The notes beneath the pieces are model-generated. The model did not search any database. It worked only from the letters and a program-made list of their open reading frames with translations, and had not been told where the DNA came from. This document shows positions 1-40,185 of a stretch of 40,185 bases of DNA, in pieces. The first letter of the stretch is position 1. Each line of letters starts with the position of its first letter. The translations under genes were made by a program, and so were the position numbers. Origin of the DNA: Parcubacteria group bacterium GW2011_GWC2_42_12 (GTDB taxonomy: Bacteria; Patescibacteriota; Patescibacteriia; Patescibacteriales; GWC2-42-12); contig LCCP01000017.1 of the NCBI GenBank assembly GCA_000997945.1, positions 1 through 40,185 of the forward strand. Direction: 5' to 3'.

Positions 1-663
1 AAAAATAAAGTTAAAGAAATTGATAAATTAGATATAAAAGAAATCGCTTTATTCCCAACTTGCTTGAATTTGGCAGAACGAAAAGAATTATATCAGCTAC
101 TGGCCAAGACTAAGTTGGAAAAAATACCGCATGCGCATCTTAGGGAAGAAGATATGGAAAATTGGGAATTGGATTATTTAGTCAAAAGATATAAAACTCA
201 AGTTTTTAATGTTCATGCGCCGAAAGAAATTGTAGATTTTATTGATAGAAACGGAAAATATAAAGATAATATTTATATTGAGAATCTTTTTGTGATGAAC
301 GGTAGTTTTGAGGAGGCGGTAAAGCATTGCGGCGGTGTTTGCCTCGATCTCGCGCATTGGGAGAGCCATGGCTTTAGGGAAAAAGTTAAGGGGTATGAGA
401 AGTTGCCAGATTTGCTTAAGCGATATAGAATTGGCGTTAATCATCTCTCGGCCGTTAAATCGGAAAAAGTTAATATCCATAATCGTTTTACCGATGAAAA
501 TGCTTATCACTATGATTCTCATTGGTTAGATGATTTAAGCGAGGTGGATTATGCAAAAAAATATAAACATTATTTAGCCGATATAATTAGCCTAGAATTA
601 GAAAATCCTTTAAAGCGGCAACTGGAGGTCAAAAAATATCTAGAGAAGATTTTAGATTTATAA
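1..663 (+). CDS. Partial sugar-isomerase-like TIM-barrel protein (5' end outside window)
   Basis: The frame is open from base 1, so the TTG at 64 given in the ORF track is probably internal and the gene starts upstream of the window. The visible part has the order of short motifs expected of a xylose-isomerase-like/AP-endonuclease-2 TIM barrel: a strand ending FNVHAP, a strand ending IYIENL (possible metal-binding Glu), CLDLAHW (Asp/His), NHLS, and a last strand SLELENP. Such proteins are metal-dependent sugar isomerases, epimerases or endonucleases; the substrate cannot be read from sequence. It stands about 110 bases before rmlD, separated by an inverted repeat. The family call is moderate; a specific function is not supported. 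Confidence 0.6.
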   Translation, partial: KNKVKEIDKLDIKEIALFPTCLNLAERKELYQLLAKTKLEKIPHAHLREEDMENWELDYLVKRYKTQVFNVHAPKEIVDFIDRNGKYKDNIYIENLFVMNGSFEEAVKHCGGVCLDLAHWESHGFREKVKGYEKLPDLLKRYRIGVNHLSAVKSEKVNIHNRFTDENAYHYDSHWLDDLSEVDYAKKYKHYLADIISLELENPLKRQLEVKKYLEKILDL

Positions 664-676
664 TAATATATTTTTT

Positions 677-765
677 ACAAATCAACAAATCTATTCACGA
701 ATATCACGAATACAGAATAAACATTTTAATATTTGTAATATTCGTGAGCTAATTCGTTGATTTGT
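677..765. repeat. Inverted repeat, CACGAATA family
   Basis: ACAAATCAAC at 677-686 pairs with GTTGATTTGT at 756-765, and CACGAATAT at 696-704 pairs with ATATTCGTG at 738-746. A related but more degenerate element lies at about 33311-33390 and a fragment follows rplL near 30848. It is an intergenic palindromic repeat placed just before rmlD, and could act as a terminator or simply be a dispersed element. Confidence 0.7.
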
Positions 766-772
766 TAAGATT

Positions 773-1708
773 ATGAAAATATTAATTTTAGGAGCTAAAG
801 GCAATCTGGGAGCGCAGTTAGTCAAGGTTTTTGTTAAAGGAAACGAAGTTTTGGGTTGGGATAAGAGCGAAATTGATATAACTGACAGAGAACTGATTTT
901 AAAGAAGATCGGTGAAATCAGACCGGAATTGGTGATTAATGCCGCGGCTTATAACGCCGTGGATAAATGCGAGGACAGCGACGAGGAGTATGAAGCGGCA
1001 AAAAAGATAAATATTGACGGTCCGAAATTTTTAGCCGAAGTTTGCCTGAAAATCGGCGCCACCTTGGTTCATTATTCCACCAACTATGTTTTTGACGGCA
1101 AAAAAAAGAGCGGTTATAATGAAACCGACCGACCCCAGCCGCTTAACCGCTATGGGAAAACTAAATTTCACGGGGAGAAAAGAATTTTAGAATTAAGCGG
1201 TAAGGGTTTAAAATGGTATTTAATCAGAACTTCAAAATTATTCGGTCCTGGCGGCACCAGCGCTATGGCCAAGCCGAATTTTTTTGATATCATATTGGAA
1301 CAAGCCAAGAATAAGTCGGGATTGGGAGTAGTTGATGACGAGATTAGCTGTTTTACTTATTCTCCGGATCTAGCCAAGGCAACTAAAGAACTGGTTCAAG
1401 CCGATAAAGGTTATGGCATTTATCATTTAATGAACAGCGGGGCTGGTACTTGGTATGAGGCGGCCGGGGAATTATTTAGAATAGCTGGATTGAAAATTAA
1501 AGTTTTGCCAATTAGCAGAGATAAATTATTGAAGCCAGCTAAGCGGCCGAAATACTCGGTTTTATTGAATACCAAGCTGCCGCCGTTAAGAGATTATAAA
1601 GAGGCGTTAAGGGAATATCTGGGGAAGTGTAAAATGTCTTTATTGTCATTGCGAGGAGCGAATGAATCCGCCAGCTGGCGGAGTAATGAGCGACGTGGCA
1701 ATCTCTGA
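773..1708 (+). CDS. rmlD: dTDP-4-dehydrorhamnose reductase (RmlD-like)
   Basis: An NAD(P)H-dependent short-chain reductase of the extended SDR class, expected to reduce dTDP-4-dehydro-L-rhamnose to dTDP-L-rhamnose in the cytoplasm. The N-terminus has the Rossmann motif GAKGNLGAQL; NAAAYNAVDKCE and YSTNYVFDG are typical of RmlD; the catalytic YxxxK is YGKTK at about residues 126-130. The family is usually 280-300 aa; here the last 20 or so of 311 residues (from about LSLRGANES) are encoded by a dispersed TGTCATTGCGAG repeat, including the stop codon, so the native C-terminus has been replaced or extended. rmlA follows after the repeat; rmlB and rmlC are not in the window. Confidence 0.85.
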   Translation: MKILILGAKGNLGAQLVKVFVKGNEVLGWDKSEIDITDRELILKKIGEIRPELVINAAAYNAVDKCEDSDEEYEAAKKINIDGPKFLAEVCLKIGATLVHYSTNYVFDGKKKSGYNETDRPQPLNRYGKTKFHGEKRILELSGKGLKWYLIRTSKLFGPGGTSAMAKPNFFDIILEQAKNKSGLGVVDDEISCFTYSPDLAKATKELVQADKGYGIYHLMNSGAGTWYEAAGELFRIAGLKIKVLPISRDKLLKPAKRPKYSVLLNTKLPPLRDYKEALREYLGKCKMSLLSLRGANESASWRSNERRGNL

Positions 1709-1845
1709 TAAGCAAGAAAGACAGATAAAATAAAATGCTTAAATTAATAAATTTAAATTTTGCTTAAAGGATTTTGGCATTAAATTAGTAAAGTTTTTCT
1801 AACCAGAGATTGCTTCGCCCCGCCGATGCAGGGCTCGCAATGACA
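1644..1845. repeat. MITE-like palindromic repeat, copy A (TGTCATTGCGAG family)
   Basis: The ends are TGTCATTGCGAG and CTCGCAATGACA, exact inverted repeats, with inner arms GCAATCTCTG (1698-1707) and CAGAGATTGC (1804-1813). Copies with the same ends occur at 17412-17553 and 18435-18637. This copy overlaps the 3' end of rmlD and supplies its stop codon. The interior differs from the other two copies. Confidence 0.85.
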
Positions 1846-1874
1846 TATAATTTTTTAATTTTAAACTTTTTATT

Positions 1875-2669
1875 ATGAAAGGCATAATTTTATCCGGGGG
1901 CAGCGCCACTCGCTTATTTCCGCTGACGGCGACTACCTCAAAACAACTTTTGCCGATTTATGATCGGCAGATGATTTTTTATCCATTGAATGTTTTGGTA
2001 AAAGCTGGCATCAAAGATATTCTGATAATTGTCGCGCCCGAGCAGTCGGGTAATTTTTTGAATCTCCTGGGGTCAATCTTTGATAAAAGCGATGTTCGCC
2101 TAGAATTTAAAGTGCAAAAAAATCCTCGAGGACTGGCCGACGCTTTTATTGTCGGCGAAAATTTTATCGGTCAGGACAATGTCACCATGATTTTAGGCGA
2201 TAATATTTTTGAGGATGATTTTTCTGAAGAAATTAAGAATTTTAAAAGCGGCGGCAAAATATTTGCTGTTAAAGTATCAGATCCGGAAAGATTAGGCGTC
2301 GTGCAGTTTGATACTAAGATGAAAGCCATAAAGATTGTGGAAAAGCCCAAAAAATGGATCAGCGATTACGCTATTCCCGGGCTTTATATTTACGATAATC
2401 GCGTAATTAAGGCGGCGAAACAAGTTAAACCCAGCGCTCGTGGCGAGGTGGAAATAGTTGACATCAACAATTGGTACCTGGAAAAAGGCGAGTTGGAGGT
2501 TGGCCTGGTAAGAGGCAAATGGCTGGACGCGGGAACTTTTGACTCACTCCTGGAAGCCGGGATTTATGTCAAGGAAAAGAAATTATATGAAAAATTTGAT
2601 CCGATAATCAATCGGGCTATCGTGGAGTTTAATGAAGAGTTGAAAAATTTGGTTAAGAAAAAATTGTAA
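1875..2669 (+). CDS. rmlA: Glucose-1-phosphate thymidylyltransferase-like nucleotidyltransferase
   Basis: A sugar-nucleotide pyrophosphorylase expected to make dTDP-glucose from dTTP and glucose-1-phosphate, the first step toward dTDP-rhamnose. The signature is present as LSGGSATRLFPLTATTSKQ followed by LLPIYDRQMIFYPL; the usual GGxGTRL is here GGSATRL and the usual YDKPM is YDRQM. GDNIFEDDF holds the metal/nucleotide Asp, and VEKPKKW and PGLYIYD are the sugar-phosphate-binding segments. At 264 aa it is shorter than the usual about 290. It precedes a GT2 gene by 4 bases, so the two are probably co-transcribed. A UDP- or other NDP-sugar specificity is possible. Confidence 0.8.
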   Translation: MKGIILSGGSATRLFPLTATTSKQLLPIYDRQMIFYPLNVLVKAGIKDILIIVAPEQSGNFLNLLGSIFDKSDVRLEFKVQKNPRGLADAFIVGENFIGQDNVTMILGDNIFEDDFSEEIKNFKSGGKIFAVKVSDPERLGVVQFDTKMKAIKIVEKPKKWISDYAIPGLYIYDNRVIKAAKQVKPSARGEVEIVDINNWYLEKGELEVGLVRGKWLDAGTFDSLLEAGIYVKEKKLYEKFDPIINRAIVEFNEELKNLVKKKL

Positions 2670-2673
2670 AAAG

Positions 2674-3705
2674 ATGGAAAATAATCAGCGGAAAATTTAT
2701 ATTGGTTTTATAACCTACGGCGAAGCCACGGCCAAGTATTTGCCGTATTTTTTGCCTAGCTTAACCAATCAGACCTTTAAAGATTTTAAGATAGTGGCGG
2801 TTGATAATAGCCAGACGCCAGACAATGAAAATGCCCTATACATAAAAAATAATTTTTCGGAAATTGATTTAAAATGGGCGGGGGAGAATCTTGGTTTTGC
2901 CAAGGCCTTTAATTTAATGATTAAACGGGCGATTGACGGTGGCGCTGAATATTTTTTAGCGCTTAATCCGGATATGATATTTGAGCCGGATTTTATTGAG
3001 GAAATGGTGGCGGCGATAAAATCGGACGAAAAGATCGGCGCGGTGGCGCCGAAAATTTTCAAATGGGATTTCACGGTTAAGGGAAAAACCAATCAAATAG
3101 ATAGTCTAGGTCTGGCCCTGAATAAGGAACAGCGTTTTTCCGACGCTCATCAGGGAGAAAGCGATCAACCTGACTTAGCGGGTGGAAAAGAGGTCTTCGG
3201 TTTTACCGGCGCGGCGGCGCTGTTAAATCTAAAAGCGCTCGCCGACGTAGCTTTTGATAATGGAAAGTTTAAAGAGTATTTTGATGAACTGATGTTTATG
3301 TATAAAGAAGACTGTGATTTATCATATCGTTTGCGTTTGGCCGGCTGGAAAATTGTTTTAGCCGAAAAGGCCGTGGCTTATCATAATCGTGCCGTTGCCG
3401 CGATAGGGGCGACTAATTTAAACATCGCCTTAAATCGCCGGAATAAGAGCCGTTTAGTCAAGCAATGGTCGTTTTTAAATCAGTGGATTTTACTTTTAAA
3501 AATAAAGGATTTGCCGTTTTCTTTGAATGTGAAGCTGGCCACCGCCTGGTACCAGCTTAAAAGCTTAGCCTTTGTTTTATTATTTGAGCCATATCTGTTG
3601 AAAGAGTTGGTTGTCCTGTGGAAGTTGTTGCCAGCAATAAAAAAGAGGCGGGAGCAGTTAGAAATTAAGGTTGATGTAAAAAGAGTTGAATTATTTATGA
3701 AATAA
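2674..3705 (+). CDS. GT2 family glycosyltransferase
   Basis: A GT-A-fold inverting glycosyltransferase, probably adding a sugar to a surface polysaccharide or lipid-linked glycan at the cytoplasmic membrane face. Residues 8-35 hold the first strand and helix, VDNSQTPDN is the nucleotide-binding region, GENLGFAKAFN and LALNPDM give the DxD-like metal site, and YKEDCDLSYRLRLAGW is the late acidic ED motif. The C-terminal 80 residues are hydrophobic and helix-rich and probably lie on the membrane. The ATG at 2674 is 4 bases after the rmlA stop. Donor and acceptor cannot be assigned, though the rml context favours a rhamnose-containing glycan. Confidence 0.85.
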   Translation: MENNQRKIYIGFITYGEATAKYLPYFLPSLTNQTFKDFKIVAVDNSQTPDNENALYIKNNFSEIDLKWAGENLGFAKAFNLMIKRAIDGGAEYFLALNPDMIFEPDFIEEMVAAIKSDEKIGAVAPKIFKWDFTVKGKTNQIDSLGLALNKEQRFSDAHQGESDQPDLAGGKEVFGFTGAAALLNLKALADVAFDNGKFKEYFDELMFMYKEDCDLSYRLRLAGWKIVLAEKAVAYHNRAVAAIGATNLNIALNRRNKSRLVKQWSFLNQWILLLKIKDLPFSLNVKLATAWYQLKSLAFVLLFEPYLLKELVVLWKLLPAIKKRREQLEIKVDVKRVELFMK

Positions 3706-3728
3706 ATAAATTTTTTGGTGAAGGCAAT

Positions 3729-4586
3729 ATGGACCTTTCAATTATCATCGTTTCCTGGAATGTTAAAGAAAAATTAAAAGATAATCTTAGAGCATTGTTT
3801 GAGAGTCGACATGCTGATTTTGAAGTTTTCGTGGTGGATAATAATTCGCAAGATGGTTCTGCCGCTATGGTACGGCGATTATATCCGCAGGTGAAATTAA
3901 TAGTTAATCAAGATAATTTGGGATTTTCCCGGGCTAACAACCAGGCGATTAAACAGGCCAGCGGTAAATATATTTTGCTTTTAAATCCTGACATGAGAGT
4001 GTTTGACGATACTCTCTCAAATATGGTTTCCTGGTTGAATTGGCATGAGCGGGCCTGGGTGGCGGGGTGTAAGTTGGTAGACGAAAACGCGCGAGTAGTA
4101 AAGCAGGTTCGCCGTTTTCCGGCGCTTTTTAATCAATTGGCGATAATTTTAAAGATACCGCACCTCTGGCCGGCGATTTTAAATAAATATCTCTGGTCGA
4201 ATTTTGATTATACTAAATCAGCCGCGGTTGATTCTATCAGAGGCGGTTTCTTTATAATAAAAAAACAAGCCATCGAGAAAGTCGGCCTATTGGATGAAAG
4301 ATATTTTTTATGGTTTGAAGAAGTTGATTATTGCCGGCGCGTTAAAGAAACGGGCGCAGAAGTCTGGTATTCTAACGCGGCCGAATGCATCGATTTGGTC
4401 GGTCAAAGTTTTAAACAGGTAAATTTAGCGATAAAACAAAGATATTTTCGCGATTCCATGCTGAAATATTTTAGAAAGTGGCATTCGCCGTTTGCTTATT
4501 GGGTTTTAAAATTATGCTGGCCCATTGGTTTATTATTGGCCTGGGTAGCGGAGAAAGTGAGAATAAAAAGCGGTGGAAAAACATAA
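3729..4586 (+). CDS. GT2 family glycosyltransferase (rhamnosyltransferase-like)
   Basis: Starts MDLSIIIVSWN and carries VDNNSQDGS, NLGFSRANNQAI and LLLNPDM, the typical nucleotide and metal sites of WbbL-type GT2 enzymes. WFEEVDYCRRVKETG is the acidic ED-type motif. In many relatives the following segment reads as His-x-x-GxS; here it is IDLVGQSF, lacking that His. It is 285 aa, a usual length, with a hydrophobic C-terminus (WVLKLCWPIGLLLAWV) suggesting membrane association. It follows the previous GT2 by 23 bases and is probably in the same operon. Confidence 0.85.
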   Translation: MDLSIIIVSWNVKEKLKDNLRALFESRHADFEVFVVDNNSQDGSAAMVRRLYPQVKLIVNQDNLGFSRANNQAIKQASGKYILLLNPDMRVFDDTLSNMVSWLNWHERAWVAGCKLVDENARVVKQVRRFPALFNQLAIILKIPHLWPAILNKYLWSNFDYTKSAAVDSIRGGFFIIKKQAIEKVGLLDERYFLWFEEVDYCRRVKETGAEVWYSNAAECIDLVGQSFKQVNLAIKQRYFRDSMLKYFRKWHSPFAYWVLKLCWPIGLLLAWVAEKVRIKSGGKT

Positions 4587-4591
4587 TTAGC

Positions 4592-4861
4592 TTAATTTTT
4601 AAATTTAAATCCGCAAGCGTCTTCCGTTAGCCATTCGGCTTTAGTTCTAGGGTATTTCCGGCAATTTAATGGTCTTAGGGGGTGAATAAAACAAGATGAT
4701 TTACCGTCGGGTTTGAACTTCAAAAAAAGACAGTTGTTGGGCAGCCGGCAGCAGGCGCCGCAATTAACGCATTGGCCCATTCTATTTTTAGCAACAGGCA
4801 GCATGGCAGTGAATGTTCTTTTAACTTTTGCCAGCCAGGTGTTTTTGTTTCTCTTAATCAT
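4592..4861 (-). CDS. YkgJ-type Cys-cluster protein
   Basis: A small 89-aa protein with CVNCGACC at about residues 31-38, then NCLFLK, SSCFIHPLRPLNCRKYP and DACGF. This Cys spacing matches the zinc/iron-chelating YkgJ (CxCxCC) family, whose exact function is not established; a metal-binding or protein-modifying role is usual in annotation. The start codon overlaps the stop of the upstream aldolase gene as ATGA, implying translational coupling and a linked role with the mtnA-aldolase pair. No membrane segment is seen. Confidence 0.75.
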   Translation of the reverse strand: MIKRNKNTWLAKVKRTFTAMLPVAKNRMGQCVNCGACCRLPNNCLFLKFKPDGKSSCFIHPLRPLNCRKYPRTKAEWLTEDACGFKFKN

Positions 4862-5463
4862 ATCATCAAGTTAGGGCGACTATTAGGCAAAAGAATATTG
4901 CCCGCCTCAGCTAGGGTTTTGCCAAAACTAATTATGCCTTCTTTATGGCCGCCCATGGCAATTATTTTTTTATCATTAACCTTTGCTTCTCTGAATAATC
5001 TTTTGATTTCTTTGGCCATTGCCGGAGTTCCGTAGGGAATATTTTTATTTGTCGTCGGAACTCGATCAACAAGTTTTTTCCACATTTTCAGATTATGAAT
5101 ATGAATAACTGCGTTGGTCTTTAGCGAACATTCATAAATTACCGCGTGGGATAAAGATTCGGAGGAGGCCTTGATTGGACCTTGGCAAGTTAAACTATTT
5201 TTCGCCAGATCATAATCATTAACTAAAACATAATGTTTTTCCGTTAATTTATGGAAATTGCCGGTTGCCGAACCAGTAATTATAAAGTTGTTATTTTTGC
5301 ATCTCATGCTAATATTCCCAAAGCCAACGCCATTATTATAGGCGCCAATCAATCCGCGGCGATATAATTTATTTCGCCATTTATTGATTTCACGAAGTCT
5401 AATTAGCGGGATCGGCTTAGCGTTTATCCAGTGACAATTAAATTTAATATAACCTTCATCCAT
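4858..5463 (-). CDS. Class II aldolase/adducin family protein
   Basis: A 201-aa class II aldolase fold protein. Family motifs visible are GNISMR (phosphate-binding region), TGSATG, KASSESLSH with the likely catalytic Glu, IHIHN giving two zinc ligands, and MGGHKEGIISFG giving the third. Next to mtnA, it could be a 5-(methylthio)ribulose-1-phosphate/5-deoxyribulose-1-phosphate aldolase (as in the DHAP shunt) or the dehydratase MtnB; no enolase/phosphatase or dioxygenase genes follow, which favours aldolase. That choice is inference. The gene starts 48 bases after the mtnA stop and overlaps the YkgJ gene by 4 bases. Confidence 0.8.
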   Translation of the reverse strand: MDEGYIKFNCHWINAKPIPLIRLREINKWRNKLYRRGLIGAYNNGVGFGNISMRCKNNNFIITGSATGNFHKLTEKHYVLVNDYDLAKNSLTCQGPIKASSESLSHAVIYECSLKTNAVIHIHNLKMWKKLVDRVPTTNKNIPYGTPAMAKEIKRLFREAKVNDKKIIAMGGHKEGIISFGKTLAEAGNILLPNSRPNLMI

Positions 5464-5511
5464 AGTTGTTTAGTTTTGTTCGCCTCGTTTAAGTAAGCTC
5501 TGGCAACTTAA

Positions 5512-6615
5512 TCATTTATGCTCCGGATATAAATTAAGAATATCCTTTTCCGTAGCTTTACAGACTCCTCTTTCGGTAATAAGGCCGGTGATAAATTTTC
5601 TAGGAGTGACGTCAAACCCGTAATTTACGGCCGGGCTGCCTTTTGGCGCAATTAATACTTTTTCAATTTTACCATCATGCAGTCCGTCCAAGTAAAGCAC
5701 TTCCTCGGCTTCTCTTTCTTCAATCGGTATTTCTTTTACTCCATCTCGCATCTGCCAATCAAAAGTTGAAGATGGCAAAGCTACATAGAAAGGCACTTGG
5801 TTGGCTTTGGCCGCTAAGGCCTTAAGGTAAGTGCCGATTTTATTTGCCACATCGCCGGTATAAGTGGTCCGATCTGTTCCCACAATACACATATCAACCA
5901 TTTTATGTTGCATTAGATGCCCGCCAACATTGTCCGCGATAATATGATGGGGTACGCCGTAATTTAACAATTCCCAAGCGGTAAGCTTTGCTCCCTGGCT
6001 TTGAGGCCTAGTTTCATCCACCCAGACATGGACTTTAATTCCGGTATCATGAGCCGCATAAATAGGGGCGGTAGCGGATCCATAGTCAACAAAGGCCAGC
6101 CAGCCCGCATTGCAATGAGTTAAAATATTAACCGGTTCCCCTTTTTTCTCCCTACTTAGTTTTCTGATTATTTTTAATCCGTGCTGGCCGATCATTCGGC
6201 AATATTCCGCGTCTTCATCGGCAATATTGTTGGCCGTCTCAAAAGCAATTTTTATTTTATCTTCAATATTATTTGACTGTTTAATCGCGTTTAATTGTCG
6301 GTCAATCGCCCAGCCGAGATTAACGGCAGTTGGCCTGGTATTTTTTAGTTTATTCCCGGCGCTAATCATAAAATTATCAAAGCCGTTTTTAGGCGCTTCT
6401 AGAGCAGCGATATACATGCCATAGCCGGCAGTCGCGCCGATTAAGCCGGCACCCCTGACCCGCATATCTTTTATGGCTCTGGCCACATCGGCAACAAATT
6501 TTAAGTCTTCAATAATAAATTCATGCGGCAGTCTTCTTTGGTCAATAATCTGAACTATCTTTTTATCATCTTCTTTAATCCAAATTGTGCGATAATGTTT
6601 TCCGTTGATATTCAT
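5512..6615 (-). CDS. mtnA: S-methyl-5-thioribose-1-phosphate isomerase (MtnA family)
   Basis: Converts 5-methylthioribose-1-phosphate (or 5-deoxyribose-1-phosphate) to the ribulose form in nucleoside salvage. It is 367 aa, typical for MtnA. Motifs: RVRGAGLIGATAGYG near residue 53 (MtnA usually has RGAPAIG), THCNAG with the catalytic Cys168, DETRPQSQGAKLTAWEL, and VGTDRTTYTGDVANKIGTY with the catalytic Asp248, ending FDVTPRKFITGLITERG. The RGAG variant also occurs in related ribose-1,5-bisphosphate isomerases, but the rest of the protein follows MtnA. It is the first gene of a minus-strand trio with the aldolase and YkgJ genes. Confidence 0.87.
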   Translation of the reverse strand: MNINGKHYRTIWIKEDDKKIVQIIDQRRLPHEFIIEDLKFVADVARAIKDMRVRGAGLIGATAGYGMYIAALEAPKNGFDNFMISAGNKLKNTRPTAVNLGWAIDRQLNAIKQSNNIEDKIKIAFETANNIADEDAEYCRMIGQHGLKIIRKLSREKKGEPVNILTHCNAGWLAFVDYGSATAPIYAAHDTGIKVHVWVDETRPQSQGAKLTAWELLNYGVPHHIIADNVGGHLMQHKMVDMCIVGTDRTTYTGDVANKIGTYLKALAAKANQVPFYVALPSSTFDWQMRDGVKEIPIEEREAEEVLYLDGLHDGKIEKVLIAPKGSPAVNYGFDVTPRKFITGLITERGVCKATEKDILNLYPEHK

Positions 6616-6663
6616 AATTCTTCAGTTTAATATTTTCTTATGCCATTTTTTGAGTTAATTGTA

Positions 6664-6684
6664 GCCGTATATTCGGTGTTGTGC
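6664..6684. other. Isolated right half of an attC-like site
   Basis: GCCGTATATTCGG followed by TGTTGTGCGATG resembles the right halves at 7461-7479, 10428-10446 and 11025-11043, with core GTTGTGC at 6678-6684 identical to that at 11037. No matching left half (a CGAATATACGG-type arm) is seen upstream, where mtnA begins, so this is probably the left boundary of the array. Confidence 0.6.
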
Positions 6685-6702
6685 GATGTTTCGGTCTGCG
6701 CG

Positions 6703-7023
6703 TTAAAACGAGACAACTTTATCGCTTTCTTTTACTATTTCGTGTAAATCTTTCATGGTTGAAATAGGGCACATTTGCGAGCCTTCCGATTCGCGGCTCT
6801 TTAAACATGTACCGCAGGCAAAAATTTTTCCATTATTACTAAGAAATAATTTCGCCTGTTCTTTAATGTTAAATTTTTTGCTATTAAGAGCTTCATATTC
6901 TACTCCCTTTGCTAGCAAAAAGATTTTTACCAAATTACCTTCTTTGAGCGAAAAATTTGCGAATCGAAAAGCATTCCATACAGTTTCAGCGTCATTTGAG
7001 TAGATAATAATTCCTAGTTTCAT
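6703..7023 (-). CDS. DsrE/DsrF-like family protein
   Basis: A 106-aa cytoplasmic protein of the DsrE-like sulfur-relay fold: MKLGIIIYSNDAETVWNAFRFANFSL at the N-terminus, VKIFLLAKGVEYEAL in the middle, and a conserved Cys pair in ACGTCLKSR. Family members carry or transfer sulfur on the conserved Cys or act as small accessory proteins; the partner is unknown here. The gene is the outermost member of the integron-like array, lying between the isolated half-site at 6664-6684 and the truncated repeat at 7061-7106. The stop lies 18 bases from the half-site core. Confidence 0.7.
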   Translation of the reverse strand: MKLGIIIYSNDAETVWNAFRFANFSLKEGNLVKIFLLAKGVEYEALNSKKFNIKEQAKLFLSNNGKIFACGTCLKSRESEGSQMCPISTMKDLHEIVKESDKVVSF

Positions 7024-7152
7024 ATTTATAAAGTTAATGTTAAGTATTTAGCATAGTCGAAAAGGAGCGAGCGATTTCGGCATAACGTATCGGCGTATCT
7101 GAAGTTTTAATGCTTTTTTATTTTTCTCTAATTTTAGATATTATTTTAACTC

Positions 7153-7180
7153 TTGACAACCCTGTCAAATCTGTTATACT
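7153..7180 (+). promoter_or_regulatory. Sigma-70-type promoter of ncRNA copy 1
   Basis: TTGACA at 7153-7158, a 16-base spacer, and TATACT at 7175-7180. Transcription would start near G7187, the first base of the long paired stem. The same arrangement precedes copy 2. Confidence 0.85.
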
Positions 7181-7186
7181 GATAAT

Positions 7187-7395
7187 GTCGAATACGGATT
7201 CTACTGAACTCCCGAAGTCCGAGACCCTAAGGGGGATCGGGCTTTTTGTTTTGTAAAATTTATGATAAAATTTTTATGTGGAGTTTAAGGGGCTACCTCA
7301 CGGTGAGGAATCCGTATTCGACATTCGGATAGAGGGGTTCAATACCCCTTGGCTCCACGTCAGAAACCATCTCAAAAGCGAGGTGGTTTTTGATT
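7187..7395 (+). ncRNA. Structured RNA with tRNA-like 3' domain, copy 1
   Basis: Bases 7187-7201 pair fully with 7308-7322 (15 bp). Inside lie AACTCC (7207-7212), which can pair with GGAGTT (7280-7285), and a hairpin AGTCCGA/TCGGGCT (7216-7243) followed by a T-run, i.e. an internal terminator-like element. The 3' part holds hairpin CCTCA/TGAGG (7296-7308) and a T-arm-like hairpin AGGGG-TTCAATA-CCCCT (7333-7349) followed by TGGCTCCA. Alternatively GGAG (7280) pairs with CTCC and ATCCG (7310-7314) with CGGAT (7326-7330), giving a cloverleaf-like fold exclusive with the long stem. AACCATCTC/GAGGTGGTT plus T-run closes the unit. The T-arm and acceptor end resemble the 3' end of tRNA or tmRNA, but no tag reading frame is seen. 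No known family is assigned. Confidence 0.75.
7365..7395 (+). terminator. Rho-independent terminator of ncRNA copy 1
   Basis: AACCATCTC and GAGGTGGTT form a 9-bp stem (one G-T pair) followed by TTTGATTT. The same element ends copy 2 at 10016-10047. Confidence 0.8.
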
Positions 7396-7473
7396 TGCCA
7401 AAAAATAAAATTAATTTTCAATAAACAGAAAAATTATAAATTTATTCTCATCTGCTCCGCCGGATACTCGTTG

Positions 7474-7939
7474 TTATATGATGTAAAAAACTAATAAATT
7501 ATTTAACTCTCAAAAAATCCCAAAAGTCGTATAGCACTATGCCAATATAAAGTAATATAACGAATCCAAAAATTATAGCATAGAAAGAGGGATAAATTAT
7601 TTTAACTGCCAGCACAATACTTTCAAGCAGTAATGCTATTAGTAGTATAAAAGTAAAAGTCGCACCATGTGAAAGCAGCTTTCCTGCCATTGAGTCAAGT
7701 TTGCTTTTTTCATAAGTAAAGGCAAAGTTTGCGAAACATACTGTTACAAGCAACATACTGATTATAAGAAGAAAGTCGCTTATTTGTCCCAGTCCAATTT
7801 GATTTATAGAGTTCGCAATAACAGGCCACAGGGAAGCTGCGATTATAACAATAATCGCGTTTTTTATTATATTTTTCTTAAAGGAATTTAATACCATAAT
7901 TTTTGTGGTTAAAATTTATTAGTTTTTTATTTCACATAA
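7474..7939. mobile_element. Cassette-like unit with its own terminal inverted repeats (unit A)
   Basis: The left end TTATATGATGTAAAAAACTA (from 7474) is matched by the reverse complement of the right end (7913-7939), TTATGTGAAATAAAAAACTA, and the match continues through ATAAATT. The arms enclose one minus-strand membrane-protein gene. The left end overlaps the attC-like core GTTATAT and the right end abuts the double-hairpin block. Confidence 0.65.
7499..7897 (-). CDS. Small integral membrane protein, unknown function
   Basis: I do not recognise the family. The 132 residues hold four probable membrane segments: NAIIVIIAASLWPVIA, FLLIISMLLVTVCFANFAF, ATFTFILLIALLLESIVLAV and AIIFGFVILLYIGIVLY, joined by short loops; the C-terminus is basic (DFLRVK). 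It is the only gene of a unit bounded by matching inverted repeats, and points away from the recombinase gene, as cassette genes do in integrons. The ATG lies close to the right inverted repeat and no Shine-Dalgarno is seen. Confidence 0.65.
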   Translation of the reverse strand: MVLNSFKKNIIKNAIIVIIAASLWPVIANSINQIGLGQISDFLLIISMLLVTVCFANFAFTYEKSKLDSMAGKLLSHGATFTFILLIALLLESIVLAVKIIYPSFYAIIFGFVILLYIGIVLYDFWDFLRVK

Positions 7940-8102
7940 TGGCTTCGGAATAAGCGAAGTGGCCGAAGGAATTTCGTAGCGGAGCGGAGAAATGCCGAAA
8001 GGCCATTTTGCGTATTCCGAGTTATGCCATTATGCCGAAAAGGAGCGAGCGACCCGAGCCGACCGCAGGAAGGCGAGGGGGAGCGAGCGATTTCGGCATA
8101 AC
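7935..8102. repeat. Double-hairpin block, copy 1
   Basis: Hairpin H1 (7935-8027) has arms CGGAATA/TATTCCG and inner pairing GGCC/GGCC, beginning at CATAAT and ending at GTTATGC. Hairpin H2 (8028-8102) has outer arms TTATGCCGAAA/TTTCGGCATAA around two direct copies of GGAGCGAGCGA-like sequence. Nearly identical blocks occur at 9561-9738, 10701-10869 and 11523-11705, and a fragment at 7061-7086. The ORFs called within it are shadows. Confidence 0.85.
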
Positions 8103-8196
8103 GTATCGGCATATCTGATGTTTGCCGTAGCGTAGCGGAGGCAAATATGGGTAGAGGCTTTTGTAAAAAGCCGTAACCAGATATGCCTTGTTATAT
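8096..8196. other. attC-like hairpin site (site 2, compact)
   Basis: GCATAAC (8096-8102), spacer GTATC, arm GGCATATCTG (8108-8117), bulge AT, GTT; then a 52-base loop with two small hairpins; then AAC (8175-8177), arm CAGATATGCC (8178-8187), spacer TT, and GTTATAT (8190-8196). The arms are perfectly complementary over 10 bp plus GTT/AAC. R-box, spacer, L-box, extrahelical bases and a size of about 100 bp match the architecture of integron attC sites. Confidence 0.75.
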
Positions 8197-9565
8197 GATG
8201 TATGCTTTTCTTTTTGTTCCGCCTTAGCGGAAACACTTTTCTGTAATGAACAAATTTTATTTTTGTCTTGGCGAGGGGCAGAGGGGCTTGGGGGTGAATG
8301 CCCCGAAGCTAAGACTCCTTATTCTGCGCGTTCAATGATGTTAACTATCCCATTATTTGCGTCCAACTCAACCAAATCGTCGCCTCGTAAAATTTTAGTA
8401 GCGTTTTTTGTGCCAACAATACATGGTTTTTTCATCTCTCTGGAAACAATAGCTGCATGGCAGATAATACCACCTTCATCCGTAACGAAAGCCGCAGCTT
8501 TAGTCATAGCTGGCATATAGGCTGGCGTGGTCATTGGAGAAACCAAAATGTCTCCCGGTGTTATTTTGTTTAATTGCTCTCGATTCATTACCACTTTTAC
8601 TTTACCCCGAGCTTGCCCAGGACTTGCCGAAAACCCTTTCAATTGAGTTGCGGTAGATAATATTTTCTTATCAATCAATTTATAACCGCGAACTTTTAAA
8701 ACAGTCGAAATTTCTTTCTTTGTAAACAACTGATTGGCGAAATAAGCACAACCGTCATTGCGTTTTTTAAACTCTGAAAAATTATATTTCTGTTTAGCTA
8801 TGACCGCTTTTTTTAATTCTTGAATAAGAAAAAATTTCATTAAATTTTTAGGCCAGCTTTTTTCTTTAGCAATCATGTGTAAATATTGGTATATCAGATC
8901 ACAAGCATCGTCAAAAAAAGTGTCGCCTTGGCGTAATTTAGTTGCTTTGTCTAAAATCTTTTTGGAAAATAATGATTTTTTTTCTGTTTTACCGCCATTT
9001 CATTCCAAGTCACGCACCAATAAGCCGGAATGAGGCCCGCCATGCCCTCTATAAATAAATTTTGGGTCTCTTTTATTTTATTGACTGCTTTTAGGCTTTT
9101 CACTGAGCTTATTGGTTGCACTTTTTCTTTCTTTAGCTTCTTGCCTATCTTGATATACCTATCAAATTCAGCTAAAAGACGCTTGGTGTTTTTGGGCTCT
9201 TTTGCCCAGCGTGATATGGCCTTAGGTAGTGTGTCAAAGAAAAGCTGAGTTGCGCGCCAACTTTCAACAGCGCCATTTTGAAAAATATAAATTGGTTCCG
9301 GAAATTTAACTTCAAAATCAAAAACTCTAGGTATAGAATCAGTAAAATATTTATACCATGCGGCAATCAAAATAAACGGAGCATCACGTGTCATGACTTT
9401 TTCGTATTTGATGATTTTTCTTGTCATATTAAAATCGTTTTCTGAGTGAGGTCACGAGCGAAGAAAACACCATATACACCCCTCTATAAAAATTAAAAAT
9501 AAAATTTGTCCATTATAGAAAAGTGTTAGGTATTAGCCGTAAAAAGAAAAGCATATTTCATATAA
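8191..9565. mobile_element. Cassette-like unit with terminal inverted repeats (unit B, PEP-utilising gene)
   Basis: The left end (8191-8215) begins TTATATGATG and continues ATGCTTTTCTTTTT; the right end (9541-9565), reverse complemented, begins TTATATGAAA and continues identically, 23 of 25 matching. These ends are not shared with the other units. The unit carries one frameshifted minus-strand gene. Confidence 0.7.
8319..9427 (-). pseudogene. Frameshifted PEP-utilising-enzyme mobile-domain protein
   Basis: Two ORFs of the track (8951-9427 and 8319-8876) are parts of one gene. After AVKQKK the frame is lost at a run of eight A (minus strand, near 8978); reading one base further gives SLFSKKILDKATKLRQGDTF, which joins directly to the second ORF. 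The restored product would be about 370 aa. The C-terminal part is the phospho-histidine swivelling domain of PEP synthase/PPDK-type enzymes, with the catalytic His in GGIICHAAIVSREMKKP; the usual TSH is here ICH. The N-terminal part has no recognisable ATP-grasp motifs. A one-base deletion, a sequencing homopolymer error or slippage could explain the shift. It is the cargo of unit B. Confidence 0.75.
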
Positions 9566-9738
9566 TGGCTTCGGAATAAGCGAAGTGGCCGAAGGAATTT
9601 CGCAGCGGAGCGGAGAAATGCCGAAAGGCCATTTTGCGTATTCCGAGTTATGCGAAGTCGCGCCATTATGCCGAAAAGGAGCGAGCGACCCGAGCCGACC
9701 GCAGGAAGGCGAGGGGGAGCGAGCGATTTCGGCATAAC
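9561..9738. repeat. Double-hairpin block, copy 2
   Basis: Same H1 plus H2 organisation as copy 1, but with GAAGTCGCG inserted between the H1 end GTTATGC (9647-9653) and H2 (from 9664). It begins TATAAT rather than CATAAT, matching the TTATATG end of the adjoining unit B. It ends in the GCATAAC of the next attC-like site. Confidence 0.85.
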
Positions 9739-9804
9739 GTTTCGGCGTATCTGAAGTTTTAATGCTTTTTTATTTTTGTCTAATGTTAGATACTTTTTAA
9801 TCTA

Positions 9805-9832
9805 TTGACAAGCTGGCTTGTTGTGTTATACT
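9805..9832 (+). promoter_or_regulatory. Sigma-70-type promoter of ncRNA copy 2
   Basis: TTGACA (9805-9810), a 16-base spacer and TATACT (9827-9832), followed by AATAATG, so transcription would start near G9839. The spacer sequence differs from copy 1 while both hexamers are conserved. Confidence 0.85.
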
Positions 9833-9838
9833 AATAAT

Positions 9839-10047
9839 GTTAAGTGCGGAATCTGTTGAACTCCAAAGTCCGAAACCCTAACGGGGATCGGGCTTTTTGT
9901 TTTGTAAAATTTATGGTAAAATTTTTTTGTGGAGTTGAGGGGCCACCTCATGGTGAGGGTTCCGCACTTAACATTCGGAATTGAGGGGTTCGATACCCCT
10001 TGGCTCCACCTCAGAAACCATCTTAAAAGCGAGGTGGTTTTTGATTT
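9839..10047 (+). ncRNA. Structured RNA with tRNA-like 3' domain, copy 2
   Basis: Same length and layout as copy 1. The long stem 9839-9853/9958-9972 differs from copy 1 at five base pairs, all compensated (C-G to T-A, G-C to A-T, A-T to G-C twice, T-A to A-T), plus one pair changed to G-T. The alternative pairing TTCCG (9960-9964) with CGGAA (9976-9980) is also compensated relative to copy 1. AACTCC (9859)/GGAGTT (9931), the internal terminator-like hairpin (9867-9894 plus T-run), hairpin CCTCA/TGAGG, T-arm AGGGG-TTCGATA-CCCCT (9984-10000) and TGGCTCCA are conserved. The end terminator is at 10016-10047. This supports a real RNA with two exclusive folds. Confidence 0.78.
10016..10047 (+). terminator. 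Rho-independent terminator of ncRNA copy 2
   Basis: AACCATCTT pairs with GAGGTGGTT and is followed by TTTGATTT; one pair is weaker than in copy 1. Confidence 0.75.
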
Positions 10048-10105
10048 ACCGTATTGAAAAATAAAAAAGCATTAAAATTTGCGTGAGCGAGCGTTAAGAA
10101 TAAAA

Positions 10106-10399
10106 TTATTTTTTTATTTTCCCTAGTAATATATGATAACTTGTTCCAGTAGATATTAAGCTTGATGAATTATTTTTTTCCGTATGCAGAATTGTATATT
10201 CTCCAGAATTGAGTTTTTCACTAATTTTATTATTTTGATATTCATTAATTTTGTCACTAAATAATTCGTGTAGTTCAATGTCGTATATATTTCGATGTTT
10301 CCACCAGCCCTTAATAACAATAACAGATGTTATAGTTAAAGCTACAATTGAAAATAGCAGAGAAATTAGTTCCATGAGATTATTTTTGATAAATTGCAT
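10106..10399 (-). CDS. Small single-pass membrane protein, unknown function
   Basis: I do not recognise it. The 97 residues have one membrane segment (ISLLFSIVALTITSVIVIKGWW, about residues 12-33) followed by a polar, probably cytoplasmic part. The gene is framed by inverted repeats of its own (ATAAAATTATTTTTT at about 10099 and its complement at 10400-10414) and lies inside the split attC-like site 3, next to ncRNA copy 2. This suggests it came as a separate cassette. No Shine-Dalgarno is seen. Confidence 0.55.
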   Translation of the reverse strand: MQFIKNNLMELISLLFSIVALTITSVIVIKGWWKHRNIYDIELHELFSDKINEYQNNKISEKLNSGEYTILHTEKNNSSSLISTGTSYHILLGKIKK

Positions 10400-10440
10400 A
10401 AAAAATAATTTTATTTAGCTCGCGAACCAGATACGCCGTG

Positions 10441-10677
10441 TTAGGCGATGTTATTAAACTTTTTATTACTTTCCTCTTCCTCTAACTTTTTGGCAACTTT
10501 TATTGCTACATGCGATCTTACGGTCATAAAATACCAAAAATACAGACCAGCAACTACAATTACAACTAATAATGTGTTAATTGTTACATCTTCAAAAGAA
10601 TATGATATTTTTGCAATAACTATTAGTAAAATCCATAACTTAGGAGTTAAAAATTGCCAAAAAAATCTAAAAAATAA
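10441..10677 (-). pseudogene. 5'-truncated small membrane protein gene lacking a start codon
   Basis: The minus-strand frame encodes a plausible protein: RFFWQFLTPKLWILLIVIAK, a SFEDVTINT loop, a second membrane segment LLVVIVVAGLYFWYF, then a charged tail AKKLEEEESNKKF. Its stop (10441-10443) overlaps the GTTAGGC core of site 3. No ATG, GTG or TTG occurs in frame before the second membrane segment, and an in-frame stop stands at 10678-10680, close to the double-hairpin block. The start may have been lost when the block was joined; a one-base shift there would fuse it to a repeat-derived ORF. The plus-strand ORF 10448-10681 is its shadow. Confidence 0.5.
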
Positions 10678-10700
10678 TTAAGAAATTTCTGGCTATTTCA

Positions 10701-10869
10701 CATAATGGCTTCGGAATAAGCGAAGTGGCCGAAGGAATTTCGTAGCGGAGCGGAGAAATGCCGAAAGGCCATTTTGCGTATTCCGAGTTATGGCCATTAT
10801 GCCGAAAAGGAGCGAGCGACCCGAGCCGACCGCAGGAAGGCGAGGGGGAGCGAGCGATTTCGGCATAAC
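10701..10869. repeat. Double-hairpin block, copy 3
   Basis: Same H1 plus H2 structure as copy 1, beginning CATAAT and ending in GCATAAC (10863-10869). The H1 end reads GTTATGG rather than GTTATGC. Confidence 0.85.
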
Positions 10870-11043
10870 GTATCGGCACATGCGAAGTTGCGCCGTGAAT
10901 TATTGAATTAAATGTTAATTATCGCCTATCTTGATTATATCACTAAACTTGCCATTTCGTCAGCGCAATTTGGGTTGAGGAAATTTTGCACTCCTTGAAA
11001 TATAATTGCGCAAAATTTCTGAACCGCATGTGCCGTGTTGTGC
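10863..11043. other. attC-like hairpin site (site 4)
   Basis: GCATAAC (10863-10869), spacer GTATC, arm GGCACATGCG (10875-10884), bulge AA, GTT; right half AAC (11022-11024), arm CGCATGTGCC (11025-11034), spacer GT, GTTGTGC (11037-11043). The arms are perfectly complementary and differ in sequence from those of sites 2 and 3. The loop of about 130 bases holds nested inverted repeats (GCGCAATT/AATTGCGC and GAAATTTTGC/GCAAAATTTC) but no gene. Confidence 0.75.
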
Positions 11044-11105
11044 GATGTTTTAAAAAACAAACATTCTTTATAAAAAAGAGCCTTTTTGAAATTTTTTGGC
11101 TGGGC

Positions 11106-11134
11106 TTGACAGGCCGTCTGTTTTCTGCTATACT
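11106..11134 (+). promoter_or_regulatory. Promoter of the 66-aa cassette gene
   Basis: TTGACA (11106-11111), a 17-base spacer, TATACT (11129-11134), the same hexamers as the two ncRNA promoters. The leader that follows contains a small hairpin AACGC/GCGTT (about 11141-11158). Confidence 0.85.
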
Positions 11135-11193
11135 AATTTGAACGCTAATTTTGGCGTTGAATTGTTCCAAAAAACCACGAAGGAGGAAGTGCG

Positions 11194-11394
11194 ATGGAAG
11201 AGCTGACGATCGGAACTAAAGTGGTGTTGAATGTTGGTGGCAAAGAAAGTATCGCAAGAGTCACCGACAAAAACGGTACTATGATGGAGCTGACAACAGA
11301 GAGTGGCGAAACTTTGTTCATGGAGCTTCAGAAAGCAGGGGATGGTTGGGAATTGGTCCCCAACACCCGTATGGTGAAGATGACTACCCTGTAG
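11194..11394 (+). CDS. 66-aa small protein of unknown function, self-contained cassette gene
   Basis: I do not recognise it with certainty. The product is short, acidic and beta-rich, with alternating hydrophobic residues (TKVVLNVGG, ESIARVTDKNG, MMELTTESG, ETLFMEL, GWELVP), suggesting a small barrel such as an SH3-like or OB-like fold; no Cys and no membrane segment. A strong Shine-Dalgarno (GAAGGAGG, 8 bases before ATG) contrasts with the rest of the window, where starts lack one. Codon use looks richer in G/C-ending codons than the neighbours. Promoter, gene and terminator lie within one inverted-repeat unit, so it was probably acquired from another host. Small antitoxin or nucleic-acid-binding roles are possible but unsupported. 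Confidence 0.75.
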   Translation: MEELTIGTKVVLNVGGKESIARVTDKNGTMMELTTESGETLFMELQKAGDGWELVPNTRMVKMTTL

Positions 11395-11422
11395 TACTTC
11401 ACCTACATCACATCTCGCCAAT

Positions 11423-11460
11423 AGCTCGTTCAAGGATAAAAACCTTGCGGGCTTTTTTCT
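11423..11460 (+). terminator. Rho-independent terminator after the 66-aa gene
   Basis: AGCTCG (11423-11428) pairs with CGGGCT (11448-11453) and CAAGG (11431-11435) with CCTTG, followed by TTTTTTCTTTT. Confidence 0.85.
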
Positions 11461-11522
11461 TTTCCAAAAAAATTTCAAAAAGGCTCTATAAAAAGATAAA
11501 ATGTTTATTTTTTAAAATTTCG

Positions 11523-11705
11523 TACAATGGCTTCGGAATAAGCGAAGTGGCCGAAGGAATTTCGCAGCGGAGCGGAGAAATGCCGAAAGGCCATTTTGCG
11601 TATTCCGAGTTATGCGAAGTCGCGCGAAGCCATTATGCCGAAAAGGAGCGAGCGACCCGAGCCGACCGCAGGAAGGCGAGGGGGAGCGAGCGATTTCGGC
11701 ATAAC
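11523..11705. repeat. Double-hairpin block, copy 4 (nearest the recombinase)
   Basis: Same H1 plus H2 structure, beginning TACAAT, which matches the TTGTACG end of unit C. The H1/H2 junction carries GAAGTCGCGCGAAG, a longer version of the insert in copy 2. ORFs in the track over this block are shadows. Confidence 0.85.
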
Positions 11706-11757
11706 TCTCTATTATACGAACAATTTTTTAGAATTTGCTTTAGTTTGTATATTATGC
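11699..11757. other. Compact attC/attI-like hairpin upstream of the recombinase gene
   Basis: GCATAA (11699-11704) pairs with TTATGC (11752-11757) and ATACGAAC (11714-11721) with GTTTGTAT (11743-11750, one G-T pair), leaving unequal internal spacers. It ends 59 bases before the recombinase start. By position it could be the primary (attI-like) site or a regulatory palindrome for the recombinase. Confidence 0.5.
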
Positions 11758-11816
11758 GAAATTATGATATTATTTATTTAAAATAATCTCGCTAATATTA
11801 TTATAGTTTAAAATCT

Positions 11817-12638
11817 ATGAAATTGGAAGAGCTTTTAAAAAGAATAGAAAACGAACTTAAACTTAGAAACTATAGCCGAAAAACTATTAAGAGCTATTTA
11901 ATTTGCCTGGCGGACTATTTTCGCTATATTAAAAATGTCGTAAAAGATCCTGATATCGGCCTGATTAAAAGATACCTTCTGGAAAAACAGGATAGGGGGC
12001 AGGCCTCGCAGACCATCAATCTTTATTTAAACGCCATAAAATATTTCTACCGAGAGATTTTTAAAAATAATGTTCCCCTGGATATTAAATTTGCCAAAAC
12101 GGCGAGCAAGTTGCCCGTCGTCTTGTCTAAGAAAGAAATAGAAAAAATAATTGATTCAATCAGCAACAAAAAACACATGCTACTTATCGCTCTCTCGTAT
12201 GGGGCGGGTTTTAGGGTAAGCGAAGCCATAAATTTAAAAATAAAAGATGTGAATTTGGCTGAATTAACCATTCATCTTAAGGGCGCTAAAGGTAATAAAG
12301 ACCGGCTAACGATTTTTCCCGAAAGAGTCAAGGCGGGGCTGGCTGAAATTATGGCCTTGCGCGATAAAAACGATTTTGTCTTTGCCAGTGAACGGGGCGG
12401 GCATTTAACCGAGCGGTCGGCGCAAATGGTATTTGAAAATGCTTTGAAAAGATGCCATATTAATAAAGAAGCCACTTTTCATTCCTTACGGCATAGTTTT
12501 GCCACGCATCTCTTAGAAAACGGCGTGGATGTGCGCTATGTTCAGGAACTCCTGGGCCATGCTAATATTAGGACTACGCAAATTTATACCAAAGTGACTA
12601 ATCCAAGTTTAAAAAAGATAAAGAGTCCGCTGGAATAA
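11817..12638 (+). CDS. Tyrosine site-specific recombinase (XerC/D or IntI-like)
   Basis: A 273-aa tyrosine recombinase. Residues 1-85 form the SAM-like core-binding domain (LRNYSRKTIKSYLICLADYF); residues 100-265 form the catalytic domain with Arg133 (GAGFRVSEAINL), the beta-hairpin Lys near 157-161 (KGAKGNKDR), HxxR as His222/Arg225 (FHSLRHSFATHLLENG), His248 (LLGHANIRTTQIYT) and nucleophile Tyr257. The C-terminus KIKSPLE resembles the SPLD tail of integron integrases, but the extra IntI patch between motifs II and III is absent, as in XerC/D/A proteins. It lies at the end of the array with the block and hairpin 59 bases upstream and points away from it, as integron integrases do. Confidence 0.88.
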   Translation: MKLEELLKRIENELKLRNYSRKTIKSYLICLADYFRYIKNVVKDPDIGLIKRYLLEKQDRGQASQTINLYLNAIKYFYREIFKNNVPLDIKFAKTASKLPVVLSKKEIEKIIDSISNKKHMLLIALSYGAGFRVSEAINLKIKDVNLAELTIHLKGAKGNKDRLTIFPERVKAGLAEIMALRDKNDFVFASERGGHLTERSAQMVFENALKRCHINKEATFHSLRHSFATHLLENGVDVRYVQELLGHANIRTTQIYTKVTNPSLKKIKSPLE

Positions 12639-12642
12639 AATA

Positions 12643-12700
12643 AAATGTAAAATTAAAAAATCAAAATGGAAAATGACAATGTAAAATTTAAAAATAATAA
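12643..12700. repeat. AT-rich dispersed repeat supplying a start codon
   Basis: The sequence around AAAATGACAATGTAAAATT recurs at 13862-13911, each copy preceded by AAAATGTAAAA and ATCAAA. Here the repeat runs across the start of the next GT2 gene, so ATGGAAAATGACAATG is both the repeat and the first five codons. Confidence 0.6.
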
Positions 12701-13856
12701 GCGAGTCGCGATAATATTGGTAAATTACAAAGACTACGCGGAAAAATATTTAGCGGATTGTTTGGCTGGGCTAAAAAAGCAGGATTATGCCGGCGAAATA
12801 AAAATATTTATAACTGATAATGAAAGTACGGCGGAGAGTTATGGGTGCGTAAAAAAGATTTTGGACGGAAACAGCCCCTTCCCTCCCCCCTCGCAAGGGG
12901 GGCATAAAATCCCCCTCGCCCCCCTTATTAACGGGGGTAAATACGAAATAATCAGAAATAAAAATAACGATGGTTTTGCCAAGGGTAATAACGATGCTAT
13001 TAAAAAGGCGCTGGAGCAGGGATTTGAATATGTAATCTTGTTTAATTTGGACACGATTATTGAGCCAGATTGCGTAAAAAAGATGGTGGAAGCGGCAGAG
13101 AATAATCTGGATTCCCGCCTGCGCGGGAATGATAAAAAAGAGATTGGCGCGGCGCAGGCGCGATTGATGCTCTGGCCGGAGAAAGAAAAAATCAATAGTT
13201 TAGGCAACATAACTCACTTCTTGGGGTTTGGTTATACCGATGGTTATGGAGATGAATACAAATCCCCCCCACTCCCTTTGTTAAAGGGGGTAGAAATTTG
13301 TTATCCATCTGGGGCGGCGGTGTTACTTACTAAAGAGGCGCTAAAAAAAGTCGGGCTGTTTGATGAAGAATTTTGGATGTATAATGAAGATCAGGATTTG
13401 GGCTGGCGGATTTGGCTGGCCGGTTATGGCTGTGTTTTAGCGCCGGGAGCCGCGGTCTATCATAAATACGAATTTAGCCGCAGTATTAAAAAGTATTATT
13501 GGTTGGACAGAAACCGTATCATGGCCATTTTAAAAAATTATCATTGGGCGACTTTAATGCTAATTCTGCCGGCTTTTGTTGTCATGGAAATCGGCTTGAT
13601 ATTTTTTGCTTATAAAAACGGCTGGTTTTATGAAAAAATAAAAGTTTACAGTTATTTTTTGAATTTAGCCAATTGGCGGAGAATTATGGCCGAAAGGAAA
13701 AAAGTTCAAGAATTGAGAACAGTGCCAGACAGAAAAATAGTTAAAATGTTTAGCGGTAAGATTTGGTATCAGGAAATAGGGGGAAAGCGGCTAAGGGTCG
13801 CGAATGCGCTATTTAATGCGTATTGGAAAATAATAAGAGTTTTGATAAGATGGTGA
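12666..13856 (+). CDS. GT2 family glycosyltransferase with repeat-derived in-frame insertions
   Basis: GT-A-fold glycosyltransferase for surface glycans. Core motifs: VAIILVNYKDY, ITDNESTAES, NDGFAKGNNDAI, LFNLDTIIEPD (DxD-like), YPSGAAVLL, and YNEDQDLGWRIWLAGYG; AAVYHKYEFSRS follows. The C-terminal 100 residues include a membrane segment (TLMLILPAFVVMEIGLIFFAY). At 396 aa it is longer than its neighbours because palindromic elements are read through in frame: PFPPPSQGG..PLAPLINGG (12874-12938), DSRLRGND (13111-13130) and PPLPLLKG (13264-13292). The first codons also come from a repeat, so MENDNVKFKNN may not be native. Confidence 0.85.
   Translation: MENDNVKFKNNKRVAIILVNYKDYAEKYLADCLAGLKKQDYAGEIKIFITDNESTAESYGCVKKILDGNSPFPPPSQGGHKIPLAPLINGGKYEIIRNKNNDGFAKGNNDAIKKALEQGFEYVILFNLDTIIEPDCVKKMVEAAENNLDSRLRGNDKKEIGAAQARLMLWPEKEKINSLGNITHFLGFGYTDGYGDEYKSPPLPLLKGVEICYPSGAAVLLTKEALKKVGLFDEEFWMYNEDQDLGWRIWLAGYGCVLAPGAAVYHKYEFSRSIKKYYWLDRNRIMAILKNYHWATLMLILPAFVVMEIGLIFFAYKNGWFYEKIKVYSYFLNLANWRRIMAERKKVQELRTVPDRKIVKMFSGKIWYQEIGGKRLRVANALFNAYWKIIRVLIRW
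12874..12938. repeat. CCCCCTCACCCCCTTT-type palindromic element inside a gene
   Basis: C-run and G-run arms (CCCCCCTCGCAAGGGGGG, then CCCCCTTATTAACGGGGG) give palindromes read in frame by the GT2 gene, adding about 20 residues. Related copies are at 13264-13292, 15683-15797 and 38063-38096. Confidence 0.75.
13111..13130. repeat. ATTCCC-N8-GGGAAT element inside a gene
   Basis: ATTCCCGCCTGCGCGGGAAT is a perfect palindrome of the ATTCCC-N8-GGGAAT type known as dRS3 in Neisseria and found in other bacteria. It is read in frame as part of LDSRLRGNDK. Confidence 0.8.
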
Positions 13857-13861
13857 ACTAT

Positions 13862-13980
13862 AATGTAAAATGTAAAAATCAAAGTGTAAAATGACAATGT
13901 AAAATTGAAAAATAAAAATGCATATAATTTTATATTTTAAACTGTAATTTTTCATTTTGATTTTTAAACTTTACATTTTT
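13862..13980. repeat. AT-rich imperfect inverted repeat
   Basis: AAAATGTAAAAATCAAA at the left is complementary to TTTGATTTTTAAACTTTACATTTT at the right with small gaps. It fills the gap before the next GT2 gene, and its right end touches that start codon. It belongs to the same family as 12643-12700. Confidence 0.6.
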
Positions 13981-14769
13981 ATGGATGTAAGCATCGTCAT
14001 AGTTAACTATAAATCTAAAGACCTTACTCTAAATTGTCTTCGGTCTATCAAAAACGCTGATTGGCCGGGTTTGGATTATGAAATTATCGTGGTGGATAAT
14101 TATTCCGTGGATCTAGCCAGCCGCGATTTAGAGCCGTTCGGGGAAATTAAATTTGTCATGAATGGGAGAAATATGGGATATGGCGCGGCCAATAATCAAG
14201 GGATCGGCCAATCCCAAGGCAAATATATCGTGATCATGAATCCGGATACTTCCGCTTCAAAAGATATTTTTATAAAATTGTTTGATTTCATGGAAAATAA
14301 TCCGCGCGTTGGCGTGGCCGGACCTAAGCAGTTTAATTTGGATCAGACCGTTCAGGAAACCTGTTTCCGCTGGCCCGGGCTGCTAACGCCCTTGTATCGG
14401 CGTACGCCGCTCGGCAAGATCGGTTTTGCCAAAAGAAATTTAGACAGATTTTTGTATAAAGATTATAATAAAGATAAGATAGGCGAAGTGGATTGGCTTT
14501 TAGGATCATTTTTATTTTGCCGAGCCGAGGCGCTAAGGCAAGTTGGCGCTTTTGATGAAAGGTTTTTTATTTACTTTGAAGATATCGATCTATGCCGGCG
14601 TTTTTGGGGAGGCGGCTGGCAAGTAATCTATAATCCGGACGCGGTCATTACGCATAATCATGCGAGACAAAGCGCCAGAACACCCTGGTATAAGTTTTTT
14701 AAAAGTATCGCCGCCTGGCATCATTTAGCTTCCTGGGTAAAATATTTATGGAAATGGCGAGGAAGATAA
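13981..14769 (+). CDS. GT2 family glycosyltransferase (rhamnosyltransferase-like)
   Basis: I place the start at ATG 13981 (MDVSIVIVNYKSK); the track's TTG at 13957 lies in the repeat and adds eight implausible residues. Motifs: VVDNYSVD, NGRNMGYGAANNQGI, IVIMNPDTSAS (DxD-like), GSFLFCRAEAL, YFEDIDLCRRFWGGGW and VITHNHARQS with the His that is missing in the 3729-4586 paralogue. The 262 residues are a normal length and there is no clear membrane segment. It probably adds one sugar of the same surface glycan as the neighbouring GT2 enzymes. Confidence 0.85.
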   Translation: MDVSIVIVNYKSKDLTLNCLRSIKNADWPGLDYEIIVVDNYSVDLASRDLEPFGEIKFVMNGRNMGYGAANNQGIGQSQGKYIVIMNPDTSASKDIFIKLFDFMENNPRVGVAGPKQFNLDQTVQETCFRWPGLLTPLYRRTPLGKIGFAKRNLDRFLYKDYNKDKIGEVDWLLGSFLFCRAEALRQVGAFDERFFIYFEDIDLCRRFWGGGWQVIYNPDAVITHNHARQSARTPWYKFFKSIAAWHHLASWVKYLWKWRGR

Positions 14770-14791
14770 CAAAATAACTATTTAAAAATTT

Positions 14792-15673
14792 ATGGTTATG
14801 ATTAAAAAAATAAGAAAAGCCATCGTGGCTGTGGCCGGTTCTGGAACGCGGCTCTTACCGGCGACTAAGTCAATGCCTAAGGAAATGCTGCCAATCGTTG
14901 ATAAGCCGATTATTCAATTGGTGGTTGAAGAATTAGTGGCGGCCGGCATTGAAGATATAATTTTAGTTACCAAGTGGGACAAGAAGCCGCTAGAAGATCA
15001 CTTTGACCAGAATTGGGCGCTGGTTGATGAATTAAAAAAAGCCGGCAAAGATAAACTGTTGGAAGAAGTTAAAAAGATATCTAATTTAGCCAATTTTATT
15101 TATATCCGTCAGAAAGGGCCGTATGGCAACGGCACGCCCGTCTTATCGGCCGCCAGCATCGTTAGAGATGAGCCGTTTATGTTTGTTTGGGGCGACGATC
15201 TAGTTAAATCAAAAATTCCTTTTGCTAAGCAAATGGTGGATGATTATAATAAGACCGGCCATCTAATGATCGGCGTTCAGGAAGTGCCGCTCAATCAGGT
15301 CTATCGTTATGGCATCGTTAAAGTTAAAAAAGGCACCATGCAAATTGAAGACATCGTGGAAAAACCAAGCGCCGAGGAAACGCCGTCGAAATTGGCTGAT
15401 TTCGGCCGCATGATTTTAAACCAGGAGATAGTTGATATTTTGAAAGAGACGGCTCTAGGCAAGGGCAATGAGCTCTATCTTGTTGACGCGCTTAAAACTT
15501 ATGTTAAAAATGGCGGAAAATTTTACGCTAAAGAGATTGAGGACGGCGAATGGCTTACCACCGGCGACCCGTTAAATTACATGAAAACCATGCTGAAATA
15601 CGCTTTTGATCGCGAAGATATTGGATCGGAGATGAAAAAGTTCACTAAAGAGTTGCTGGAAAAGGAAAAATAA
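14792..15673 (+). CDS. galU: UTP--glucose-1-phosphate uridylyltransferase
   Basis: Makes UDP-glucose from UTP and glucose-1-phosphate in the cytoplasm. Clear GalU motifs: AVAGSGTRLLPATKSMPKEM followed by LPIVDKPIIQ at residues 12-41, DIILVTKWDKKPLEDHFD, RQKGPYGNGTPVLSA, FVWGDDL with the metal-binding Asp, and IVEKPSAEETPS. The 293 residues are the family's usual length. The start may be ATG 14792 or the in-frame ATG at 14798; neither has a Shine-Dalgarno. It follows the GT2 gene by 22 bases and a repeat cluster follows it. UDP-glucose would feed the glycosyltransferases. Confidence 0.93.
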   Translation: MVMIKKIRKAIVAVAGSGTRLLPATKSMPKEMLPIVDKPIIQLVVEELVAAGIEDIILVTKWDKKPLEDHFDQNWALVDELKKAGKDKLLEEVKKISNLANFIYIRQKGPYGNGTPVLSAASIVRDEPFMFVWGDDLVKSKIPFAKQMVDDYNKTGHLMIGVQEVPLNQVYRYGIVKVKKGTMQIEDIVEKPSAEETPSKLADFGRMILNQEIVDILKETALGKGNELYLVDALKTYVKNGGKFYAKEIEDGEWLTTGDPLNYMKTMLKYAFDREDIGSEMKKFTKELLEKEK

Positions 15674-15682
15674 AACTAGCCT

Positions 15683-15797
15683 TTTATGGCCCCTTTAATA
15701 AAGGGGTCGCCCGAAAGGGCGGGGGATTTATAAGCGAGGGGTGAAATAGATTTTTTTTAAAAAAAATCCCCCTCACCCCCTTTGTTAAAGGGGGTAA
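15683..15797. repeat. Cluster of CCCCTTTGTTAAAGGGG palindromes
   Basis: CCCCTTTAATAAAGGGG, CGCCCGAAAGGGCG and CCCCCTTTGTTAAAGGGGG lie in the gap between galU and the PfkB gene; AAATCCCCCTCACCCCCTT is complementary to an earlier G-rich stretch. The first palindrome may also serve as the galU terminator, though it lacks a T-run. Confidence 0.75.
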
Positions 15798-15809
15798 AAT
15801 ACAATTTCT

Positions 15810-16790
15810 ATGAAATACGACATGATCACCATCGGCGGCGCAACCGAGGACATAACTTTTTATACCGGCGAAGGAGTCTTGCTTAACAATAAAAAAGATT
15901 TAACCAAACAAAAATTGTTGGCCTTTGAATATGGCGCTAAAATTAAGGTTGATAAATCTTTTTCCGGCTTTGGCGGCGGCGCGGCTAACGCCGCGGTCTG
16001 CTTCGCCCGTTTGGGCTTTAAAGCGGCTTGCCTGGCGTCAATCGGCGGCGACGAGCGCGGGCGGATAATTTTAGGTAATTTTAAAAAGCAGGGAGTGGAT
16101 GTGTCCTTAATTCAAAAAACCAAGCAGGCCGAAACCGGATTTTCTTTCCTCCTAGTTGGGTCGGGTAATGAACATATTTGTTTTTCCAATCGAGCGGCTA
16201 ACGACGAATTACGAATTACGGATGACGAATTACGAATTATGCGAGATGCCAAGTGGATTTATTTAACTTCATTATCAGGAAGTTGGCGTGAAAATTTGGA
16301 AAAGATTTTTTCAATCAAGAGCACAAAGATCGCCTGGAATCCCGGCCATCGGCAAATTTTAGCCGGAGTGAACGGCTTGAGAAAATATTTTAAGCGCGCC
16401 AACTGCTTGATTGTCAATAGAGACGAAGCCATTGAAATAGTTATGTCAGACCGGAAATATAAAAATCAGGGCGCCGCATTTTTTGGCGGCGCTAAAAATT
16501 TATTATCCGCTTTGGCTTCTTACGATTCTAAAATTATCTTAATAACCAACGGCCGCCATGGCGCCGATGCTATGTCCGAAGGCAAAATTTATCATCAGCC
16601 GATAATAAAAGAGCGGTTGCGCGTTGACACTACCGGAGTCGGCGACGCTTTCGGCTCGTCCTTTATCGCCGGCTGGGAATTATACGATCACGATATTAAG
16701 CGCTCGCTTAAGCTCGCGGCCAAAAACTCGGCCGCGGAAATAAGCCAGCAGGGCGCGCAGAATGGGCTGCTTTGGAAGAAAGATATTTAA
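15810..16790 (+). CDS. PfkB-family carbohydrate/nucleoside kinase
   Basis: A ribokinase-fold kinase that phosphorylates a sugar or nucleoside using ATP. Motifs: MITIGGATEDI at the N-terminus, FGGGAANAAVCFARLGF (substrate-binding signature 1), GGDERGRIILGNFKKQGVDV, and DTTGVGDAFGSSFIAGW (signature 2) with the catalytic Asp. The substrate is not readable. A short tandem repeat in the gene (GACGAATTACGAATTACG, 16203-16240) is read in frame as NDELRITDDELRI and looks like an inserted dispersed element. The PduL-like gene starts 29 bases later, so the two are probably one operon. Confidence 0.85.
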   Translation: MKYDMITIGGATEDITFYTGEGVLLNNKKDLTKQKLLAFEYGAKIKVDKSFSGFGGGAANAAVCFARLGFKAACLASIGGDERGRIILGNFKKQGVDVSLIQKTKQAETGFSFLLVGSGNEHICFSNRAANDELRITDDELRIMRDAKWIYLTSLSGSWRENLEKIFSIKSTKIAWNPGHRQILAGVNGLRKYFKRANCLIVNRDEAIEIVMSDRKYKNQGAAFFGGAKNLLSALASYDSKIILITNGRHGADAMSEGKIYHQPIIKERLRVDTTGVGDAFGSSFIAGWELYDHDIKRSLKLAAKNSAAEISQQGAQNGLLWKKDI

Positions 16791-16819
16791 GAAATTGTCA
16801 TGACATTAAAATATTTACC

Positions 16820-17389
16820 ATGCAAGTTCCAATTGAAGTATCGGCCCGCCACATTCATTTGTCAAAACCGGACGCGGAAAAATTATTCGGCGCCGGTTTT
16901 ATTTTATCCAAACTTAAAGATCTGTCCCAGACCGGCCAATTCGCGGCCGGGGAAAGGGTCAAATTAGTCGGCCCGAGAGGCCAAATAGATAAAGTTAGGG
17001 TTTTAGGGCCATATCGCAAAGCAACGCAAGTGGAAGTGTCAGAAACCGACGCTAAGAAACTTGGGTTAGAACCGCCGGCCAGGGATTCGGGAAATTTAGA
17101 TCAGACGCCGGGTATAAAAATTATCGGCCCGTTCGGGGAGCTCTATTTAAAGCAAGGCGTGATTTTGGCTTTAAGGCATATCCATATTGATCCAGAAGCG
17201 GCCAAAAAATTAGGAATTAAAAACCACGACCGGGTTAAAGTTGATGTCAGCGGCGCGCGCGATTTATTATTTGAAAATGTTTTAGTCAGAGTTGACCCGT
17301 CGTTTAGATTAACCATGCATATTGATACTGATGAAGCTAACGCCGCCGGCATAGACAAAAATAATAATACGGGGGAGATAATAGTATAA
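16820..17389 (+). CDS. pduL: PduL-type phosphate acyltransferase
   Basis: Transfers an acyl group between CoA and phosphate (acetyl-CoA to acetyl-phosphate, or the propanoyl equivalent). I choose ATG 16820 (MQVPIEVSARHIHLS); the TTG at 16772 overlaps the kinase gene. Two PTAC repeats are visible, with the zinc-binding RHIHLS (first) and RHIHIDP (second), and typical segments LSQTGQFAAGERVKLVGPRG, VRVLGPYRKATQVEVSETDA and HIDTDEANAAG. The 189 residues match the family. No microcompartment-targeting extension or shell genes are present, so it is probably a soluble phosphotransacetylase for acetate/ATP metabolism. No ackA is in the window. Confidence 0.9.
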   Translation: MQVPIEVSARHIHLSKPDAEKLFGAGFILSKLKDLSQTGQFAAGERVKLVGPRGQIDKVRVLGPYRKATQVEVSETDAKKLGLEPPARDSGNLDQTPGIKIIGPFGELYLKQGVILALRHIHIDPEAAKKLGIKNHDRVKVDVSGARDLLFENVLVRVDPSFRLTMHIDTDEANAAGIDKNNNTGEIIV

Positions 17390-17411
17390 AATTAAAGTTT
17401 AAATTTTTTAT

Positions 17412-17553
17412 TGTCATTGCGAGGAGTCTGTAATCAGGCGACGAAGCAATCTCATAAATGTCGAAGGATAATCATGATGTGAAAATGGCAAGATTTAGTT
17501 AGATATAGTCATATGTGAGATTGCTTCGCTCTCTACGGTCGCTCGCAATGACA
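17412..17553. repeat. MITE-like palindromic repeat, copy B (TGTCATTGCGAG family)
   Basis: The ends are TGTCATTGCGAG and CTCGCAATGACA with inner arms GAAGCAATCTCA and TGAGATTGCTTC. The middle (GGCAAGATTTAGTTAGATAT then AGTCATATGTGAGATTGC) is clearly related to copy C, so the two share more than their ends. It fills the gap between pduL and mutM. Confidence 0.88.
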
Positions 17554-17572
17554 GTTCAAGATAATTAACCTT

Positions 17573-18427
17573 ATGCCTGAACTGCCGGAAGTAGAAACTA
17601 TTGTCCGCGATTTAGATCGGGAATTGAAACATAAACAAATCATTGCCGTTGAATTTCTGGACAAAAAAGTCTTTCAGTCGCCTGATCAAGAAATAAAAAA
17701 TATTATTGGCCAGAAGATTAAAGCGATCAGGCGGCGAGCCAAGATGATAATTATTGATTTGGGCGATAGTTTTTTAATTATTCATCTTAAAATGACCGGA
17801 CAGCTGGCGCTTCAGACTGGAAAGGATTTTATTGTTGGCGGCCATCCGATCATAAATCAAAATCGGCGTCTACCCAATAAATTTAGCCGGGCGATTTTTA
17901 AATTTAATGACAGCAGTATTCTTTTTTTTAATGATGTCAGGCGTTTCGGCTGGATTAAACTCGCGACCAGCGCTGAATTTTTAAAATTTGATCAAGGTCT
18001 CGGGGTTGAGCCCTTGAGTTTTAATTTTACTCTAAAATATTTTAGGCAAGTATTGTCAGCTAGGCCGAGAACTACGATTAAGCAGGCGCTCTTAGAGCAA
18101 AAGCATATTGCCGGCATCGGCAATATTTACGCTGATGAGTCGCTGTTTTTGGCTGGTATTAAGCCGTTTCGGCGGGTAAGAACCCTGAAAACTGAAGAAA
18201 TAAAAAAATTATGGCGAGTCATTCCGCAGATATTGCGTTTAGCCATAAAGCGCCGTGGCACTTCGTTCAGCGATTATGTGGACGCGCAAGGCCAGGGCGG
18301 AAATTTTATAAAATATCTAAAAGTTTATGGTCGGGCAGGGGAGAAGTGTGGGGAATGCGGCGGCTTGGTTAAAAAAATGAAACTGGGCGGCCGGGGTACG
18401 CATTGGTGTGATAATTGCCAGAAGTGA
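17573..18427 (+). CDS. mutM: Formamidopyrimidine-DNA glycosylase
   Basis: Base-excision repair enzyme removing oxidised purines (8-oxoG, Fapy) with AP-lyase activity. Pro2 and Glu3 of MPELPEVETIVRDL are the catalytic residues; IIHLKMTGQL is the conserved Lys-containing loop; FNDVRRFGWIKL is the DNA-binding region; IAGIGNIYADESLFLAGI is the helix-two-turn-helix, and the C-terminal zinc finger is CGECGG..THWCDNCQK. The 284 residues are typical. It stands between two MITE-like repeats and appears to be a single-gene unit. Confidence 0.95.
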   Translation: MPELPEVETIVRDLDRELKHKQIIAVEFLDKKVFQSPDQEIKNIIGQKIKAIRRRAKMIIIDLGDSFLIIHLKMTGQLALQTGKDFIVGGHPIINQNRRLPNKFSRAIFKFNDSSILFFNDVRRFGWIKLATSAEFLKFDQGLGVEPLSFNFTLKYFRQVLSARPRTTIKQALLEQKHIAGIGNIYADESLFLAGIKPFRRVRTLKTEEIKKLWRVIPQILRLAIKRRGTSFSDYVDAQGQGGNFIKYLKVYGRAGEKCGECGGLVKKMKLGGRGTHWCDNCQK

Positions 18428-18434
18428 TTATATT

Positions 18435-18637
18435 TGTCATTGCGAGCGACTGCAGGGAGCGTGGTCGTCGCTACGCGAGATCTGGCGTAGCCATGACAAT
18501 CTCACGAACGGCAAAAATAATTATAATGCAATAGTGGCGAGATTTAATGAAATATAGTCATACGTGAGATTGCGAAGCTTGTCCCGACCCCGCACTTGAT
18601 GCGGGGGAGGGATTTGTGTTCGCTTCTCGCAATGACA
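18435..18637. repeat. MITE-like palindromic repeat, copy C (TGTCATTGCGAG family)
   Basis: Same terminal inverted repeats as copies A and B; the middle has GGCGAGATTTAATGAAATAT then AGTCATACGTGAGATTGC, matching copy B. An extra palindrome near 18580-18605 (CCCCGCACTTGATGCGGGG) enlarges the right arm. It ends 10 bases before the promoter of the next gene. Confidence 0.88.
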
Positions 18638-18646
18638 GGGCGAATG

Positions 18647-18655
18647 TGTTATAAT
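18647..18655 (+). promoter_or_regulatory. Extended -10 promoter of the giant Cys-rich gene
   Basis: TGTTATAAT (TGnTATAAT) with no convincing -35. The ATG at 18668 is only 12 bases beyond, so the mRNA would have a leader of about 6 bases, i.e. nearly leaderless. Confidence 0.65.
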
Positions 18656-18667
18656 TTAAGTGCCTTT

Positions 18668-21600
18668 ATGAAAATAAAATACTCCATATTTATAATATTT
18701 TTCGGGATTATTATTTTCATTTTCCCGACAGCCAGCCAAAGCTCTATTGATTGCTGTTATCACGAATGCCGTCTGACCGAACCGGCCAGATGCGATGGCG
18801 CCTGGGTGCAAGAATGTAAGACCGGAACGATTTGCGACATTGATCCATATAATGATTGGTGTAATAAGGTTAACTGCGCGGCTAGCGGCAAGGTTTGCCA
18901 AAATGGCGTTTGCGTCGGTTCTAGTTGTACTGTAAGCTGTCCCACCGGCCCTGGCTGCCTCAATTCTTTGGTTAATGGCCAAATTACTAGCGGTGAATGC
19001 TGCGGTTCGGGCGATTGCTATCAATGTCGAACCGGCTATGTTTGGGATAGCGCTGACAGAATCTGCAAGGCCAGCGCCGTTCCCGCTTGCGGCGACGGCA
19101 CGCCGTATAACAGCTGTTCTACTAATCAAGGCGCGCCATATTATTGCAATAGTTCGGGCAGTTTAGTAGAAAATAGCGGTAGTTGCGGTTGTCGTAATAA
19201 TTGGGTGCCCGGATCAGCCGGTACTTATTGCTGTGATAATCAGTGCAATAGCAGTTGTTCTACTAATAGCGGTTGCACCGCTATTCCTGATCCGGACTGC
19301 GCCTGCCAAAGCGGCAATGGTTGCTGCGGCCGGGGCTGTACCAATGCCAATGACAGTGATTGCGCGGTTATTCCTGACACCACTAATCCGCGGGTAGATT
19401 CATTTACGGCTGCTTTGGCGGCCGGCACGGTTACCGCCACCTATACCATTACTGACGAAACTCAGCTCAAGGAGGCGCAACTTTGGCGCGCCGCCTATGA
19501 TGCCGTTAATTGCAGCACTGGTCAAGAATTAAACTGCGGCTGGGGCAACATACCTTCTGGCGTTGCCCAGAAACCCGCCTCCGGCCTTTCTTCTGCCGGT
19601 ACTCTGACCGACACTCCGGGGGTCGGCGCCTGGTGGTATGGCATTCACGCGGTTGACCAGGCAAATAATTGGGCGCCGGAAGCCACGCCCAGAAAGATTG
19701 TTATTTCCGCCCTCTGTACTCCTAACGGTTGCAACGGCGTTTGCCCGGCCGGCTGTACGGCCGCTCAAGATCCGGACTGCGGTTTAGCCGGCTGCTGCGG
19801 CAACGGCGTCTGCAATACTGGTGAAAGCAATGCGACTTGTTCCGGCGATTGCGCGGTCTTAACTTGCACTTCTTTTACCTACTCCGCCTGGGGAACTTGC
19901 GCGAATGGCGCGCAGACCAGAACCGTTTTTACCAGCTCTCCCGCGGGTTGCACCGGAGGTATGCCCATAACCACTCAAAGTTGCGACTCTATTAAACCTG
20001 CGGTAGATTCATTTACGGTTGCCACCGGACCAGTTATCACCTGGAGTGTTTCCGATACCGGCGGTTCTCATCTGGCCCGCGTTGAAGTCTGGCGCGCTCC
20101 GGACGCATCAGGCAATCCCGGGACTTGGGCGGAAGTCGCGTCTTTGCGTCAAAATATCGCCTCGCAAAATATTGATACTCATTCCGGTTCAGCCACGGAT
20201 AATCCTGACCCTGGCGTCTGGTGGTACGGCCTTCACGCGGTTGATCAGGCAAATAATTGGGCACCGGAAGCCACGCCCAGAAAGATAACCATTGTTGTGG
20301 CGAATCTTCCGTCAATCCCAACCAATGCCAATGCAATTTGCCTATACAATTTTAATGACGCAACATCCGCAAAAATCTGCAATTATTATTTACAGAAAAG
20401 ACCCGGCGCCAGCAAATTAGGGCTTGATGTGCCGGATTCAATTTTTGACAATACTTTAATTAGCAGCTCTGTTCCTACTCCGCGGCACAAGGAATGGTCA
20501 AGTCTCGCGGATTTTATAAATTATATAAAAAAGCCGCTTGACGATTATGTTGCCGCCCACCCTGAATTAAAAATAACCCATGTGGCAATAGCTAAAGGAC
20601 TGCCGATAAGAATAAGCATGCAAGTCATCCCGCCAATTGAATATATTGATGCATTGACAGGGCAACCCGTTAGGATAACTCAAAGCCATATGTCAAACAC
20701 TACCGCGTTTGAACCAGAACTGGATTATAGTTTGTGCGCCGTAATAGACGAGGCCTGCTCCAAGAAGCTTTACAATAGGGATAACCGAGCTAAGCTGCTG
20801 CCTGACGCTAATAATGACTTTAGCCCATATTGGCGCGCCAGAAGCGCGCGTCTTTTACAGCATTTTGACGCCGCAGATTACCAATCCTTTGGACTGGGGA
20901 TGAGGCCAAAATATGTTTCATCAAATCTCAATGGCTATAACCTTGCCGACATAAAAAAAATGATTGACCGGGCGCAGGCAACTCCGCCGGACCTGCGGAG
21001 CGCCAAATGGGTGGTGGATGGAAACGCGACAGATATAATAAATAATGATATCTGGGAGGAGGAATTTGCCACTGCTTCTAAATTTCTTTCTGCGACGGCA
21101 GGAATACCACAGAACAACATCGTGCTGGAGAAAACCGATGTTGCTCCGCTGGACCTGTCCGCGCTTGGCGGTCCAGTGGTAGGTTATTACGGGTTTGGAA
21201 CGCATCATCCAAATTATTTTTTTGATTGGGCGCTTAGGTTGGTGAAAGCCCCGGTGGCCAACCGAGCGGTAATAACCGCCTATGAATCATTTAACGGCAA
21301 TACTTTTTCAATTGACCCCTATACGCCATGGAGCGTATATTTAAGAGCTACGGATGAATCATACTTTAGTAAACCGCCTGATTTTATTTCCTCAATCGCT
21401 TTCGGCGGAACAAATTATTCCAGGAGCTTTTCCGGCGGCTACGGGAATGTTTACGAGCCAGGCCCTCCTGGGGCAGATCATGCCGAGGACTTCTTTTTAT
21501 CCTATGCCTCCGGCATGACGCTGGCTGAAGCCTTCTTCAATACCTGGGAATCGCCCAACAATATTGCCTGGGGCGACCCGCTGATGCGGATAACTGATTC

Positions 21601-22810
21601 AACCGACAACAGCAAACCCAACGGCCTGGCCTGCGCAGATAATTCAGAATGCCGCCTGGGCAGCCAGTGCTTGGCTGATGATTTGGGATTCAAGTTCTGC
21701 TTTACGCCGGAGAATGGCAGCTGCCTGTTTGCCAGACCGCGCGATCCAACTCCCGAACTTCGGTTATATAATATATCCGCGCCCAACGGCGGGACAATAT
21801 GCGAGTCTGCCGATCCTTATGGAAATGGAAAAAGTCTGGCCACTCTTTCGTGCTCCAATTCAGAGTGGCGGCGCACGGCCTGCGCGCCTGGCGGGCAATG
21901 CGGTTATACTACGACTCCAAATGTCTATTATGATTATCTTGTCGGTTCATTCGCCGGAGCTAGTTGCAAGAGTGTAATCGGACAAGAATGTACCGTGGAC
22001 GCTGATTGCTCTAATGCTTATTGCGACGCAGATATGAGCGGAGTTAAAAGATGCCATACGACAGCCAGCTCCTGCGCTGGCGGTGAAGCAGGTAATGCGG
22101 TACCCAACGGAGCGTATGCCTGCGCAACGGATCAGAGATATAAAGCTCAATGTAATAATGCTGTTTGGTCAAGTCAAACCCAATGTCAAAACGGCTGTCG
22201 GTTTGGCTCATGCCTAGAAGATTTTTACAATCCAGCAACCCACGCTTTTAATTTAATGCCACAGCGCTCATATTTTTTGACGCTTCCAGTAAATACGGGC
22301 TCTAAAAAAATAAGTGAAGTTTTTATCAACCCCTTACCTGGCGTGTCATTAAAATTGTGGGGCACTCAGACGCGTAGTTGGAGTGGTGGTATTACATTTG
22401 ATGAGTTTGATAATGTGTGGGATGGTATAGATTCCATAATTAAACCGGGTGATGTATTTAATATAGTGGCCCCTGCCCAATCTTTATTTAATATAACTGG
22501 CAAAGAGTTTGATTCAGCCCTGCCATTTAAAATTAAGAACACGCATACATACTTTGGAATGCCTTATTGCGCGGCAGGATACACGGCCTCAAAACTCCTT
22601 AGAGAAATATCGGCCAGAGATAATAGATGCGCGGCGGTAAGCACTGGTAACAACGGGGTTGACCCTGTTCTTTACTGGTCGGAGGTGGAAAATTCAGAAA
22701 TTGCTAATGCGATAAAACAGGATTTTCAAATATTGCCCTTTGAAGGGTACTTTGTTAAATGCGCCGAGGGAGTTGACTTTACTTTCACGCCATCTTGTCC
22801 GGCGCCATAG
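18668..22810 (+). CDS. Giant secreted Cys-rich protein with a TIGR03790-like domain
   Basis: I place the start at ATG 18668 (MKIKYSIFIIFFGIIIFIFP), a signal peptide just after the promoter; the track's earlier ATG reads through the repeat. Residues about 25-235 are Cys-rich with CCGSGDCYQC, CCGRGCT-type motifs. Two related Ig-like segments (about 237-345 and 440-541) each end AVDQANNWAPEATPRKI. Residues about 550-980 resemble the uncharacterised TIGR03790 family (NAICLYNFN..CNYYLQKRPGASKLGL, AIAKGLPIRI, GMTLAEAFFN, WGDPLMRI). Further Cys-rich parts follow, then a non-Cys-rich end (FNLMPQRSYFLTLPVNTGS). No sortase or membrane anchor is seen at the C-terminus. Probably an exported surface or adhesion protein; function unknown. 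Confidence 0.8.
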   Translation: MKIKYSIFIIFFGIIIFIFPTASQSSIDCCYHECRLTEPARCDGAWVQECKTGTICDIDPYNDWCNKVNCAASGKVCQNGVCVGSSCTVSCPTGPGCLNSLVNGQITSGECCGSGDCYQCRTGYVWDSADRICKASAVPACGDGTPYNSCSTNQGAPYYCNSSGSLVENSGSCGCRNNWVPGSAGTYCCDNQCNSSCSTNSGCTAIPDPDCACQSGNGCCGRGCTNANDSDCAVIPDTTNPRVDSFTAALAAGTVTATYTITDETQLKEAQLWRAAYDAVNCSTGQELNCGWGNIPSGVAQKPASGLSSAGTLTDTPGVGAWWYGIHAVDQANNWAPEATPRKIVISALCTPNGCNGVCPAGCTAAQDPDCGLAGCCGNGVCNTGESNATCSGDCAVLTCTSFTYSAWGTCANGAQTRTVFTSSPAGCTGGMPITTQSCDSIKPAVDSFTVATGPVITWSVSDTGGSHLARVEVWRAPDASGNPGTWAEVASLRQNIASQNIDTHSGSATDNPDPGVWWYGLHAVDQANNWAPEATPRKITIVVANLPSIPTNANAICLYNFNDATSAKICNYYLQKRPGASKLGLDVPDSIFDNTLISSSVPTPRHKEWSSLADFINYIKKPLDDYVAAHPELKITHVAIAKGLPIRISMQVIPPIEYIDALTGQPVRITQSHMSNTTAFEPELDYSLCAVIDEACSKKLYNRDNRAKLLPDANNDFSPYWRARSARLLQHFDAADYQSFGLGMRPKYVSSNLNGYNLADIKKMIDRAQATPPDLRSAKWVVDGNATDIINNDIWEEEFATASKFLSATAGIPQNNIVLEKTDVAPLDLSALGGPVVGYYGFGTHHPNYFFDWALRLVKAPVANRAVITAYESFNGNTFSIDPYTPWSVYLRATDESYFSKPPDFISSIAFGGTNYSRSFSGGYGNVYEPGPPGADHAEDFFLSYASGMTLAEAFFNTWESPNNIAWGDPLMRITDSTDNSKPNGLACADNSECRLGSQCLADDLGFKFCFTPENGSCLFARPRDPTPELRLYNISAPNGGTICESADPYGNGKSLATLSCSNSEWRRTACAPGGQCGYTTTPNVYYDYLVGSFAGASCKSVIGQECTVDADCSNAYCDADMSGVKRCHTTASSCAGGEAGNAVPNGAYACATDQRYKAQCNNAVWSSQTQCQNGCRFGSCLEDFYNPATHAFNLMPQRSYFLTLPVNTGSKKISEVFINPLPGVSLKLWGTQTRSWSGGITFDEFDNVWDGIDSIIKPGDVFNIVAPAQSLFNITGKEFDSALPFKIKNTHTYFGMPYCAAGYTASKLLREISARDNRCAAVSTGNNGVDPVLYWSEVENSEIANAIKQDFQILPFEGYFVKCAEGVDFTFTPSCPAP

Positions 22811-22840
22811 AGTGACGCGATAGTTTTCAACGGCGTAATG

Positions 22841-22849
22841 TGGTATAAT
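22841..22849 (+). promoter_or_regulatory. Extended -10 promoter of the second Cys-rich gene
   Basis: TGGTATAAT upstream of ATG 22866/22872, again giving a very short leader. A -35 element is not clear. Confidence 0.6.
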
Positions 22850-22865
22850 ATAATCATCATTTTTC

Positions 22866-25454
22866 ATGCTTATGAAAAGATTGTTTCACGGCGGATTATT
22901 AATTAAGTCAATCAAGCTGATTTTTATTTTAGCTGTTTTTTTATTGTCCGCCAACGGTTCCCTCTGGGCCGCTACCTCGCCTGACGCTGTCGGCTTGCGA
23001 GTTATACCTAATCCTGATTATTTATCGCCGTTGCGCTGGTACAATGAGAATATTAAATTAAAGGGCTCGCCTCAAGCCCTAATCGTTGACGGCTATGAAG
23101 CCGTGCGCGACGGCCGAACGGTTTATGTCAACGCGGCTAATATTTATTTACCCAATGATCCTGTTAACAATAAATTTTTCACTAATATTTATATCATCTC
23201 ATATAATCAGCAAGCGGAAAATCCAACGGTAGATATTTTTGGCCAGCTGCTATCCCATTGGCGGTTCAATAAAGAAGCTTTAACGGTAGGCAAATGCGTT
23301 CAGCCGGACAAATTTTTGAGCGGCGATTGTCTGGTGGATGGTGAATGCAAAACCGGGGAATATTGCGACAGCCAAAAAGCCAAGATAATCCGCGACACCA
23401 GAAGGTTGTCGGATTTGGCTGAAATTAAATTTATTTTAGAAAAATTTAAAGCGCAAAGCGGCGTTTATCCGCAATTAGTTTCCGGCTCATATCTAGCCAA
23501 GGCCTCAATTTCGGTCTGGCCAAGCTGGAAAAATACTTTAGCCAGCGACTTAAAAAGCCCTTTGCCAATAGATCCGTTAAACCGGCTGGGCTTATGCGGT
23601 GGCGCTGGCTATGATAAAACAACCTGCTGGGATCCTGCCAGTAAAGAATTTGCCGGCGCCGATAAAAACGGCGATGGCCAGTTTGATTTTCCCTCATGCA
23701 GTTTTGCTTATGTTTATATAGCGAAAAATAAAGTCGCTTATACGCTTTGCGCTTTAATGGAATCCGGCTATATATCCACCTTAAATCCGGACGCCTGCCC
23801 CGGTTCGGCCGAAGCGTCAACCGGCCGTGAAGCGACTTGCGCTGATCTTGTCTGGAAACCCGATGATTGGTCAAATGTTTGTCCGGGCGATAAAATTGTT
23901 CAAACCAGTAATTGTGGCAACACCCGCACTCGTTCTGATGGTACCAAAGCTGAAACCAACCCAAACTGCGCCGCCAGCACTTGCCCCGGGTCAACCTGTG
24001 ATACTGGTTGCGAGATTGTGCCAGGCGCTAAAGTAGAGACCATCTGGACTTCAAGCATTCCTTTAGATCAGGTTTGTTCAAACCAGACAGTAACCCAGAC
24101 CGGCGATTGCGGCGGTACCCGCCAAACCGCTGGTACTAAATGTTGTGGTATTTGCAGCGCGGCCAATCAGCCGAATTGCCGAGCTAGCGATCCAGGCAAC
24201 GCGGTAGTTAGTACTAGCGGCTGTTGTCCTACTGGCCAGGCATGTTATAGATGCCCGGACAATTATACTTGGAATGGTTCAGGTTGCGTGGCCGATACTA
24301 GAAATAATGTTAATTGTACTACCAAACCTCCCAATACTATTTGGAATACCAGCGGCACTGTGTCGCAGACTTGGAATGGTTCTTTATGGCAGCCGTCCAA
24401 CATCAGTTCATATAATGATGATCTGGCTGGCGGCCCTTGTTATTATAAATGCGCGCCGAATTACCGTTATTCCAACGGCGCTTGCAATACTTTCTGCGGG
24501 AACGGAGTGCGAGAGGCAGTTAACGGCGAGGGAGTTAGTGAACAATGCGATGGTATAGACGGAGTAGGCGTAAATCAGTCATGTTCCGCAACCTGTACTT
24601 TAATCAATTTAACATATTGTGGCGATGGCACTACTCAATCACCCAACGATGATGGTATAAATGAAACTTGCGATGACGGAAGAGCGGGTAATACTAATAC
24701 TTGCGTGGCTAGTTATGGCACAACCCGTACCTGCTGTAGCACTAGTTGTCAGAGTAATACAGTAACTGGGCCTTCTTGCGGCGACGGTATAGTAACTGCT
24801 GGCAGGGAGGAATGCGATCCAACTGATATAGACCCTATCACTAGTGAAGCTCGCACTAATTCTTGTACCGAAACTGTTACGCCTGGTTTAACTTGGTGCC
24901 CAATCAGTTTTATAAGCCAAGGTACACAACCTTGTAGAGACGACGGCTCTTGCACTTGGGATACAGGAGTATGTGATACCGAGATTATAGAGACTACCTC
25001 TACTGGGTGTCAGTCTACAAATGTTAATCTTACGAACTATACTTGCTGCCAACTCATAAGCTGTTCCCAGGATGGTTGTGGTTGTTGCGGTGTTGATGTA
25101 GCGACTACAACCCCCGGTTATACCGAGATAGTGAAATCCCCGTCAGCATGGGACAATACAAAGCAAATTATTTTCACATGGGGCACTAAAAACGGAAAGG
25201 TATGTGCCGGAGGATACAAGGACGGAAATATATATAAACCACCGCCGGTGCCTTTTGGTCAAACTAATATTTATGGCTTATGTACTTCTTGCCAAGACAA
25301 ATATAGTCGGTGCGCAACTCAAGCTGAGTGCTATTCGGCTGATAATACATGTAAGTTAAATCAAGATTTGCCTTACCCTAGTCACATTGGTAATGCTAAA
25401 AATTGGGAAATAAAAACTAACCATTCAACGGCTTACTATAAATGCTGGAGATAG
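22866..25454 (+). CDS. Secreted Cys-rich protein with pseudopilin-like and myxo-type Cys repeats
   Basis: The signal peptide is LIKSIKLIFILAVFLLSANGSLWA; the start may be ATG 22866 or 22872. Residues about 175-310 resemble a pseudopilin C-terminal region (RDTRRLSDLAEIKFILEKFK..GVYPQL, then PLPIDPLNRLG and DKNGDGQFDF), a module frequent in Patescibacteria. Residues about 330-850 are Cys-rich, with three repeats of the CGDG..E.CDDG type: CGNGVREAVNGEG, CGDGTTQSPNDDGINETCDDG and CGDGIVTAGREECDP. The final segment ends in a Cys-containing tail without an anchor. Probably exported to the cell surface with its larger neighbour; role unknown. Confidence 0.78.
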   Translation: MLMKRLFHGGLLIKSIKLIFILAVFLLSANGSLWAATSPDAVGLRVIPNPDYLSPLRWYNENIKLKGSPQALIVDGYEAVRDGRTVYVNAANIYLPNDPVNNKFFTNIYIISYNQQAENPTVDIFGQLLSHWRFNKEALTVGKCVQPDKFLSGDCLVDGECKTGEYCDSQKAKIIRDTRRLSDLAEIKFILEKFKAQSGVYPQLVSGSYLAKASISVWPSWKNTLASDLKSPLPIDPLNRLGLCGGAGYDKTTCWDPASKEFAGADKNGDGQFDFPSCSFAYVYIAKNKVAYTLCALMESGYISTLNPDACPGSAEASTGREATCADLVWKPDDWSNVCPGDKIVQTSNCGNTRTRSDGTKAETNPNCAASTCPGSTCDTGCEIVPGAKVETIWTSSIPLDQVCSNQTVTQTGDCGGTRQTAGTKCCGICSAANQPNCRASDPGNAVVSTSGCCPTGQACYRCPDNYTWNGSGCVADTRNNVNCTTKPPNTIWNTSGTVSQTWNGSLWQPSNISSYNDDLAGGPCYYKCAPNYRYSNGACNTFCGNGVREAVNGEGVSEQCDGIDGVGVNQSCSATCTLINLTYCGDGTTQSPNDDGINETCDDGRAGNTNTCVASYGTTRTCCSTSCQSNTVTGPSCGDGIVTAGREECDPTDIDPITSEARTNSCTETVTPGLTWCPISFISQGTQPCRDDGSCTWDTGVCDTEIIETTSTGCQSTNVNLTNYTCCQLISCSQDGCGCCGVDVATTTPGYTEIVKSPSAWDNTKQIIFTWGTKNGKVCAGGYKDGNIYKPPPVPFGQTNIYGLCTSCQDKYSRCATQAECYSADNTCKLNQDLPYPSHIGNAKNWEIKTNHSTAYYKCWR

Positions 25455-25463
25455 ATTTAAAAT

Positions 25464-26165
25464 ATGTTTAATAAGAAAACAATTATAATTATTATTTTAG
25501 CCGTTGTAATATTTCTGGCTTCGGGCGTGCTGGTCTTTTTTCTGGTTAAGCGAGCCGGAAATGAGGCAATGGAAAATAGTCCTAACTCTAATATTGTAGA
25601 AGAGTTAAAAAATATTAACCCTGGGTTGAGCAGCGCGCAGTTAAAGTTTTACGCGGATACGGCGGTCGGAGGGAGTATGGCACCATGCTTGGGACGGGGT
25701 GATGCCGGCGACTGCGTCGCCTCCGTGTCTTTTATTAAAGGCGATCGTAATCTTTGCCATGACTTAGAGTATAAAGACGAAAAATTATATCAGGACTGCG
25801 CTGAAGGCGTTGGCGGCGATGATTATTATAACTGTTTATGGGCGATTTTAGATGTCTATGGCCAGAAAAGCGATTGCGCTGATATAGCTAATTCGGGGGC
25901 GAGGGAAATTTGCGAAGATTTCTTTAATTACCAAACGGCTTATTCAAGTTATGACAGAGAGCTGTGTAAAAATGTAAAAACCGAAAAATTAAACGAATAT
26001 TGCCTAAAAAATATTATTGACAAGAATCAGGACACGGACGGCGACGGCTTAACCGATTTAGACGAAATCAATAAATATAAAACTCATTATTTATTCGCCG
26101 ATTCGGATAATGACGGCATTAAGGACGGCGCAGCGGTTAAGCGCGGATTGATTAAAGCAAAATAA
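25464..26165 (+). CDS. Membrane-anchored protein with C-terminal Ca-binding-type repeats
   Basis: One N-terminal membrane segment (IIIIILAVVIFLASGVLVFFLV, residues 7-28), then an extracellular region with spaced Cys residues (ECLGRGDAGDC-like, NLCHDLEY, CAEGVGGDDYYNCLW, DCADIA, CEDFF, LCKNV, CLKNI) and a C-terminal DxDGDGLTDLDE..DSDNDGIKDG pair of thrombospondin-type-3/calcium-binding repeats. It starts 9 bases after the preceding Cys-rich gene, suggesting joint expression. The function is unknown; a surface role with the neighbouring proteins is inferred. Confidence 0.75.
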   Translation: MFNKKTIIIIILAVVIFLASGVLVFFLVKRAGNEAMENSPNSNIVEELKNINPGLSSAQLKFYADTAVGGSMAPCLGRGDAGDCVASVSFIKGDRNLCHDLEYKDEKLYQDCAEGVGGDDYYNCLWAILDVYGQKSDCADIANSGAREICEDFFNYQTAYSSYDRELCKNVKTEKLNEYCLKNIIDKNQDTDGDGLTDLDEINKYKTHYLFADSDNDGIKDGAAVKRGLIKAK

Positions 26166-26185
26166 GCCAGTAAACATTTTAAATA

Positions 26186-26218
26186 AAAAACTGCCCCGTA
26201 TATCGCGAGGCAGTTTTT
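26186..26218. terminator. Bidirectional terminator between convergent genes
   Basis: AAAAACTGCC (26186-26195) and GGCAGTTTTT (26209-26218) give a 10-bp stem with T-runs on both strands; it serves the plus-strand gene ending 26165 and the minus-strand gene ending 26243. Confidence 0.88.
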
Positions 26219-26242
26219 ATGTTGCAAATAATTTTAGCGCGG

Positions 26243-26674
26243 CTAAAAAATATAATAGCTGGCCAGGGCGATAAAAACGCCGATCAGCAAACCGGCGATT
26301 ATTTGCGCCGGCGTATGGCCGATTTTTTCCAACAATCTGGGATAGGTTTCATCCAGCATTTTATCTGTTTTTAAATCTTTCACCAAGATATTTATAATTT
26401 CGCCGTGTTGGCCAAGATAACGCCTGATGCCCAGAGCGTCGCGGATAACCAAGAGTCCAAAGATAAAACAGACGGCGAAGAGGGGAGAAGAGAAACCTTG
26501 GCTTAAGCCGATGACGGTAGCTAAAGAAGCGACGAAAGCGGCATGGCTTGACGGCAGGCCGGCGTAAGAGAAAATTGAGCGCCAGCTAAATTTTAAGTTA
26601 TTAGATTTAACCAGGAGTTTGCTTAGTTGGGCGATCAGGCCGGCGATGAGCGAAGTAATTAAAATTTGATACAT
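26243..26674 (-). CDS. DUF212 divergent PAP2-like membrane protein
   Basis: A 143-aa integral membrane protein of the DUF212 (divergent PAP2) family: N-terminal segment LITSLIAGLIAQLSKLLV, the signature YAGLPSSHAAFVASLATVIGLSQGF, FIFGLLVIRDALGIRRYLGQH, then IGHTPAQIIAGLLIGVFIALA. The PSSH resembles the phosphatase motif of PAP2 enzymes, but the family's activity is not established; a lipid-phosphate phosphatase role is a guess. It lies 11 bases after the CAP-domain gene on the minus strand, probably co-transcribed. Confidence 0.85.
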   Translation of the reverse strand: MYQILITSLIAGLIAQLSKLLVKSNNLKFSWRSIFSYAGLPSSHAAFVASLATVIGLSQGFSSPLFAVCFIFGLLVIRDALGIRRYLGQHGEIINILVKDLKTDKMLDETYPRLLEKIGHTPAQIIAGLLIGVFIALASYYIF

Positions 26675-26685
26675 ACGATTTTATT

Positions 26686-27570
26686 TTATGACTGCAGCGA
26701 AATCAGCCGATTAATTTTTAAGAAATAATAATAGTATAAGAAGATTAATAAATAAACTAAAGTCATTAAGCCGAAAATCATTAAGAAACTATTTAAGTTA
26801 ACCAGATAATTCGGCTGTACAATAAATTTGTTCAGCTCTCCGGCCTGATAATTATAAGCTGGCAGAACTAATTTATTAGAGTAGAGCGGCAATGATTCTT
26901 GATTCATCGTTGAGCGAGTCAATAAATTTTCCGCTTGGCGGTTAAATTGCCAATCAGCTAAGTTTATTTCCGCTGGAGCCGAATTTAAATAACTAAGCCC
27001 GGAGTTTGCTATTTGCGGTTGAGCCGAGCCGGCGGCCGGGGCGCCGAAGATCTGCACCACGACCGTAGTATCTTGGCCTTGAAATTTACCGGGCATGGTG
27101 GCAATGCCGATTTCTTGATAATATGGATTTAAAAGATTTTTTTTATGCAAAGGTGAATTTTCCCAGGCTTTCATAACTCCTTCGCTGGTAATAAAATCGA
27201 TCGCCAAATTTTCGCCCACATAAGAATAATTATAGCCGGCGTCGCGAATCCAAGCGGAAAACTTTTTGTCATCAATAGTATGCTTAAAAGTATTAGCGGC
27301 AATAATCGCCTGGCCTTTTAGAATTGCGGCTTGGGCTAATAATTGATTAGCGGTTAGAGTATTCAGGCCAACACTCTCTCTCGCTTGATTAGTCAATTCA
27401 ATTAATTTCTCCGGCGTGACGGTGGATAAATAGGCGGTTTGAGGCAATAAAAAAATCCCTATCAGTAAACCGAATAGAGATAGCTTAAAATTCGCGCTGA
27501 TTAGCCGATTATATTCTTTTTTGGGGCCGCTATAGGTAAACTTTAGCCGCCCATTTAAATTTTGTACCAT
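26686..27570 (-). CDS. CAP (SCP/PR-1) domain membrane protein
   Basis: Residues 30-48 form an N-terminal membrane segment (LSLFGLLIGIFLLPQTAYL), residues about 52-175 a CAP domain (LIELTNQARESVGLNTLTANQLLAQAA, FKHTIDDKKFSAWI, GENLAIDF, VMKAWENSPLHKKNLLNP, IGIATMPG), and residues about 265-290 a second membrane segment (FLMIFGLMTLVYLLIFLYYYYF). In bacteria such domains are found in surface or secreted proteins of mostly unknown activity. The two membrane segments would hold the CAP domain outside the cell. It is the first gene of a pair with the DUF212 gene. Confidence 0.85.
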   Translation of the reverse strand: MVQNLNGRLKFTYSGPKKEYNRLISANFKLSLFGLLIGIFLLPQTAYLSTVTPEKLIELTNQARESVGLNTLTANQLLAQAAILKGQAIIAANTFKHTIDDKKFSAWIRDAGYNYSYVGENLAIDFITSEGVMKAWENSPLHKKNLLNPYYQEIGIATMPGKFQGQDTTVVVQIFGAPAAGSAQPQIANSGLSYLNSAPAEINLADWQFNRQAENLLTRSTMNQESLPLYSNKLVLPAYNYQAGELNKFIVQPNYLVNLNSFLMIFGLMTLVYLLIFLYYYYFLKINRLISLQS

Positions 27571-27740
27571 TTTTATTTTTATCTTTATTTTTGTTTTTTG
27601 TCAACTTTTTTGACTGTAAATTAATTATAGCATAGAATAAGAGAAAATACAAGCGAGGGAAAAACTCGTTTGCCTGAATCCGGTTGGTTTGGTAATATTA
27701 TCATAGAGGAAGTTTAATATTAATGTGACTAAAATATTTT

Positions 27741-28166
27741 ATGAAAAAGAAAATTACTGTAGCCGTCAGCGGCTATTTTAATCCTTTGCATGTTGGCCAT
27801 CTTGAGATGATGGAGAAAGCTAAAAAATTAGGCGACCGACTCGTAGTAATAGTTAATAATGACTACCAAGTAAAACTTAAGGGCAGCGTGCCGTTTTTAA
27901 ATCAAATTGATAGAATGAAAATAGTTTCAGCCATTAAGTGGGTTGATGAAGTTTTTTTGTCAATTGATCGGGATGCGTCAGTCTGCAGATCACTTGATAG
28001 AATAAAACCCGATATATTTGCTAAAGGCGGCGACAGAAATGTAGGCAATATTCCTGAAGTAGCCGTCTGCCGGCGCCGGCATATAAAGATAATAGATAAG
28101 GGTATGGGAAAAAAGATTCGTTCCAGCTCCTCGCTAATTGCTCATGCGGCAAAAATCAAGAGATAA
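27741..28166 (+). CDS. Cytidylyltransferase-like nucleotidyltransferase
   Basis: A 141-aa protein of the nucleotidyltransferase (HIGH) superfamily: VSGYFNPLHVGHLEMMEKAKKLGD with the HVGH active-site motif at residues 17-20, VIVNNDYQVKLKG, and the C-terminal ISSS-like motif IRSSSSLI. It resembles glycerol-3-phosphate/heptose-phosphate cytidylyl- or adenylyltransferases; the VNND..KG order suggests a sugar-phosphate substrate. The exact substrate is open; KGGDR matches the family motif. It stands alone, upstream of mltG by 62 bases. Confidence 0.8.
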   Translation: MKKKITVAVSGYFNPLHVGHLEMMEKAKKLGDRLVVIVNNDYQVKLKGSVPFLNQIDRMKIVSAIKWVDEVFLSIDRDASVCRSLDRIKPDIFAKGGDRNVGNIPEVAVCRRRHIKIIDKGMGKKIRSSSSLIAHAAKIKR

Positions 28167-28228
28167 AAATATAAAGAATAGGTGTATAAAAATTTAGTTC
28201 AGTTAGTTTTTAATAGTTTTAATCATTT

Positions 28229-29239
28229 ATGGCAAAGAAAATAATATTTATTTTGACTACAATTTTAATAGCCGGAAGTTCTTATTGGCATAGTTTAAAT
28301 TCTCCGGCTGACCCGAACGGCCAAGAGCGCGCTTTTACGGTGAGCAAGGGCGAGACCGCTGAACAAATTATTAGTAATTTAAAAAAAGAGAATTTGATTA
28401 AGTCGCCAGTTTATTTTAAATACCAAATTTGGGGCGCCGCAGCCAACCTTAAAGCAGGAGAATATTTAATTAGTCCAAAGCTTAGCACCAGAGAAATTTT
28501 AAAAGTATTGATCGACGGTGAAGCCATCAGCCGGGAAAAATCAATTAGGATTATCGAGGGTTGGAATTTAAAAGATATCGGAGCGTATTTTACTAGCAAC
28601 AAAATTACTGGCGCCAGCGAGTTTCTAGGCCTAGCCCAAGCTCCTCTCAGCGTCTGGAATTTTAATTTTCCCAAACCGGATTTTTTAAATGACGCGCCCA
28701 GAGAAGCCAATTTGGCGGGATATTTATTTCCGGATACTTATAGGATATTTGCCAATACCGCGGCCGAGCAGATTATTTTTAAAATGCTAACTAATTTTGA
28801 TAGAAAATTAACGCCGGAAATGAGAGCGGAAATTAAATGGCAGCAGAAAACTATTTATGAAATCGTTACTCTGGCTTCAATAATTGAAAAAGAAGTTAGA
28901 TCAATCGATGACATGAAAATTGTTTCCGGAATTTTTTGGCAGCGGATTAAAAATGGCCAGGGCCTAGAATCTTGCGCGACCTTGGCCCATATCTTAGGCG
29001 TCAATAAAGCGCAGTATAGTATTGAAGATACGAAAATTGACTCACCTTATAACACTTATAAATACCGCGGCCTGCCGCCCGGGCCGATCGCCAATCCCGG
29101 ACTGAACGCGCTTAAAGCCGCGATCTATCCGGAGTTCACGGCGTATAATTATTTCTTAAGCGATCCGGCGACGGGTAAGACGATCTATAGTCGGAGCTTA
29201 GAGGAACATAATCTAAATAAGTTTAAATATTTGAAATAA
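28229..29239 (+). CDS. mltG: Endolytic murein transglycosylase MltG
   Basis: Cleaves nascent peptidoglycan strands at the membrane to set glycan length. An N-terminal membrane segment (IIFILTTILIAGSSYW) is followed by a LysM-like region (FTVSKGETAEQIISNLKKENLI) and the YceG domain. Catalytic Glu220 is in ASIIEKEV; DSPYNTYKYRGLPPGPIANPG and the final FLSDPATGKTIYSRSLEEHN are canonical. At the usual LQSD site this protein has LESCATLAHILG. The 336 residues match the family. A small membrane-protein gene starts 4 bases after the stop. Confidence 0.93.
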   Translation: MAKKIIFILTTILIAGSSYWHSLNSPADPNGQERAFTVSKGETAEQIISNLKKENLIKSPVYFKYQIWGAAANLKAGEYLISPKLSTREILKVLIDGEAISREKSIRIIEGWNLKDIGAYFTSNKITGASEFLGLAQAPLSVWNFNFPKPDFLNDAPREANLAGYLFPDTYRIFANTAAEQIIFKMLTNFDRKLTPEMRAEIKWQQKTIYEIVTLASIIEKEVRSIDDMKIVSGIFWQRIKNGQGLESCATLAHILGVNKAQYSIEDTKIDSPYNTYKYRGLPPGPIANPGLNALKAAIYPEFTAYNYFLSDPATGKTIYSRSLEEHNLNKFKYLK

Positions 29240-29243
29240 TTTT

Positions 29244-29654
29244 ATGTCAGCCAAAGAGTTAGTTCTGGATTTTTTAAATTTAATGTTTATTCTTTTGTTG
29301 GTGGCTTTTTGCATTGTTTATTTTATTGCCGGCAATCATTTCTTCGCCTTCTCTTTATTTTTGCAATCGATGGTGCCGTTAGCGTTTTTCGGCGTCATCT
29401 TTTTAGTCAGATTAAAGTTAACCAGATCGGAGATCAAGAAAAGGAAAAAGCATGGTAATACCGAATTAGTGATTTATCTTAATATTTTTCATAAATTAGT
29501 ATCAGATGTGGTGGTTTTTTGCTCGCCAATATTATTGGGCCTGTTAATTTATAAGGCCAGAGGTTTTATAGACACGATCGATGTGATTATATTAATAGCA
29601 GTTTTTTTAATTATGTTTTTCTGGCAAAGATATATATTTAGTAAAGAAAGATAG
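29244..29654 (+). CDS. Small integral membrane protein, unknown
   Basis: I do not recognise the family. The 136 residues have four probable membrane segments: LMFILLLVAFCIVYFIAG, LFLQSMVPLAFFGVIFLV, DVVVFCSPILLGLLIY and VIILIAVFLIMFFWQRY, with a basic loop (TRSEIKKRKKHGN) that should face the cytoplasm. It follows mltG by 4 bases and is probably co-transcribed, so an envelope role is suggested but not shown. The L10 operon promoter follows the stop by 18 bases. Confidence 0.7.
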   Translation: MSAKELVLDFLNLMFILLLVAFCIVYFIAGNHFFAFSLFLQSMVPLAFFGVIFLVRLKLTRSEIKKRKKHGNTELVIYLNIFHKLVSDVVVFCSPILLGLLIYKARGFIDTIDVIILIAVFLIMFFWQRYIFSKER

Positions 29655-29672
29655 GGGCGAGAAGGCCGGGAC

Positions 29673-29700
29673 TTGACAGCCTGAGCGATTATGTTAATAT
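29673..29700 (+). promoter_or_regulatory. Promoter of the rplJ-rplL operon
   Basis: TTGACA (29673-29678), a 16-base spacer, TAATAT (29695-29700). It lies just downstream of the preceding gene. Confidence 0.8.
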
Positions 29701-29710
29701 AAATTTAATA

Positions 29711-29807
29711 GTCGCAGACAGCAGGTGCCAAAATTAGGCGTAAATCCTGCCGAGACCAAGCTAATTTTAGCTATTTTAGAGTCTGCGCATTAGGCAGATT
29801 TTTTTTA
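29711..29807 (+). promoter_or_regulatory. L10 (rplJ) leader with attenuator
   Basis: The leader has the conserved AGACAGCAGGTGCC and TAAATCCTGCCGAGAC of ribosomal protein L10 leaders. GCAGAC (29714-29719) pairs with GTCTGC (29781-29786), and GCAGG (29721-29725) with CCTGC (29746-29750). The same GTCTGC region can instead pair with GCAGA (about 29795-29799), making a hairpin followed by TTTTTTTT, i.e. a terminator. Binding of L10(L12) to the leader would favour one fold; this autoregulation is known for the family. Confidence 0.88.
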
Positions 29808-29843
29808 TTAAAAAAGATAATTTATCAATAAATTTTAAATAAT

Positions 29844-30380
29844 ATGCCAAAGAACAAAGAACAGAAGAAAGCCATTTTAAACGAATTAACGGATAAAATC
29901 GCTAAAGCCAAGTCAATCATCTTTACCAGGTATAGTGGCTTGACAGTTAAAGATAACGAAGATCTAAGGGCAAGATTATATAAAGAGAATAATGAATATT
30001 ATGTGGCTAAGAAGACTTTGTTTAGCTTAGCCCTAAAAGATAGAGCCATTGCCGGCCTGGACATTAAAGGCTTCGTCGGCCAGGTAGCGGCAGTTTTTGG
30101 TTATGGAGATGAAGTCTCGCCGGCGAAAATAGTCGGTCAATTCAAGAAAGAAAAGGACAAAGAGGGTAAAATTGAATTTATCGGCGGTATTTTGGAAGAT
30201 AAGTATCTTGACGCGACTCAAGTCGCCAGTTTATCTAAATTGCCGTCTAAACAGGAATTATATGGTAGGATCGTCGGTTCCATTAACGCGCCGGTTGCCG
30301 GCTTGGTTAATGCCTTGGCCGGGAATTTAAAGAATTTAGTGTACGCGTTAAGCGCCATTAAAGATAAAAAACAAGTTTAA
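29844..30380 (+). CDS. rplJ: 50S ribosomal protein L10
   Basis: Base of the ribosomal stalk, anchoring L7/L12 dimers. Typical L10 motifs: KKAILNELTDKIAKAKSIIFTRYSGLTVKD, EYYVAKKTLFSLALKD, and the middle region GFVGQVAAVFGYGDEVSPAKIVGQF; the C-terminal helix (APVAGLVNALAGNLKNLVYALSAIKDK) binds L7/L12. The 178 residues are normal. It follows the L10 leader and precedes rplL by 25 bases, the common rplJL operon. Confidence 0.95.
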   Translation: MPKNKEQKKAILNELTDKIAKAKSIIFTRYSGLTVKDNEDLRARLYKENNEYYVAKKTLFSLALKDRAIAGLDIKGFVGQVAAVFGYGDEVSPAKIVGQFKKEKDKEGKIEFIGGILEDKYLDATQVASLSKLPSKQELYGRIVGSINAPVAGLVNALAGNLKNLVYALSAIKDKKQV

Positions 30381-30405
30381 TAATTAATTAATAATTATAA
30401 AATTT

Positions 30406-30846
30406 ATGCCAGAAGAAACAAAACCAGCCGCCGCGGCGGAAGCTACGGCCGGCCAAGAGGAACAAATTGAAGTTCCGGCAAAATTTAAGACTTTAATTGA
30501 GACTATCGAGAAGATGTCGGTCTTGGATTTAGCTGAATTGGTTAAGATTTTAGAAAAGAAGTTCGGCGTTTCCGCCTCCGCTCCGGCCATGATGATGGCT
30601 GGTCCGGCTGCCGCGGCCGTTGAAGTCGAAGAGAAAACCAGTTTTAACGTGGAAATAACCGAAGCCGGCGCGAACAAAATCGCGGTTATTAAAGCGGTGC
30701 GCGCTTTAACCGAAATGGGATTAAAGGATGCCAAGGACTTGGTTGACGCCGCCCCAAAAATGTTGAAGGAAGGCGTTAAAAAGGCCGATGCCGATGCCAT
30801 GAAGAAGGCCCTGGAGGAAGCCGGAGCCAAAGTTACTTTGAAATAA
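30406..30846 (+). CDS. rplL: 50S ribosomal protein L7/L12
   Basis: Stalk protein that recruits translation factors. The N-terminal dimerisation region ([27 protein letters not shown]) is followed by an Ala-rich hinge and the C-terminal domain [48 protein letters not shown]. At 146 aa it is longer than the usual 120-130 because of an Ala/Glu-rich N-terminal extension ([17 protein letters not shown]). No Shine-Dalgarno precedes the ATG. A terminator follows. Confidence 0.96.
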
Positions 30847-30866
30847 TCACGAACGACACGAAATAT

Positions 30867-30902
30867 AAAAAGACGTTCTCTCAATAAAGAATGTCTTTTT
30901 AT
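30867..30902 (+). terminator. Rho-independent terminator of rplJ-rplL
   Basis: AAAGACGTTC (30869-30878) pairs with GAATGTCTTT (30889-30898), one G-T pair, followed by T residues. Confidence 0.85.
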
Positions 30903-30926
30903 TGCGCTTAAATAATATTTGTAATG

Positions 30927-33215
30927 CTATTTGGCTAAATGGCTCATGTCAATTGAATAAACAGTGGTATTATTCAAAAAATATATTTTTTTGTTGGTTT
31001 CATCAATTTGGCAATCTTTTAAATTACCAAATTTATCGCTGGTATATTGGCTTAAAAATCGGCCGGTTTTATCCAAGACAATTAATCTTTTATTTGCTGG
31101 CTCAAGAATATAAAGATAATTTTGCTCCGGAGAAATTATCATTTTTGCGGGCTGGTTTAGCGCCGGTTCAATAGCGGTGGTGGAAAAATTTTGCTTTTTT
31201 CCTTTGGTGTATTTAGATATTTCCCCATCATTTTTTAATAAATAGATATCGCCGTCAATATTAAGGCTGACAACCTTAGTTAAATCTTCTTTATTGTTTA
31301 GCCAGGGAGTGGAACCGGTTAGCTGGTTACCATTTTTAGTAAAACGAAAAATTTGTCCGGCCGCCGCGTCAGTTAAATAAAATCTATTATTATATTGCTG
31401 AAAAGCGACAATTTTTTCTAGGTTGCCGTTATAATTAATGTCTAGCCAAGATAATTTTTCTGATTTTGCATCTAAAACCGCTACTTTGTTCGCGCTAAGA
31501 TAATAGATATTATTGTTTTTATCAAGGTTGGGGAAATCAAGCCGGTTGATATCGGGGTTATTTAGATTTATTAAAGTTGTTAACTTACTGTCCAAGTCAA
31601 TGCTATAAATAGTTGCTGGCGCGGCGGCGGCGTAAATTTTATTTTTGGCCAGAATTATATTAATTGGTTTGGCATTGGCGCTGAGATTGATAAGATTAGC
31701 TAATTCAACCGGAGCGACGCGGATGACATGGCTGATTTTTTCCATTTGTACCTGGTGTTTGGCCAGCAGCCGCCGATATTGATTTTTTTGATCTTGGCTG
31801 CCTTGAGGCAGTTGTTTCAAGAGCTCTTTAACTTCTTCGAGCAGTTTCCCGGCGCCAGTTTCGTTATCGTACAAAAGACTCGCGTCTATTTGATTTTGTT
31901 TTTGTTCAATCGCCATCGTTAAGTTATTAATAATCGCCCGCTGCTCCGTGGTTTTATTTTTTATATTTTGCCAGCCGAGATTAGCGGAAAAGATTAATAA
32001 ACAAATCAAGAAGACGGAAAATAGGGTTTTATTAATTTTGTTTAGATTCTTGTACCAGAAGAATGATCTAACGGCGGCGGTCCTAAGGATTGCCCAGGAA
32101 TTTTTTATTTTAAAAATTAGCTTATGGAAAAAATCCGCTAAAGTTTTTTTGTCAGTGATAATTCTAAAAATATAAATAAATAAGCCAATTAAATAAACGC
32201 CGAAATTTTTTAGAGCGTCAAATATTTTTTTAAGTGACAGCCAATCGGCTTTTCTTTTGATAAAGATCTTATCTTTTAACAGAAAGGCCGGGCGGCTGAT
32301 TTTAGCGGTTGGCTTGGGGCTTAAGCGGCCGATTAAATTATTGAAAAATGACGACCATTTTTTGGCACTTACCAAGCCAGACGGCGTTAGCAATCTTTCG
32401 GTTTTTTCTTCAGTGACGATTAAATTGTCAATTGAGGTCTTAGTTGAGCAAATCGGTTCTTTGATTTTTATTCCTTCTATTTCCAGCCCAGCCGTATTTT
32501 TTATGATAATGCCCAAAAAAGGCACATAAGCGTTAATCTTATTGAGCGTATTTTTAATTTGTTCGGCCGCGCCGGCCGGAGGCAAAGTCGTGACAATGCT
32601 GATAATTTGCTTGGCCGACAGGTATTCTCCAAAAGTTTCGTTGGCAAAAATAAAATAACCGCCGCGGGGCAGGGAGCCGCTGATGATATTGGAAAATAAT
32701 TTTATCGCGCTTGGTTGTTTTTTAGTTTCCGGAGAGCTGGTTTGTTCAGTGATGTCAGCTAATTTGTGTTTGATATTATCGCTTGGTTTGCCCCGATATA
32801 TAAGCAAGGCCTTATTTTTTCCTAGATTGGCGAAATGCAGGCTATCGTCATAAATCACGCCGATAGTAAAATTTAAAATATCGGGGTTAAGCTTGATCTT
32901 TTCGGCTTGCAAAAACTCAGCTAATTTTTTATTAGTCTTAGCCAGGGCTGATTCAAAGATATGCTCAATTTTTATCGTACTTACCCTTTCTCTTAAAATC
33001 ATTTTTTCGTTTTGGTAATAATCGTGGTTCAAAGAGTTGATTAGAAAATTAATGATTTTAAGCCCGGCCGTTTTAGTTGAGCCGATTTCCATCAAAGCGA
33101 ATAACTTGCCGGCCAGAGCTTCTTTCCCGGCATCGGGTTGGGCAACATAAATTTCCAACGTTGATTGGCTGCGCTGGGGAGGAGTGAAGATAAATTGGGC
33201 TATCTTATAGTTCAT
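30927..33215 (-). CDS. Membrane protein with PP2C-like N-terminal and beta-propeller C-terminal regions
   Basis: A 762-aa protein. Residues 1-235 resemble a degenerate PP2C/PPM phosphatase fold (YVAQPDAGKEALAGKLFALMEIG, FTIGVIYDDSLHFANLGKNKALLIY, GGYFIFAN); the metal-binding Asp residues of active phosphatases are not clearly kept. A basic region leads to a membrane segment (LFSVFLICLLIFSANLGW, about residues 410-427) and a coiled coil (about 430-500). The rest is a repeated-blade region (YAAAAPATIYSIDLDSKLTTL, IYYLSANKVAVLDAKSEKL, YLYILEPANKRLIVLDKTG) of a likely NHL/WD-like propeller outside the cell. Function unknown; a sensor is a guess. Confidence 0.72.
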   Translation of the reverse strand: MNYKIAQFIFTPPQRSQSTLEIYVAQPDAGKEALAGKLFALMEIGSTKTAGLKIINFLINSLNHDYYQNEKMILRERVSTIKIEHIFESALAKTNKKLAEFLQAEKIKLNPDILNFTIGVIYDDSLHFANLGKNKALLIYRGKPSDNIKHKLADITEQTSSPETKKQPSAIKLFSNIISGSLPRGGYFIFANETFGEYLSAKQIISIVTTLPPAGAAEQIKNTLNKINAYVPFLGIIIKNTAGLEIEGIKIKEPICSTKTSIDNLIVTEEKTERLLTPSGLVSAKKWSSFFNNLIGRLSPKPTAKISRPAFLLKDKIFIKRKADWLSLKKIFDALKNFGVYLIGLFIYIFRIITDKKTLADFFHKLIFKIKNSWAILRTAAVRSFFWYKNLNKINKTLFSVFLICLLIFSANLGWQNIKNKTTEQRAIINNLTMAIEQKQNQIDASLLYDNETGAGKLLEEVKELLKQLPQGSQDQKNQYRRLLAKHQVQMEKISHVIRVAPVELANLINLSANAKPINIILAKNKIYAAAAPATIYSIDLDSKLTTLINLNNPDINRLDFPNLDKNNNIYYLSANKVAVLDAKSEKLSWLDINYNGNLEKIVAFQQYNNRFYLTDAAAGQIFRFTKNGNQLTGSTPWLNNKEDLTKVVSLNIDGDIYLLKNDGEISKYTKGKKQNFSTTAIEPALNQPAKMIISPEQNYLYILEPANKRLIVLDKTGRFLSQYTSDKFGNLKDCQIDETNKKIYFLNNTTVYSIDMSHLAK

Positions 33216-33292
33216 AATTCAATTTTTGACTAAATGGTATCTTTATTATACAATAAATGAATAAATAAGTTAAGTAACTCCTATAAATCTGC

Positions 33293-33390
33293 CTGCCTAC
33301 CGGCCGGCCGGCAAAGCCACTACAAATATCACGAATAGATAATAAAAATTTTCAATAATTTGTATTATCCGTAGCTGATTTGTTGATCGG
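33293..33390. repeat. Intergenic palindromes: CCTGCC/GGCCGG type and CACGAATA type
   Basis: CTGCCTACCGGCCGGCCGG (33293 on) is a G/C-rich palindromic element related to GCCTGCCGGCGCGGGCAGG inside the gene at 34215; ACAAATATCACGAATAGATA (33322 on) with GTATTATCCGTAGCTGATTT is a diverged copy of the repeat at 677-765. Confidence 0.55.
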
Positions 33391-33434
33391 CGGGGCAATT
33401 AGGCGGGCATTTAAAAGCTCAATACATATTTATT

Positions 33435-34049
33435 ATGCTGGAAAAATTATTCGGTTCAAAAACCAGGGTTAAGATTTTAAAATTATTTTTGATTCACCCC
33501 TTAGATAAATACTATATTAGGCAATTGTCGCGTGATTTAAAATTGCAATTGAATTCAGTGCGCCGGGAGTTAGAGAATTTGGAGGGTTTTGGCATCTTAA
33601 CTTCTGACGCCAAAGATATTAATCATGGAGAAACGCCCGCAGAAAAGAAAGCATCAGCCACGGGCCAGGAAAAGAAATATTATCGCGCCAATCCTAATTT
33701 TGTTTTGTTTGACGAGATTAAGGCCTTAATAGTTAAGGCGCAGATTTTGTATGAAAAAGACTTTGTGCGGAAATTGCAAGCTATCGGTAAAATTAAATTG
33801 TTGGTCTTAACCGGAATTTTCGTCAACAACCCGAATTCCCTAATTGATATTTTGTTAGTTGGCAAAATCAATAAGATAAAATTAGTAAAATTAATTAAAG
33901 AGCTGGAAATTGAATTGGGCAAGGAAATTAATTTTACTGTTTTTAATCCGCAGGAATTTAAATACCGTCGCGACATTACCGATATTTTTTTATATGGCAT
34001 TTTAGAAGGCAGAAAGCTAATAGTGATTGATGAAGCAGGCGTGAGTTAG
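33435..34049 (+). CDS. Winged-helix DNA-binding protein with nucleotidyltransferase-like C-terminal region
   Basis: Residues 1-65 form a winged helix-turn-helix (MLEKLFGSKTRVKILKLFLI, YIRQLSRDLKLQLNSVRRELENLEGFGIL) as in ArsR/MarR-like regulators. After a linker comes KYYRANPNFVLFDEIKALIVK, then a region resembling the minimal nucleotidyltransferase/KNTase fold (LVLTGIFVNNPNSLIDILLVG, GKEINFTVFNPQEFKYR), but without the GSxxxGxxxxxSDxD active site, so probably inactive. Such fusions are common, uncharacterised regulators in Patescibacteria. Its targets are unknown; it could control itself or the M23 gene downstream. Confidence 0.72.
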   Translation: MLEKLFGSKTRVKILKLFLIHPLDKYYIRQLSRDLKLQLNSVRRELENLEGFGILTSDAKDINHGETPAEKKASATGQEKKYYRANPNFVLFDEIKALIVKAQILYEKDFVRKLQAIGKIKLLVLTGIFVNNPNSLIDILLVGKINKIKLVKLIKELEIELGKEINFTVFNPQEFKYRRDITDIFLYGILEGRKLIVIDEAGVS

Positions 34050-34080
34050 CTATTTTCTTATAATTATGATGGTAAGAATG

Positions 34081-34113
34081 CCCCCTAGCGATAGGGGGTT
34101 TAAATTTTTATTT
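34081..34113 (+). terminator. Rho-independent terminator after the winged-helix gene
   Basis: CCCCCTA-GCGA-TAGGGGG (34081-34098) is a 7-bp stem followed by TTTAAATTTTTATTT. Confidence 0.75.
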
Positions 34114-34116
34114 CGC

Positions 34117-34145
34117 TTGACATTATTTTATATATATGCTATATT
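34117..34145 (+). promoter_or_regulatory. Promoter of the S-layer-like M23 gene
   Basis: TTGACA (34117-34122), a 17-base spacer, TATATT (34140-34145), just after the terminator and about 70 bases before the start codon. Confidence 0.8.
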
Positions 34146-34214
34146 AGTTAGTTAGATAATTTTAATATAAATATTAATAAAATTAGCTAAAATTAGTCAT
34201 AATTATAAAAAAAT

Positions 34215-37200
34215 ATGATGAGTATATTTAAGAAAAATTTGCCTGCCGGCGCGGGCAGGGCTAAAAATTTAATAATGTTTTTGATTAGCTTGGTTATGGC
34301 CGGTTTATTCGGCCTAATCCTGATGGCAGATGAAGCGCTGGCTGCTGCCGGTTTGGATGCAAAAATAAGGCAGGTTAAAACCGCGGCTAACCCGGCGGTT
34401 TATTACCTGGATCATAATCGCGGTTTGAAAAAGCCGTATGTCTCGGCAGCCGCTTTTTTATCTTATGGCAACAAATGGCCAGACATAAAAATTATCAGCC
34501 AGGAGGAATTAGACAAATGGCCGGAAACGCATTTGATGAAAAGCAAAGATTCAAATCAAGTTTATTATATCAGCCAAGGCCGGAAAGCTTTAATAGCATC
34601 GGAACAGCAATTCATTGAGTCCGGATTTAAGTGGGCGGAGATTATGACAATTTCTCCGGCGGATTTAGCCGAATATAAAATTACTGACTTTAAAGTTGGC
34701 GGCGCTGTCGGCGATAATAATGATAATTCATTGGCTATCACTCTGGATTCTTCCAGCCCGAAAGCCGATTATTTAGCCGTTGGCGCTCAAGGTAATTTAG
34801 TGGCGGTTTTTAGCTTAAGAGCTCTAAGCGCGCCGGTTGAAATTACAAAATTTGTTTTAAATTTAAAGGGCATTTTTAATTCTGACGTAATCCAAGAAAT
34901 TTATTTAACTAACGAAAGCGATATTGAATATTCGGTTTCTTCCAGGATGGACAATCGTCAAGCCAGTTTTAATATTAACAGCCGGCCGATATTTATCAGC
35001 TCAGGCGAGACCAAAAAAATAAAAGTTTATGTAAATTTTAAAGATAGTTCGGCGGATGTTACCAATCAGACTTTTCAAGTCGCCATTAATCAAGCTTCTA
35101 ATATAATCGGCGCTAACGCGACCGGCGCTTTTCCTCTAACCGGAGAGACATTTAAACTTATCTCCGGATTCGGTATTTTAGAAAGCGTTACTGCCAGCGA
35201 ACAATCTTTAAGTATTAATAATAATCAAGCGATTATCGGTTCAACGGAAAAAAATATCGGTAAATTCAATTTAGCTGAAACTTCCGGCAGGTCGGATATT
35301 TTTGTTAAAGAATTAAAATTCGCCAATCAGAGCAAAGCCGGCGCGTTCAGTCTAAATAACTTCAAGTTAAAAAATAGAGCTGGGCAAATAATTTCTACCG
35401 TTCCGGAAATGACCAGTGATAGAGAGATAGTCTTTAAATTAAAAGATTATAGAATTAAGAAAAACGGCAATGAAACTTTTATCATTTTAGCCGATATCCC
35501 GGGCGGGGAAAATGGAGAAAACAGTTTGATTAATCTTTATCTCAGCAAAGCCAAGGTTTTGAGCTCGCAGGGGAATTTTAACTTATATGTAAATATAACC
35601 AATCTGGATGAAAATATTACCATTAAGAGGGAGACCTTGGGCCTTGTCGCCAAAGAATTAAAAGCAAATAATAAAGTTTTTATTAAAGAGACGGGCGTGA
35701 TTATCGGTAACTTTGAGATTAGAAATAATAATCAAAAAATTAACTTGGCTAGTTTAAATTTCAGTTTGGGGAAAAATAGCGCTATGCCCGGTTTAACCGA
35801 AACCGTTTATTTGGTTAATTATAATACCGGCGAAGTTTACGGTTATATTAACGGCGACGAATTTGATAACGGCGCGGTTGATGTCGACTTGGGTAATTTG
35901 GATTTAAAGGCCAAACAGAACTTAGTTATCGCCTTAGTTACTAAAATACCCGACAGCGCGCCCAACGGCGGTTATTATAGAATAATTTTAAACGGGCTTA
36001 ACTATCGAGTTGCTAGCGGCGCTTATTGGCGCGATACGGCGAATATTGCCGGAGCGAAATTAACCATCAGCAAATCCAATCTTTATCTCTATCCTAATAA
36101 TGAATTGGGCGATCGATCCTTTATTAAGGGCGAGAAAAATATTAAAATCGCCAGCTTTATTATTGAGGGCGCGGCCGGAGGCGATACTAAAATAACCGAT
36201 TTGACCTTTTCCCGCGGCAGCGACAGCTCGGGTACTATTTCTTTTGACAATGGATTCAGTAATTTGCGCTTTTATATCGGTTCCGCGAAAATTAAAACGA
36301 TCTCCGCTCCCTATAGCGGCGACATCGCCGTTGGCGGCTTCAGTTATGTTTTAAAGTCAGGCGCCAGAGCGGAAATAAAAGTTTACGCGGATACGGAAAA
36401 AGAATTAGGTGCCTCGACGATTCAATTAGCTATTAGCAATCTAGCGGCGGTCAATAGCGGTTCCTTAATACCGGCCGTGGTCAATAATTTAAATGTTAAT
36501 AGCCATAAAGTAAATTTTGGTCAAGCGAAGGCGGAAATCAGTAAAGTTGCCGAGGGTTTTGTGACTCAAGGCGAAAATGATAATGTTATTGCCGGCTTTA
36601 AAGTTAAAAATTCAGGCGTTGAAGATTTAAGATTAGGGGCAATTACCATCAACGCGGCTGATCAAGAATTGACTTATAGCTTGGGTTATAGCAATTTAAG
36701 GATTGTCAATCGCGATCAGCAAAGAACCGCCAGCAGCGCGGTTAGCCGTCCGGTGGCCGGAGCCAATAAAATTAATTTAGGCGGCTACCTTGTCAAGGCC
36801 GGGGAAGAAGCCGTCTTTGATGTTCATGTCAAGGCCAATGACAGCATAGCGGATCAAAATATGGATATTTATTTCAGTGATTTTACGGCTCAAGGCAAAA
36901 CTTCCAGAGTGAGCGCTTTAATCAGCGGCGATCCGACCGACAGTTATAAATTTACCGTAGTTACCGGGAGTAGCGCGAAAATGTTTATTCAACCGGTTAG
37001 CGGTTCCATAACTTACCGTTGGCATGACGCGAATTATCCTTATGGCAATTCTAACGGCGAACATACCGGCATTGACATAGTCACGGCTCAAGGCACTCCG
37101 GTTAAGGCGGCGGCCGCCGGCGCAGTCGTCGCGGTGGTTAGCGGTTCAGGCGATCAGGCCAGCTATATTACCATTAGCCATGGCAACGGCCTAATAACAA

Positions 37201-37382
37201 AATACGCTCACTTATCGCGCCTGGATGTTCAGGCGGGCGATCAGGTTAATCAGGGAGAAATTATCGGTTTGTCCGGCGGTACGCCCGGTACGCCCGGCGC
37301 CGGCCTCTATACCAACGGAGCGCATTTGCATTTTGAAGTCCTGTTAAACGGCGTCAGCGCGGATCCGGAGAAATATTTATAA
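34215..37382 (+). CDS. Large S-layer-like surface protein with C-terminal M23 peptidase domain
   Basis: A 1055-aa exported protein. The signal segment is LIMFLISLVMAGLFGLILMADEALA (about residues 20-44); just before it, LPAGAGR is encoded by a GCCTGCCGGCGCGGGCAGG palindrome in the gene. Residues about 50-160 hold a double repeat found in Patescibacteria surface proteins (NPAVYYLDHNRGLKKPYVSAAAFLSYG; NQVYYISQGRKALI). Residues about 170-925 are beta-rich repeated domains. The C-terminal about 125 residues are an M23/LytM metallopeptidase: EHTGIDIV, GNGLITKYAHLS and HLHFEV supply the zinc ligands. It may cleave peptidoglycan cross-bridges while sitting in the surface layer. It stands alone with its own promoter and terminator. 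Confidence 0.85.
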   Translation: MMSIFKKNLPAGAGRAKNLIMFLISLVMAGLFGLILMADEALAAAGLDAKIRQVKTAANPAVYYLDHNRGLKKPYVSAAAFLSYGNKWPDIKIISQEELDKWPETHLMKSKDSNQVYYISQGRKALIASEQQFIESGFKWAEIMTISPADLAEYKITDFKVGGAVGDNNDNSLAITLDSSSPKADYLAVGAQGNLVAVFSLRALSAPVEITKFVLNLKGIFNSDVIQEIYLTNESDIEYSVSSRMDNRQASFNINSRPIFISSGETKKIKVYVNFKDSSADVTNQTFQVAINQASNIIGANATGAFPLTGETFKLISGFGILESVTASEQSLSINNNQAIIGSTEKNIGKFNLAETSGRSDIFVKELKFANQSKAGAFSLNNFKLKNRAGQIISTVPEMTSDREIVFKLKDYRIKKNGNETFIILADIPGGENGENSLINLYLSKAKVLSSQGNFNLYVNITNLDENITIKRETLGLVAKELKANNKVFIKETGVIIGNFEIRNNNQKINLASLNFSLGKNSAMPGLTETVYLVNYNTGEVYGYINGDEFDNGAVDVDLGNLDLKAKQNLVIALVTKIPDSAPNGGYYRIILNGLNYRVASGAYWRDTANIAGAKLTISKSNLYLYPNNELGDRSFIKGEKNIKIASFIIEGAAGGDTKITDLTFSRGSDSSGTISFDNGFSNLRFYIGSAKIKTISAPYSGDIAVGGFSYVLKSGARAEIKVYADTEKELGASTIQLAISNLAAVNSGSLIPAVVNNLNVNSHKVNFGQAKAEISKVAEGFVTQGENDNVIAGFKVKNSGVEDLRLGAITINAADQELTYSLGYSNLRIVNRDQQRTASSAVSRPVAGANKINLGGYLVKAGEEAVFDVHVKANDSIADQNMDIYFSDFTAQGKTSRVSALISGDPTDSYKFTVVTGSSAKMFIQPVSGSITYRWHDANYPYGNSNGEHTGIDIVTAQGTPVKAAAAGAVVAVVSGSGDQASYITISHGNGLITKYAHLSRLDVQAGDQVNQGEIIGLSGGTPGTPGAGLYTNGAHLHFEVLLNGVSADPEKYL

Positions 37383-37400
37383 TATAAAGCTTAAGATATA

Positions 37401-37430
37401 AAAACAGTCGGCCCGAGGCCGACTGTTTTT
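37401..37430 (+). terminator. Rho-independent terminator of the M23 gene
   Basis: AAAACAGTCGGCC-CGA-GGCCGACTGTTTT is a perfect 13-bp stem followed by T residues. Confidence 0.93.
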
Positions 37431-37469
37431 ATATTTGATTTAAGCTGATTTTTCGGTTATGATGAATAC

Positions 37470-38882
37470 ATGAATAAATTATATCTCTATAACACTTTAA
37501 CGCGGCAAAAAGAGGAATTCAAGCCGATTAAGAAGGGCGCGGTCGGTTTATATACTTGCGGCCCGACGGTTTATAATTACGCGCATATCGGCAATCTGCG
37601 CACCTATATTTTTGAAGACATCTTAAAGCGGGTCTTGGTTTATAATGGCTATAAAGTGAAGCATGTCATGAACATTACCGATGTTGGCCACTTGACCGGT
37701 GATCGAGATATGGGCGAGGATAAGTTAGAAAAAGGCGCGAAAAGAGAAAACAAAACCGTTTGGGAAATTGCGGAATTTTATACTCAAGCGTTCCGTGACG
37801 ACATGAAGAGATTAAATATTACGGAACCGAATATTTGGTGCAAGGCGACCGATTATATTAAAGAGCAGATCGAGCTGGTAGAAATTTTAGAGAAGAAAGG
37901 GTACGCCTATAAAATTAGCGATGGCATATATTTTGATATCGCGAAGTTTAAAAATTATAATCAGCTGAGCCATCAGCCGACGGAGAATCTATTGGCCGGA
38001 GCGCGGGTAGAAAAGAACGACGAGAAAAAGAATGCCGCTGATTTTGCTTTATGGAAATTTTCAACCCCCCTTACCCCCTTTGTCGGGGGGGTGAAAACCG
38101 CAAAGAGGCAGATGGAATGGCCCAGCCCTTGGGGAATTGGTTTTCCCGGCTGGGCTATTGAATGTTCGGCTATGAGCCTGGCAGAATTGCGCGATCAACT
38201 GGACATCCATTGCGGCGGCGTTGATCATATTGATATTCACCATACTAATGAAATCGCGCAAAGCGAGGCGGCCACGGGTAAGAAATTTTTTAATTATTGG
38301 CTTCATGGAGCGTTTTTAAATATTGCCGGCGGCAAAAAAATGGCCAAGAGTGAAGATAATTTTTTAACCCTGAAAAATGCTTTTATAAAAAAGAAGATTG
38401 ATCCGCTAATCTACCGTTTTGCCACTCTGCAAACGCATTACCGGAAGCCCATGGAGTATGGCGAAGAGGCGATGAAAAACGCGCAGTCTGGTTTAGAGCA
38501 TTTGTATAATCAGGTTAGGGCGTTAGGCCAAGACCAGGGTAAGATTAATAAAGAATTTGCAGAGAAGTTTTTAGCGGCGGTTAATGACGATTTGAATATG
38601 CCCAAGGTTTTGGCTATGGCGCAGGAATTACTAAAATCCGATCTTACCAATAAAGATAAATTGGCCACAATTTTGGATTTTGATAAAGTCTTGGGGCTAA
38701 ATTTAAATCAAGCCGGCGAGCCGGAGGAAACTTCGGCTGAAGTTACAATTTTGGCGCGCGCGCGGGTCAAGGCGCGCGAAAGTAAAAATTGGACAGAAGC
38801 GGACAGGCTGCGGCGGGAAATAGAAAAATTGGGCTACTCGGCGGAAGACGCGAAAGATGGGCAAAGGATAAGCAAGAAGTAA
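37470..38882 (+). CDS. cysS: Cysteinyl-tRNA synthetase with a repeat-derived insertion
   Basis: Class I synthetase charging tRNA-Cys. Zinc-binding Cys30 in [10 protein letters not shown], the HIGH motif as HIGN (residues 39-42), the zinc site IECSAMS with [18 protein letters not shown], and the KMSKS loop as KMAKS (about residues 290-294) are all present. The 470 residues fit the family. Between DFALWKFS and [11 protein letters not shown] lie about 12 residues ([12 protein letters not shown]) coded by a CCCCCTTACCCCCTTTGTCG-type palindrome (38063-38096), in a surface loop of variable length in the family, so activity is probably kept. Confidence 0.95.
38063..38096. repeat. CCCCCTTACCCCCTTT-type palindrome inside cysS
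   Basis: ACCCCCCTTACCCCCTTTG and CGGGGGGGT form the arms. Same family as 15683-15797, 12874-12938 and 13264-13292; it is read in frame here. Confidence 0.75.
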
Positions 38883-39094
38883 TTTTTTTATTGACTTTTC
38901 ATTTTGACTGTTTGCCGGGGTAATTAATTTTTTCGTTGCGGAACTCGCAGAACTGTTAGCCGCATTAACATGAACCCGGATACTACGCTCTATTCCGGCC
39001 ACTTAATATGAACTAGATGGCGGCTCAAACAGTCCTCACTTCAAAAATTAACTACCCCAGCAAACAGCATAACCGGCTTAGGCCGTATTTTTGT

Positions 39095-40021
39095 ATGCCA
39101 AATTTTTGGTTAAAACTGAAGAAGCCGATTTACGCTTTGGCGCCCATGGCCGGAGTGACGGACAGCGCTTTTCGGCAAATTTGTAAGCAATACGGCGCGG
39201 AGGTGGTTTATAGCGAAATGGTTAGCGCCACGGCCATCGTTTATAATTCCCAGAAAACTTTGGCTTTAATGAAATTTAATAAAAAAGAGCGTCCCTTTGT
39301 GGTTCAGCTCTTTGGCGCCAAGCCGGAGCATTTCGCCCGAGCCGCCCGAATTGCGGCCAAGGAAATTAAATCAGACGGCATTGACATAAATTTCGGCTGT
39401 CCGGTTAAAAAAATCGCGCGCCAGGGCGCGGGCGCGGTCTTAATGAATAATGTTAAGTTGGCGCGGGAAATAATTGAAGCGATCATAAATAATACTGATT
39501 TGCCCGTGTCCATAAAAATCAGGTCGCGAGCCGGATCAACTACGGCGTTGGATTTTTTAAAACCTTTGGCGGATTTGGACATTAAAGCCGTGATGATCCA
39601 TGGCCGGAGCGTGGCAGAGGCACAGAGCGGGGGAGTGGATTGGCAGATTATTAAACAGGCGCGCCAATATGTGAAAGGCGTTTTGCTAGCTAACGGCGGA
39701 GTTAAAGACAAGATAAGTGCCGACGAACTTTTAAGCAAAACCGGCGCGGATGGAATCGGCATCGGTCAAGGTGCCTTAGGCAGACCGTGGATCTTCTCGC
39801 AACTCGTAGCTCGCAACTCGCAACCCATAACGAAGAAAAAAATTTTTCAAATAGTTTTAAAGCATGCCAAGCTAGCGGAGAAGTTAAAGGGCCAGCCGGG
39901 GATTATTGAAATGCGCAAGCATTTGTGCTGGTATGTGAGCGGTTTGCCAAACGCCAGTAGTTTAAGGCAGAAATTAATTAAAGTGGCCAGCGTTGATGAA
40001 ATAGAAAAAATTTTAAGATAA
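39095..40021 (+). CDS. dus: tRNA-dihydrouridine synthase
   Basis: FMN/NADPH-dependent enzyme reducing uridine to dihydrouridine in tRNA. I place the start at ATG 39095 (MPNFWLKLKKPIYALAPMAGVTD); the ATG at 39017 adds 26 residues with no similarity to the family. Motifs: APMAGVTDSAFRQI, VVYSEMVSA, VVQLFGAKPEHF, DINFGCPVKKIARQGAGAVLM with the catalytic Cys, IKIRSR, MIHGRS, LLANGGV and GIGIGQGALGRPW (phosphate binding). A short repeat-like run (CTCGCAACTCGTAGCTCGCA, about 39796-39824) is read in frame as LVARNSQP. The 308 residues fit DusB-like enzymes. Confidence 0.93.
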   Translation: MPNFWLKLKKPIYALAPMAGVTDSAFRQICKQYGAEVVYSEMVSATAIVYNSQKTLALMKFNKKERPFVVQLFGAKPEHFARAARIAAKEIKSDGIDINFGCPVKKIARQGAGAVLMNNVKLAREIIEAIINNTDLPVSIKIRSRAGSTTALDFLKPLADLDIKAVMIHGRSVAEAQSGGVDWQIIKQARQYVKGVLLANGGVKDKISADELLSKTGADGIGIGQGALGRPWIFSQLVARNSQPITKKKIFQIVLKHAKLAEKLKGQPGIIEMRKHLCWYVSGLPNASSLRQKLIKVASVDEIEKILR

Positions 40022-40051
40022 ATTTATTAGTTTTATTATTTATTAAGTTTA

Positions 40052-40060
40052 TGTTATAAT
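40052..40060 (+). promoter_or_regulatory. Extended -10 promoter for a gene running off the window
   Basis: TGTTATAAT with no clear -35. About 100 bases follow without a sure gene; ATG codons at 40160 and 40168 could start a reading frame that continues beyond the window, but too little is visible to call it. Confidence 0.5.
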
Positions 40061-40185
40061 ATTAGTTAGACGTTAATAAGTAATTTTGGTTTAAGTTAAT
40101 TTTTGGGTGCTTGGTTTCTTAATATTTGGCAAATCATTTTGTATCGATTTTCCCGACTTATGCCCCGATGCATTCTAAGCAAATT

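Follow-up and report, generated by a model that had tools for sequence, protein, structure and literature searches.

Within the window, the whole 40,185-nucleotide stretch that we analysed, repeat and core-motif analyses delimit a cassette array at positions 6678-11705, followed by a putative attI (11703-11770) and, on the forward strand, a gene for a XerA-like tyrosine recombinase of 273 amino acids (11817-12638) that, according to profile searches and structure-based alignment, lacks the IntI-specific domain. The bodies of the array begin with GTTNNNNGATGT and finish with ATTTCNNNNAA(C/T), and attC-like palindromes lie between them. The putative attI adjoins the integrase gene, and TCGTTATTATGCGAAGTGTTTTCGTA-like sequence is conserved at the equivalent place beside related integrases in several loci. 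The array is located between glycosyltransferase genes (3729-4586 and 12666-13856). Similar neighbour genes surround related recombinases at four loci of other genomes (L015, L017, L018 and L160), marking a conserved insertion position.

Four copies of a double-hairpin attC-like repeat (7929-8102, 9555-9738, 10695-10869 and 11517-11705, of which 11528-11705 lies beyond the right core motif of the unit described below) are situated between the gene cassettes; they are 90-96% identical, absent elsewhere in the genome, and perhaps represent an amplified gene-less cassette. The cassette of main concern here, which carries a 66-amino-acid ORF, is separated from the next by a long attC-like site read from the sequence at 10864-11043. 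The apices of such long sites (10870-11037 and 9739-10440 in the window, and one at locus L045) resemble two hairpins, each with private arms, and their apical hairpin loops can carry a 97-aa ORF, a nuclease-like 91-aa ORF or an RNA element. A non-coding cassette element is present twice, at 7150-7400 and 9800-10055. It combines a strong promoter with an early stem resembling a terminator, a further -10-like site and a domain similar to the 3' end of tRNA/tmRNA (GGGGTTCRATACCCCTTGGCTCCAC); its match to the tmRNA model (E 6.5e-6) is below the gathering score. It also contains a 14-15-nt stretch, TGTCGAATACGGATT, complementary to a later AATCCGTATTCGACA, and the complementarity is preserved in the second copy through compensatory changes. 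Another cassette (8319-8876) encodes a stand-alone PEP-utiliser mobile domain of 185 aa, a domain that is normally part of large dikinases. Most cassette genes of these arrays point away from the recombinase.

The best curated family match of the recombinase was NF040815 (XerA), co-linear over its full length at 224 bits (cut-off 220), while the integron integrase model TIGR02249 gave 208 bits, below its cut-off of 265. Alignment of the recombinase profile to VchIntIA (2a3v) breaks into two parts, with ∼15 profile residues against ∼57 in IntI, and about 40 residues are lacking at the site of the IntI additional domain, around patch III. This additional domain is one of the defining characteristics of IntI integron integrases (PMC9668308), and the recombinase does not possess it. 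Two other hallmarks of integrons in the strict sense are present, namely cassettes bounded by GTT/AAC cores beside a tyrosine recombinase and, judged by core letters, attC cores that would pair in a circular cassette. The core letters agree between both ends of most bodies that have two recognisable ends (ATAT, GTCA, AAAT, ATGT, ATCG, AGCT and AGGC), with one mismatch in the 66-aa unit, and this agreement fits a circular intermediate. On these comparisons the resemblance of array and recombinase to an integron would be functional and anatomical, strict membership failing on the integrase domain. Close relatives of the recombinase were found in Moranbacteria, Wolfebacteria, Nomurabacteria, Peregrinibacteria, WWE3, Dojkabacteria, Magasanikbacteria and Gracilibacteria, often at contig ends. 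The open-access literature yielded no earlier paper on integron-like arrays in Patescibacteria.

The unit itself is enclosed by an inverted repeat of ∼60 bp with 80% identity between its arms (11038-11097 and 11467-11527; E ∼1e-9 within the array region and 2.3e-9 across the whole genome). Direct reading of the sequence shows that the repeat encloses, on the forward strand, an ORF of 66 codons preceded by promoter, leader hairpin and AAGGAGG and followed by a terminator. The left arm (11038-11097) bears the terminal shell bracket AAAAGAGCC(T/C)TTTTGAAATTTTTT, and shows compensatory changes with respect to the right arm in six units. It is followed by a near-perfect, extended -10 promoter of sigma-70 type at 11106-11134 (TTGACA at 11106-11111, a 17-nt spacer, and TATACT at 11129-11134 with its TG extension), which is conserved in related units. 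The 5' leader hairpin AACGC...GCGTT (11141-11158) is at the predicted transcript start; its energy alone is unremarkable (z -0.99), and it is recognised by covariation. The Shine-Dalgarno sequence AAGGAGG (11180-11186) lies 7 nt upstream of the ATG of the 66-aa ORF (11194-11394), which is presumably translated. An intrinsic terminator (11423-11462) consists of a stem at 11423-11453 and a T-tract, 5 of 200 shuffled sequences folding equally well, and the right bracket CCAAAAAAATTTCAAAAAGGCTC with the right arm, located by repeat search and compensatory changes, occupies 11464-11527. The preliminary description had proposed just this arrangement of promoter, hairpin, Shine-Dalgarno, ORF and terminator inside one inverted repeat, and repeat, motif and folding analyses bear it out. 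Its limits for the unit also proved exact, since they coincide with recombination-core motifs: the left core GTTGTGCGATGT at 11037-11048, which forms the body boundary distal to the integrase, and the right core ATTTCGTACAAT at 11517-11528, which forms the integrase-proximal boundary. The GTTGTGCGATGT motif class recurs at other units of the array and in other genomes, where it co-varies with the right core.

We compared the unit with its host using the window plus 20 further stretches (about 378 kb), together about 418 kb of the 1.03-Mb genome. Among 297 genome ORFs of at least 120 aa, eight had a Shine-Dalgarno match of 6 nt or more and two had one of 7 nt or more, 7 nt being the length of the unit's own match; internal ATGs score the same as these 297 gene starts, and hence there is no enrichment at starts. 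A T occupies position -1 at 70% of the 297 start sites, whose upstream sequence is A/T-rich and carries no Shine-Dalgarno signal. The anti-Shine-Dalgarno TGGATCACCTCC was not found in the assembly, from which the rRNA may simply be missing. An ordinary ribosomal protein L10 leader (RF00557) is present at 29694-29814. The promoter pattern TTGACA..TGNTATA(A/C)T occurs three times in the 5.3-kb array and not once in about 413 kb of other genome sequence. Codon adaptation of the 66-aa ORF falls at the 2nd percentile among length-matched chunks of the genome, and its GC3 is 0.58 compared with a mean of 0.44. The earlier claim that other genes have almost no Shine-Dalgarno therefore extends to the genome, in which strong Shine-Dalgarno sequences are rare rather than common, and the codon-usage comparison likewise marks the ORF as atypical. 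The unit is self-contained, differs from its genome and sits in a mobile-element context, and its predicted expression need not depend on the array, as had also been suggested.

No homologue of the 66-aa protein was detected by sequence in Pfam, NCBIfam, PHROGs, PADLOC or the PDB, in phages, plasmids, IMG/VR or GTDB contigs, or in 60 relatives and a phylum-wide set of 380 genomes, so that core genes of the lineage did not appear among its relations. A match to RodZ_C was sub-threshold (E 0.034), and short matches of 42-48% identity in two genomes (G058 and G022) were judged to be due to chance, lying inside open frames of 629 and 632 codons. Using a single-sequence model of the protein (mean pLDDT 76), Foldseek returned only SH3/Tudor-type matches, all with E >0.2. 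The modelled beta barrel gives a weak hint that this cargo may be a small SH3/Tudor-like binding module. Since sequence and structure searches alike gave only sub-threshold matches, the product is still unrecognised, as it was at the outset.

The atypical codon usage, GC3 and Shine-Dalgarno of the ORF and its lack of homologues in 60 relatives would all suit the model put forward in the preliminary description, by which a single gene was transferred from another bacterial group with its native promoter, Shine-Dalgarno and terminator. The bearing evidence came from a screen of fetched loci for ORFs with strong Shine-Dalgarno sequences, in which one genome (G060) had two units with the same leader before an unrelated 61-aa ORF. 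In an alignment of these units with that of the window, both brackets, the promoter and the leader corresponded and the coding parts did not. We refer to the corresponding parts as the shell and to the remainder as the cargo. The shell was searched for with a promoter-leader pattern over the order and class and then with a profile model. Because the 27-nt pattern lacks specificity by itself when 3 mismatches are allowed (5 reversed-control matches against 8 real ones), each unit was judged on its full shell. We define the class by arms that bracket the unit, TTGACA-17-TGCTATACT, a leader hairpin and a strong Shine-Dalgarno, arranged in a set order, and the unit of the window has all of these. 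There were 13 shell units in nine genomes: that of the window (G000) and 12 cassettes in eight other patescibacterial genomes, two each in G024, G060, G656 and G782 and one each in G012, G025, G514 and G599. Units G024a and G025 have no recognisable left arm, and the right side of G782a is broken. An all-against-all comparison of the 13 cargos revealed two homologous pairs only, and thus 11 unrelated cargo families. Cargo GC ranged from 0.38 to 0.62 versus 0.24 to 0.43 for the shells. Terminators differ across the cargos and are common only to homologous ones (G656/G599 and G060/G645), which indicates that the terminator goes with the cargo and not with the shell.

A covariance model added copies in G507 (2e-20), G645 (1e-16), G782 (contig C7, 3e-11) and G661 (2e-9), as well as a copy in the same genus (G002, E 9.5e-6) with a 150-aa cargo of GC 0.56. 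Matches with E ≤1e-5 occurred in 16 of the 381 genomes of the class, some of them being units used to build the model. Nearly all of these genomes are fragmented metagenome assemblies, and this prevalence is a lower bound because arrays often break contigs. Matches without brackets were seen in G490, G544 and G783, the first two being weaker; the last resembles a native gene. The shell was not found in phage records or in plasmid or IMG/VR collections, and one IMG/VR match to the promoter motif (L162) was discarded as it sits within a coding region. We also noted two further shell classes with strong Shine-Dalgarno sequences. One has another leader, ATATTGCTCTTTTAAAACAAATATTTTTAGGAAGC..., and precedes homologous 89-90-aa ORFs at L044 and L046 and a different ORF at L045; the other, GAGGATCTGCTCTTT..., lies beside an attI-like sequence at L186 and L188 and precedes ORFs of 77 and 88 aa.

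Since the same arms, promoter and leader recur around unrelated cargo in other Patescibacteria, including one of the same genus, the promoter and leader are not a donor's own. The proposed acquisition from another bacterial group is consequently retained in part: the cargo (Shine-Dalgarno region, ORF and terminator) is the foreign part, but promoter and leader were not imported with the gene from one foreign bacterium. For these two elements single-gene transfer is largely refuted, the lack of the shell in phage, plasmid and viral collections also counts against it, and we regard it as highly improbable.

Comparison of the units also showed how their structures have changed. Both arms could be read in six units; there, 17 of the 43 consensus pairs of the arms show compensatory changes, and distinct arm types can be told apart (AAACAAAC/GTTTGTTT, TTCAAAAATAT/ATATTTTTGAA and TTTGCCCTTAAA/TTTAAGGGCAAA). 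Across 14 related leaders, compensatory double changes affect four of the five pairs of the leader hairpin. These changes indicate that both the arm and the leader structures have been maintained. Units G661 and G656b carry the same shell in another hairpin of an attC-like site, where the arms belong to a different type. Arms are present at the other bodies of the window's array, and cassette-specific ones also in arrays beside related integrases of other patescibacterial lineages, for example in WWE3 (97% identity over about 70 nt). Wherever the contig also includes recombinase or attI (the window, G012, G060 and G599), shell transcription is directed towards it, opposite to most cassette genes; in the other units with a recognisable left core, that core is upstream of the promoter.

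Terminal inverted repeats of about 60 bp, and the occurrence in several genomes of related units that carry other passengers, could also be explained by a small transposable element (MITE-like or transporter-type) that carries passengers, is mobilised by a transposase in trans and was inserted here by chance. However, the ends of the unit coincide with array core motifs that co-vary between both ends of each body, the several arm types are tied to core or hairpin position, and units lie in or beside arrays wherever their context is readable. Inspection revealed no target-site duplication or direct repeat around 11038 and 11527, and no transposase domain was found among the array proteins searched. 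We therefore consider a transposable element very unlikely.

With regard to the source of the cargo, two families have distant relatives on proteobacterial plasmids, and one of them also on large phages. The 145-aa cargo of G656/G599 matched proteins of Pseudomonas and Serratia plasmids, with E values starting at 3e-15 for Pseudomonas megaplasmids, and at 3e-9 proteins of large phages of Caulobacter, Brevundimonas and Burkholderia; the 122-aa cargo of G507 matched one of a Cupriavidus megaplasmid (1e-8). Many of the cargo ORFs are tiny and resemble membrane proteins or lipoproteins. These features, and the self-contained promoter-ORF-terminator anatomy, recall a phage-moron-like or addiction unit, in which a strongly expressed small gene of a patescibacterial virus or plasmid is kept for defence or as a toxin or antitoxin. 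Against this, PADLOC, PHROG and Pfam gave no assignment, the shell is absent from IMG/VR and phage records, and the array is inside a glycosyltransferase gene cluster rather than in a prophage or phage. As each unit has one ORF with expression signals and not a two-gene operon, there is no toxin-antitoxin pair. We find this explanation highly improbable; it concerns the function of the cargo and is no competitor to the cassette reading.

Taken together, we think it very probable that the unit is a gene-cassette body in an integron-like array run by the XerA-like recombinase, and one of a class with a conserved shell and interchangeable cargo. Its anatomy, the recurrence of the shell with unrelated cargos, the compensatory change in arms and leader and the constant orientation are the observations on which we draw. 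The shell comprises the recombination cores, the cassette-specific arms, the AGAGCC..TTTTGAAATTTTTT bracket, the strong extended -10 promoter and the 5' leader hairpin, and the cargo comprises the Shine-Dalgarno region, the ORF and its own terminator. The adjacent recombinase is presumed to move the unit by excising the cassette as a circle, in which the attC would lie between the arms and so gain a longer hairpin stem, favouring single-strand recombination; such a prolonged stem in the circle would explain why the arms are cassette-specific and co-varying. With a strong promoter, a 5' end protected by the hairpin and a strong Shine-Dalgarno, the cargo may be expressed without an array promoter, although native genes of this genome make little use of Shine-Dalgarno sequences. 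The cargo would be swapped between leader and T-tract. Where the preliminary description had a gene bringing along the signals of its donor, we now envisage a gene placed into a common shell, and the new point suggested by these alignments is that the expression signals belong to the conserved shell.

The recurrence of the shell around unrelated small genes in integron-like arrays leads us to suggest that several Patescibacteria with tiny genomes have a mobile capture-and-express format for foreign genes in common. More tentatively, the integron-like recombinase might trade cassettes whose constant shell provides promoter, stabilised leader and recombination arms, while the coding insert and its terminator are replaced by foreign small genes, from leader hairpin to T-tract, in a dedicated exchange step, a proposal that we put forward as possible rather than probable. 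How cell-dependent bacteria with genomes of about 1 Mb acquire foreign genes and switch them on is poorly known, and the format offered here is a concrete one: an array with its recombinase next to a gene cluster of exopolysaccharide type, with cassettes that would bring promoter, leader and ribosome site. Conservation of the shell but not of the cargo means that the shell sequence could serve as a probe to list the genes captured by these bacteria. The origin of cassettes, a long-standing integron question, may be approachable by comparing one shell with many inserts.

Integron gene cassettes are known from bacteria, and archaeal ones have been described as well (PMC9668308). Like integron cassettes, the units described here lie in tandem next to a tyrosine recombinase, have GTT..AAC cores, a putative attI and palindromic attC-like sites with cores matching within one cassette, and carry small, mostly unknown ORFs, most of them oriented away from the recombinase. 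Unlike in integrons, the recombinase has no IntI-specific domain, the bodies have cassette-specific arms extending 20-70 nt beyond the core, and one class has a constant promoter-leader shell that holds exchangeable cargo and reads towards attI. Promoter-bearing integron cassettes, such as the toxin-antitoxin cassettes of large chromosomal arrays, have promoters that belong to the genes they drive; they share with our unit an internal promoter and predicted expression independent of the array promoter, but here one promoter-leader shell is common to unrelated genes. Phage morons likewise are self-contained, with promoter, ORF and terminator, and are atypical in composition, whereas our unit is outside a prophage, is bounded by recombination cores and has a shell conserved over different cargos. 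The start-associated repeats of some mycobacteriophages place near-identical leaders before different small genes, as the shell does, but are not known to have inverted-repeat boundaries or a recombinase array. Finally, XerA tyrosine recombinases (NCBIfam NF040815; PDB 4a8e and 5hxy) are the best curated, full-length co-linear match to the recombinase; XerA resolves chromosome dimers at dif, whereas the recombinase gene described here adjoins a cassette array.
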